Source of the DNA: a virus
Reading direction: 5' to 3' (one strand)
IMG/VR virus record: IMGVR_UViG_3300013117_000172
Location: 1-38,634 of that record
DNA: 38,634 bases
The translations under genes were made by a program, and so were the position numbers. The notes beneath the pieces are model-generated. The model saw nothing but the letters and a program-made list of their open reading frames with translations. It was not told the DNA's origin and ran no database searches. Positions 1-38,634 of this stretch are shown here, in pieces (positions within the stretch are counted from its first letter, which is position 1; each line of letters begins with the position of its first letter).

Positions 1-12
1 TACAGTAGCCAT
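1..12 (-). CDS. 5' end of a leftward gene running off the window
   Basis: Only the first four codons are visible, reading M-A-T-V. A strong GGAGGTTA ribosome binding site lies 4-5 bases upstream of the ATG, and one of the 25-bp palindromes lies just before that. The gene follows the methyltransferase gene in the same direction. Function cannot be judged. Confidence 0.6.
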
Positions 13-27
13 AGCTAACCTCCATTA

Positions 28-52
28 AGATTGTTTAATTTTTTGACGAACT
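28..52. promoter_or_regulatory. 25-bp palindrome, site 1
   Basis: This is a member of the dispersed palindrome family with half-site AGWTYRTTYAAA. It begins at the stop codon of the methyltransferase gene and ends just before the ribosome binding site of the next leftward gene. The centre is A/T-only, and this copy has one of the weaker left arms. Confidence 0.75.
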
Positions 53-1362
53 TATTTCATCCCATGTACTTTCACAAGGAAACTATCCTTGTAACCTTTT
101 CCAAGTTCAAACCCAACTGGAGACATTCCAAGCTGGCTGGCAGCGATCAGACCGTTGCCTGAACCGAGGAATGGGATTAAGATTCTCGATCCTGGGAATG
201 CAAAGGTTTCATAAATGTCTGCCATTAACTCAATTGGGCGTTCAGTTGGATGAGTCTTTTGATTCGCAGGGACTGGTGAGTAATCAAATTGATTACTTCC
301 ACGTGCCTTGGCTATAGCAGGTCTCCCTTTCCAAGCATAAAAAAACATCTCGTAGGAATTAGGGAGATGCATTTCGGGACGCTTGGATTGCCCAGAGGGC
401 TTTGTCCAGATAGGACACATTCGAGTGGTTGAGAAACCTACTTCTTGAAGTGTCTTGTACATTACATTGAACCAAGGTTCAGGGGCAAACCAGAGGAGTA
501 ACCAACTATGTTCAGTCATAACTCGATAACATTCTGTGAGAACTTTAAAGATGAATTCTTCATAACTACCTTTATCAACCTCGTTGTAATCTTCTAGTGT
601 ATATTGAGACTCACCTTCTGTTTTCTTGGCTTCCTGCAGATTGATAGCATATGGAGGGTCTATCTCAACCAAGTGCATTATTCCATCAGGGATTTCCTTC
701 ACACCTTCAAAGAAATCTCTCAAGATGAAACACTTTGATAATTGATCAAGAGTTGCATCCGGCTTTGATTTTTCTAGTTCTTGTGCAATAGTTGCTTTGA
801 TTGCTGCTTCATCAATCTTGCTGAGAATCTTAGATGCATCTGACTGTGTTTTACAGCTTTCAAATAAATCAGGAAGTGCTTCACGTGCTTGAGCTCGTTT
901 AACTGCTTCAGTTACAGATGAGGGACTTTTGTGGCCGAGGAGTTCTGCCGTATCCCTCTGACCCCACCCATCTCCAGGGCCTGGTGCCTTGACGCCATGG
1001 ATAGATTGCTGCATCTCATGGATTTCCAAAGTTAACTTATCAAACTCCCAGTACTCCATATCTTTGCGATGAAAGTTCTCTGACTTCTCAATGATCTTCA
1101 TCTGCATTGGAGTCAGGTCTTCTTCATAGATGCGCACTGGGATTTCAGGTACATCATTCTTTCTTAGAATAGTAAGCCTTCGTTCACCAGCTAAGAGTAG
1201 ATAAGTTCCGTCTAAATTGTCTTTAACTGCAAGTGGTGAGATTAGACCACTTTCCTTTAGATTATCTTCAAATGTGTCAAGATTGCCCATTACTTCCCTG
1301 GCCCTATTACTGACTACGACTGCATCAGTAGGTATCATACCTACCTTTCCGACTTCAATCAT
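52..1362 (-). CDS. ParB-like domain fused to DNA methyltransferase
   Basis: The 436-residue protein seems to have two parts. Residues about 1-120 resemble the ParB/Srx N-terminal fold, with the LLLAGERRL stretch near residue 57 and SENFHRKDM near 94. The C-terminal part is an amino-methyltransferase: a DPPY catalytic motif near residue 238 and an FLGSGNG AdoMet-binding motif near residue 400. DPPY before the FxGxG motif is the beta-class order, as in CcrM-like N6-adenine enzymes. The start is supported by GGGAGG 9 bases upstream. It probably methylates phage DNA, to evade restriction or to mark DNA; the ParB part may guide DNA recognition. The target sequence is unknown. ParB-methyltransferase fusions are known in phages, so the fold calls are firm while the role is inferred. 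Confidence 0.88.
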   Translation of the reverse strand: MIEVGKVGMIPTDAVVVSNRAREVMGNLDTFEDNLKESGLISPLAVKDNLDGTYLLLAGERRLTILRKNDVPEIPVRIYEEDLTPMQMKIIEKSENFHRKDMEYWEFDKLTLEIHEMQQSIHGVKAPGPGDGWGQRDTAELLGHKSPSSVTEAVKRAQAREALPDLFESCKTQSDASKILSKIDEAAIKATIAQELEKSKPDATLDQLSKCFILRDFFEGVKEIPDGIMHLVEIDPPYAINLQEAKKTEGESQYTLEDYNEVDKGSYEEFIFKVLTECYRVMTEHSWLLLWFAPEPWFNVMYKTLQEVGFSTTRMCPIWTKPSGQSKRPEMHLPNSYEMFFYAWKGRPAIAKARGSNQFDYSPVPANQKTHPTERPIELMADIYETFAFPGSRILIPFLGSGNGLIAASQLGMSPVGFELGKGYKDSFLVKVHGMK

Positions 1363-1365
1363 TTG

Positions 1366-1569
1366 TTATCCTCCCTGTAATATTTTGAGTAGTTCAGCTG
1401 CTTGATCTGCATTAACTTGCGGTGCTACTTTCTTCTTTTTAGTCGTAGTCTTTTTGGATTTCTTAACAGGTATGCGTCTGGAAAGGCGGATTTGTCTTAA
1501 GTGTTCTATTGCCTCATCACGAGTCATTTCACTGATTGATTTGTAATTCAAGTCGTCAAGGTCTGTCAT
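1366..1569 (-). CDS. small lysine-rich hypothetical protein
   Basis: A 67-residue protein with an acidic N-terminal half (MTDLDDLNYKSISEM) and a very basic middle that holds runs of lysine and threonine (residues about 36-47). A short helix-forming end (AAELLKILQGG) follows. The basic tract suggests nucleic-acid contact, but no family is recognised. Its ATG overlaps the stop of the upstream gene as TAATG, and GGGAGA lies upstream, so it is translationally coupled in the leftward operon. It lies directly upstream of the methyltransferase, with 3 bases between them. Confidence 0.65.
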   Translation of the reverse strand: MTDLDDLNYKSISEMTRDEAIEHLRQIRLSRRIPVKKSKKTTTKKKKVAPQVNADQAAELLKILQGG

Positions 1570-1814
1570 TATCTTTCTCCCACCTCCTCTGCTCTTTTCA
1601 TTAAAGGAATTACATCCCTAGGCTTTGACTTCCCACTCATCATTATACCTATTGCAATCCCTCCGTAGTCCTCTATTAGGTCTAAGATATCGTCTAAGAC
1701 CTTGCCAAAGATTGCCTTACGCAATCCGTAAGTGTCAAGAAGTTTATCCGCACGCTGCTTTTGTTCCTCGGTAATCTCAAATGAAAAGCGTGGTCTGTAG
1801 TCTTCATCGGTCAT
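1569..1814 (-). CDS. hypothetical protein, possibly ribbon-helix-helix
   Basis: An 81-residue protein. The segment FSFEITEEQKQRADKLLDTY followed by a long amphipathic helix (FGKVLDDILDLIEDYG) resembles a short beta strand plus two helices, the layout of Arc/CopG-type DNA-binding proteins, but I cannot confirm the family. The start overlaps the end of the dCMP deaminase gene by 11 bases and has AGGAG 8 bases upstream. If it is DNA-binding it is one of few regulator candidates in the window. Confidence 0.6.
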   Translation of the reverse strand: MTDEDYRPRFSFEITEEQKQRADKLLDTYGLRKAIFGKVLDDILDLIEDYGGIAIGIMMSGKSKPRDVIPLMKRAEEVGER

Positions 1815-2445
1815 AGCTGAAACTCCTTATTATAATGTTAGAGTTATCAATTAGGAATTGTGTATGCTTGTCGTAAACAGTTGCTTTGTTAACTACTATC
1901 TCTTTAATCCCTGCGTTGATTAAAGTCCCGAAACACTTTTGGCAGGGAATGATACTGTTCATGTAGAGTGTAGAATTGATAACACTGACGCCTAGTCGTG
2001 CAGCATTTGAGACACAATTCTCTTCGGCATGTTGAGCAGGACAGAGTTCCATGTGAGTTCCGCTTTTGAAACCTAATAAATGTCTTGGGCATTTAGAAAT
2101 CCAGGAATCTGCCGGTATTCGGAGGTTGTATTTCTCTAACGCTTCAATCAAAGGTTTGTCAGTTCTCTTATCACAGTGAGGTATTCCTCTTGGAGGGCCA
2201 TTATAGCCAGTTGAGACTATTGACCTGTCTCTGACTAAAATAGCTCCGATTTGGCGAGAGAAGCAAGGAGACTTGGAAGCGACTACATTGCAGATAGTGT
2301 GAAAGTAAGAGTCCCATCGTGGATTCTCTTCTTGGCCAGGTGAGTTAACATAAGACACCTTACTCCCACATTCTAGACAGTGCCCTGACTTATTAACAGG
2401 GATTAGATTCCCTGGCTTTATTTTACAGTATTCACAAGTCATCAT
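1804..2445 (-). CDS. deoxycytidylate (dCMP) deaminase with N-terminal zinc ribbon
   Basis: A 213-residue protein of the cytidine/deoxycytidylate deaminase superfamily. It has the HAEEN motif (zinc His and catalytic Glu) near residue 138 and PCQKC (two zinc cysteines) near residue 167. The typical SRQIGAILVRD and STGYNGPPRG substrate-site segments come before. It converts dCMP to dUMP, feeding thymidylate synthesis during phage replication. An unusual N-terminal extension carries CEYC and CLEC pairs, which looks like a separate zinc ribbon. The start overlaps the preceding stop as ATGA, with GGAGA upstream. No thymidylate synthase is seen in the window. Confidence 0.92.
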   Translation of the reverse strand: MMTCEYCKIKPGNLIPVNKSGHCLECGSKVSYVNSPGQEENPRWDSYFHTICNVVASKSPCFSRQIGAILVRDRSIVSTGYNGPPRGIPHCDKRTDKPLIEALEKYNLRIPADSWISKCPRHLLGFKSGTHMELCPAQHAEENCVSNAARLGVSVINSTLYMNSIIPCQKCFGTLINAGIKEIVVNKATVYDKHTQFLIDNSNIIIRSFSYDR

Positions 2446-2753
2446 TGAATCTCCATATCCCTCAACAAAGCATCGAGGAGGATAGTGTAATTGCGGAGGT
2501 CGGTGAGTTTCTCATTCCATTTTCTAAGTGGATACATAAAAGGATTCTTCACCATATCTGCGATTGAAGTGATGTGTTTAGTAGCCATGCCCATCAGTGC
2601 CTCAGTAGGTGTGATGCTCTGGGTGACAGCAGCTCGGTAAAATTGACCAAGCCTATCTTGGTTTTGAGTGTATTCGATTCCCTTTTTGTTAAGAAGTCTT
2701 TTACTCCTGAGGATTGATTTTTCAACTTCGATGTCGAAATCTTTTTGATTCAT
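2442..2753 (-). CDS. phage protein resembling nucleotide-modification domain 1 (DUF1599-like)
   Basis: A 103-residue, mostly helical protein. The pattern KKGIEYTQNQDRL, then a GMATKHITSIADM segment, then W-N-E-K-L-T-D-L-R-N-Y at the end resembles the small phage proteins grouped with DUF1599 / nucleotide-modification-associated domains and MazG-like folds. The assignment is from memory of the pattern only. It starts a transcription segment: a 25-bp palindrome sits immediately upstream of its AAGGAG ribosome binding site, and a hairpin terminator lies before that. It overlaps the dCMP deaminase start by 4 bases, which fits a nucleotide-metabolism role. Confidence 0.7.
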   Translation of the reverse strand: MNQKDFDIEVEKSILRSKRLLNKKGIEYTQNQDRLGQFYRAAVTQSITPTEALMGMATKHITSIADMVKNPFMYPLRKWNEKLTDLRNYTILLDALLRDMEIQ

Positions 2754-2770
2754 GATAGTTCTCCTTCTTT

Positions 2771-2795
2771 AGATTGTTTAAATTTTGAACAAACT
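2771..2795. promoter_or_regulatory. 25-bp palindrome, site 2
   Basis: This is a good copy with both arms intact around an AAATTT-type centre. It lies between the hairpin at 2801-2832 and the ribosome binding site of the leftward gene that starts at 2753, leaving no obvious space for a separate promoter. Confidence 0.85.
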
Positions 2796-2800
2796 ATAAT

Positions 2801-2832
2801 AGCGCCTGCAGGAGTAAGTTCCCACAGGCGCT
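2801..2832 (-). terminator. hairpin terminator after the outer-membrane protein gene
   Basis: AGCGCCTG (2801-2808) pairs perfectly with CAGGCGCT (2825-2832) around a 16-base loop. It lies 6 bases past the leftward outer-membrane protein gene. Reading leftward it is followed by ATTATAGTTTGTT, so the U-tract is imperfect and termination may be partial. Confidence 0.65.
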
Positions 2833-2837
2833 TGGTG

Positions 2838-3359
2838 TTAGAAGTGAATCTTGAGATTACTAATTGCCGAGATATACTGTATGTCGTTGAACTTATCACT
2901 GAATCCTTCAGTGTAATTACATCCAAGTGACATACTTAATCTCTGGCCGAGTAGAATGTCTACTCCGGCTCCGCTTCTCCACGCTTCACTTGCGCCTGTA
3001 ATATCGCCAGAGGTTTCAATACGGCCAATAGCGCCGAGTAAGTAAGGTTGAATGCTGCCCTTTGGAATATGTATTTTAAGAGAAGCAAAAGCCCCACCGA
3101 CTTCCGCATTAGTCTTTGACATTTGAATCTCATGGAATTTCTCAACACTTATTTCTCCGTCGAGCCAGGGCGTGATCTCTGCCCCAGCGACTGCACCGAA
3201 AACAGACCTTTCCTGCGGATCTGTCCCATGCCACTTAATGTTATCACCCCAGACTAGTCCGTAACTTGCACCGATGTAAAGATCACGATCAGCGGTGAAG
3301 CCGAGTGCAGGTACAAGCATTGCTATGACTAGAGTCATTGTCAAGAACATTTTTTTCAT
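2838..3359 (-). CDS. outer-membrane beta-barrel protein with signal peptide
   Basis: A 173-residue protein. Residues 1-22 are a classic Sec signal peptide (basic MKK, hydrophobic core, likely cleavage after GFTA). The mature part alternates hydrophobic and polar residues in strands such as DLYIGASYGLVWG, FASLKIHIP and SMSLGCNY, and ends in phenylalanine (SNLKIHF), the usual C-terminal signal for outer-membrane insertion. It resembles small OmpA-transmembrane/OmpW-like eight-stranded barrels. It has its own AGGAGG start site and is followed by a hairpin. A phage-encoded porin-like protein may alter the infected cell surface, for example to exclude other phages (compare lambda Lom), but this role is inferred. 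Confidence 0.82.
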   Translation of the reverse strand: MKKMFLTMTLVIAMLVPALGFTADRDLYIGASYGLVWGDNIKWHGTDPQERSVFGAVAGAEITPWLDGEISVEKFHEIQMSKTNAEVGGAFASLKIHIPKGSIQPYLLGAIGRIETSGDITGASEAWRSGAGVDILLGQRLSMSLGCNYTEGFSDKFNDIQYISAISNLKIHF

Positions 3360-3402
3360 ACTGATTCCTCCTGTGTTAAAGGTTAGTTGTTAATAGCTGA
3401 TA

Positions 3403-3822
3403 CTATTTACCAGCTACATACTTGGAGACTGAGTTCTTGTCTCCGTATTCATCATCTTTTTTGACTCCGAGAATGACCCAGCCTTCGAGGCCAATGAGGT
3501 CGGTTTCCCAATCGAAGGGCCGTGAGTAGTCAATGCCAAAAGCAGTGGCAAATTTCTGGAATTTATGCAGGCCACGCTGAACTTGTTTCGGATCAATCTT
3601 GTCACGGTCAGCGAGGTCCCAGAAGAAATCGTTGAACTCAACTACCATTGGATCATCAGGGACATCAAAGGTAGGCTGATACCACTTGGCGTTGTTCTTG
3701 TCACTCACACCACTTCTCACCGCTATGATTCTGGCTTTTACTTCTGAGCCTCTGGCAAGAATCTTTGGCTCAGGAGCGTCACTAATTTCTTGTTCCAAAT
3801 CTGAATAATCAGTCAGGGACAT
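3403..3822 (-). CDS. DUF669-like protein of the recombination module
   Basis: A 139-residue acidic protein (MSLTDYSDLEQEI start). A central beta-rich part includes SEVKARIIAVRSG, KWYQPTFDVPDD and GLEGWVILGVKKDDEYGDKNSV, a layout I associate with phage DUF669 proteins, which often lie beside Sak4-like ATPases and are suspected single-strand DNA binders. The C-terminal GWVILGVKKDDEYGDKNSVSKY resembles the OB-fold-like end of that family. AAAGGAG precedes the start. The ATPase gene would be its usual neighbour, but the nucleotidyltransferase-like gene at 3880-4554 separates them here. Confidence 0.62.
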   Translation of the reverse strand: MSLTDYSDLEQEISDAPEPKILARGSEVKARIIAVRSGVSDKNNAKWYQPTFDVPDDPMVVEFNDFFWDLADRDKIDPKQVQRGLHKFQKFATAFGIDYSRPFDWETDLIGLEGWVILGVKKDDEYGDKNSVSKYVAGK

Positions 3823-3879
3823 CTTAAAATCTCCTTTAAGTTAAAGTGTTAATATTAAGTTTTCCTTATTGATCTCTGT

Positions 3880-4554
3880 TCACCTCCTTTCATTAGTTAA
3901 TTCCTTCTTTGCATCTTCATCCTTCATTAACCTATTAAGACTTAACATGTGATCTATGTCACGTGTCCAGTCAGATATAAATATGAAGTTTTCATCTTCG
4001 ATACGATCTTGAGGTTCATCCAAAGATAGTGAAGGCATCTTTCCGAACCTATGTATCCATCTTAAATCACGTAGTTTTCCCTTATTTCGTATGCCTATTT
4101 TATTAGCAGTTGCTTCTACTGTCTTGAGAAAAGATCTGTGAAAACACGAAGCGAATATTTCATAGTTATTGCCAAAGAAAGTTACTTCATCATCTTTTTC
4201 CGAGAATATTACATTGAGAGAATCCTCTGAAAATACTGTGTCACCTAATAAAATAATGATGAAGGTGCTGCAGTAGATTAGTTTCTCCGATTTGATAATA
4301 GTATGCATTGGGCTGAGTGTTTCGCCTACTATTAATGTATTCTTTTGATTCAGTTCCTTTGCCACTTCCTCAGACTGCACTGATATGAAAGGTTTTATGT
4401 TTAGATTGTTAAGTTGATTGATAGTTCTGTCAATTAATCTCATCCCATAGATATCAACAAACTGTTTAATTTTTGGTAGATGAAGCCTATCATAGTGTTC
4501 ATTAAATCTTTGCCATCTACTTGAACTACCTGCCATTAATATGAATGTAGTCAT
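3880..4554 (-). CDS. nucleotidyltransferase-like (GT-A fold) protein
   Basis: A 224-residue protein. It opens with FILMAGSSSRWQRF, which matches the glycine/serine nucleotide-binding loop of sugar-phosphate nucleotidyltransferases and MobA-like enzymes (usually LAGGxGxR). It continues with PKIKQFVDIYGMRLIDRTI (compare PKPLxxxxGxPLI) and IIILLGDTVFS, a candidate metal-binding Asp near residue 104. It may activate a sugar or similar group with NTP; the substrate cannot be told. It is visibly richer in A/T than its neighbours and splits the DUF669-like and ATPase genes, so it may be a later insertion. No ribosome binding site lies close to the ATG: the 25-bp palindrome abuts the start codon, and the nearest AGGAG is about 33 bases upstream. 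Confidence 0.68.
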   Translation of the reverse strand: MTTFILMAGSSSRWQRFNEHYDRLHLPKIKQFVDIYGMRLIDRTINQLNNLNIKPFISVQSEEVAKELNQKNTLIVGETLSPMHTIIKSEKLIYCSTFIIILLGDTVFSEDSLNVIFSEKDDEVTFFGNNYEIFASCFHRSFLKTVEATANKIGIRNKGKLRDLRWIHRFGKMPSLSLDEPQDRIEDENFIFISDWTRDIDHMLSLNRLMKDEDAKKELTNERR

Positions 4555-4579
4555 AGTTCGTCCAAATTTTGAATAATCT
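4555..4579. promoter_or_regulatory. 25-bp palindrome, site 3
   Basis: This copy touches the ATG of the leftward nucleotidyltransferase-like gene and overlaps the stop region of the ATPase gene. It is the only copy with no ribosome binding site between it and the start codon. If it formed a hairpin in mRNA it would bring the distant AGGAG near the start. Confidence 0.8.
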
Positions 4580-5420
4580 AATCGACTCCTAACTTAGGTT
4601 TATCTTCCCAATCTAAGCCTATTTTCTTCAGCAGTTCTTTAATGTTAGGGTTCTCAGTCGCTTCTAGTAATCCATTAGCTTTCAGTCGAGACCTTGCAAT
4701 GTATTTGCCGAGTGAATCAATTAGCATTTCACGCTTTGGTGTAGATCCACGTCCGTCTTTTCCAGTAAGTACATAAATCTCATCGAATAAAAGTGGGATG
4801 GTGACTACCGCTTGGCCAGTAGTGTAGAAACGATACTTGATATCTTCAGTCTTTATTCCGGTAGAAGTGTCAATGCGGAGGAGTTCTTTTATCTCTCGTA
4901 AGTGGCCAGTTAGAATGAAATCACAAGGGAGGCGCATCAGTTTTCTGATATAGTTTTGCATGTAGACTTTCTGTGGCATGTAGTCACGACGATGCATTGG
5001 AGCAGTGCCCTCACGCTGTTGACTCTTAAGTTGATAATTCATCACAGCGTCGCCAAAGGTGGTGGCGCTATCAATGCAATAAGTTCCAAACTTTTCAAAA
5101 TAACCTATTTGAAGTCGGATGTCGATAGTCTTCATCCAATCAGCAAATACGTTAGGGTTGAATGGATCTTCGCTTTCCCACTGAGTGTCAACTACCACTT
5201 GCCCGTTAGGGTTCTTTTCACTTCTTATTAAGTCACGTAAGCACTTTGTTCCTCCAGGATCGAAGGAATCAACATGGAGAGGCATCCTTGCGGAGCGCAG
5301 GAGGTATGTCTTTCCACTGTTTGTTTCTCCAGTTACTAGTGCAGAGAAACGTTTTTGTAAGTGGTCTCCATTATAGTACTTTGTTACCTTTTCAAGTTCC
5401 TTTTTGTAATCATAAGGCAT
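4578..5420 (-). CDS. RecA-fold AAA ATPase (Sak4-like single-strand annealing partner)
   Basis: A 280-residue ATP-binding protein. Walker A is GETNSGKT at residues 31-38, and a Walker B-like strand with an acidic end (YCIDSATTF) lies near residues 112-120. FILTGHLRE near 168 could be the sensor region. This matches the phage AAA_24/Sak4 group, RecA-like cores that act with a single-strand binding protein in homologous recombination. The nearby DUF669-like and PD-(D/E)XK nuclease genes complete a recombination module. The start has AGGAG 8 bases upstream, inside the previous gene's tail. Confidence 0.85.
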   Translation of the reverse strand: MPYDYKKELEKVTKYYNGDHLQKRFSALVTGETNSGKTYLLRSARMPLHVDSFDPGGTKCLRDLIRSEKNPNGQVVVDTQWESEDPFNPNVFADWMKTIDIRLQIGYFEKFGTYCIDSATTFGDAVMNYQLKSQQREGTAPMHRRDYMPQKVYMQNYIRKLMRLPCDFILTGHLREIKELLRIDTSTGIKTEDIKYRFYTTGQAVVTIPLLFDEIYVLTGKDGRGSTPKREMLIDSLGKYIARSRLKANGLLEATENPNIKELLKKIGLDWEDKPKLGVD

Positions 5421-5618
5421 TTAACATCTCCTATCTAGCCATTCAGCTATGTCTTTTCTTACGCTATCTATGTCACTGATGTAGAGATCTATTATGAGAG
5501 TTTGAAACATAGATCTGTGTTCAAATCTTCCAAAGTCAGATAATAAATCTTTTATTAATCCTTTTAGAAGTTCGTCTGTTAGAGTTATCCTTACTCTTTT
5601 TTTCCAGGGTATTTTCAT
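5421..5618 (-). CDS. small hypothetical protein
   Basis: A 65-residue basic protein, mostly helical, with KRVRITLTDELLKGLIKDLL near the start. A strand followed by helices (VRITLTDELLKGL) hints at a ribbon-helix-helix DNA-binding fold, but no family is recognised. Its ATG overlaps the TSCPD gene stop (ATGA) and AGGAGG lies within that gene's last codons, so the two are translationally coupled. Confidence 0.6.
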   Translation of the reverse strand: MKIPWKKRVRITLTDELLKGLIKDLLSDFGRFEHRSMFQTLIIDLYISDIDSVRKDIAEWLDRRC

Positions 5619-5947
5619 TCTAAGTACCTCCTTTTTAAAATTTTCCCTACCGCATCAGGGATTGATTTAATAACTGTATCATTCCAAGGGGTAGGTTTAT
5701 CTCCACTGATGTTGATTAGTTGATCGACGATATCTTTGACTGAGATCTCATGACGCAAAGCGAGTGAAATCATTCTCCCTGTAACCTCTGCCTTGGCCAT
5801 AGTTGAAGCACCACTTTTTCCAATAGTGCAGAAGACTTCAAATGGTTCTCCGGTTTCGTCTTCACTGATAGTTATGTAAAGTGAACCGTGACCCGTTTGG
5901 ACTTTAGTTGTTTTTGAGTTAAGAGTTTCAGGTCTTTGTTTTTTCAC
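5615..5947 (-). CDS. stand-alone TSCPD-domain protein
   Basis: A 110-residue protein matching the TSCPD domain, which is normally the C-terminal tail of adenosylcobalamin-dependent ribonucleotide reductase (NrdJ) and also occurs alone. Diagnostic stretches are GSLYITISEDETGEPFEVF, TIGKSGASTMAKAEVTGRMISLALR and the SIPDAVGKIL end. The usual paired cysteines of the full domain are mostly absent; one cysteine remains near residue 41. Stand-alone copies are thought to assist or regulate the reductase, so it may help raise dNTP supply. No reductase is in the window. The start is GTG, with only a weak GGAAAA upstream. Confidence 0.8.
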   Translation of the reverse strand: MKKQRPETLNSKTTKVQTGHGSLYITISEDETGEPFEVFCTIGKSGASTMAKAEVTGRMISLALRHEISVKDIVDQLINISGDKPTPWNDTVIKSIPDAVGKILKRRYLE

Positions 5948-5948
5948 T

Positions 5949-6950
5949 TTAGTTTTTCCATTCTAAATCCTTTTTAACTCTAGTATCCATTGCCGAAGGA
6001 TCCCAAAACTCTACCTTGAATCCAAGCGGAGGTTCATAACATCTTTGTAATGGATTAGCCCATGATAGACAATAGTCGTGGAACTCACATCCTCGATAAG
6101 AAGTACATGATTTAGGATTCATTGGGAAGGCTGTCATCACTGCATCACCTTCATTGCAGTGGAATAGTCTATCCATTTCCATCTCGATTAAGTCTAAGTG
6201 ATTCAAGACATTCCATAGCCAGACATTCATTTGGTCAGGAGTTTTGAATGCAGGGATGCGTTTAAAAGATGCATGATAACCCGCTGGACGAGCGTTGGAG
6301 CCACGGCTAAGATAAGCAAATCCTACGCCACAGAACTCGACTCCAAGAACTTGTTCAATAGGAAACATACAATAAAGGCAGTGTGTGTAAGTCCCGTTTT
6401 GAATACCTAAATGAAATTCCTCTCCCCACCGATCATAGTTTAACCACTTCTCGCTTGTAGTCTTATGATCCCAAGAGAAGATTCTATCGCTTTCAAAATT
6501 ATGCATGATAGAGTCCATTCGGTAGTAGAGAAATCTCTTGTCGTCAACAGGTACAGTGCCAGAGATTTCAGTCATCTTTTCACCGTTGAGAATGACAACT
6601 TCATTTTCCACTAAGTCACTCTGTCTCTCTTCACGGAACTTCATCAATGCTCTGAGGACAGCAGTTGAAGTTTTTGGTTTATAGATTGCCTCATCTTCTT
6701 GAGAAAACACCTTTCGATAATGGCTTATGAAAGTGTCAAAGGCACCTTCTACATCATCATAACCGTGGATGAGTTGATGTTCCCTGGCTCGATGCCAACA
6801 CTCACCGAAGTAAAGATCATGGTTAGGGTAATCAGCTCTCCATCCGAGGAGGTGAGAGAAGAAGTACTTGCGTGGGCAAGCGAGCCAATCGTCAAGTTTT
6901 GAGGAATCTTTTATTTCCCAGGTTGGATGTTCCTTTAATGGGAAGGTCAT
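5949..6950 (-). CDS. PD-(D/E)XK nuclease with cysteine cluster (RecB/Cas4-like)
   Basis: A 333-residue nuclease. In order it shows C25 in LACPRKYFF, a GECWHRAREH motif near residue 50, an Asp in YRMDSI near 147, the catalytic DHKTTS near 163 and a QxxxY motif (QNGTY) near 184. A C-terminal cysteine group lies at about residues 282, 288, 294 and 304. C25 plus three of the C-terminal cysteines is the layout of the 4Fe-4S cluster in Cas4/AddB nucleases. It probably resects phage DNA ends for the recombination module. The start ATG overlaps the TGA of the 49-residue zinc protein gene by 4 bases. Confidence 0.88.
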   Translation of the reverse strand: MTFPLKEHPTWEIKDSSKLDDWLACPRKYFFSHLLGWRADYPNHDLYFGECWHRAREHQLIHGYDDVEGAFDTFISHYRKVFSQEDEAIYKPKTSTAVLRALMKFREERQSDLVENEVVILNGEKMTEISGTVPVDDKRFLYYRMDSIMHNFESDRIFSWDHKTTSEKWLNYDRWGEEFHLGIQNGTYTHCLYCMFPIEQVLGVEFCGVGFAYLSRGSNARPAGYHASFKRIPAFKTPDQMNVWLWNVLNHLDLIEMEMDRLFHCNEGDAVMTAFPMNPKSCTSYRGCEFHDYCLSWANPLQRCYEPPLGFKVEFWDPSAMDTRVKKDLEWKN

Positions 6951-7096
6951 GGCTTTTCTCTCTTTACTGAGCCATCTTTATTATATTTAGTTGGATAGTA
7001 ATCGCTGTTAGCTGGTCTTTCTTTATTACATCCAATACATTCTTCATAGCTTATCCATCCCTTAGTGACACCACACTCTTTACATGCTTTATCCAT
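6947..7096 (-). CDS. 49-residue zinc-ribbon protein
   Basis: A small gene that reads MDKACKECGVTKGWISYEE and continues with a second CIGC pair at residues 20-23. The CxxC-x11-CxxC spacing suggests one bound zinc ion; the tail is basic. AAGGAG lies 9 bases before the ATG and one 25-bp palindrome lies just upstream. Its stop overlaps the nuclease start (ATGA), so it probably couples translation of the nuclease. Function unknown; a DNA-binding or nuclease accessory role is possible. Confidence 0.78.
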   Translation of the reverse strand: MDKACKECGVTKGWISYEECIGCNKERPANSDYYPTKYNKDGSVKREKP

Positions 7097-7113
7097 TGTC
7101 TTCTTCTCCTTAT

Positions 7114-7138
7114 AGTTTGTTCATAATTTGAATGATCT
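7114..7138. promoter_or_regulatory. 25-bp palindrome, site 4
   Basis: It lies between the stop of the 60-residue gene and the ribosome binding site of the 49-residue zinc protein gene, both leftward. Several arm positions form C-A or A-C mismatches in the sense RNA, so RNA pairing is poor although the DNA half-sites still match the family. Confidence 0.82.
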
Positions 7139-7320
7139 TATGTCTTTCTCAGAAGATGTTGATCGAGAAGCAATTGAGTCATGCGAAGAACCCTGTCTAT
7201 ATAACTTATTGACTCAGTTGCAGAACCAAGTACACCACCTGAGTCTGCATCTTCTTGGATCACTTTGTGATGCAGAGCTTCCTTCCTCCACTTCTTTAAA
7301 GTCCTTTCTGTAATTGGCAT
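7138..7320 (-). CDS. 60-residue hypothetical protein
   Basis: A small protein starting MPITERTLKKWRKEALHH, basic at the front, with a predicted C-terminal helix (YIDRVLRMTQLLLDQHLL). A TAAGGAGGT ribosome binding site lies 7-8 bases upstream of the ATG, which supports real translation. The opening TERTLKKWRKE resembles the recognition helix of small helix-turn-helix proteins, but this is weak. No known family. Confidence 0.62.
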   Translation of the reverse strand: MPITERTLKKWRKEALHHKVIQEDADSGGVLGSATESISYIDRVLRMTQLLLDQHLLRKT

Positions 7321-7333
7321 AGTTGTTACCTCC

Positions 7334-7615
7334 TTATAGTTCTAGTCTGCTGAATACATCTTTGATATAGTCTGTCAATTTCTCAAGGTTTCCATTTCTA
7401 ACCTTTATTGATTCAGCCAATTGGACTATGCAAGGATCAACCTCTCTTTCTTCTTTTTCTCGAAGTTCTGGTTGTCTTAATACAGGTGCCATAGCATCTA
7501 CTAATCTATTTACAGCGCTTTCAAGAGCCTCTATTATTTCCGCTTGTCTGTTTAAGCATTCCTCTACCTGACTCACTCTTGGTGTACTTGTCATCTGGCC
7601 TGATGCATCTATCAT
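7334..7615 (-). CDS. coiled-coil hypothetical protein
   Basis: A 93-residue protein with heptad-like stretches: VEECLNRQAEIIEALESAVN and LVDAMAPVLRQPELREKEE, then a C-terminal helix NLEKLTDYIKDVFSRLEL. It probably forms an oligomer through coiled coils. It has AAAGGAG upstream and lies between the lipoprotein gene and the 60-residue gene in the leftward operon. Function not recognised. Confidence 0.6.
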   Translation of the reverse strand: MIDASGQMTSTPRVSQVEECLNRQAEIIEALESAVNRLVDAMAPVLRQPELREKEEREVDPCIVQLAESIKVRNGNLEKLTDYIKDVFSRLEL

Positions 7616-7618
7616 AAT

Positions 7619-7861
7619 TTATCTCCTTTCTCCGTACCACTGCATGAAGTTTTCAGTAAATAGTTTACACTTCTCACCGTTTCGATAAAAGAACGGCTCA
7701 CAATCTTCATCCTGTTCTGAAATCAAGATGCCATGATACTTATGTGCATCTTTAATAATTTCAGGAGCAGGCTCTGCAATCCACCAAGAAGGTTTATAAT
7801 CTTCTTGGCTAGTGCAGGATGTTAAAGTAATGAGACTAAGGAAAAATATGATTCCTTTCAA
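7619..7861 (-). CDS. small lipoprotein
   Basis: An 80-residue protein read from a TTG start with AAAGGAG 6 bases upstream. It begins MKGIIFFLSLITLTSC, a signal sequence with a lipobox (LTSC, cysteine at residue 16), so it should be exported and lipidated. The mature part is short and hydrophilic, with two further cysteines (near residues 58 and 69) that could form a disulfide. It could be an outer-membrane spanin subunit or an exclusion factor, but it lies in the early operon away from the endolysin, so a spanin role is doubtful. A longer upstream start inside the previous gene would bury the signal sequence and is rejected. Confidence 0.72.
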   Translation of the reverse strand: MKGIIFFLSLITLTSCTSQEDYKPSWWIAEPAPEIIKDAHKYHGILISEQDEDCEPFFYRNGEKCKLFTENFMQWYGERR

Positions 7862-8129
7862 TGTAAACTCCTTTATTAAATAATAGTAAATTAAGTGTCC
7901 CATGCTTTCTCGCAAAGATCGCACATGCAATTGAGTTCATCACATTCAGGGCACAAGGTACTATGAAATCTTCACTTGAGGAATCTTCAAGCACCTCCGT
8001 GAACTGTCTGAAAATGTTATTAGTCGCATAGCGATTCATTGAGCCTTCACTGAGGAACACTATCTCACCAAATTCTTCAGCGGCAGAAAAGTTATGGGTA
8101 GATTTATTTACTATGAATACCTTAGGCAT
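7836..8129 (-). CDS. conserved phage hypothetical protein
   Basis: A 97-residue protein starting MPKVFIVNKSTHNFSAAEEF. Similar short proteins with this opening and an N-x-R-x-x-x-x-N-I-x-R-x-F middle occur in many tailed phages next to zinc-ribbon genes like the one upstream, but no function is known to me. I chose the ATG at 8129 because GAGGAA precedes it and the start overlaps the preceding gene by 8 bases; an earlier start would overlap far more. It overlaps the lipoprotein start by 26 bases. Confidence 0.7.
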   Translation of the reverse strand: MPKVFIVNKSTHNFSAAEEFGEIVFLSEGSMNRYATNNIFRQFTEVLEDSSSEDFIVPCALNVMNSIACAIFARKHGTLNLLLFNKGVYIERNHIFP

Positions 8130-8484
8130 CTTCTGGTTCCTCACTGATGTCGTTTGCAGGTGATGTATTGTTGAATGAAGACATTTGGTCGAGGACACTT
8201 GGCGGAGCAGATGATTTAACTACTTCCTCAGCTCGTCTGTCTCTCAATTCTCCAGTGCCAACCATTCCAGGAGGAGGAGAAAGTCCATCTAGTTTTTCTT
8301 CAAACTTTCCCTTCTCTTCTTTCTTCATGAAAGCTGGAACATCTATTGGGAGTGAGTCTATGTCAAGTGGTTCCTCAGGGCATTCATGAGGTGGGATCAT
8401 GTTTATGATTCTTGCGTGACTCTTCAAGGCACGGCGAGTTACTTCAAGGCAAGTGCCACAGTTAGAACAGTAGACAGTTTTCAT
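8122..8484 (-). CDS. zinc-ribbon protein with disordered acidic tail
   Basis: A 120-residue protein. The N-terminus (MKTVYCSNCGTCLEVTRRAL) holds a CxxC pair and a further cysteine, with a later HEC (residues about 33-35) likely to complete a zinc site. The rest is rich in Pro, Ser, Glu and Asp and looks disordered. The ATG at 8484 follows AAGGAG. A longer start at 8523 would add basic residues encoded by the ribosome binding site and is unlikely. It sits directly upstream of the gene ending at 7836, a pairing I recall from other phages. Confidence 0.72.
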   Translation of the reverse strand: MKTVYCSNCGTCLEVTRRALKSHARIINMIPPHECPEEPLDIDSLPIDVPAFMKKEEKGKFEEKLDGLSPPPGMVGTGELRDRRAEEVVKSSAPPSVLDQMSSFNNTSPANDISEEPEDA

Positions 8485-8669
8485 TAGTTTTCTCCTTCTT
8501 TTATCCAAGTACAGGCAAAGCAAATCTTCATCATCCAGCGAACGAAGGCATTAGGCACAGCGCCTTCCGTTGGCTGATATGTTAGACCATAGTCACTAGC
8601 TGGGTTATTCCCGAATAGATAACATTTCCATTCAGAGTCTTTTGGCAATTCAATTTTTTTCGGATCCAT
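8484..8669 (-). CDS. 61-residue hypothetical protein
   Basis: A small protein starting MDPKKIELPKDSEWKCYLFG. It contains a tryptophan-rich segment (FVRWMMKICFACTWIKEGEN) with a CxxC pair at the end. Its stop overlaps the next start as TAATG, and AGGA lies 9 bases before the ATG. An alternative TTG start two codons upstream cannot be excluded. Homologous short proteins are common in phages, without known function. Confidence 0.65.
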   Translation of the reverse strand: MDPKKIELPKDSEWKCYLFGNNPASDYGLTYQPTEGAVPNAFVRWMMKICFACTWIKEGEN

Positions 8670-9006
8670 TTTCAACTTTCCTTATCTCCACCTTGCACTG
8701 TTCCCAAGGTTTGGCAGTTTTGTCAAGTTGAACAATGACACATTCGAGTTTTTCTTCAATCTCCAAAAGTCCAGATATCTCAGCACTAAACTTCATCGGG
8801 ACATAACCACACATTGCAGCATTCTCAAACGTAGCATATTCAATGCGTACTGCGTTGGAGTCAAAGCGGTTAGTAGGTTCAGGGATTAATAATAGGTGAT
8901 TATCGACCTCCATTAAGTCAAGAACTGTACTCATGTTATGGTGCTGTACTCCGGCAATAAAGAATTCCTTTACAACTGTGTAATCTTTTTCTTCTTCATT
9001 TGACAT
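8650..9006 (-). CDS. stand-alone HIRAN-domain protein
   Basis: A 118-residue protein that matches the HIRAN domain over residues about 13-105. It has FFIAGVQHHN, the NRFDSNAVRIEY core (compare PxNxxDxNAI/V) and GYVPMKFSAEI (compare GYIPxxxA). In HLTF/Rad5 proteins this domain binds 3' ends of single-stranded DNA at stalled forks. Stand-alone phage copies probably act in DNA replication or repair. It lies near the ATP-dependent DNA ligase gene in the same operon. AAAGGAG lies 8 bases before the ATG, and the start overlaps the 47-residue zinc protein gene by 11 bases. Confidence 0.85.
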   Translation of the reverse strand: MSNEEEKDYTVVKEFFIAGVQHHNMSTVLDLMEVDNHLLLIPEPTNRFDSNAVRIEYATFENAAMCGYVPMKFSAEISGLLEIEEKLECVIVQLDKTAKPWEQCKVEIRKVENGSEKN

Positions 9007-9139
9007 AGTCTATTCTCCTTTTCAATACTTGTGTTATTACATTTCTACATCTTTGACAGATGTAGCGCCCTTTGCTTTCTCTCTTGATTGTCCATAGTGG
9101 ATTGCACAAGTGACAAGATTTAATTGGGATAGGTTTCAT
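8996..9139 (-). CDS. 47-residue zinc-ribbon protein
   Basis: A small gene reading MKPIPIKSCHLCNPLWTI, with a second CQRC pair near residues 28-31, so it is a CxxC-CxxC zinc ribbon with a basic tail (VLKRRIDYVK). Its ATG overlaps the stop of the upstream gene as ATGA with AGGAGA just before it, and its own stop lies inside the HIRAN gene start. The tight double overlap is strong support for translation. Confidence 0.78.
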   Translation of the reverse strand: MKPIPIKSCHLCNPLWTIKRESKGRYICQRCRNVITQVLKRRIDYVK

Positions 9140-9426
9140 GATCTCCTCAGCTGTTCCATTGTTAAGTTTTCGTAAAGTGGAGATATTTCACAAGGATCTA
9201 TTCCATACTCCATTACTCTATCTATTTCTCTTTCAACTGAGTCAATAGCCATTTCACCATGAAGAATATTTAGCATTTTGAAGCCTTTAACTATAGTTTG
9301 TGACTCAGCTGCTTTAGCCATCCGATCTAAGAGTTTAATAGTGTTATCTAAGTGATCATCACTCATGTCACATATTCTTATTCTTCTGCCATCTTTAGTT
9401 GTCCATAGTTTAGTCTGCTTTTTCAT
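9136..9426 (-). CDS. hypothetical phage protein
   Basis: A 96-residue helical protein. It opens with KLWTTKDGRRIRICDMSDDHL, a pattern seen in several phage small proteins, then has helices NTIKLLDRMAKAA and SVEREIDRVMEY. No function is known. It overlaps the upstream gene by 4 bases (ATGA) and the downstream zinc ribbon by 4 bases. A role in the ligase/HIRAN replication-repair cluster is only suggested by position. Confidence 0.65.
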   Translation of the reverse strand: MKKQTKLWTTKDGRRIRICDMSDDHLDNTIKLLDRMAKAAESQTIVKGFKMLNILHGEMAIDSVEREIDRVMEYGIDPCEISPLYENLTMEQLRRS

Positions 9427-9692
9427 ATCATAGGATCTCCTTTCTCATTCACAAGTTCCCACTTCTGCATTGTTTCGAGATAGTGTCCTTGATGAAAAGG
9501 CGGCTGATAGTTACCGCAAACAGCCATCGCATTTTCTGCATTCATTCCTAAGCATTCACAGTGACAGGCTAGAGCTCGGGAGTGGAGACTTAAGATTTTT
9601 TCAATTCCTTGTTCTCTCTGCTTTGTAATTTCTTTATCTACAATTTCTGCTAGGCTGCCTCCCATATTTGGGAATAGTCTTTTTTTATCCAT
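9423..9692 (-). CDS. hypothetical protein with cysteine-rich middle
   Basis: An 89-residue protein starting MDKKRLFPNMGGSLAEIVDK. The middle holds CHCECLGMN and a later AVCGNY, which may bind metal. GGGAGGA 6 bases before the ATG at 9692 fixes the start; an upstream ATG would be produced from the ribosome binding site itself. It overlaps the ligase end by 8 bases. The family is not recognised. Confidence 0.62.
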   Translation of the reverse strand: MDKKRLFPNMGGSLAEIVDKEITKQREQGIEKILSLHSRALACHCECLGMNAENAMAVCGNYQPPFHQGHYLETMQKWELVNEKGDPMI

Positions 9693-10593
9693 CTTCAATC
9701 CTCCCATAGTTTCTTTTATGTACTACTGACATTCCTTTGTTTCTCTCTACTATCTCCACAAAAACAGGGAAGCGTGGAACTTTCTTCCCTGAAGTTAAAT
9801 GCTGGTACTGAACTTTCGCATCTTTTCCAATAAGGCCTTCCCTCTCTTCCCACATCTTTCGTCGTAGCTCCTCCGTAAATCCAGTGCCGACTGAGAAAGT
9901 AAAACCATCGCCAGATTCACATTGAAGGGCTCCAAGTGCTTCTTTTGGAACTCCCTCGGCTGAGTATTCTTCACTGTATCCAACAATTTCATAAGTATCT
10001 TCCTTCTTCGGCTTGAACTTCATCACGTAGGTTGATCGCTTCCGCTCGTAAGGTGCATTTAAGTGTCTTACAATAATACCTTCGTATCCAGTCTTAATAA
10101 TATGATCGTAAGTTTTCATTATATCGTCTAATGATTCACAGAGCCAGAAAGGAGCTATTGGAATTAAAGGATGGAGTCCACGGAGGGCGTCGACTAATAA
10201 CATTCTCTTTAGTTGAGGTTGATCATTGATTATGTCAAAGATGTGGAATTGTATCTTTTGATGATCAGGGTGAATATTTACTGACCGAGAAGTGATTGAG
10301 ACTATTTCCTCAAAACTCATTCCGTGACAGTAAAGTTCACCGTCGAGTTCTGCTTTTAGTCTTAATCCACTGAGACAGGTATTGATGTGAGGTACGCTGA
10401 AGATGATATTTTCCTCACTTGAGAGTAATAAATATTCATCTCTATCTATACTTGTCTGAAGTGGAATGGCACGGCAGCGGACTCCGTCATACTTAGGTTG
10501 AATGATGTAAGGAGGTTTCCACTTTGCCAAGCGTTTCTCTTCAAAGGGATAACACTTCATTATCCCCTTCCAGCGTTGCCATTGGCTAGTCAT
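9685..10593 (-). CDS. ATP-dependent DNA ligase
   Basis: A 302-residue DNA ligase of the phage ATP-dependent type. Motif I is KYDGVR with the nucleotide-accepting lysine at residue 34. Motif III is ELDGELYCHG near 110, IIIa HIFDII near 140, IV EGIIVRH near 190 and V YVMKFKPKK near 205. A C-terminal OB-like region follows with GTGFTEELRR and VQYQHLTSGKKVPRFP. It seals nicks in phage DNA during replication and recombination. GGAGG lies 6 bases before the ATG, and the start overlaps the 56-residue gene by 8 bases. Confidence 0.93.
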   Translation of the reverse strand: MTSQWQRWKGIMKCYPFEEKRLAKWKPPYIIQPKYDGVRCRAIPLQTSIDRDEYLLLSSEENIIFSVPHINTCLSGLRLKAELDGELYCHGMSFEEIVSITSRSVNIHPDHQKIQFHIFDIINDQPQLKRMLLVDALRGLHPLIPIAPFWLCESLDDIMKTYDHIIKTGYEGIIVRHLNAPYERKRSTYVMKFKPKKEDTYEIVGYSEEYSAEGVPKEALGALQCESGDGFTFSVGTGFTEELRRKMWEEREGLIGKDAKVQYQHLTSGKKVPRFPVFVEIVERNKGMSVVHKRNYGRIEDG

Positions 10594-10756
10594 TAATAGC
10601 CTCCATCATAGCAGCTTTCATTCTATCTATATCTTGCAGTTTGATATAAATATAGATAGTCGCATCTGGTATTTCTATTTTAAGCCATTTAGTATCATGA
10701 AATTGGTCAAACTCAAAGGTAGGAATTTCATGGGAGTGGAAATTGATATCTATCAT
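10586..10756 (-). CDS. 56-residue hypothetical protein
   Basis: A small gene starting MIDINFHSHEIPTFEFDQF, acidic, with a beta-strand-like stretch (ATIYIYIKLQ) and a helical end. AGGAGGAA lies 6-7 bases before the ATG, and the stop overlaps the ligase start, so it is coupled to the ligase. No family recognised. Confidence 0.7.
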   Translation of the reverse strand: MIDINFHSHEIPTFEFDQFHDTKWLKIEIPDATIYIYIKLQDIDRMKAAMMEAIND

Positions 10757-10773
10757 TCGCTTTTCCTCCTTTC

Positions 10774-11238
10774 TTATTCACACTCCATTTGTAAAGTGTA
10801 AATCGGCTCGGAGTGTTTAGGTTCTGTGAATCCTGTTTGTTTCTTAATAAAGTTACATACTTTGAATTCTCCTTCTTTTACTTTGAAGACTATATCACTC
10901 CAGTGTTTATACTTACCATCTTCAAATGCATAAACTGGATCTTCTTCATTCCCTGATAATTCTAGTCTCCAATTCACTTTGAATTTTAAGTGATATGGGC
11001 CAAGAACATTCTCGATGAATTCTGTTATATCAACGTTAGATATATGAAATTTTAGCTGTGATGCGATAAAGTGTGAAGTGTCGCATGAAGCAGATGCGGA
11101 AGGATGATTCATTAACCAAGGAGTGAATCTTACAAAGTCTATCCTTTTTTGAGCGTCTGAGTGGAATTCACAGAGTTTTTTAGTTTGTTTTCTAACTCCT
11201 TCTATCCTCTTATTTAATGGGATGAATGTCATCTCCAT
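10774..11238 (-). CDS. hypothetical protein
   Basis: A 154-residue protein with mixed helix and strand. It opens MEMTFIPLNKRIEGVRKQTK, has a polar middle with a CDTSHFIASQLKFHIS segment, and ends in a beta-rich domain (WRLELSGNEEDPVYAFEDGK). I do not recognise it. It begins a segment: AAGGAG precedes its ATG, a 25-bp palindrome lies before that, and upstream lies the terminator of the neighbouring independent gene. It may therefore be transcribed from a signal within or near the palindrome, or by read-through. Confidence 0.62.
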   Translation of the reverse strand: MEMTFIPLNKRIEGVRKQTKKLCEFHSDAQKRIDFVRFTPWLMNHPSASASCDTSHFIASQLKFHISNVDITEFIENVLGPYHLKFKVNWRLELSGNEEDPVYAFEDGKYKHWSDIVFKVKEGEFKVCNFIKKQTGFTEPKHSEPIYTLQMECE

Positions 11239-11257
11239 TGCTTTTTCTCCTTATAAA

Positions 11258-11282
11258 AGATCATTTATTTTTTGAACGAACT
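11258..11282. promoter_or_regulatory. 25-bp palindrome, site 5
   Basis: It lies about 33 bases after the leftward terminator at 11315-11354 and directly before the AAGGAG of the gene starting at 11238. This is one of three copies that sit between a terminator and the next gene. Confidence 0.82.
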
Positions 11283-11314
11283 ACTTATTCACACATCATG
11301 GTACATTCTAGGTT

Positions 11315-11354
11315 TAAAAAAAGTACCTCCGGCAATCAATCCGTCGGAGGTACT
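11315..11354 (-). terminator. rho-independent terminator of the independent gene
   Basis: AGTACCTCCG (11322-11331) pairs perfectly with CGGAGGTACT (11345-11354) around a 13-base loop. Read leftward, the stem is followed by a run of seven T. It ends transcription of the gene at 11382-11762 and is the clearest intrinsic terminator in the window. Confidence 0.92.
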
Positions 11355-11381
11355 CATGCCCAGGAAGCAACGCAAAGGCTT

Positions 11382-11762
11382 TTACTTCTTCGCAGCGCGC
11401 TTCTGCAGTTCGGCCAGCATCTCTTTCTGTTTCTCTGGAGTTGCGCTCTCGAAAGAGGCAAGGTAGGCTTGGACAGGATCGACTTTCACGCCTTTAGATG
11501 CAACGCCCATTTTAGCGGTGCCAAGTCTCACCTGCATCTGTTCCTGTGTCTCACCCCGCTTCAGGCCACCTCTGATGTTACTTTGAAGAGTAACGATCCA
11601 GTTAGCCTGTGCGTTGGTCTTTACCGCTTCATCGCCAAAGATCTCGATACACTCCTTAGCGGTGGCTCCAGTGTCAACATTAATAGTTACCGGCCCAAGT
11701 TGCGGCGTTCCCTTCTTTTCGTTCGCTGGTACTTGTGCTGTTACTGCTAATTTCTCTGCCAT
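11382..11762 (-). CDS. independently transcribed hypothetical protein (moron-like)
   Basis: A 126-residue protein with an Ala/Lys-rich C-terminus (EKQKEMLAELQKRAAKK), a middle segment with TINVDTGATAKECIEIFGDE, and NAQANWIVTLQSNIRGGLKR. No family is recognised; the IRGGLKRGETQEQMQVRL stretch looks helical. By eye its base composition is richer in G/C than surrounding genes. It has its own near-consensus promoter (11825-11853) and its own terminator, and AAGGAGG precedes the ATG. That architecture is typical of morons, extra genes that phages express on their own, often from prophages or at high level. Confidence 0.8.
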   Translation of the reverse strand: MAEKLAVTAQVPANEKKGTPQLGPVTINVDTGATAKECIEIFGDEAVKTNAQANWIVTLQSNIRGGLKRGETQEQMQVRLGTAKMGVASKGVKVDPVQAYLASFESATPEKQKEMLAELQKRAAKK

Positions 11763-11824
11763 GTTACTAACCTCCTTAAATTAAGTGATTGGTAAGATGC
11801 GCTCTATGCGCTGAACGTGAATAC

Positions 11825-11853
11825 ATTATGACAGAAGTTCGATGAATTGTCAA
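11825..11853 (-). promoter_or_regulatory. sigma70-type promoter of the independent gene
   Basis: Reading leftward, TTGACA (11848-11853) and CATAAT (11825-11830) are separated by 17 bases. This is close to the consensus, and it lies about 60 bases before the gene starting at 11762. Confidence 0.88.
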
Positions 11854-11874
11854 TGTAATTTTTGGTACAATTCT

Positions 11875-12063
11875 TCACTCTTCGTCAATAGTAATAGTTA
11901 ATCTTTCTTTGATAATTCCTTGTCTTCTGGAAATCGTCTGTGGAATGTAGATAACCATAAAGTTATCATCTACTCCTTTCACCCCATACTCATAGCGATC
12001 TCCGCCTCCAGACTTTGCAGGTTTAGTTAGTTGAAAGTCTAATTTAACCGCATTCATACTCAT
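11875..12063 (-). CDS. 62-residue hypothetical protein
   Basis: A small beta-rich protein starting MSMNAVKLDFQLTKPAKSGG, with later strands DNFMVIYIPQTIS and ERLTITIDEE. AAAGGAGGTGAG lies 5-6 bases before the ATG, a near-perfect ribosome binding site. It ends 22 bases before the promoter of the moron-like gene. Function not recognised; it could be a small structural or inhibitor protein. Confidence 0.65.
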   Translation of the reverse strand: MSMNAVKLDFQLTKPAKSGGGDRYEYGVKGVDDNFMVIYIPQTISRRQGIIKERLTITIDEE

Positions 12064-12092
12064 TTCTTCTCACCTCCTTTCGCTGATATTAA

Positions 12093-12371
12093 TTACCCTT
12101 TATTATCTAAGCATAATGTAAGGAACTCAAACAGGAATTTTGAGAGACGATCATTTGTTGGATATAGATGTGAATACGTCTTTGTGGCTAGTTTGATAAC
12201 CTGTCTATAGACATTATCTATTTCGTAACCGTCTGTTATAGCAACAAACATTACCTCGTCGTCTTCCGAGAATGGTGTAGGTTCCTTGAGAGAACCTGAT
12301 TCTTGAAGTATATCTTTGAATTCGTTAAGTTTTTCAAGAAAATCTATACTTTCTTTGTGTTGTAAGATCAT
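12093..12371 (-). CDS. hypothetical protein
   Basis: A 92-residue helical protein: SIDFLEKLNEFKDILQES at the front, an acidic loop EDDEVMFVAITDGY, then LSKFLFEFLTLCLDNK. AAGGAGAA lies 5-6 bases before the ATG. No recognisable motif. It belongs to the leftward run of small early genes. Confidence 0.58.
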   Translation of the reverse strand: MILQHKESIDFLEKLNEFKDILQESGSLKEPTPFSEDDEVMFVAITDGYEIDNVYRQVIKLATKTYSHLYPTNDRLSKFLFEFLTLCLDNKG

Positions 12372-12399
12372 TTTTATTCTCCTTTCACACTTTCTCCTT

Positions 12400-12579
12400 T
12401 CAAACTACTTCAATATCTACTTCAACTTCATGTCCTCGCAAAGGACCTTCGAGGAAGCAGATTGTTATAGTTCCACTGCCATCTTTTGAACCATCTTCCC
12501 AGGCAGTTACCTCATTAACTACATAATGCCCAAGGGAATCTTCCCGAGGCAAGTCACCGAGTTTGATTTTTATAGCCAT
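12400..12579 (-). CDS. 59-residue hypothetical protein
   Basis: A small gene starting MAIKIKLGDLPREDSLGHYV, with alternating strands and a C-terminal acidic stretch (HEVEVDIEVV). GGAAGGAGA lies 6 bases before the ATG. It looks like a compact beta-sheet protein. No family known to me. Confidence 0.7.
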   Translation of the reverse strand: MAIKIKLGDLPREDSLGHYVVNEVTAWEDGSKDGSGTITICFLEGPLRGHEVEVDIEVV

Positions 12580-12596
12580 TTGTATCTCCTTCCATT

Positions 12597-12878
12597 CTAA
12601 AGCTCAACTCCGAGTTGCTCCGCTATCATTGCAATCTCTTTTGGAGTGTACTTTAAAATTGATTGTTGGCTCTTTACGTTACTAGGAATCTTCTGTACCT
12701 TGTCAGCCTCTGCCAGTGCCCTGTCAGCACTTTCGAAACGTTTCTTATGCTTCATCCAGTGGGATTCGTAGTCTTTTAGAATCTTACGGACTCGGCAGAT
12801 TGTGTCATAAGTTTTATTGCATTCTGCTTTGGCAGCGGAACGCTCATACTCCAATTCCATTCTCTTCTCTTCATCCAT
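12597..12878 (-). CDS. coiled-coil hypothetical protein
   Basis: A 93-residue, highly charged protein. Residues 1-65 look like one long helix (MDEEKRMELEYERSAAKAEC, then SHWMKHKKRFESADRALAEA). The tail KYTPKEIAMIAEQLGVEL resembles a small helix-turn-helix-like end. GGAGGTAG lies 7 bases before the ATG, immediately after a 25-bp palindrome. Function unknown. Confidence 0.62.
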   Translation of the reverse strand: MDEEKRMELEYERSAAKAECNKTYDTICRVRKILKDYESHWMKHKKRFESADRALAEADKVQKIPSNVKSQQSILKYTPKEIAMIAEQLGVEL

Positions 12879-12892
12879 TTCTAACTACCTCC

Positions 12893-12917
12893 AGATCATT
12901 CAAATTATGAATGAACT
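12893..12917. promoter_or_regulatory. 25-bp palindrome, site 6
   Basis: It overlaps the stop codon of the gene 12916-13203 and directly abuts the GGAGG of the coiled-coil gene. Nothing else fits between the two genes. Both arms are complete, with CATTCA/TGAATG inner arms. Confidence 0.83.
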
Positions 12918-13203
12918 AATTCCACAAAAAGTTTCCATTCTCAAGTCTCCATCCTGTAGCTACAATGTGATTAGGATTGAGACCAAACTTCTCAACGATA
13001 TGTATGTGAGCACCTTTGTCAATACTCCAGATTTTTCCGTCTCCTGTCTTGACACAAATGGAGACAACTTTCCCTGTGTGTTCTTTGATAGTTTTACTTC
13101 TTCTATTGTATTTAGGAGTTGGAAGTTCATCTTTGTAGACCTTCGTCTGGTACGGTAGTGAAGGCCTGACGATTGAAATGCGCTGACCGAGAATTGTTAC
13201 CAT
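12916..13203 (-). CDS. hypothetical beta-rich protein
   Basis: A 95-residue protein starting MVTILGQRISIVRPSLPYQT. Later it has a KVVSICVKTGDGKIWSIDKG segment and an end VATGWRLENGNFLWN. The strand-rich layout suggests a small beta barrel such as an SH3- or OB-like fold, but no family is assigned. GGAGG lies 5 bases upstream of the ATG at 13203; a GTG one codon earlier is possible. Confidence 0.6.
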   Translation of the reverse strand: MVTILGQRISIVRPSLPYQTKVYKDELPTPKYNRRSKTIKEHTGKVVSICVKTGDGKIWSIDKGAHIHIVEKFGLNPNHIVATGWRLENGNFLWN

Positions 13204-13215
13204 CACTTCCTCCTT

Positions 13216-13428
13216 CTATAATAAAGGTTCGCCAGATCTCCTGCCACAGGCTTCACATACTTCTGCTGCTGGGAAACCTGTTATAGGCTTGTCTGGATAT
13301 ATATGCTTGTAACTATATTTCCTACTTTTACCTTTTTCTTCTTGTATGATCTTAGCACATTCTTGACATAAAGTTATATAACCCCAAGCACTTTTACTGT
13401 CTTCATAGTTACCTAATACTGTTGTCAT
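13216..13428 (-). CDS. 70-residue zinc-ribbon protein
   Basis: A small protein with CQEC near residue 21 and CEAC near residue 58, a wide-spaced CxxC pair that could bind zinc; the middle is basic (KGKSRKYSYKHIYPDK). The start overlaps the upstream 59-residue gene by 20 bases. AAAAGGAAAAG lies upstream. It is one of several zinc-ribbon mini-proteins in this operon. Confidence 0.65.
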   Translation of the reverse strand: MTTVLGNYEDSKSAWGYITLCQECAKIIQEEKGKSRKYSYKHIYPDKPITGFPAAEVCEACGRRSGEPLL

Positions 13429-13588
13429 GACTTTTCCTTTTGTCTAAAGGTTTCAGAGTTTGTTCAAAACCACTTTCTTCTGAGTTTCTCTTGAACCATC
13501 TTCCTTTAAGTTTCCTTTTAGTCTCTCTTTGCGCCTCGGCTCTTCTAACTTTGTAATCTTCAAAAGATTCACCTTTTCGTCTTTTCAT
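13409..13588 (-). CDS. 59-residue very basic protein
   Basis: A small gene starting MKRRKGESFEDYKVRRAEAQ, with many Lys and Arg residues. The opening (ESFEDYKVRRAEAQRETKRKLKGRW) resembles short phage proteins of unknown function that probably contact nucleic acid. ATAGGAGAA lies 5-6 bases before the ATG. It overlaps the next gene by 20 bases. A chance half-copy of the 25-bp palindrome lies inside it. Confidence 0.7.
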   Translation of the reverse strand: MKRRKGESFEDYKVRRAEAQRETKRKLKGRWFKRNSEESGFEQTLKPLDKRKSHDNSIR

Positions 13589-13598
13589 CTTCTTTCTC

Positions 13599-13691
13599 CT
13601 ATCGTAGAAATATTTCTATTAACAATACAAGTGTGTACAACCACAGCATTGCCGCTGATAGTGCAATAGTTGCTATTCGTGAAGATTTCAA
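13599..13691 (-). CDS. 30-residue single-span membrane protein
   Basis: A very short gene from a TTG start: MKSSRIATIALSAAMLWLYT, then LVLLIEIFLR. Positive residues at the N-terminus come before about 22 hydrophobic residues, so it should span the membrane once. Its start overlaps the stop of the SWIM gene (TTGA) and GAGGAG lies 8 bases upstream. The tight coupling supports it, but the TTG start and length lower confidence. Confidence 0.5.
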   Translation of the reverse strand: MKSSRIATIALSAAMLWLYTLVLLIEIFLR

Positions 13692-13951
13692 TTATTCATC
13701 TCCTCTGCTTCCTCAGCCCATTCAGCCCAAGGCTCAGTGACTGAAGGTAGTGATTTAAGAATTGGAATCATCTCTAAATGCCAACACTTCTTATAGAACC
13801 TTGAACCTGGACACGAGCAAATAAAAAGGCTGACGCTCCACTTGATTTGATAAGTGATAACATCAGCCTTGATTATTTGCACTGTGCGAGTTCGTTCTAG
13901 GAACCGGAACTCGTATGGAATGTTCTTGTGTGTTGTTAGTATCCTTTTCAT
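13688..13951 (-). CDS. SWIM-type zinc-finger protein
   Basis: An 87-residue protein with a CSCPGSRFYKKCWH motif near residues 45-58, matching the SWIM finger CxCxnCxH. The preceding strands (TRTVQIIKADVITYQIKW) fit the beta-rich start of the domain. SWIM domains bind DNA or proteins, for example in recombination mediators. The tail is acidic. The start overlaps the upstream disrupted gene by 4 bases. It probably acts in early DNA metabolism. Confidence 0.72.
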   Translation of the reverse strand: MKRILTTHKNIPYEFRFLERTRTVQIIKADVITYQIKWSVSLFICSCPGSRFYKKCWHLEMIPILKSLPSVTEPWAEWAEEAEEMNN

Positions 13952-14134
13952 TTCTCTTCTTTGAATTCTTTATATGTAAGATATGTGACCGAGATTTCTT
14001 CTTCTGCTCCACAGTCTAATATCAAGCAGACCAGCTTTGCACGGATGCGAGCTCCAAAGTGGGTTGCGGTGCACTGCAACGACACTGCCTCATTTCCACA
14101 CTTTTTTGCATTTAAGATCGAATTTATCTAGCAT
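13948..14134 (-). pseudogene. zinc-ribbon gene with one-base frameshift in an A6 run
   Basis: The ATG at 14134 with GGGGGTGA upstream opens MLDKFDLKCKK, then the frame closes after 14 codons. A one-base change at the six-A run (T6 at 14102-14107 on the given strand) joins it to a second open segment starting CGNEAVSLQCTATHFGARIR and ending YLTYKEFKEEK, whose stop overlaps the SWIM gene start by 4 bases. The joined product of about 61 residues has CxxC (KCKKCG) and a second cysteine pair (VCLILDC), a plausible zinc ribbon. No start codon exists in the second segment. This could be a real mutation, a homopolymer sequencing error or programmed frameshifting. It is the first gene after the main leftward promoter. 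Confidence 0.75.
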
Positions 14135-14195
14135 CTGTCTCACCCCCTTTCATTCAAAGTTTCATTCAATTTCCTCTTTTCATTTTCACGTCTCA

Positions 14196-14224
14196 ACCAT
14201 ATCACATTCAAAATGAAATGTCAA
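14196..14224 (-). promoter_or_regulatory. main leftward sigma70-type promoter
   Basis: Reading leftward, TTGACA (14219-14224) and TATGGT (14196-14201) are 17 bases apart. It lies about 60 bases before the first gene of the long leftward operon. CATTCAAA-type half-sites of the palindrome family lie in the spacer (14205-14212) and in the leader (14151-14158, 14163-14169). Confidence 0.85.
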
Positions 14225-14264
14225 CATCTTTCCAATGGTTATTTTAAATTACAGTTCATTCCAT

Positions 14265-14289
14265 AGATCATTCAAAATTTAAACGAACT
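14265..14289. promoter_or_regulatory. 25-bp palindrome, site 7
   Basis: A complete copy directly after the stop of the gene at 14288-14992 and about 41 bases upstream of the -35 box at 14219-14224. Unlike most copies, it lies far from a ribosome binding site but close to a clear promoter. Confidence 0.82.
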
Positions 14290-14992
14290 ATTCTTTAATT
14301 GCACCTTTTACCAATTCCTCCACATCCACTGGAGCATTCTCCTCCACTTGACTCTTCCTATCCCTCTCTTCAATCTCCTCCGCTTTCCTTTCAATCTCCT
14401 CCGCAGTCATCTTTCTCGGCACATCACTCTTCCTCGTAACAACCTGTCCACTCTCCTTCGCCACTTCAATTGCTTCCTTCGCAGCCTTTCTAAACTCTTT
14501 CTCCTCCACACCTTTAATCCTCTCCTCTGCACGTTCAAGTGCTTCTTCAATACTCTTCCTCGGACGTCTTTTAGTTTTACCCAACGGCCTGTGAGCATCA
14601 TCGAGTTGTCTTGCGCTGGATATTTTCTCTCTCAAACTTCCTCTCCTATCACTCAATATCTGATTATGCAGTGCGTTCTTCTTCCCTCTCCCTCCTCTAT
14701 TCAACTTAACTCCGAACCTATTCTCCAACATAGCTCTCGCCACAGCTGTATCATCTATCAACTCCACCTCTCCATCTTCTGTCAATTGAGTCACCAGTGC
14801 CTCAAGTGGCACTCTCACTACTTGACTCATGAACCTCGGATAGGTCCCACACTTCTCCAACCACTGTCCAAGTGTAGCTATCACTCGACTATCTAACCAC
14901 ACTTGAACTAGCACATCACCCTTGTAATTCAGCGGATTCATCACACTACTCCCTCTCGTACTATCCTTCGCATACTCTTTCTCTTCACTCAT
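14288..14992 (-). CDS. basic/charged protein next to the origin-like region, unknown
   Basis: A 234-residue protein. The N-terminal half (residues about 20-110) includes VQVWLDSRVIATLGQWLEKC, FMSQVVRVPLEALVTQLTED and an Arg/Gly-rich KLNRGGRGKKN, which suggests DNA binding. The C-terminal half is a long charged helix with many Glu, Lys and Arg (AEERIKGVEEKEFRKAAKEA). The coding strand is unusually purine-rich. It lies between the iteron-rich segment and the main leftward promoter, where a replication initiator or origin-binding regulator would be expected, but no known initiator motif is seen. AGGAGAC lies upstream of the ATG. Confidence 0.6.
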   Translation of the reverse strand: MSEEKEYAKDSTRGSSVMNPLNYKGDVLVQVWLDSRVIATLGQWLEKCGTYPRFMSQVVRVPLEALVTQLTEDGEVELIDDTAVARAMLENRFGVKLNRGGRGKKNALHNQILSDRRGSLREKISSARQLDDAHRPLGKTKRRPRKSIEEALERAEERIKGVEEKEFRKAAKEAIEVAKESGQVVTRKSDVPRKMTAEEIERKAEEIEERDRKSQVEENAPVDVEELVKGAIKE

Positions 14993-15029
14993 CTCATTTG
15001 TCTCCTTTCTCTAAATGTTCATTGTTTGG

Positions 15030-15385
15030 AACGGCACTAACCACATTGACCATAATGACCAAATTGACCACATTTACTACACTTACTATATTAAGTGCTT
15101 TAGTCCCATTGCGTCCTCCCCTCGTGCCGTTAATGTCGTTAATGTCGTTAATATGGTTAGTTCGGCACTAACAATATATTTATATATACATATATATGTA
15201 TTATATACACTATCTATATTATATATATTATATATATTAACAACACTAACCATAATGTTGACACTACAGCACTAAAACCACGGGTGGGCAACGCAATAGC
15301 ACTAAAGCACTAAGTGACCATATTAACCATAATGACCAAATTAACGACATTAACCATAATATCATAAATATGGTCAATGTCAAGG
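15030..15385. repeat. iteron-rich, AT-rich origin-like region
   Basis: This stretch holds many short repeats in both orientations: three tandem GTTAATGTC-type units (15129-15150), TAACCATAATG/GACCATAATGACC units at 15048-15060, 15248-15256 and 15323-15360, and five GCACTAA copies (15034, 15165, 15269, 15299, 15307). GTGCCG (15124) and CGGCAC (15163) are inverted around the tandem set. Positions 15170-15240 are almost pure A/T (TATATA-rich), like a DNA unwinding element. Repeats plus an AT-rich segment next to a candidate DNA-binding gene resemble plasmid or phage replication origins. The interpretation is inference. Confidence 0.72.
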
Positions 15386-15401
15386 CATTTCTCTGTACCA
15401 T
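15264..15401 (-). CDS. possible 45-residue hydrophobic peptide across the repeats
   Basis: An open frame starting MVQRNALTLTIFMILWLMSL that stays hydrophobic for most of its length because the repeats encode Leu, Ile, Trp and Ser. GAGGGAG lies 4 bases before the ATG and a 25-bp palindrome lies just upstream, the same order as at real genes. However, a good promoter (15356-15383) lies inside it and the sequence is constrained by the repeats, so it may be only the relic of a start signal. Confidence 0.3.
   Translation of the reverse strand: MVQRNALTLTIFMILWLMSLIWSLWLIWSLSALVLLRCPPVVLVL
15356..15383 (-). promoter_or_regulatory. leftward promoter inside the origin-like region
   Basis: Reading leftward, TTGACA (15378-15383) and TATTAT (15356-15361) are 16 bases apart. 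Transcription would cross the iterons and the A/T-rich segment before reaching the gene starting at 14992, as expected for transcriptional activation of an origin or expression of an autoregulated initiator. Confidence 0.68.
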
Positions 15402-15417
15402 GTCTCCCTCTTCTTAA

Positions 15418-15442
15418 AGATCATTTAAATTTTGAACGATCT
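15418..15442. promoter_or_regulatory. 25-bp palindrome, site 8
   Basis: A nearly perfect copy located between the leftward terminator at 15476-15511 and the promoter at 15356-15383. It also stands directly before a GAGGGAG-ATG. Confidence 0.85.
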
Positions 15443-15475
15443 CGATTCCCTCACTTTGAGTTACGATCTTTGAGC

Positions 15476-15511
15476 AAAAAGAAAGGACAACAACTTCTGT
15501 CATTGTCCTTT
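15476..15511 (-). terminator. rho-independent terminator
   Basis: AAAGGACAA (15482-15490) pairs with TTGTCCTTT (15503-15511) around a 12-base loop. Read leftward, CTTTTTG follows. It closes the transcription unit holding the genes at 15711-16091 and 15523-15666. Confidence 0.85.
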
Positions 15512-15522
15512 TAAGATATTGG

Positions 15523-15666
15523 TTATATTCTATCATTTTCGATATTATTCACCAGCCGTATTAATCTATCTGTAGTAACTTCTTTAAACTCGTCTTCATT
15601 AAGCTCTTTAGAATCTCTATAGATATTGTCGACTATATCTCTGTATAGATCATCTCTATTATACAT
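15523..15666 (-). CDS. 47-residue acidic protein
   Basis: A small gene starting MYNRDDLYRDIVDNIYRDSK, helical and rich in Asp and Glu. AAAGGAGGG lies 4-5 bases before the ATG and a terminator follows 12 bases after the stop. It shares a unit with the gene at 15711-16091. No family recognised; small acidic phage proteins are sometimes inhibitors of host factors, but nothing here shows that. Confidence 0.68.
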   Translation of the reverse strand: MYNRDDLYRDIVDNIYRDSKELNEDEFKEVTTDRLIRLVNNIENDRI

Positions 15667-15680
15667 AATTCCCTCCTTTC

Positions 15681-15699
15681 TATATTTGTGCAGTTCATG
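15681..15699 (+). repeat. left inverted repeat flanking the gene at 15711-16091
   Basis: TATATTTGTGCAGTTCATG is matched in inverted orientation at 16124-16142 with 17 of 19 positions the same, including 12 in a row (GTGCAGTTCATG). The pair encloses exactly one gene. Confidence 0.75.
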
Positions 15700-15710
15700 C
15701 CGGTTAATGG

Positions 15711-16091
15711 TTATTCGCTCTTGATTGTTAATGCTTCTGGGTTATCAAGGGCGGCATTGGCTAATTGTTCGGCTTTTTGTTGTGCAACTCCGGCATTCAT
15801 GAATGTTGTTACGAGTTCCGCTTTTTGCTGCTCACGGGATTTAATTGTCTGACCAATGGTACTTGCATTAAACGTCTGGCCATTCAATTCTCGTATCTCT
15901 TCCAAGGTCAATTTTCTCCAGGGTCGTTGACCAGCAATGATTCGATTCGAGGTCAACCATTGCCGGATGTCATTGTCCGAACAAGATCGATAATCAATCT
16001 TGATTGACAAAGAGCATTTGTCCCCTGCATCATTGGTTATCGAAAGAGCATGTTCCACCACTCCGATCATTTTCCCTATTGTATTATCCAT
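15711..16091 (-). CDS. hypothetical protein between inverted repeats
   Basis: A 126-residue protein starting MDNTIGKMIGVVEHALSITN. It has a middle IDYRSCSDNDIRQWLTSNRI and a helical Ala/Gln-rich C-terminus (REQQKAELVTTFMNAGVAQQ). No family recognised. The ATG at 16091 follows AAAGGGGAT; an upstream ATG at 16139 would run through the inverted repeat and is less likely. It is transcribed leftward from the promoter at 16187-16215. The composition is somewhat richer in G/C than its surroundings. Flanking inverted repeats suggest a cassette or a regulated hairpin. Confidence 0.66.
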   Translation of the reverse strand: MDNTIGKMIGVVEHALSITNDAGDKCSLSIKIDYRSCSDNDIRQWLTSNRIIAGQRPWRKLTLEEIRELNGQTFNASTIGQTIKSREQQKAELVTTFMNAGVAQQKAEQLANAALDNPEALTIKSE

Positions 16092-16123
16092 GTCATTATC
16101 CCCTTTCATGTTGGAATGTATGA

Positions 16124-16142
16124 CATGAACTGCACTCATATA
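16124..16142 (-). repeat. right inverted repeat flanking the gene at 15711-16091
   Basis: The inverted partner of 15681-15699: CATGAACTGCAC, then TCATATA. It lies in the 5' untranslated part of the gene, about 33 bases before the start codon. Confidence 0.75.
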
Positions 16143-16186
16143 AAATTGTCAATGAACACTCGATGACTGAATCTCGATCATGACGC

Positions 16187-16215
16187 ATTATTACATGAAT
16201 GATATACCATGTCAA
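16187..16215 (-). promoter_or_regulatory. leftward sigma70-type promoter
   Basis: Reading leftward, TTGACA (16210-16215) and AATAAT (16187-16192) are 17 bases apart, about 100 bases before the gene starting at 16091. ACTCGAT (16158-16164) lies just downstream and is repeated elsewhere in the control region. Confidence 0.72.
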
Positions 16216-16492
16216 GGATTATTTATTCCCTCACTCAACATATTGATATCATTGAACATTTCAGTTCGTCGACTCGATGGGGGAGATTCATGTGATTAGC
16301 GGCGGGGTTGCCACTCTCACATTTTGTCTGAAAGATTCATATAATGTACAACATTGTACATATGCATCGAGTCACACGTCACGTGCATCGAGTTGTAAAA
16401 TGAAAAAATGTAGGATGTTAGGTGAGGAGATTGTTCGGAATTTGGACAAACTTCCGTGATTTGTAGAGAGTAGAAAAATACCGAATATTACG
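16216..16492. promoter_or_regulatory. divergent control region with candidate operators
   Basis: No gene is supported here. An 18-bp palindrome with ATGTACAA/TTGTACAT arms lies at 16344-16361. TGCATCGAGT is repeated at 16363-16372 and 16384-16393, exactly 21 bases (two helical turns) apart. The same core occurs inverted as ACTCGAT at 16158-16164 and 16272-16278. The region lies between promoters that fire left and right, so these look like binding sites of a regulator that sets the direction of transcription. Confidence 0.62.
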
Positions 16493-16521
16493 TTGACACC
16501 GCACTAAAAGTGTGTTATAAT
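16493..16521 (+). promoter_or_regulatory. consensus rightward promoter of the late operon
   Basis: TTGACA (16493-16498) and TATAAT (16516-16521) are 17 bases apart, a perfect sigma70 consensus. Its spacer holds a GCACTAA copy (16501-16507), the same motif found five times in the origin-like region. It is the only clear rightward promoter before the late genes, and so strong a promoter implies that it is repressed when not needed. Confidence 0.93.
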
Positions 16522-16548
16522 GTAGGCAGGAGAATGGAGGTGGTTAGA

Positions 16549-17163
16549 GTGAGTGAGGTAGAGAAAGTTGGAGAAAGTCCGCTACGGATGGAAGGCGTTG
16601 AGAGGAGAAACGGTCTCTATGGATTTGAGTATGCGGAAAGTGATCAGAGGCGCAAGCCGAGGAGTGAGGGCACTTATCACATTAAGCAACTTTGGCAGCG
16701 CAGTCATGAGATACTTAACTTGGCAGCACGAGGGTTTAAGAATGTAGAGATTGCAGAGATCCTCAACATTGATCCTAGTACGGTCTCAGCAACGATTAAT
16801 TCTGATCTGGGTGAGAAGAAACTTTCCGAGCTCCGCTACGGTAGGGATTTAGAAGCTAAAAAAGATACAGAAAAAATTCGAGTGTTGACGAAGAAAGCTA
16901 TTTCTGTCTACAATGAAGTCTTCGATGATGACTCTGGTGAACTTGGATTGAAAGATAAGAAAGATGCTGCTAAGGATGTTCTCATGGAATTCAGCGGATT
17001 GCGAGTTCCCACGAGAATCCAGAGTCAGTCTGTTAGCACTGTCTTGACTTCGGAAGAACTCGAAGCATTCAAAGCCCGAGGCACTGCAGCTGCAAGAGCC
17101 AGTGGATTAATAGTCGACATTACATCTGAAGGTAAAGATGAGCCTGAGACAGCATCAGAGTGA
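16549..17163 (+). CDS. probable terminase small subunit (helix-turn-helix)
   Basis: A 204-residue protein from GTG with GGAGGT 7 bases upstream. Earlier starts overlap the promoter -10 box or its transcription start and are not used. A helix-turn-helix lies near residues 58-85 (AARGFKNVEIAEILNIDPST, then VSATIN). A charged helical middle follows, with KDKKDAAKDVLMEFSGL and a C-terminal tail. Small terminase subunits bind the packaging site with such a fold, and this gene is first in the late operon. The large subunit gene lies 8.3 kb downstream, so the call rests on position and fold; a late transcription regulator is the main alternative. Confidence 0.62.
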   Translation: MSEVEKVGESPLRMEGVERRNGLYGFEYAESDQRRKPRSEGTYHIKQLWQRSHEILNLAARGFKNVEIAEILNIDPSTVSATINSDLGEKKLSELRYGRDLEAKKDTEKIRVLTKKAISVYNEVFDDDSGELGLKDKKDAAKDVLMEFSGLRVPTRIQSQSVSTVLTSEELEAFKARGTAAARASGLIVDITSEGKDEPETASE

Positions 17164-17434
17164 GTTTGCTAAGAAAGTCCCTTTATTAATTCTCTACGCT
17201 TACTCACTTGGTTATGAAGTCACTATTGGCGATGTCTGGGCAAAAGATGGTCACAGGAGAGGAAGTTTCCACTATAAAAAACTAGCGATTGACTTAAACT
17301 TGTTCAAGAATGGAAAGTATCTCAGGAAAACCTCTGACCACAAACCTCTCGGATTATTCTGGGAGTCCATCGGAGGTTCCTGGGGAGGTCGATGGAAAGA
17401 TGGGAATCATTATTCTTGGGGAGAAAGTAGATGA
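17138..17434 (+). CDS. M15-family peptidase endolysin
   Basis: A 98-residue protein matching the phage M15 (L-alanyl-D-glutamate or D-Ala-D-Ala type) peptidases. It has SFHYKKLAIDLNLF with H45 and D52 (HxxxxxxD zinc motif) and DGNHYSW with H91 as the third zinc ligand. It should cleave peptide cross-links in host peptidoglycan at lysis. There is no signal peptide, so it needs a holin. The start overlaps the previous gene by 26 bases and has AAGGTAAAG before it. The length is near the minimum for this family. Confidence 0.88.
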   Translation: MSLRQHQSEFAKKVPLLILYAYSLGYEVTIGDVWAKDGHRRGSFHYKKLAIDLNLFKNGKYLRKTSDHKPLGLFWESIGGSWGGRWKDGNHYSWGESR

Positions 17435-17835
17435 TTAGCCTCGCAGGGAAAATTGTCTTAATCAGTCTCCTGTGGTCCACAGTGGCATTCGCTGGCTACA
17501 CATTCAATGTTAAGTTAGAATGGCTTCCTCAAGAATGTGATTTTTTCACTGTCTACACATTAAAAGATAATGAAACTGAATCACAAGTGGATGAAGGAAT
17601 CACTGACAACTCATTCACAATTAAGAATCTTTCCCCAGGCCTTTATCAATTCTTTGTCAGTGCTAGTAATAAATATGGAGAAAGTGATTTAAGTGAAAGA
17701 GCTCTCATAAATGTAGAATGTCCCTCAGCAGATCTTAACAATGATGGAGTGGTTGATGCTGCAGATTACGCTATCTTCACTAAACAATATCTTCAAACTT
17801 GCAAGATTAAAGAGATAAAAGTAGGAGAAAAATAA
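17431..17835 (+). CDS. secreted FnIII plus dockerin-like protein
   Basis: A 134-residue protein. Residues 1-21 are a Sec signal peptide (cleavage likely after VAFA). Residues about 24-97 look like one fibronectin type III domain (FNVKLEWLPQ, SFTIKNLSPGLYQFFVSASN). Residues 101-112 (DLNNDGVVDAAD) are a dockerin/EF-hand-type calcium loop, followed by a helix and LQTCK. Dockerins normally come in pairs and bind cohesins; only one repeat is present. It lies between the endolysin and a short membrane-associated protein, with ATGA and TAATG overlaps on both sides, so it belongs to the lysis cassette by position. Its role is unknown; a spanin-like or envelope-binding role is possible. Confidence 0.78.
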   Translation: MISLAGKIVLISLLWSTVAFAGYTFNVKLEWLPQECDFFTVYTLKDNETESQVDEGITDNSFTIKNLSPGLYQFFVSASNKYGESDLSERALINVECPSADLNNDGVVDAADYAIFTKQYLQTCKIKEIKVGEK

Positions 17836-17996
17836 TGGACTTTGTAGCAAGCAACTGGGAATATTTCCTTCTCGGCTTTATGATCCTCGAGAAAATTGTC
17901 AAGATCACGCCGGTCAAGTGGGACGACATTCTAATCGATGGACTTAAAGGAATCTTCCTCGAAATCGGTAGATTGAAAGGTAAATCAATCAGATGA
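17835..17996 (+). CDS. 53-residue membrane-associated protein, holin candidate
   Basis: A small gene starting MDFVASNWEYFLLGFMILEK, followed by IVKITPVKWDDILIDGL. The hydrophobic stretch at residues about 8-25 could insert into or lie on the membrane, and the rest is amphipathic with a basic tail. It overlaps the previous stop (TAATG) and the next start (ATGA). Similar short proteins accompany endolysin genes in other phages. A holin or pinholin-like role is plausible but unproven, because only one possible membrane span is present. Confidence 0.7.
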   Translation: MDFVASNWEYFLLGFMILEKIVKITPVKWDDILIDGLKGIFLEIGRLKGKSIR

Positions 17997-19048
17997 ATCC
18001 AAAAGTCTCCATAATAATATCTAACAGAAACGATGTTGCAATGTTAGTTGTCACAGTCCGTTCTTGTATTGAAGAATTGAGACCGCTAGGAAAAGGCGCT
18101 GGAGAGATAGTCATTGTTGATAACTCGGATGGCACTGTATATGAGATGCTTAAAAGTGCTCTCCCAATGAGTTATTGTAAAGAAGGAATTTTGAAAATCT
18201 ACCGTCAAGATTTCAACTGTCTCTTCACAGCTCGTGAGAAAGCTATAAGAGAGTCCTCTGGTGACTATGTCATGTGTTTAGATTCTCACATGATAGTTGG
18301 CAGGGATTGTATCGTTAACTTAGTAAATTTCATGGAAAGACACTTCAATAACTCTTCACTAGCCTTCGCACACGCTCCTATCACCTGGGCACATCATCAT
18401 GAGCGGACTGCTCGACATGACCGAGATATGTCAGAGAATGAACTTGGAGACTGGAACATCTTTTATGATTACGAGCAGACTATAACTTGGAAAGGTATGC
18501 CCTGGATGTGTAGGCGAGACTGGTTCCTTGATAACCAAAATGGTCTCGGTGGCTATGGAGCACTTTCAGAGCACAAAATTAGCTGGGGCGGAGGCGATAT
18601 GCACATTGGAATTAAGCCTTGGCTTCTCGGCTTTAAAAATTGGGCAGTGCCAACTAATCCCTGCATTCACATAGGTCCCTTTCCAAAACCTCCTGAAGAA
18701 CCTAGAAAAGAAAATCTCATCTACATTAAAGACATTAAACCTTCCAACAATTTCCACTCACATCAGTATAGACTCTACAGTGACAGCGGAAACTTTCCTC
18801 ATGCTTTTGGATTCCTTGTCTCATGTTATGTTCTTGGAGGCGAAGAGATGATGCAGAGAAATAAGGAACTTATCGCTAAAAGATTCGGACGGTATATAGA
18901 TATTGACAAGTGGTGGGATAAAGCTAAGGAACTTGGTGAAGATGAAAAGCAGTGGCTTGATGAAAGAAAGGTCACATCCTTTGAGCAATTGTTAGTCGAT
19001 GAACCTTGGAAAGATTATTCGGAATTTGAACAATCTATCGGTGCTTGA
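17993..19048 (+). CDS. GT-A family 2-like glycosyltransferase
   Basis: A 351-residue enzyme. It opens VSIIISNRNDVAMLVVTVRS, the start of a GT2-type nucleotide-sugar domain. IVIVDNSDG near residue 43 and CLDSHMIVG near 95-103 follow. The DSH in place of DxD is the metal-binding form seen in polypeptide GalNAc-transferases. GLGGYGALSEHKISWGGGDM near 190 resembles the acceptor-side GGxxxEDxE-type motif. It transfers a sugar to an unknown acceptor: a tail protein, capsid or host surface glycan. It lies in the late operon between lysis genes and tail fibres, which hints at virion or receptor glycosylation. Confidence 0.82.
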   Translation: MNPKVSIIISNRNDVAMLVVTVRSCIEELRPLGKGAGEIVIVDNSDGTVYEMLKSALPMSYCKEGILKIYRQDFNCLFTAREKAIRESSGDYVMCLDSHMIVGRDCIVNLVNFMERHFNNSSLAFAHAPITWAHHHERTARHDRDMSENELGDWNIFYDYEQTITWKGMPWMCRRDWFLDNQNGLGGYGALSEHKISWGGGDMHIGIKPWLLGFKNWAVPTNPCIHIGPFPKPPEEPRKENLIYIKDIKPSNNFHSHQYRLYSDSGNFPHAFGFLVSCYVLGGEEMMQRNKELIAKRFGRYIDIDKWWDKAKELGEDEKQWLDERKVTSFEQLLVDEPWKDYSEFEQSIGA

Positions 19049-19989
19049 TGGCGATTAAGTATATCAGAATAGGTTCAATGGAAGATATTCATGGCTATGA
19101 GAATGGAGACTATGATGCAGCCATTGAAACTGACGAGCCGATTAAATCTGGGAATCCAGTAGACCCTAATGATGTTGTTACATTGAGTTCCTTAGGAACA
19201 ATGCTTGCTGGATATCTAAAAGCAGACGGAACTACTGACTTAACAGGTGATTGGAGTATCTCATCCAACAGCATCACACTTGTTCTTGGCCTTCTCACTG
19301 CTTTCAGAGCAGTCTTCAACGGCTCAACTGAACCAATGATCTCGATAGAGGATTCTGGTCTCTCTAATAATAACAGGGAGTGGCTCCAAATCTTTAACAA
19401 AGACAATGTAAAAATGGTTGAAATTGGATCTATTACAAATGGAAATCCTGAGATAAGATTTGGCGATGCTGAGAATACAAAAGTCGGATTTCCTCTCTCT
19501 GATCCTACCTACTTCGCCTTTATAAATGATGAGACCGAATTCTGGCTTGGGAATGTAGCTGATCCAACCATATATTTTAATTACTATAATGGGAGTGGTG
19601 AAGCCCATGGAAGATCGGCTAACCTTCAAGGTGTGGTCTACTGGCTCACGTCGATTACTTTCTATGGTAATCACTCCACTAGATACATAAAAATTATCCC
19701 TAATACTGTTAATGATGAGCCTGTGGAATTTGAGTTTGGAGGTTTCACTACTGGTATCTTTATAGATGACAATAAAAATTTCTTCTTCGGTACAGGAAAA
19801 GATGCATCTATAAGCTATGATGGAAGTGATTTAGTAATCGATCCTCAAGAAGTTGGCGCTGGAGGAGTAAGAATCTTAAACATGAAATCAGGTGCAACAC
19901 AAGTTGCTGCTGGTGCTGCAGCTGATGAATTGTGGAAAACATCTGGTCATGCAACTTTACCAGACAACGTAGTAATGATTGGAGTATAA
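19048..19989 (+). CDS. tail fibre-like structural protein
   Basis: A 313-residue, beta-rich protein starting MAIKYIRIGSMEDIHGYENG. It continues with IETDEPIKSGNPVDPNDVVT, a pattern common at the head of phage fibre proteins. The body has repeated short strands with Gly/Asn/Asp turns (for example YFNYYNGSGEAHGRSANLQG). The end SYDGSDLVIDPQEV followed by GAGGVRILNM is typical of fibre shafts. It has no signal peptide, unlike the next three proteins. The start is ATG at 19048, overlapping the stop as TGATG. Confidence 0.75.
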   Translation: MAIKYIRIGSMEDIHGYENGDYDAAIETDEPIKSGNPVDPNDVVTLSSLGTMLAGYLKADGTTDLTGDWSISSNSITLVLGLLTAFRAVFNGSTEPMISIEDSGLSNNNREWLQIFNKDNVKMVEIGSITNGNPEIRFGDAENTKVGFPLSDPTYFAFINDETEFWLGNVADPTIYFNYYNGSGEAHGRSANLQGVVYWLTSITFYGNHSTRYIKIIPNTVNDEPVEFEFGGFTTGIFIDDNKNFFFGTGKDASISYDGSDLVIDPQEVGAGGVRILNMKSGATQVAAGAAADELWKTSGHATLPDNVVMIGV

Positions 19990-19990
19990 T

Positions 19991-22876
19991 ATGAAAAAGT
20001 GGATAATTTCAGTAACTTTTGCCTGTTTAGCAATTGCATCTATTGCATTCAGTGACTACTTCCCAGATGTCATTGTAACATCTCCAAATGGTGTCTGGAC
20101 TGACACTCGTGCTTATGCAACTATTGATGATGCTATCACGGCGATAGGTGCTAATGTTCGAGATATTTATGTGGTGAGGCAAGAAACAACTACTGCATTA
20201 ATAGTCCCTGCAAATGCCAGCTTACATTTCTTCGCTGCTGGCTCCATTGCCAATTCAGGGCAACTAACTATCAATACAAAGAATGTCTTCGCAGGAGATC
20301 GGCAAATCTTTACTGGCGCAGGTGACATTGACTTCATTGATGGATCAGTTGTGCGTTCAACTTGGTTCAGTGATCTTGTTGAATCCCTCGACATGACCAA
20401 TGATGATAAGCTTACTTTAATTGTTGCTGAGGCAGATAACATAGATGCAGATGCTGCAGTTGGCAATGATGTTGTTTTGAAGTGGGAAGCGCCAGGACAG
20501 ATAATTACTGCTGATGCAACCTTTACACTCTCTAACATTAAAAATATTGAAGCTGGAGATTATCAAATCATAGCTGGTTCCGGTGACTTTGATTTCCTCG
20601 ATGGAACAGCATTAAATCTTAGTTGGGCAATTCGACTGAGGGAACTACTAATTTGGATCGAGGCTGAGACTGCAACTATTGTTGTTAAAGGGATTCATGT
20701 TGTTGAGTATACTCAATCAACTGCATCTAATGAATTTCTTCACATTTTACCTGGAGGTCGATTAGACCCTGATCCCGGAGTTGTTTTAACTTTAGCCAAT
20801 CCGCCTTTAGCTGGAAGCTACCAAATCTTTGGAGGCTCTGGGGCGGTAACTCCTCCAAGTGGTTGTGTAGTCAAATTAGCTTGGTATGCAAGTCTTGCAA
20901 AAGCTGTCACCGATATAGGAGCTGTGGATGTCAGTCTGAAAGTTGATGCTAGTGATACAATGACTGGAAATATAACAATTCCTAATACTGTATCACTAGT
21001 AGGCTCTAAAGGAAATTCAGTAGACACGACTGGATTTACTATCACTGTAAATGGAGTATGTAAAGCATCTGAGAATATGTTTACTGGCACTGGAGCAGTT
21101 ACTTTAAACGGTACTCTCATAGCTGGCGATGTACAACTGTGGGCTTCTGGAGTCACTGTAACTGGAACTGCCTTTACTTTAGTAAAACCTGTATGGTGGG
21201 GAGCTGATGATACTGGATCAGTTAATTGTTCTACCTTAATAACTGCATTGCATGCTGCAATGGTAGATGGTGGGACTATGGACTTCGGTGAAGGGACTAA
21301 GACTTATGAATTCGAGAATGTTACATTTAGTAAATCTGTCAATATGATCGGTGAAGCTACATTGAGAGCGGCAGATGGTAACAATGATAATGAACTTATT
21401 ACCTTTACTGGATCTAACATCACGATTGAAGGACTTGCCTTCGATGGAGATCAGGCTAATCAAACTACTGTAAATACTCAAGAGAAGCAGATTCTGTATC
21501 TTGGCGGAGGGTCAACAATTTTAAATATAGATATTTCTCACTGCGCTTTCACAGATAGCATAGCATCTTGTATATATGCTAGAGATGTTCAGAATGTAAA
21601 AGTTACGGAGTGTTCATTTCGTGATATTGGTAAACTGAGTCTTGTGTCAAGAGGTATTGCAATTCGTCTGGCTGAGGCAGATGACGTATTTGTATCTAAG
21701 AACTACATTGATGCTTATGGTGATTCTGGTAAAGTCGGTATTAGAATTGGTGGTCCAGATGATGCTGTTACTCCGCTTTATACTCCAAGAAATAATCGAG
21801 CAGTTATTGTCGATAACATTGTTAAAAATATACTTTATGATGACGGTGCTGGAGGGTATGGAATAGGGATATCAATAGCATCTTATGAGGAGGCAATAAT
21901 ATCTAATAATCAAGTTTATAATTCGCGAGGTAATTGTTATGATACTAATAGAACCAAGAATTGCACATTTACTGGCAATATTGCTGCTGGTAGTATAGCT
22001 AAGAATGGATACAACCCGGATTATACTCATGATGGCGATAATGAGGCAGGCGGTATTTTAACTGTATCAAGTTGTATATTTAGAGACAACGCCTTGAGGG
22101 GATTGCAAATCAGTGGGGCATGGGACGGTTCAACAACATATGCTCATTACGGTGCAACTATAGTAACGGGCTGTATATTTCAGGAGAACGGCACTGCGGG
22201 AGTTTCAGCCAGAGACACAAGCTCTTTAACTGTCTCAGGTAACTTGTTCTTAGATAATCATGATGGAGCCAGCAGCGTTCAACTTTATATAACTTCAGCA
22301 GATGACGGCACTCACTATGTTGGTGATGTGACAGTTACAGGAAATACTTTCAAAGATACTCGGGGAGCGGTTAATGCTACTGATTATCATATTTGGTTTA
22401 CTAAATATACTAATGCAGGATATGGCGCTGATGATGACAAGATGGTTTGTTTTAATCCTGTTATTGGCTCTAATACGTTTTCTGGTCATCTTGTATCACC
22501 ACTATATTCAGATGCTAGTAGTAATGTTCCAGTTGGGACACCGAAGTTTGGTTATGCAAGAGTACTTAATAATCATGGTACAGCGCAAAGTATAACTAAT
22601 GGAGTTGGACAGAAAGCTACTTCTTGGGACTCTTGTGAGTTTGATACTACTGGAGGGGCAATAGGAATATCTTTAGGCTTAGGAAACTATATAGGCCAGA
22701 GAAAGTTTTTCGTTATGACTACTGACGGTGGTTCAGATGTTACTTTAACTGTTACCCATCATGAGACATCAACTCCTGAAGTTTTTCACTTTCGTGATGC
22801 ATTAGATCATCTTATTCTTGAATGGCAAGGGGATGTATGGATTACAATAAAGAATAATGGAGTAGAACTTGTTTAA
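19991..22876 (+). CDS. tailspike-like right-handed beta-helix protein with signal peptide
   Basis: A 961-residue protein. Residues 1-21 form a Sec signal peptide (MKKWIISVTFACLAIASIAF). The N-terminal third contains about four copies of a module ending AGDxQIFxGxGDxDFxDG...W, at about residues 100, 190, 280 and 380. A pectate-lyase-like beta-helix covers about 400-800, with many short strands such as ITIEGLAFDGDQ and VKVTECSFRD. A C-terminal beta domain follows (KFFVMTTDGGSDVTLTVTHH). Such proteins usually bind and cleave surface polysaccharide. The ATG at 19991 follows TTGGAG. A signal peptide on a virion spike is unusual, so it may be exported from the cell. Confidence 0.83.
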   Translation: MKKWIISVTFACLAIASIAFSDYFPDVIVTSPNGVWTDTRAYATIDDAITAIGANVRDIYVVRQETTTALIVPANASLHFFAAGSIANSGQLTINTKNVFAGDRQIFTGAGDIDFIDGSVVRSTWFSDLVESLDMTNDDKLTLIVAEADNIDADAAVGNDVVLKWEAPGQIITADATFTLSNIKNIEAGDYQIIAGSGDFDFLDGTALNLSWAIRLRELLIWIEAETATIVVKGIHVVEYTQSTASNEFLHILPGGRLDPDPGVVLTLANPPLAGSYQIFGGSGAVTPPSGCVVKLAWYASLAKAVTDIGAVDVSLKVDASDTMTGNITIPNTVSLVGSKGNSVDTTGFTITVNGVCKASENMFTGTGAVTLNGTLIAGDVQLWASGVTVTGTAFTLVKPVWWGADDTGSVNCSTLITALHAAMVDGGTMDFGEGTKTYEFENVTFSKSVNMIGEATLRAADGNNDNELITFTGSNITIEGLAFDGDQANQTTVNTQEKQILYLGGGSTILNIDISHCAFTDSIASCIYARDVQNVKVTECSFRDIGKLSLVSRGIAIRLAEADDVFVSKNYIDAYGDSGKVGIRIGGPDDAVTPLYTPRNNRAVIVDNIVKNILYDDGAGGYGIGISIASYEEAIISNNQVYNSRGNCYDTNRTKNCTFTGNIAAGSIAKNGYNPDYTHDGDNEAGGILTVSSCIFRDNALRGLQISGAWDGSTTYAHYGATIVTGCIFQENGTAGVSARDTSSLTVSGNLFLDNHDGASSVQLYITSADDGTHYVGDVTVTGNTFKDTRGAVNATDYHIWFTKYTNAGYGADDDKMVCFNPVIGSNTFSGHLVSPLYSDASSNVPVGTPKFGYARVLNNHGTAQSITNGVGQKATSWDSCEFDTTGGAIGISLGLGNYIGQRKFFVMTTDGGSDVTLTVTHHETSTPEVFHFRDALDHLILEWQGDVWITIKNNGVELV

Positions 22877-22893
22877 ATTAAAGGAGCCAATCA

Positions 22894-23352
22894 ATGAAAT
22901 CAATTAAAGAATTAGCCTGTCTATTAGTTACACTTGCTATTATATTATCTGTAACTCTTCCATGTAATGCAGACACAAAAGGCAACATTACACTTTTAAA
23001 AATCTTTGATGCAGAAACAATTGTAGCAAGTGATTCTGCAACTTCAGATGCAATCAGAGCCTATTGGTACAAGATGAAAGGTTACGCTTCTGTATACTTG
23101 GAACTCACTGGGAGTGGCACAGCGAAGATTGAAGTCTTAATCTCACAGGATCGTGGTATTACTTATTTAGAACCTTCTGCACTTTCTGATGTGGCTACTG
23201 GACACACAGTTGCTAGTGGCCCTGGAAGTGATGGTAAGGATACTTATATCATTGATTTTGAAGGGATAGTTCCACATCAGTTTAAAGTAAAGATTACTGA
23301 AACTGGTGGAGCGAATTCTGTTACAGTGACTGCATGGTTATGCTTTCAATAG
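22894..23352 (+). CDS. secreted small beta-sandwich protein
   Basis: A 152-residue protein. Residues 1-27 form a signal peptide (MKSIKELACLLVTLAIILSV, cleavage near CNADT or NAD). The mature part is beta-rich (YASVYLELTGSGTAKIEVLI and FKVKITETGGANSVTVTAWL), like the small sandwich modules attached to phage fibres. AAAGGAG lies 8 bases before the ATG. It lies between two spike-like genes that also carry signal peptides. A weak half-copy of the palindrome (TTGTTTAAATT) precedes it. Confidence 0.72.
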   Translation: MKSIKELACLLVTLAIILSVTLPCNADTKGNITLLKIFDAETIVASDSATSDAIRAYWYKMKGYASVYLELTGSGTAKIEVLISQDRGITYLEPSALSDVATGHTVASGPGSDGKDTYIIDFEGIVPHQFKVKITETGGANSVTVTAWLCFQ

Positions 23353-23375
23353 ATTATTCAAAATTTGAACAATCT
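23351..23375 (+). promoter_or_regulatory. 25-bp palindrome, site 9
   Basis: A very good copy starting at the stop of the previous gene and followed, after 8 bases, by the GGGAGA of the second spike gene. It is the first copy in the rightward operon. Confidence 0.86.
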
Positions 23376-23393
23376 ATTTAATTGGGAGACTCA

Positions 23394-25481
23394 ATGAGAT
23401 TTATAATATCTTTATTATTACTGTTTATGACTTCATCTTCAGTATTTGGAGCCTGGAACCGTATCTTTGTGGAAGATTTTTGTCCTGAAAGTGGAAGAGG
23501 TCCTTACGCAGCGAAGGGCTATTTGGAGAATTGGACTGAGGCCGTAAGTGGTGGAGCTGTCTTAGATCCGAATTACGCTGTGTCAGGCCTGACCAATCCC
23601 CCTGACGATTGGGGAGATGAATGTTTGAGAATGTATAATCCTGACTCTGGCACTGACCTTTGTGATATCTACACTACTGTTGGTGACCAAGCTATTGTAT
23701 ATATCAGGGACGAGATCTACATAAAATCTGAAGGGTTAGAGAATGGAGAAAATACTATTCTTCAATGGGCGGAGACTTCTGGAGCAGCAGAGGTGTGGGA
23801 ATTGCGCTTGGAGCAAGCTGGCGGTAATTTAAGATTACACATTAAGGTTATTAGAGGTGATCTAGGCGCACTTAGATACAGTTCTGGTGATTATGCCGAT
23901 TTGCAACTAAACACTCAATATAGAATTGAAGTTTATTATAATGAAACTTCTGATGTATGGGCATGGCGAGTTAATGGGGTTGATCAAGACAATGGAACTG
24001 GAACATTATCAGGACCGCAACCCCCAAAAGTATTTAATTCTATTTATTTGGATAATGATTATTCACCTTCGGGAGATCCTTCAATAGAATTATTCCGAGA
24101 CAATTTTGCTGTTGATACGTCTGATTGGTGTGACGCTCGTGAAGGTTTGACCTTCTATGTTGACAATGAGCATGGAGGCAGTAATGCAGGAACACAAGCA
24201 AATCCCTTTAAATCGATAGCTGATTTAGATGCAAGTACTGATCTTGTATGGGAGACATATCCACACACTGTCTACATAAAAGCTACAAACACGCCGTATA
24301 GAGAATCTCTTGATGGTAGTGACGACTACTGGCATCAAACAATTTACTGTGACTGGACAGGTTCCGGTACAGTTAGGGGAAATGGCAAGGCCAAGTTTTA
24401 CGGTAGTGAAGCTGTGAGCACGTGGTCTGTTTATAACGGGAACACTTATCAAGCTACACATGCTGAGTCAGGGTCGTCTCCTTTGAAAACTGCCGCGTTG
24501 GGAGATGTTGGTTGCTGGTATCTAAAATCAGGGACTGTAACCCCCTTGACCTTAGTTGTGGATAAGGACAGTTGCGGAAGCAATCAATATTTCCATGATA
24601 ATGTTGGCGACATACTTTATGTGAATGTTGGGGAAGATCCTGATCTTGGTCAGATTGAAGCGATGGATAGACATAGTGCTATGGAAATATATGGTCAGGA
24701 AAGTGTTTACAGCGCGACCTTTCAATTTGCAGACTATGGTAATGCAAATGGTAATTGTAGCGAATGGCATATAGAAAACTGTGATTTTATCTGGAACTCT
24801 GAGCATGGATTTTCAACAGGTGGCAGGGAAAATGACTATGATAGCGCAGATTGGCTGTTGACTAAATGCCGTATGTCTAACAATGGAGAAAACGGGATTT
24901 ATTATGGAGGTGGTTTAAATCTAGATGAGATTCAAGGAGTAATACAGCTTTGTCAAATTGATAATAATGGAGATGATGGGATTCATCTTTATGCTGGTAT
25001 GTTGGACGCAGGTGACAATTTTATTAAGCTTTACAATAATACCATATATGGCAATGGTGACGAAGGTGTCTATGCGCTTAATGGAGGTGCTGGAGCAGAT
25101 CAGAAGATGAAGGTAATCTGTAAAAATACAATATCTCAAGACAACACTGGCCATGAATTTGAGGGAAATAATCACGCTAACGTAGAAATTACCGCAGATT
25201 ATAACTGTGTTGGTGGCGGGACTTATGATGGTGTGAAATGGACAGCAGGTGCAAATGATGTAGCTAGTGACTCACTACTTGCTGAAGATTTTACTTTATC
25301 ATCTGGTTCTCCTTGTGTTGACAGTGGAACTGATGTTGGGCTAACAGAAGACTATAATGGCATCACACTTCCGCAAGGTGAAGGATATGACATTGGAATG
25401 TTTGAGTATATGATATCTGATGGATGGGGTAAAGGTATGTTAGATGACTTTATGTGGTCTGATACTATCTGGGGAAGATAA
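23394..25481 (+). CDS. second spike-like protein: lectin-like plus beta-helix, with signal peptide
   Basis: A 695-residue protein. Residues 1-19 form a signal peptide (MRFIISLLLLFMTSSSVFG). Residues about 25-240 look like a concanavalin/LamG-type jelly roll (for example TILQWAETSGAAEVWELRLE and TQYRIEVYYNE). From about 245, a right-handed beta-helix begins with TFYVDNEHGGSNAGTQANPF, the usual parallel-beta-helix entry, and ends with GYDIGMFEY. It is probably a carbohydrate-binding or depolymerising spike. The ATG at 23394 is chosen for the signal peptide and GGGAGA; an in-frame TTG four codons earlier would include the ribosome binding site. Confidence 0.8.
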   Translation: MRFIISLLLLFMTSSSVFGAWNRIFVEDFCPESGRGPYAAKGYLENWTEAVSGGAVLDPNYAVSGLTNPPDDWGDECLRMYNPDSGTDLCDIYTTVGDQAIVYIRDEIYIKSEGLENGENTILQWAETSGAAEVWELRLEQAGGNLRLHIKVIRGDLGALRYSSGDYADLQLNTQYRIEVYYNETSDVWAWRVNGVDQDNGTGTLSGPQPPKVFNSIYLDNDYSPSGDPSIELFRDNFAVDTSDWCDAREGLTFYVDNEHGGSNAGTQANPFKSIADLDASTDLVWETYPHTVYIKATNTPYRESLDGSDDYWHQTIYCDWTGSGTVRGNGKAKFYGSEAVSTWSVYNGNTYQATHAESGSSPLKTAALGDVGCWYLKSGTVTPLTLVVDKDSCGSNQYFHDNVGDILYVNVGEDPDLGQIEAMDRHSAMEIYGQESVYSATFQFADYGNANGNCSEWHIENCDFIWNSEHGFSTGGRENDYDSADWLLTKCRMSNNGENGIYYGGGLNLDEIQGVIQLCQIDNNGDDGIHLYAGMLDAGDNFIKLYNNTIYGNGDEGVYALNGGAGADQKMKVICKNTISQDNTGHEFEGNNHANVEITADYNCVGGGTYDGVKWTAGANDVASDSLLAEDFTLSSGSPCVDSGTDVGLTEDYNGITLPQGEGYDIGMFEYMISDGWGKGMLDDFMWSDTIWGR

Positions 25482-25485
25482 TTAA

Positions 25486-27030
25486 ATGAGCGATGTCGAT
25501 ACAGAAACTCAGGGTATATTAACAGCTTGTTCTGTCAGCACTAGAGCGACTGCTTTAACATTCTTCCCTGAACGTTTCTACATGCCATTTTCTGAGGAAG
25601 TCCATGGAAGGATATTTGATCTAATTGATGGACCTGCTCAGAAAGTAGCTATCGCTGCACCTCGTGGATGGGGAAAGACTTCGGTTGTAGCACTTGCCTA
25701 TATGGCTAGATGGATTCTCTTCAATCACACTGGATTCATCTGCTATATCAATAAGAGTCATGAAGCAGCTGCATTACAGACTGAGAATCTTAGACGTGAG
25801 CTTGTAACAAATCGAGACATCAGACACTTCTTTGGGAACTTCAAAGCACGTGATGTTAACAGATCTGAATTTGACGAGGTGTTTAGTAAAAAGGCCTGGG
25901 TCGCTTACAATACATTAGTCTGGCCTCGTGGCGCCGGACAGCAAGTTCGAGGTGTGTTGTTTAAGAATGACCGCCCAGGACTGATTGTAATAGATGACCT
26001 TGAAGACCCTGAAAAGATTAAGAATGATACTATTAGAGCAGGATGGTACGAGTGGCTTTATGCTGACGTTATTAAAGCTGTCCCTCGGCTCCATAAGAAT
26101 TGGAAAATTGTCTACATTGACACTTTAAAACATGAAGATTCAGTACTTCAAAAACTACTCGATTCACCTGAGTGGGAAAGTGTGAGACTCGAAGCTTGTG
26201 ATGATGACTTTAAATCTACAGCTCCTGAATTTATGTCTGATGAAGATGTTGAGAAGGAATGGCAAGAGCATGTTGACGCTGGGCAGACTGATGTCTTCTT
26301 TCGTGAGTTGAGGAATCTTCCTATTTCAACTAAGGATTCAGCTTTCAGACAGGAATACTTTCATTACTACAACTTACCTCCAGAACGCCATGGGAGTGAG
26401 AATGATCTTAAAAAACTTGATGTGGAAGTTCAGCAAGACAGGAACATTGAATCAGTTGTCTTACTCGATCCTGCGAAAACCGTAAAGGTTCACAGTGCTG
26501 AGTCTGCAATCATAGGAATTGGGATTGACTTATCTTCCGCTCGACTATACATTAGAGATGTAATATCTGAGAAAATGTATCCTGACGAAATCTACGATGC
26601 CTTATTTGGCATGGGACAGATGTTAGGAGCGAAAGTGTTAGGGATTGAAGAGACTTCGTTAAATGAGTTTATTAAACAACCTATTAAAAATGAGATGTTT
26701 CGCAGAGGATCATTCTTTGAACTCGTATGGCTAAATGCTCGTGGTGGAATGAAGAAGGAACTCCGTGTTAAGGAACTTGTTCCTTACTATCGAGGCGGCT
26801 ATATGTATCATAATGCTTCCTGTGCTGGAGTTAAGAAATTAGAACAGCAATTACTAATGTTTCCTCGTTCAAAGCTTTGGGACTTAATGGATTGTCTGGC
26901 TTACATAATTGAAATGCTTGAACTCGGAGAACGATACTTCAGTCCAAAAGATAATCCTGAAGATATTGAATCTGAATATAAAGAACTTGACTATGATGAA
27001 CCTATTGAAAACTGGAGAGTTGCCATATGA
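25486..27030 (+). CDS. terL: terminase large subunit
   Basis: A 514-residue packaging motor protein. Walker A is APRGWGKTS near residues 58-66, the Walker B strand is LIVIDDLED near 165-173, and a coupling region follows (KIVYIDTLKH). The C-terminal nuclease half starts VVLLDPAKTV near 326 with the first metal-binding Asp, then has LGIEETSLNEF and a final LWDLMDCLAYI with further acidic residues. It cuts concatemers and pumps DNA into the prohead through the portal. It starts 5 bases after the spike gene stop and overlaps the next gene by 4 bases. Confidence 0.93.
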   Translation: MSDVDTETQGILTACSVSTRATALTFFPERFYMPFSEEVHGRIFDLIDGPAQKVAIAAPRGWGKTSVVALAYMARWILFNHTGFICYINKSHEAAALQTENLRRELVTNRDIRHFFGNFKARDVNRSEFDEVFSKKAWVAYNTLVWPRGAGQQVRGVLFKNDRPGLIVIDDLEDPEKIKNDTIRAGWYEWLYADVIKAVPRLHKNWKIVYIDTLKHEDSVLQKLLDSPEWESVRLEACDDDFKSTAPEFMSDEDVEKEWQEHVDAGQTDVFFRELRNLPISTKDSAFRQEYFHYYNLPPERHGSENDLKKLDVEVQQDRNIESVVLLDPAKTVKVHSAESAIIGIGIDLSSARLYIRDVISEKMYPDEIYDALFGMGQMLGAKVLGIEETSLNEFIKQPIKNEMFRRGSFFELVWLNARGGMKKELRVKELVPYYRGGYMYHNASCAGVKKLEQQLLMFPRSKLWDLMDCLAYIIEMLELGERYFSPKDNPEDIESEYKELDYDEPIENWRVAI

Positions 27031-27443
27031 CTGAGCAATGCACTGAAGAGAAGAGATTGGAGAGTATCGAAAAGGATATAGCTGGACATCGGTTAAGTCT
27101 CTATGGGTCTGAAGGTAGGACTGGAGTTGTAGCTTGTCAAAAAACGAAGATGGACAGAACAGCCTTCTGGAAGATTCTTTCAGTTATCGCTATACCTTTA
27201 CTGGCTGCAATGGCTATCCTATATGGAATATCATTAAGCAATGCCAGTGAAAAAGAAGTGGCAAGAATTGACAAGAGTGTTGCAGTTATTACTGAGAAAG
27301 TTGATGAGTTGAAAAGCACTGTTCAAAAGCATATTGAGAAGTCAGATGAAATAATTAATGAGTTGCAAGAACATACTGCAAAGAGGATGGATCAGTTGCA
27401 GGAGGTCTTGACACAACATCTTATAGAAACTGGGCCTAATTGA
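27027..27443 (+). CDS. membrane-anchored coiled-coil protein
   Basis: A 138-residue protein. A short cytoplasmic part comes before one membrane span (residues about 46-68, FWKILSVIAIPLLAAMAILY), followed by a long coiled coil (KEVARIDKSVAVITEKVDEL and later). This is the topology of XhlA-like holin partners or inner-membrane spanins. It lies between terminase and portal, far from the endolysin, so the function is open. The start overlaps the terminase stop (ATGA) and a 25-bp palindrome begins at its stop codon. Confidence 0.7.
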   Translation: MTEQCTEEKRLESIEKDIAGHRLSLYGSEGRTGVVACQKTKMDRTAFWKILSVIAIPLLAAMAILYGISLSNASEKEVARIDKSVAVITEKVDELKSTVQKHIEKSDEIINELQEHTAKRMDQLQEVLTQHLIETGPN

Positions 27444-27467
27444 GATCGTTTAAATTTTGGACAAACT
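27443..27467 (+). promoter_or_regulatory. 25-bp palindrome, site 10
   Basis: It begins at the last base of the membrane coiled-coil gene stop and is followed within 4 bases by the GAGGTAG of the portal gene. Confidence 0.84.
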
Positions 27468-27480
27468 TTTGAGGTAGCTA

Positions 27481-29430
27481 ATGCCATACATAGTCAAAGG
27501 AGAACCGTCATACTGGAAAGATGATATTTATAGGAGAGAGAACTTTGACTATGAATATCCTCTTGGTCTCGATCTAAAGCCTGGAAGTGATTTTCACAAC
27601 AGTCTCAGAAGCAAAATTTGGCATCGGGCTAACGAAGCAAGACATGAGATTCAGAAGAGGTTTTCTTCTTGGAGAGAGATAGATAGAACCTTGACAACTT
27701 ACATTCCATTAAAAGATAAGGAAGAAAGTCTTAAGAAAAAAGATCCTTCAAAACCAGTCTCAATTGTATTTCCTTATACTTACTCAATGTTGGAAGCGTT
27801 GTTGACTTACTTAACAATGGCATTTTTTCAAGACCCTATGTTCAAATATGAAGGTGTGGAGGATGATGATACAATAGGTGCAATGCTGATGGAGTTAGTA
27901 ATCAAAATGCATTGTATTAAGAATAAAGTCCCATTAAGAGTTCACACTGCTCTCCGTGATGGTCTTGCATATGGAATAGGTGTTGGACTTCCTGGATGGA
28001 ATACTGTCTATGGTCGTAGGCCTGTTAGAACTGAGGTTACTACTCAATCAGAACTCGGTAGTCAAACTCATAACGGAGTAGAATGGGTTGAAGACTTACT
28101 CTTTGAAGGTAATGATTTAAGCAATATTGATCCTTACATGTGGCTTCCTGATCCCAGTGTTTCGAGTGTAGATGTACAAGATGGTGAGTTTGTTGGGTGG
28201 GTTGATAGGGATAACTACATGAATATGATGAGTGAGGAAAGTCAAACTCACTCAAACCTATTCAATGTCAAATACTTAAGATTCAGAAAGGACAAAAGAT
28301 CTACATTAGCACTTGATCAGAGTGACCGTGACAAAAGACATGGTGGTTCTAGTGAACTGCATCGCAGTATGACAAATACTACAAATCCTGTTGATAGGAT
28401 CAGAATGTATGTCAACTTGATTCCAAAAGAATGGAAATTATCTGACAGCGAATACCCAGAGAAATGGTACTTTGAACTTGCTGCTGATGATGTGATTGTA
28501 GCTGCTGAGCGAGCAGATCACAATCATGGGATGTATCCTATTAGTGTCTTATCTCCAGAATTTGATGGATACTCAGCTACACCTATTGGCCGTTTAGAGA
28601 TATTGTTCGGCTTACAGCACACATTAGATTTCCTCTTCAATTCTCATGTGGCTAATATAAGAAAAACTCTGAACGATATGCTAGTCGTTGACCCTTATCT
28701 CGTTAACATTAACGATTTAAAAGATCCCCAACCTGGAAAACTAATTCGCTTGCGTCGCCCTGCATGGGGACGTGGAGTTGATAAAGTTGTCCAACAGCTT
28801 CAAATACAGGACATTACAAGAGGAAACATCGCTGACAGTGCTTACATTACACAGTGGATGGATCGAATCTCTGGTGCTGATCAATCTATGCAAGGCGCTT
28901 TGAGAATGGCTGGACCTGAGAGATTAACAAGATCAGAATTTCAAGGTACTCGTGGAAGCGCTATCAGCCGACTTCAACGTGTTGCTATGTTAATCGGTAT
29001 GCAGTTCATGCAAGACACTGGTACCTTGTTCGCTGCCCATACACAACAGTATATGTCTAAGGAAACTTATGTTAAAATAGTTGGAAGACACACTGAACAG
29101 TTAAAGAAGATGTTTCAAAAAGATCGTGTTCCTGTAGACCCATTTGCACTTGCGATTAACTATGATTTGATTGTGAGAGATGGTTCAATTCCTGGAGGAA
29201 ATTTTTCTGAGGCCTGGCTTGATATGTTCAAGACGATTGGAACAACCCCTGAACTGATGCAGAAATTTGATGTGACTAGAATCTTCATGTACATAGCTCA
29301 GCAACTAGGTGCTAACAATGTTGAAGATTTCAGACGGAATGTTAACCAAGTTCAGGGCCAAGTACTTCCTGATGAAGAAGTGCTTAGAGAAGAGGAAAAA
29401 GGAAACTTGATACCTTTAGGAGTTGATTGA
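27481..29430 (+). CDS. portal-like protein
   Basis: A 649-residue protein with the layout of large podovirus-type portals. The N-terminus has SKIWHRANEARHEIQKRFSS, then SIVFPYTYSMLEALLTYLTM. The middle has RMYVNLIPKEWKL and a HNHGMYPISVLSPEFDG strand set. A long helical segment follows with LEILFGLQHTLDFLFNSHVA and a C-terminal helical region (EEVLREEEKGN). It forms the dodecameric DNA gate of the head. GAGGTAG precedes the ATG and a palindrome precedes that. Location right after the terminase supports the call. Confidence 0.83.
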   Translation: MPYIVKGEPSYWKDDIYRRENFDYEYPLGLDLKPGSDFHNSLRSKIWHRANEARHEIQKRFSSWREIDRTLTTYIPLKDKEESLKKKDPSKPVSIVFPYTYSMLEALLTYLTMAFFQDPMFKYEGVEDDDTIGAMLMELVIKMHCIKNKVPLRVHTALRDGLAYGIGVGLPGWNTVYGRRPVRTEVTTQSELGSQTHNGVEWVEDLLFEGNDLSNIDPYMWLPDPSVSSVDVQDGEFVGWVDRDNYMNMMSEESQTHSNLFNVKYLRFRKDKRSTLALDQSDRDKRHGGSSELHRSMTNTTNPVDRIRMYVNLIPKEWKLSDSEYPEKWYFELAADDVIVAAERADHNHGMYPISVLSPEFDGYSATPIGRLEILFGLQHTLDFLFNSHVANIRKTLNDMLVVDPYLVNINDLKDPQPGKLIRLRRPAWGRGVDKVVQQLQIQDITRGNIADSAYITQWMDRISGADQSMQGALRMAGPERLTRSEFQGTRGSAISRLQRVAMLIGMQFMQDTGTLFAAHTQQYMSKETYVKIVGRHTEQLKKMFQKDRVPVDPFALAINYDLIVRDGSIPGGNFSEAWLDMFKTIGTTPELMQKFDVTRIFMYIAQQLGANNVEDFRRNVNQVQGQVLPDEEVLREEEKGNLIPLGVD

Positions 29431-29723
29431 TGAAAGAGCAAGTTAATGCAACTAGGGATCAGATAGAGAATTTTAAATCTTCTGTCCTTTGGCATGATAT
29501 TGTTGAAGAGCTTGAGGCATGGAAGGAAGGATTCAGCATGGAGCTTGACTCTGTAGTTGATGATGCTACAGATAATAACCCTAGCACTGCATCAGTCTTA
29601 ATGCATATTGGAGATTTAAATGGGAGGAAGAAAGCTGTAAATTATATGTTAGGAATCCCTGACTTATTTCTATCTATATTGGAGGATAAAAAAGATGACA
29701 CTAGACGTAAGCGAACCGACTGA
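29430..29723 (+). CDS. 97-residue head-module hypothetical protein
   Basis: A helical protein starting MKEQVNATRDQIENFKSSVL, with a loop of Asp/Asn/Ser (VVDDATDNNPSTASV) and an end GIPDLFLSILEDKKDD. The ATG at 29430 overlaps the portal stop as TGATG with AGGAG before it. Similar short proteins often follow portals in this phage type, without known function. Confidence 0.68.
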   Translation: MKEQVNATRDQIENFKSSVLWHDIVEELEAWKEGFSMELDSVVDDATDNNPSTASVLMHIGDLNGRKKAVNYMLGIPDLFLSILEDKKDDTRRKRTD

Positions 29724-30156
29724 TCAGACATTACTGTCTGAGATTGCTGCTTTCATTAGGGAAAACAGAGTCGCCATAAATGCGGTCTCAGGCTCTGGCA
29801 ATGTAGGAGTTACCGATCTAAGTGTTGCAGGTGGAACAACTTCACTTACTGTAGGTACTGATGTTGGAACCTATGGATTTGAGATTGTGAAAATCACTGG
29901 ACTCGCAGCGATTACACTTGCTACTATATTAGGTGGGACTGAAGGACAGGTGAAAGTGTTTGTCTTTCAAGATAACAATATAGATATAACAGATGGAGTG
30001 AAGTCGGATGGAAAATTCTATCTGGATCAACTGCCTGCACTGTCTGATTTTGAAGCGGCTGAGAATGATGTATTAGCTGTGGTTAATATAGGCGGTGATG
30101 GTGCCTCTACTCATGGGTATTGGAAGGAGCTGTGGAGGCTGAACGCTGTTAAGTAA
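29695..30156 (+). CDS. beta-rich head decoration or fibre protein candidate
   Basis: A 153-residue protein. A helical start (TDQTLLSEIAAFIRENR) precedes a Gly/Thr/Val-rich beta part (AGGTTSLTVGTDVGTYGFEI) and a C-terminal sandwich (QVKVFVFQDNNIDITDGV). GGAGGA lies before the ATG, inside the previous gene, with a 29-base overlap. It lies between portal and scaffold, so a head-surface role is likely; no family assigned. Confidence 0.68.
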   Translation: MTLDVSEPTDQTLLSEIAAFIRENRVAINAVSGSGNVGVTDLSVAGGTTSLTVGTDVGTYGFEIVKITGLAAITLATILGGTEGQVKVFVFQDNNIDITDGVKSDGKFYLDQLPALSDFEAAENDVLAVVNIGGDGASTHGYWKELWRLNAVK

Positions 30157-30158
30157 TT

Positions 30159-30183
30159 AGATTGTTCAAAATTCAAACAAACT
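30159..30183 (+). promoter_or_regulatory. 25-bp palindrome, site 11
   Basis: It sits between the stop of the preceding gene and the GGAGGTTA of the scaffold-like gene, with the binding site starting at the last base of the palindrome. The inner right arm differs (TTCAAACAA). Confidence 0.82.
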
Positions 30184-30194
30184 GGAGGTTAGCA

Positions 30195-31085
30195 ATGGAA
30201 AATGAGAATGAAGTTGTAAAGGACATAGAGTTAATGACTAAAGGACTTGGCGGTGAAATAGAGGACCAGAACACTGAGGAACCTGATGCTTCCGAAGAAT
30301 TATCAGGCGAGAATCAAGAAGGAGAGAAAACTTCTGAAGAGGATTCATCTAATGAGGAGCCTGAAGAAAAAACTGGAGAAGAGGAGATAGAAACTAAGGG
30401 TGAAGAAGAAACTGTTGAAGAAGAGGAAGAAGAAACTGTTGAGGAAGATAAAGATAAAGTTATCGAGAATCTCCGCAAACAACTTGAGGAAAGTCAGGCA
30501 AGAACAGAGCCAAAATCTACTGAGGAACCGAAACCTGACCCTGAACCTGAACCTTCTGCAGAACCTGAGCCTCCAAAACTCGAAGTACAGGATTTTCTAG
30601 GCGACCTTGATCTCGATGAACTCACACGTGATCCTGAAAAATTTGGTGAGGTGTTGAACAAAGTCTATCAAAAAGCAATAACTGATTCTCAACAAACAAT
30701 TAGCGAAGGGGTCCTTCGATCAATTCCAGACATAGTCAAAGCTAACATTACTACAATGACAGCTTTGAAAAAGGCAAGTGATGATTTCTATGAGGACAAT
30801 AGAGACCTCAAACCATTTAAGAAAGTGGTAGCAGCCGTTTTTGAGGAAAAAGCCTCTGAGAATCCTGATAGATCTTTCAATGATCTTATGAAAGACGTTG
30901 GTAATGAGGCTAGAAAGCGGCTTGAGTTGCACAGAGAGACTATAACCAATGACAAAGATAAAGACAAGAACCGTCCTCCGAATCTACCTAAGAAAAAAGG
31001 TAGATCAGTGAGACCTAACCAACAACCTAAAACTGATTCTCTCGCAAGTGAAATTGATGAGATGAACAAAACTATAGGGAGGTAA
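30195..31085 (+). CDS. acidic scaffold-like protein
   Basis: A 296-residue protein. Residues 1-120 are extremely acidic and repetitive (Glu/Asp with EEETVEEEEEETVEED), then Pro/Glu repeats (EPKPDPEPEPSAEPEP). A helical core follows, and the tail is basic (RPPNLPKKKGRSVRPNQQPK). The arrangement is typical of phage scaffolding proteins, whose basic helical end contacts capsid protein. It is placed between portal and capsid genes as expected. The ATG at 30195 is preceded by GGAGG; a TTG at 30162 lies inside the palindrome and is rejected. The protease part seen in some scaffolds is absent. Confidence 0.75.
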   Translation: MENENEVVKDIELMTKGLGGEIEDQNTEEPDASEELSGENQEGEKTSEEDSSNEEPEEKTGEEEIETKGEEETVEEEEEETVEEDKDKVIENLRKQLEESQARTEPKSTEEPKPDPEPEPSAEPEPPKLEVQDFLGDLDLDELTRDPEKFGEVLNKVYQKAITDSQQTISEGVLRSIPDIVKANITTMTALKKASDDFYEDNRDLKPFKKVVAAVFEEKASENPDRSFNDLMKDVGNEARKRLELHRETITNDKDKDKNRPPNLPKKKGRSVRPNQQPKTDSLASEIDEMNKTIGR

Positions 31086-31093
31086 ATCAGACT

Positions 31094-31498
31094 ATGGGAC
31101 TTGAGCAAAATAACGAACAGCATTACAGGGAGGTAGTTGATAAGTATGTGAATCCGAATGCTAACTATCAAATGACCACCCGTGACTATGTGGTTCGCCC
31201 GAGTGCAGATGAAGAAAGTGGAGCTATCACTTTAACGCTTCCACCTGTTGCTGAAGCACAAGGACGATGGTACAGCATCATAGCAAGAGATGCTGATGGG
31301 ACTAATACTATCACTATTGCGGACAAAGACGACTCCGAATGTTGGCTTGCTGACATAGTGATGAATGGTAAATGTGATCGCTGTCTTCTTTACAGTGACG
31401 GACTTTCATGGCATCCAGTTATGAGTGCTGGTGAGTGGCCTGGAGTAAGTACCACTGTACCTCCTGGAACAACTCTCGCACCTACTACTGCAGCTTAA
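31094..31498 (+). CDS. head fibre or decoration protein candidate
   Basis: A 134-residue protein. Its N-terminus is helical (MGLEQNNEQHYREVVDKYVN), and a beta domain follows (GAITLTLPPVAEAQGRWYSI, DGTNTITIADKDDSECWLAD). The end is Thr/Pro-rich (TTVPPGTTLAPTTAA), a tail common on exposed phage head fibres. It lies immediately upstream of the capsid gene. GGGAGG precedes the start at a rather long distance of about 11 bases. Confidence 0.68.
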   Translation: MGLEQNNEQHYREVVDKYVNPNANYQMTTRDYVVRPSADEESGAITLTLPPVAEAQGRWYSIIARDADGTNTITIADKDDSECWLADIVMNGKCDRCLLYSDGLSWHPVMSAGEWPGVSTTVPPGTTLAPTTAA

Positions 31499-31506
31499 CA
31501 ATTAAC

Positions 31507-31531
31507 AGATCGTTCATAATTTGGATGAACT
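31507..31531 (+). promoter_or_regulatory. 25-bp palindrome, site 12
   Basis: It lies in front of the major capsid gene, with about 14 bases before the GGAGG. Inner arms are GTTCATAA and TTGGATGAA, so the centre is slightly altered but palindromic. Confidence 0.82.
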
Positions 31532-31556
31532 GAATATCTAACGGAGGTAACTAAAT

Positions 31557-32852
31557 ATGTTTCTTGGAATGAGAGGAAATGACGACTGGGTTGATGATCA
31601 GCGACCCATGAATTGGCGACAACAGATTATGTATCTCTATCCGAATGGAATGGCTCCGTTGACCGCTATCTTGTCAATGATGAGTTCCCATTCAGTCGAT
31701 GATCCACAGTTTCATTGGTGGACTCAGGAGCAAGGCTCAGTTGGTGGTGCAGTGGCTGGTGTCTATACTCTACCTGATCTTTCAGCTGCTTATGCTGCAG
31801 GTGGTGTGGCTGGAGATACACTCTATGTGCAAATAACAACTACCTTAGCAAACAGGGTTCGTGAAGGGCATCAAATCCTTCTGCGTGATGCATCTGATTA
31901 CACAGTCGATGTTGTTGGGAAAGTGACTGGTGTAGCCAGGGGAACAACTAACTCTGTTCTTGCCGTTAGGCTTCTGGAAGATGATGATAACTCAGCTTCT
32001 AACGATCTCAGTGATTGTGATACCTTCAAGATCATTGGTAATATCAATCCTGAGGGTGGTGAGATGCCTGATGCTATCTCACTGAATCCGACGAAGGTCT
32101 ATAATTATACTCAGATCTTCCGCTCCCCACTGTCCATTACTCGGACAGCTAAAAAGACCCGACTCCGCACTGGGGATCAATACCAGAAAGCGAAGTCAGA
32201 GGCTTTGGAGATGCACTCATGGGAAATGGAGCTTGCATTTCTGTGGGGGATTAGAACTGAGAACGTCGGAGACAATGGAAAACCTGAGCGTACCACTATG
32301 GGTGTTATCAACTTCATCCGCCAATATGCCGCAGCCAACTGTGACGATTTCACTTTGAATGCCACCTATGCCGGACTAACGTGGGCAGCTTCCGGTGAAA
32401 CCTGGTTCAAAGCTATGCTTGAGCAAATTTTCCGCTATGGTGCTGAAGAGAAACTGTGTCTGTGTGGAAGCGGATTTCTCCTGGGCATCGATGCTTTGGC
32501 AATGGCAGGTGGTCAGATTAACCTTCAACCAGCGCAGAAAACTTACGGCATGGATATCCGATCTTGGATTACTCCATTTGGAACTATCCATATGAAAACT
32601 CATCCGCTCTTCTCTTATGATGCAACTACCCGAAACATGGGAGTTATTCTGGAGCCTAAGGAAATTGAGTACAAGTACATAGATGATACCAAATTCTATG
32701 GCGAGAGTCAATCGAAAACTCATCCTGAAGGCTATGGAAATCGTAGGATTGATGGAAGTAATGAGGAATATCTAACGGAATGTGGTCTTGAATTTGGCCT
32801 GCCTCAGAAATGCGCAGTGCTGAACGGAGTTGGCCTCGATAATGAACTGTAG
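31557..32852 (+). CDS. major capsid protein (SU10-like HK97 fold)
   Basis: A 431-residue protein. It opens with MNWRQQIMYLYPNGMAPLTA (residues about 18-37), a hallmark of the SU10 major capsid family. An E-loop-like beta insert follows (TLYVQITTTLANRVREGHQI), then SLNPTKVYNYTQIFRSPLSI, a spine-helix region QYQKAKSEALEMHSWEMELA, and a C-terminal beta region (FGTIHMKTHPLFSYD). It forms the HK97-fold shell. GGAGG lies before the ATG and a palindrome before that. No cleavage site is obvious. A strong hairpin follows the gene. Confidence 0.88.
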   Translation: MFLGMRGNDDWVDDQRPMNWRQQIMYLYPNGMAPLTAILSMMSSHSVDDPQFHWWTQEQGSVGGAVAGVYTLPDLSAAYAAGGVAGDTLYVQITTTLANRVREGHQILLRDASDYTVDVVGKVTGVARGTTNSVLAVRLLEDDDNSASNDLSDCDTFKIIGNINPEGGEMPDAISLNPTKVYNYTQIFRSPLSITRTAKKTRLRTGDQYQKAKSEALEMHSWEMELAFLWGIRTENVGDNGKPERTTMGVINFIRQYAAANCDDFTLNATYAGLTWAASGETWFKAMLEQIFRYGAEEKLCLCGSGFLLGIDALAMAGGQINLQPAQKTYGMDIRSWITPFGTIHMKTHPLFSYDATTRNMGVILEPKEIEYKYIDDTKFYGESQSKTHPEGYGNRRIDGSNEEYLTECGLEFGLPQKCAVLNGVGLDNEL

Positions 32853-32874
32853 CTAACCTCCACTTGGCCGACAC

Positions 32875-32912
32875 GAGCTGCAGGTAGTTTACTCCTTTCC
32901 TATCTGCAGCTC
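32875..32912 (+). terminator. strong hairpin after the capsid gene
   Basis: A 13-bp stem with one G-T pair (GAGCTGCAGGTAG at 32875-32887 with CTATCTGCAGCTC at 32900-32912) around a 12-base pyrimidine-rich loop. No U-tract follows, so it is more likely an mRNA-stabilising or processing element, or a weak terminator, than a full terminator. GCTAACCTCCA just upstream (32852-32862) is complementary to a strong ribosome binding site. Confidence 0.55.
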
Positions 32913-32931
32913 AATTAAAATTGAGGTTGTT

Positions 32932-33075
32932 ATGAGAGTTTCTAGATTATTATGTCTATTAAGGATACATAAATATAAACTATCTAGTAACAAAGATGGG
33001 TTTGTATGTATTAGGTGTAGTAAATTTTATAATAGATATGAATACATTACAAACCTACATGCAGGAGATGCATAA
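32932..33075 (+). CDS. 47-residue zinc-ribbon protein (DUF1660-like)
   Basis: A small gene starting MRVSRLLCLLRIHKYKLSSN, with a later CIRC pair (FVCIRCSKFY). The pattern of C, then H-K, then CxxC resembles the phage DUF1660 zinc-ribbon family. AAATTGAGG lies upstream of the ATG and its stop overlaps the connector gene start (TAATG). Function unknown. It is visibly A/T-richer than the capsid gene before it. Confidence 0.68.
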   Translation: MRVSRLLCLLRIHKYKLSSNKDGFVCIRCSKFYNRYEYITNLHAGDA

Positions 33076-33800
33076 TGAATCTGCTTCAAGTGAGGACAAA
33101 GTTCAGAGAACTTTCAGGACGTTTTGACTTAGTCAATGATGACTATTCAGACAATGGAGCTGACTTCTTCATTAATGAGGGTAGGAAGTATCTTGACCGT
33201 CTTGATGAAACACAGAAGTCATGGGCGTCTTGTTTTCGGTTAGTTGAACTTGGACACTTCAGCACTTCATTTCCTTACTGCAGGGCAATTAAAGAAGTGT
33301 GGGTTGCCAGTGCTAGTGAAGGTCGATGGCAGTTAGAGAAGAAAGATCTTCAAGACTTAATTGAAGGATATCTGACTGGCTTGCCATCTTCACGTGAAGT
33401 AGGTATTCCTCAGTATTATTCTCCTTGCATGACACGATACATTCCTGAAGATGCGACTATTGAAGACTTAGGAGCATTCATTGGGTTTGTAGATATTCCA
33501 ACTGGTAACGCACTGGAGTATAATTCAATCTTGTTGAATGTTCCTACTGATGAACAACTAATGGTTGATATCAAAGGATTATTCTACTCTCATAAGTTGA
33601 CTGAAGATACTGATACAAACTATTGGTCCGAAGTCCATCCGATACTTCTTTACATGGCAACTATGAGATACATAGAAATTGCAAATCGCAATACTCAGGG
33701 AGTCAAGGATTGGGAAGCGTCGATACTTAATGATATGAGATTGAATGGCTTTGATCTTGTCGAAGAATTAATTGCAGAAGTAAGTGAAATGGAGGGATGA
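33075..33800 (+). CDS. head-tail connector (adaptor) protein
   Basis: A 241-residue protein. It starts MNLLQVRTKFRELSGRFDLV, then DNGADFFINEGRKYLDRLDE, a helical opening known in podovirus adaptor proteins (P22 gp4-like and related phage adaptor families). The later part is a beta insert (IPTGNALEYNSILLNVPTDE) and a helical end (HPILLYMATMRYIEIANRNT). It would dock below the portal to extend the DNA channel. Placement right after the capsid gene supports this. Confidence 0.75.
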   Translation: MNLLQVRTKFRELSGRFDLVNDDYSDNGADFFINEGRKYLDRLDETQKSWASCFRLVELGHFSTSFPYCRAIKEVWVASASEGRWQLEKKDLQDLIEGYLTGLPSSREVGIPQYYSPCMTRYIPEDATIEDLGAFIGFVDIPTGNALEYNSILLNVPTDEQLMVDIKGLFYSHKLTEDTDTNYWSEVHPILLYMATMRYIEIANRNTQGVKDWEASILNDMRLNGFDLVEELIAEVSEMEG

Positions 33801-34303
33801 TGAAACAGCCACTGTTTATTAAAAATACTCCAATAGATGAAAAACGGATAGACTTTATTGAACAGATTGTCTCACGGTTGACTCGTCGTGCAAAGACTAC
33901 AGCGACTGCGATTGTGACTCCTTACCCAATCTCAAATGCAGTTTTTGGAGATGATGTGAGAGGTGCCATTCTTCGCTACATGTTCCCTTGTGAAGGAGTT
34001 ATTACCAAAGGGTTGATATGTCTTGGGAGTAAACCTAAGAATGCAATTCAAGTTTCATTGGGGACTAGTGACGACATTCACGGAGTTTCAGCCTCTTACA
34101 ATATAACTGGGAAACATCTGCTGTTGAATCCTGATATAGATGTAGACTCAGGCGATAAATTAACAGTCTCAGTTGAGCCTCTCTCTGACGAAGACAAGAT
34201 TGAAGAAGTCTGGGCTTCTTTTCTATGGGTACCTAGTGTAAAGAATGTTCAGATAAAGAAACAATTAATTGATAGTCTTGAACATGATCTACTTGAAGAA
34301 TAA
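33800..34303 (+). CDS. tail/connector structural hypothetical protein
   Basis: A 167-residue protein with helical ends and a central beta domain (AILRYMFPCEGVITKGLICL, NAIQVSLGTSDDIHGVSASY, SGDKLTVSVEPLS). The beta sandwich resembles small appendage proteins. The start is taken at 33800 because of the TGATG overlap; the ATG three bases earlier is also possible. The family is not recognised. Confidence 0.65.
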   Translation: MKQPLFIKNTPIDEKRIDFIEQIVSRLTRRAKTTATAIVTPYPISNAVFGDDVRGAILRYMFPCEGVITKGLICLGSKPKNAIQVSLGTSDDIHGVSASYNITGKHLLLNPDIDVDSGDKLTVSVEPLSDEDKIEEVWASFLWVPSVKNVQIKKQLIDSLEHDLLEE

Positions 34304-34318
34304 AAGGAGGTGAGGGCC

Positions 34319-34492
34319 ATGCCTTGTATCCCAGTTGGGAATGGAAAGTATAGACTTGGGCAAAAAGGCGGAGTGTTCAAGTCAAAAGCCGCTTGAGAAA
34401 GATCTTACAAAGCTTACCGTGCTCGTAAGCATCACTCAGCAGCAGATGGAAAGTTTCTCGAAGAAAGAAAACGAAAGTTTGGAATCAGGTGA
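34319..34492 (+). pseudogene. small basic phage gene interrupted by in-frame TGA
   Basis: AAAGGAGGTGA, a near-perfect ribosome binding site, is followed by an ATG and a frame reading MPCIPVGNGKYRLGQKGGVF and on to codon 25. Codon 26 is TGA (34394-34396). The same frame then continues open for 31 more codons (ERSYKAYRARKHHSAADGKF, then basic residues) to a second TGA. The full-length pattern, MPCIPVGNGKYRxG then a KAYRAxKH end, is one I recall for short phage proteins in this position, so the stop looks like a new nonsense change, readthrough or an error. TGA is used as a normal stop elsewhere in the window. Confidence 0.75.
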
Positions 34493-34496
34493 ATAA

Positions 34497-35885
34497 ATGA
34501 GAGAGTATGAATTGATCTTAGATGAAGCACTTAAGAATGGATTAAGTCCAAAGTATAAAGTTCCATTTAATTCACAGTTTCTATTTGAGGGTCTCGGATT
34601 TCGCTGTGGTAAGTTTGGACTTGAGAGATTTATCGAAGGTGAGAATCCTCTTCCAGTTGAAATAGATATAATGTACAGCTGGCCATTTCCTCAATTTCTT
34701 CGAGGTGAAGGATATAATTTTCTAATTGTTCGTGATGCGACTGTTAATCATGAAGATGTAGTATATTTGGTTTCAGATGATATGGCTACTGCGACTTATG
34801 TATTTGCAGTAGATGTGTTAACTTTTGGCACTGGCACTTTGATGGAACTTGCAGATTTTGGCAAATACGCCTTTTTAACCAATGGAGTTATAATGATCTA
34901 TTGGGATACAGTTATTAATGACTGGCATGAGATTGTTACTAGTCCAACTATCCCAATGATGCGAACTATTTGTAATTTCAAAGGTCAGGCTGTAGGTGGG
35001 AATGTAGTCAATTCATGGCACGACTGTGATGAAACTTTTTATGTATGGTCTAAGATTGGATACATGGACTTTACACCTGATCAGAATAATGAAGCTGGAT
35101 ATCGACGCTGCCCGTTTGGTGGAGAAGTTTATCATGTTAGGAGACTAAATGATAATGTTGTAGGTTATTCATCTAAAGGAATAACTCTTCTTAAACCAGT
35201 TAAAGAATTAATACCTTCATTTGGATTTAAGGAACTTGACGATATAGGTTTACATAATATGGGATCTATGAATGGGAACTTACATCGTCATGTGTATGTA
35301 GGTAAGGATAAGATTGTCAGAGAAGTTACTGATAAAGGGATAAAAGAACTCGGGTATCAGTATCAAATGAGACAACTTGGAAATGAGATTATTGTTAACT
35401 ATGATAAATCGGAAGATGACTTTTACATCGGTAGTGCGGCTAAAACTTATCTACTTTCATCTTATGGACTAACTGAGATTCCTCAGCATCCTTCAGCTGT
35501 TTGGAGAGAGGATTCAGAAAATGTCTATATGCTGCCAGAGGCTGTAGATGACTACTACCCATTGATAACAATAGAACCTTTTGACATGGGATATAAGGGG
35601 CAAAAGACAATTGCTACAATTGAAACAGATGCATTTGGAGTTGATAATCCTCATGCTGCAGTTGATTATTCATTTGATTTAGAGAATTGGAATTCCAGTG
35701 ACTTTACCCCTATTAATAACATTGGGATAGCTACTGCTCCAGTAGCTGGCGGATTCTTTCGCTTTAAACTAAGATTCGATTCACTTCTCGAACAGTTCAG
35801 TATTGGGTATCTTAAAGTAAGATATAAAATGACTGATTTGAGAGGAATTCGAGGTGTCTATGCGCCTCCATTAAGAGGACAATAA
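34497..35885 (+). CDS. tail nozzle or stabilisation-type protein
   Basis: A 462-residue beta-rich protein. Many short blades (for example FLTNGVIMIYWDTVINDWHE and KGITLLKPVKELIPSFGFKE) suggest a beta-propeller, like the P22 gp10-type plug or nozzle proteins of podoviruses. The end contains FRFKLRFDSLLEQFSIGYLK. It follows the connector genes as expected for a tail-closing protein. AGGTGA precedes the ATG. Confidence 0.68.
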   Translation: MREYELILDEALKNGLSPKYKVPFNSQFLFEGLGFRCGKFGLERFIEGENPLPVEIDIMYSWPFPQFLRGEGYNFLIVRDATVNHEDVVYLVSDDMATATYVFAVDVLTFGTGTLMELADFGKYAFLTNGVIMIYWDTVINDWHEIVTSPTIPMMRTICNFKGQAVGGNVVNSWHDCDETFYVWSKIGYMDFTPDQNNEAGYRRCPFGGEVYHVRRLNDNVVGYSSKGITLLKPVKELIPSFGFKELDDIGLHNMGSMNGNLHRHVYVGKDKIVREVTDKGIKELGYQYQMRQLGNEIIVNYDKSEDDFYIGSAAKTYLLSSYGLTEIPQHPSAVWREDSENVYMLPEAVDDYYPLITIEPFDMGYKGQKTIATIETDAFGVDNPHAAVDYSFDLENWNSSDFTPINNIGIATAPVAGGFFRFKLRFDSLLEQFSIGYLKVRYKMTDLRGIRGVYAPPLRGQ

Positions 35886-35887
35886 CT

Positions 35888-36058
35888 ATGACTGAGAAAA
35901 AGAATAAGTCTACAGAATTTAGTGCATCCACTGCTGGGCACAGATTGCAATATCTGAAGGAACGGAATGAGGCTGCGGCAGCTGGTAAAGGTTTTCCAAC
36001 TCAATCAATGTGGTTTAAGGCACTGCAAGAAAAAGCTAAGGTTAAGAAAGGACAGTGA
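35888..36058 (+). CDS. 56-residue basic protein
   Basis: A small gene starting MTEKKNKSTEFSASTAGHRL, with many Lys residues and a helical end (MWFKALQEKAKVKKGQ). It begins 2 bases after the previous stop and has only a weak AGAGGACAATAACT upstream. Its stop overlaps the next ATG (TGATG). Possibly a minor virion or DNA-associated protein. Confidence 0.66.
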   Translation: MTEKKNKSTEFSASTAGHRLQYLKERNEAAAAGKGFPTQSMWFKALQEKAKVKKGQ

Positions 36059-36558
36059 TGTTAACAAGACTATTGCCTGATCAGATTTCTAAATTCTGGG
36101 ACATTATAAAGTTTGCAGTTGAACAGTCACTACCGCCAATAGTCGGTGATCATCCTGATAAGATGAACAGGATATTGTCTGCAGCGCTCAGCGGAAGAGT
36201 TGATGTGTGGGCTTCTTACACAAGAGATGAAGAAGAAAGAACTAAAATCAACGCAATTTTGTTGACTAAGTTCATCTATGATGATGCGAGTGATACGAGG
36301 AATCTATTGTTGTATTGCCTTTATGGATATGAAGAGATTAAATTACAAAGCTGGATAGACGGTCTTGATAAGGTGTCTAAATATGCAAAGTATCATAAGT
36401 GTTCTCAAATCGTTGCGTATACTAGTCTAACACATCTTATCGAGTTAGCTGAGAAACTCGGTGGTGAAGCTGATTACACCTTCATCTCATTAAATGCGGA
36501 TAAGATTATCCAAAATTTGAACGATCTCAACGGAGGTCAAAGTGAAAATAATAACTAA
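36058..36558 (+). CDS. GNAT-like fold protein
   Basis: A 166-residue protein with the strand-helix order of GNAT acetyltransferases: KINAILLTKFIYDDASDTRN, LLLYCLYGYEEIKLQSWIDG, a helix (LDKVSKYAKYHKCSQIVAYT), then SLTHLIELAEKLGG. The usual acetyl-CoA R-x-x-G-x-G/A loop is not seen, so it may be a catalytically dead structural relative, as found among phage internal proteins. AAGGA lies before the ATG. Its final codons overlap palindrome site 13 and the next gene. Confidence 0.62.
   Translation: MLTRLLPDQISKFWDIIKFAVEQSLPPIVGDHPDKMNRILSAALSGRVDVWASYTRDEEERTKINAILLTKFIYDDASDTRNLLLYCLYGYEEIKLQSWIDGLDKVSKYAKYHKCSQIVAYTSLTHLIELAEKLGGEADYTFISLNADKIIQNLNDLNGGQSENNN
36503..36527 (+). promoter_or_regulatory. 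25-bp palindrome, site 13
   Basis: This copy lies inside the last codons of the GNAT-like gene and directly before the CGGAGGTC of the next gene. Keeping the motif constrains the coding sequence there. Confidence 0.82.
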
Positions 36559-37501
36559 GTGCATTATTAAAATTGAGACTTTGAAGATTGTTGAAGAAGA
36601 GTCTTATGAATACTTTGGGCCTGTGTCTAAATGCAAGGGTGGTGGAGGTAGTGGTGCTGGTGTTGTTGACTATCCAATTCACATGAAGAGTTTTCAGGAA
36701 AGTTGGCTGGATCACGCAGGAGCTGATACAATTACTGACTCGATAACAGATGTTGTAAATTCTGCATTGGGTAACTCTCCGTGGATTGGCAAGACTGCTT
36801 ATGATCCGGATAGTGACTTAACAGATTTAATAGCAGCTCCAGCTACTTTACAGACTCTCGTATCATTGCTTAGTTCAGGGACCTCACTTGATGCAGTGAT
36901 TGCTAATATATTATCTGATTCTTATATAGATAATGCAGTGACTGAATATGCGGCTGATTTAGATGCGAGGTTGACTAGTGAGGTCTTGCCAAGGTTCGAA
37001 GCCGGATTGAGGGATATTAATGCAGTTGTTTCATCTTCCTTTGTCATAGGCCGTGCATTAATTGAAGAGAATCAAGATAGACAAGTCGCTAAATACTCAG
37101 CCGATTTGCACTTGAAAGCTGCTTCAGATGATGCAATTAAGATTATCGGAATGAAGCTTGAGTACCAAAAAGCTGTTTCGCAAATGATCTCTGAAGCTAA
37201 TAGAATTAAAATAGTAGCAAAGAAAGAGGAAAGCGATGCTAACATGGAGATTGATGAAGCTGATGCATTATGGGATATAGAACTATTTCAATATGGAGCT
37301 AATTTATTAGCTTCAATTGGAGGCGGGACTCACAGTACAAAGTCCCCTAAAGGTATTTCTAAAACTGCCTCAGCAATTGGCGGGGGTATGGCTGGAGCAG
37401 CTGGTGGTGCTCTGGTTGGAGCTGAAGTCGGGACGGCTGGCGGCGCTTGGGGCGCTTTAATCGGAGGCGTTTTAGGCGCTGCAGCTGGATTATTATCTTA
37501 A
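36542..37501 (+). CDS. internal virion protein candidate with glycine-zipper tail
   Basis: A 319-residue protein from a GTG start with GGAGG 5 bases upstream. The N-terminus holds a Gly-rich turn (CKGGGGSGAGVVDYPIHMKS), a pattern I recall from phage tail/ejection proteins. The middle is helical and coiled (ADLDARLTSEVLPRFEAGLR, ISEANRIKIVAKKEESDANM). The C-terminus (residues about 270-319) is a glycine zipper (GGGMAGAAGGALVGAEVGTA, GGAWGALIGGVLGAAAGLLS) that could insert into membranes. It may form part of the DNA-ejection channel. Three cysteines lie near the front. Confidence 0.7.
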   Translation: MKIITKCIIKIETLKIVEEESYEYFGPVSKCKGGGGSGAGVVDYPIHMKSFQESWLDHAGADTITDSITDVVNSALGNSPWIGKTAYDPDSDLTDLIAAPATLQTLVSLLSSGTSLDAVIANILSDSYIDNAVTEYAADLDARLTSEVLPRFEAGLRDINAVVSSSFVIGRALIEENQDRQVAKYSADLHLKAASDDAIKIIGMKLEYQKAVSQMISEANRIKIVAKKEESDANMEIDEADALWDIELFQYGANLLASIGGGTHSTKSPKGISKTASAIGGGMAGAAGGALVGAEVGTAGGAWGALIGGVLGAAAGLLS

Positions 37502-37514
37502 CAGGAGGTGAGAA

Positions 37515-38634
37515 ATGGATTCAGGAGGGGCAACAACAGCTGCTGGTTTAAGCAATTTGCTGCAGAATAGACTATTTCTGCAGTTTCTTTCTGGCGCTGG
37601 AGGCGCTATAAGTTCAGGTCAGCCTATAGGCCCAGCGTTAAATCAGATAACTCAACAAAATATTTCCTCTCAGAATTATCTAAAGCTTCTGCAGAAAATG
37701 TTGAGCGGTGAGGAAGTTCCTGAAGGTGGAAAGGTAATGATGGATAGTAAGGGGACAAAGATAGACATTCCAAAAACTGCACTTAAAGAATTCGGGAGTG
37801 ATCTTGGAGATATTGCACCTGACTTAGGAGGTCCTCCTACTGCGAGGGATACGAGAACTCAGGATCAGACTAAACTCAGACAATTAGAGGCACTCAACCC
37901 TTTCCCTTCTAGTCAGCCAAGTATCTCAGCTGCCGATTTGGCTGGCCTCACACCTCAAGATATATCACAGGCGCTGCAATTCAAGTTCGGTCAAGAGAAA
38001 CTTGAAGAAGAGAAGATTAACAGTTTAATAGATAGAATGTATAAAAGTGCTTTAATGACAAAGGCACTTCGTCCTGAGGCTCTTGATGAACCTTTTCCTG
38101 TTAATGTTCCTGGAGTTGGCAAAGTGACACAGCGTCAGTGGTCTTCACTTCCTACTGATGAGCGAGCATACGCACTCTTTGTTGCTTCATCTAAGAAATT
38201 AGGTGACGAAGAACCAATGACAAAAAAGGAATATGATCTACTTGATCCAACAGATAAGGAGAAATTTTTAAGGGCTGCGATGAAAGATCCTGATTTAATG
38301 GAGGCTGCTAGAGGTCTTGCAAAAGCTGGTGCTACTCGAATCTCCCTCGGTGAACAATTAGCTAAGAAAAAGGCCTTTGGTGAATTGGAAGGTCAGCTTT
38401 ATTTCAAAAACCCTAAATGGATAGATGATGTCAGTAAGCATATTGCTTCGGACAAGGTTCAGGATGAAACATATTTGCTGAGACCTGAACAGCGGACAGC
38501 TGCAATAGAAAGAGAGACTGTCAAATACATCGAGAGTAAAATTGTAGCTGGTGATGGAACTATTAAAGATGTTAAATGGGCCAAGGACGGTAGAACTTTA
38601 ATATGGACTGTCTTATGGCCATCTGGAGATAGGG
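37515..38634 (+). CDS. large virion protein, 3' end off the window
   Basis: The gene is open to the window end (373 codons seen). It starts MDSGGATTAAGLSNLLQNRL after a perfect AGGAGGTGA. The visible part is helical and rich in Gln, Ala and Glu (LNQITQQNISSQNYLKLLQK, QEKLEEEKINSLIDRMYKSA), with later repeats of KDPDLMEAARGLAKAGATRI. It may be an internal virion/ejection protein like its neighbour. No enzyme motif is visible in this part. Confidence 0.7.
   Translation, partial: MDSGGATTAAGLSNLLQNRLFLQFLSGAGGAISSGQPIGPALNQITQQNISSQNYLKLLQKMLSGEEVPEGGKVMMDSKGTKIDIPKTALKEFGSDLGDIAPDLGGPPTARDTRTQDQTKLRQLEALNPFPSSQPSISAADLAGLTPQDISQALQFKFGQEKLEEEKINSLIDRMYKSALMTKALRPEALDEPFPVNVPGVGKVTQRQWSSLPTDERAYALFVASSKKLGDEEPMTKKEYDLLDPTDKEKFLRAAMKDPDLMEAARGLAKAGATRISLGEQLAKKKAFGELEGQLYFKNPKWIDDVSKHIASDKVQDETYLLRPEQRTAAIERETVKYIESKIVAGDGTIKDVKWAKDGRTLIWTVLWPSGDR

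Follow-up and report, generated by a model that had tools for sequence, protein, structure and literature searches.

The O proteins of lambdoid phages swap their N-terminal domain along with their iterons. Most ribbon-helix-helix (RHH) proteins function as repressors or antitoxins or in partition, and autorepression is typical of them. At the lambda origin, the array-bound protein, the A+T-rich DNA and transcription through the region all act in opening (PMC5043065, PMC3985674). In the omega/parS system of pSM19035, at least four gap-free heptads are needed for full activity (PMC9499535). The locus described here lies in a single linear IMG/VR virus record of 38,634 bases, which may be a fragment; this whole stretch of analyzed DNA is referred to as the window. 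As judged from sequence comparisons, the locus is probably where a tailed phage of lytic type begins its replication, an origin of the lambda-O/iteron kind with an RHH recognition module, and the product of the adjacent gene P1 would be its origin-recognition protein.

The locus is housed in the gap at 14993-15710. A + strand ORF at 15015-15275, which crosses the arrays and the A/T island and is without a family match, is discounted as spurious, and without it no ORF-free stretch of the window is longer than this gap. Its features and the flanking genes are as follows.

Left of ~15 kb, mostly leftward: genes including a ParB-domain/DNA methyltransferase, a dCMP deaminase, a Sak4-like ATPase, an exonuclease and an ATP-dependent ligase
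14288-14992, - strand: P1 (234 aa), with a predicted RHH N-terminal core (~residues 24-72), a charged helical middle and a conserved C-terminal tail, MTAEEIERKAEEIEERDR
15034-15094, + strand: left tandem array of 9-bp units, GCACTAACCACA TTGACCATA ATGACCAAA TTGACCACA TTTACTACA CTTACTATA TTAA
15094-15311, unstranded: imperfect palindrome of 218 bp around the A/T island (69% self-match, E 1.8e-12)
15125-15161, - strand: inverted tandem array, the left arm of the array palindrome, reading TGCCGTTAATGTCGTTAATGTCGTTAATATGGTTAGT on the + strand
15173-15240, unstranded: A/T island, best segment with 5 G/C in 68 bases, a proposed DNA-unwinding element
15237-15275, + strand: right inner units, TTAACAACACTAACCATAATG ... 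GCACTAA
15299-15377, + strand: right tandem array, GCACTAAA GCACTAAG TGACCATA TTAACCATA ATGACCAAA TTAACGACA TTAACCATA ATATC...
15356-15383, - strand: predicted leftward promoter PL, TTGACA (15383-15378), 16-bp spacer, TATTAT (15361-15356)
15374-15403, - strand: conserved block at and upstream of the -35 element, for which the relatives' consensus on the leftward strand is TAATTGTACcaaATaaTACcTTGACAATgt
15482-15511, - strand: intrinsic-terminator-like hairpin of the upstream leftward unit, a 13-pair stem with a T-rich tail, just before PL
From 16.5 kb, rightward: genes including TerS, TerL, portal and major head protein

The elements listed in an earlier, sequence-only reading of this DNA (tandem and inverted units, five GCACTAA motifs, a GTGCCG/CGGCAC inverted frame, an A/T stretch and a leftward promoter) are all present, and the repeats exceed chance expectation. 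Two copies of GTTAATGTC and one of GTTAATATG occupy 15129-15155, units of the TAACCATAATG type start at 15047, 15245, 15324 and 15351, and GCACTAA occurs at 15034, 15165, 15269, 15299 and 15307 (5/8 of its copies in the 38.6-kb window), at the edges of the clusters of 9-bp units. Within 15030-15385, bases nine positions apart agree in 138/263 cases, where shuffled sequences average 72.5 (z 8.7), and among tandem periods of 6 to 13 this is the sole one with an excess. The RACSAYA core is present in 12 copies in these 356 bp and in two at most in any other 356-bp stretch of the window, and TTRACSAYA occurs 12 times in the window, where 2.7 copies are expected, with eight of the 12 lying within 15030-15385. 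No further array of the 9-bp unit was found elsewhere in the window. The division of these repeats into several separate families was not borne out: GTTAATGTC, TAACCATAATG and GCACTAA appear to be forms of a single 9-bp unit, CGRCAYTAA / TTRACSAYA, either varied or reverse-complemented, and the reverse-complement and transition variants of TTRACSAYA include GTTAATGTC, TAACCATAATG and CGGCACTAA. Likewise, the GTGCCG and CGGCAC words of the inverted frame are found around 15124-15129 and 15163-15168, but they constitute the edge of a 9-bp unit rather than an element of their own. The array at 15125-15161 (arm 15129-15159) pairs with 15324-15354 as inverted repeat I3, with 87% complementarity, and the right tandem array ends with an inverted TTGACCATA unit at 15369-15377 and overlaps the leftward promoter.

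The A/T stretch at 15170-15240 contains 6 G/C in 71 bases, and no 71-bp segment of the window has fewer (the next one elsewhere has 14); the island is also the least stable duplex of the contig, at -0.861 kcal/mol per step vs -1.039 at the next best site. The outer arms of the palindrome lie at 15094-15114 and 15291-15311, the array arms (15129-15159 and 15324-15354) reach past it, and the 218 bp fold as single-stranded DNA with a z of -5.7. The promoter that had been supposed to fire leftward through the region was recovered as a predicted TTGACA(16)TATTAT at 15383-15356, which is syntenic in the relatives. To its right lies P2 (15711-16139, - strand, 142 aa), a second conserved leftward gene between TerS and PL with homologs in ~20 relatives and no family in Pfam or PHROGs; a terminator-like hairpin separates it from PL. 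Further right, a perfect sigma-70 consensus promoter (TTGACA-17-TATAAT; 16493-16521, + strand) faces the TerS operon, and its spacer holds CGCACTAAAAGTG, in which the GCACTAA word known from the arrays occurs once, possibly as a P1 site. The mechanical GTG start (16510) of the TerS ORF (16510-17163, + strand) falls within this promoter; homologs begin at Met27 (ATG 16588), and thus the real TerS start is later than in the ORF list.

The nearest named relative is the Desulfofustis phage LS06-2018-MD01 (OP947158), the TerL and TerS of which are 48% and 32.5% identical to those of the window. The DNA of the region showed no similarity to 50,697 phage records, no TerS relatives that might hint at a host were found in GTDB genomes, and an exact search of IMG/VR with a shared 20-mer pattern matched a near-identical contig alone (L005). 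This contig (L005/L006, IMGVR_UViG_3300009128_001707) spans 14972-20287 of the window with 99.98% identity and all arrays unchanged, and represents the same virus in another record. As a single query, P1 retrieved no relatives from viral contigs; they were reached through TerS synteny, followed by phmmer/HMM searches for P1. The resulting comparison set consists of the window and 30 distinct TerS-related uncultivated phages (31 leaders, the boundaries of which are approximate because the P1 ORF starts are mechanical in some relatives).

A comparison of the repeats in relatives that keep the flanking genes, as the sequence-only reading had advised, showed that P1, TerS, the promoter and, mostly, the palindrome and A/T island are retained and that the repeat words track the P1 type, an outcome that favors that reading. 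A syntenic P1 homolog lies directly left of the leader in all 30 relatives. An unsupervised motif search returned one ungapped 30-bp block in 31/31 leaders, weakest in L051, which corresponds to the -35 element of the leftward promoter and the conserved part upstream of it. Duplex stability over 60 bp reaches its minimum for the entire locus between P1 and TerS, a small part of each locus, in 24/30 loci and elsewhere in the other six. In most leaders the A/T stretch is enclosed by an inverted repeat, and leader folding exceeds that of shuffled sequences on both strands (mean z about -4.6 / -4.9) without strand bias, which indicates that the symmetry belongs to the DNA and not to the transcript; no folding excess was found in the leaders of L024, L025 and L032. 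The repeat words themselves differ among relatives, with units of 7-9 bp: 9-bp TTAACGACA/TTAACCATA in L007, L030 and L044, 8-bp ATGTTTAA in L010, 8-bp CATTGACA in L051 and TTTG-type words in L013/L014. Between P1 and the palindrome, the leader of L031 (6051-6620) seems to include additional sequence that resembles coding DNA. Host DnaA was rejected as the main binder, as there is just one DnaA box across all leaders.

P1 is proposed to be the array-binding protein. Neither a Pfam nor a PHROG model matched it, it was absent from the 50,697 phage records and 72,556 plasmids searched, and no match to the known initiators O, Rep and DnaA emerged from Pfam, PHROG, PDB sequences and phage records, although a remote homology to them may exist. 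A weak match of the P1 profile to ribosomal protein S7 was taken as chance. An AF model of residues 10-85, computed as a monomer, in which a strand is visible just as an extended segment, comprises an extended segment at 16-24 and helices at 26-38 and 46-63, the second of which is opened by an invariant Ser. The VIA-align list for this core is dominated by RHH proteins (Z 3.3-4.4): the best alignment is to Arc (Z 4.4, 47 residues, 2.5 A), followed by Rv0298, ORF56, ArtA, NikR, PutA and CopG, and TraM is also present. The fold predicted for the core is therefore likely to be ribbon-helix-helix, with Z values that are low, the domain having just ~50 residues, and no RHH family model in Pfam at a usable E-value; a Foldseek search of the PDB with the full-length model gave nothing meaningful, and the core alone gave no E below 0.001. 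The C-terminus (window 14288-14400, - strand) carries the motif MTxEExexKxxEIEERDR, which is common to both RHH types described below, and is likely a partner-binding tail. The P1 transcript is strongly purine-rich, and the GC skew at 14001-15000 is extreme (-0.50).

The P1 cores form two types, type I with 14 leaders and type II with 17, and the repeat words follow them. ACGACA is present in 11/14 type I leaders vs 0/17 type II leaders (Fisher 4e-6), and at least two copies of CAAACA/CATACA in 0/14 vs 15/17 (Fisher 5e-7), these P values being descriptive because the words were chosen on the same loci. In the unsupervised counterpart, Mantel tests of P1 against the arrays gave r 0.18 (p 0.0014) and, after TerS, 0.17 (p 0.002); TerS too correlates with the arrays (partial Mantel 0.155), which reflects some phylogenetic signal. 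Mapped on the TerS tree, the RHH type of P1 switches nine times. Among the supported independent pairs, the word changes with the type in 3.7/4 and against it in none, four pairs being too few for significance (p 0.125). Such a switch is seen between L029 (type II) and L030 (type I), which are ~93-96% identical over most aligned blocks (~94% over the greater part of the genome). In the 1.1 kb around their leaders, identity falls to background in the stretch that encodes the RHH part of P1 and throughout both arrays, and it resumes in the C-terminal part of P1, including the tail motif, in the promoter and in the inner palindrome frame (TATACCATTCACG, AACGATCTT / AAGATCGTTAA). This exchange has the form that binding of the arrays by P1 would lead one to expect, and it is one of several mosaic joints between these genomes. 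The suggestion that a DNA-binding protein is encoded next door is upheld in the form of P1, a predicted RHH protein whose type covaries with the array words, and it is very probable from this covariation that P1 reads the array beside its gene.

For the locus as a whole, the candidate origin of the sequence-only reading, with iterons, an A/T island, a neighboring binder and a leftward promoter, is still the best fit, although not with several repeat families. The traits in support of an origin are a repeat array beyond chance, a low-stability A/T element and a covarying neighboring binder, whereas homology to a known initiator was not found. A family-A DNA polymerase is encoded in 15/18 records of relatives, and no model of a DnaB-type helicase matched. 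GC skew was dropped as evidence for an origin: its sign flip near 15.5-16 kb of the window coincides with the divergence of the gene arms, and the cumulative minimum lies elsewhere in six long relatives. The most likely mechanism is that P1 dimers bind contiguous 9-bp units directly and cooperatively through their RHH domain, and that the arrays on either side of the A/T island, which are largely inverted, would give rise to one dyad-symmetric nucleoprotein complex. By coating the arrays, P1 would strain the DNA between them and, together with leftward transcription from PL, might open 15173-15240, by analogy with lambda, omega/parS and F55; the conserved C-terminal tail of P1 would then recruit the replication machinery. 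The overlap of the right array with PL would in addition let P1 restrain its own production. In more general terms, these phages may initiate replication with an RHH domain that recognizes the origin via contiguous 7-9-bp units, the RHH domain and arrays forming a specificity cassette that has been swapped repeatedly among related phages, around an opening element, a promoter and an effector tail that remain in place; we regard this wider proposal as evenly poised between right and wrong.

The chief rival to the origin is an operator for PL. P1 would be an RHH repressor of its own early promoter, and the arrays and the flexible A/T stretch would hold a repression loop or roadblock, with no replication start. 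This alternative accords with the autorepression typical of RHH proteins, with the binding of the RHH protein F55 to tandem ATAGATAG repeats at early promoters (PMC5569661), with the abutment of the right array on PL both in the window and in the relatives, and with the confinement of the 9-bp arrays of the window to this one place. However, it leaves unexplained why the relatives retain such an extreme A/T island, and lengthy palindrome arms beyond the arrays, even as their sequence changes, and what the long conserved tail at the C-terminus of P1 is for. In addition, the nearest named relative is predicted to be strictly lytic (PMC10370329) and would have no need for a lysogeny-type repressor. 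A pure operator appears rather unlikely, although it merits serious consideration.

It is very unlikely that the region acts as a riboregulator, through a structured leader RNA at the 5′ end of the P1 operon. Leftward transcription from PL crosses the region, which folds strongly, and arm mismatches on the + strand comprise 52 A.C vs 19 G.T, which could reflect a G.U bias on the leftward RNA; this excess is partly explained by the C-rich + strand and is suggestive at most. By contrast, the non-transcribed strand folds equally (z -4.9 vs -4.6), there is no Rfam match, and the arrays track the predicted DNA-binding domain of P1.

Even less can be said for a partition centromere, in which P1 would be a ParB/omega-like RHH adaptor and the arrays its parS. 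The geometry is nearly identical to the contiguous ungapped short units, direct and inverted, of pSM19035 (PMC9499535), but ParA (PF13614) is absent from 18 records of which some are possibly fragments and was found in 14/14 controls, ParM-like NTPases being outside this search. There is also no tyrosine integrase match and nothing else that points to a plasmid stage (PMC10370329), and P1 is missing from the 72,556 plasmids, so that this alternative is extremely unlikely. A packaging site (pac/cos) recognized by TerS is just as improbable: TerS has an HTH and its gene starts only ~1.1-1.2 kb to the right, but this HTH is nearly invariant where the array words change completely, and TerS is nearly unchanged between L029 and L030 despite the replacement of both arrays, even though a weak TerS-array correlation persists across all loci. 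An attP site was rejected for want of a tyrosine integrase match, in a search that excluded serine integrases.

If the origin proposed here is correct, an RHH protein as origin binder would be an added type of initiator in phage replication, and P1 as a marker, together with the array rule, would provide a means of finding origins in a group of uncultivated phages. The ~30 protein-site pairs with some nine changes of specificity would form a natural set in which the recognition code of RHH proteins is directly testable. It would also become testable why phages keep changing the specificity of their origins, for instance whether this prevents cross-talk when relatives infect the same cell.

Among phages with a related gene plan, the Desulfofustis phage MD01 (L009, OP947158.1) resembles the window in that the least stable stretch of its genome lies ~2.1 kb from TerS, inside a 55-nt inverted repeat (75% complementary). 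This unannotated region (43054-43434) also contains three 17-bp-spaced direct repeats of another word, and is possibly the origin of that phage. On the other hand, MD01 has no P1 homolog by profile and encodes WBK39792 in that place; it thus extends the palindrome-plus-island layout and not the pairing with P1. F55 of SSV1 is a viral RHH protein that binds tandem 8-bp repeats at early promoters and at its own promoter (PMC5569661). However, F55 maintains lysogeny through few sites at several promoters, whereas the phages described here are apparently lytic and have one array locus, which flanks an A/T island. The omega protein of pSM19035 is closer in its geometry, as an RHH protein on contiguous gap-free 7-bp units that are arranged in arrays in direct and inverted orientation (PMC9499535), but it serves partition with ParA; in the present case no ParA was found, the unit is 9 bp, and an A/T island and a long palindrome are added. 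The lambda origin and its O protein share with this locus the repeated initiator sites, the A/T-rich opening element, the promoter transcribing through it and a binder encoded at the origin (PMC5043065, PMC3985674). The predicted binding domain of P1 differs from O in being RHH, without detectable similarity to known initiators. Moreover, the four 19-bp iterons of lambda lie inside the O gene, whereas the ungapped 9-bp units of the window (7-9 bp in relatives) flank the island in the leader of P1.
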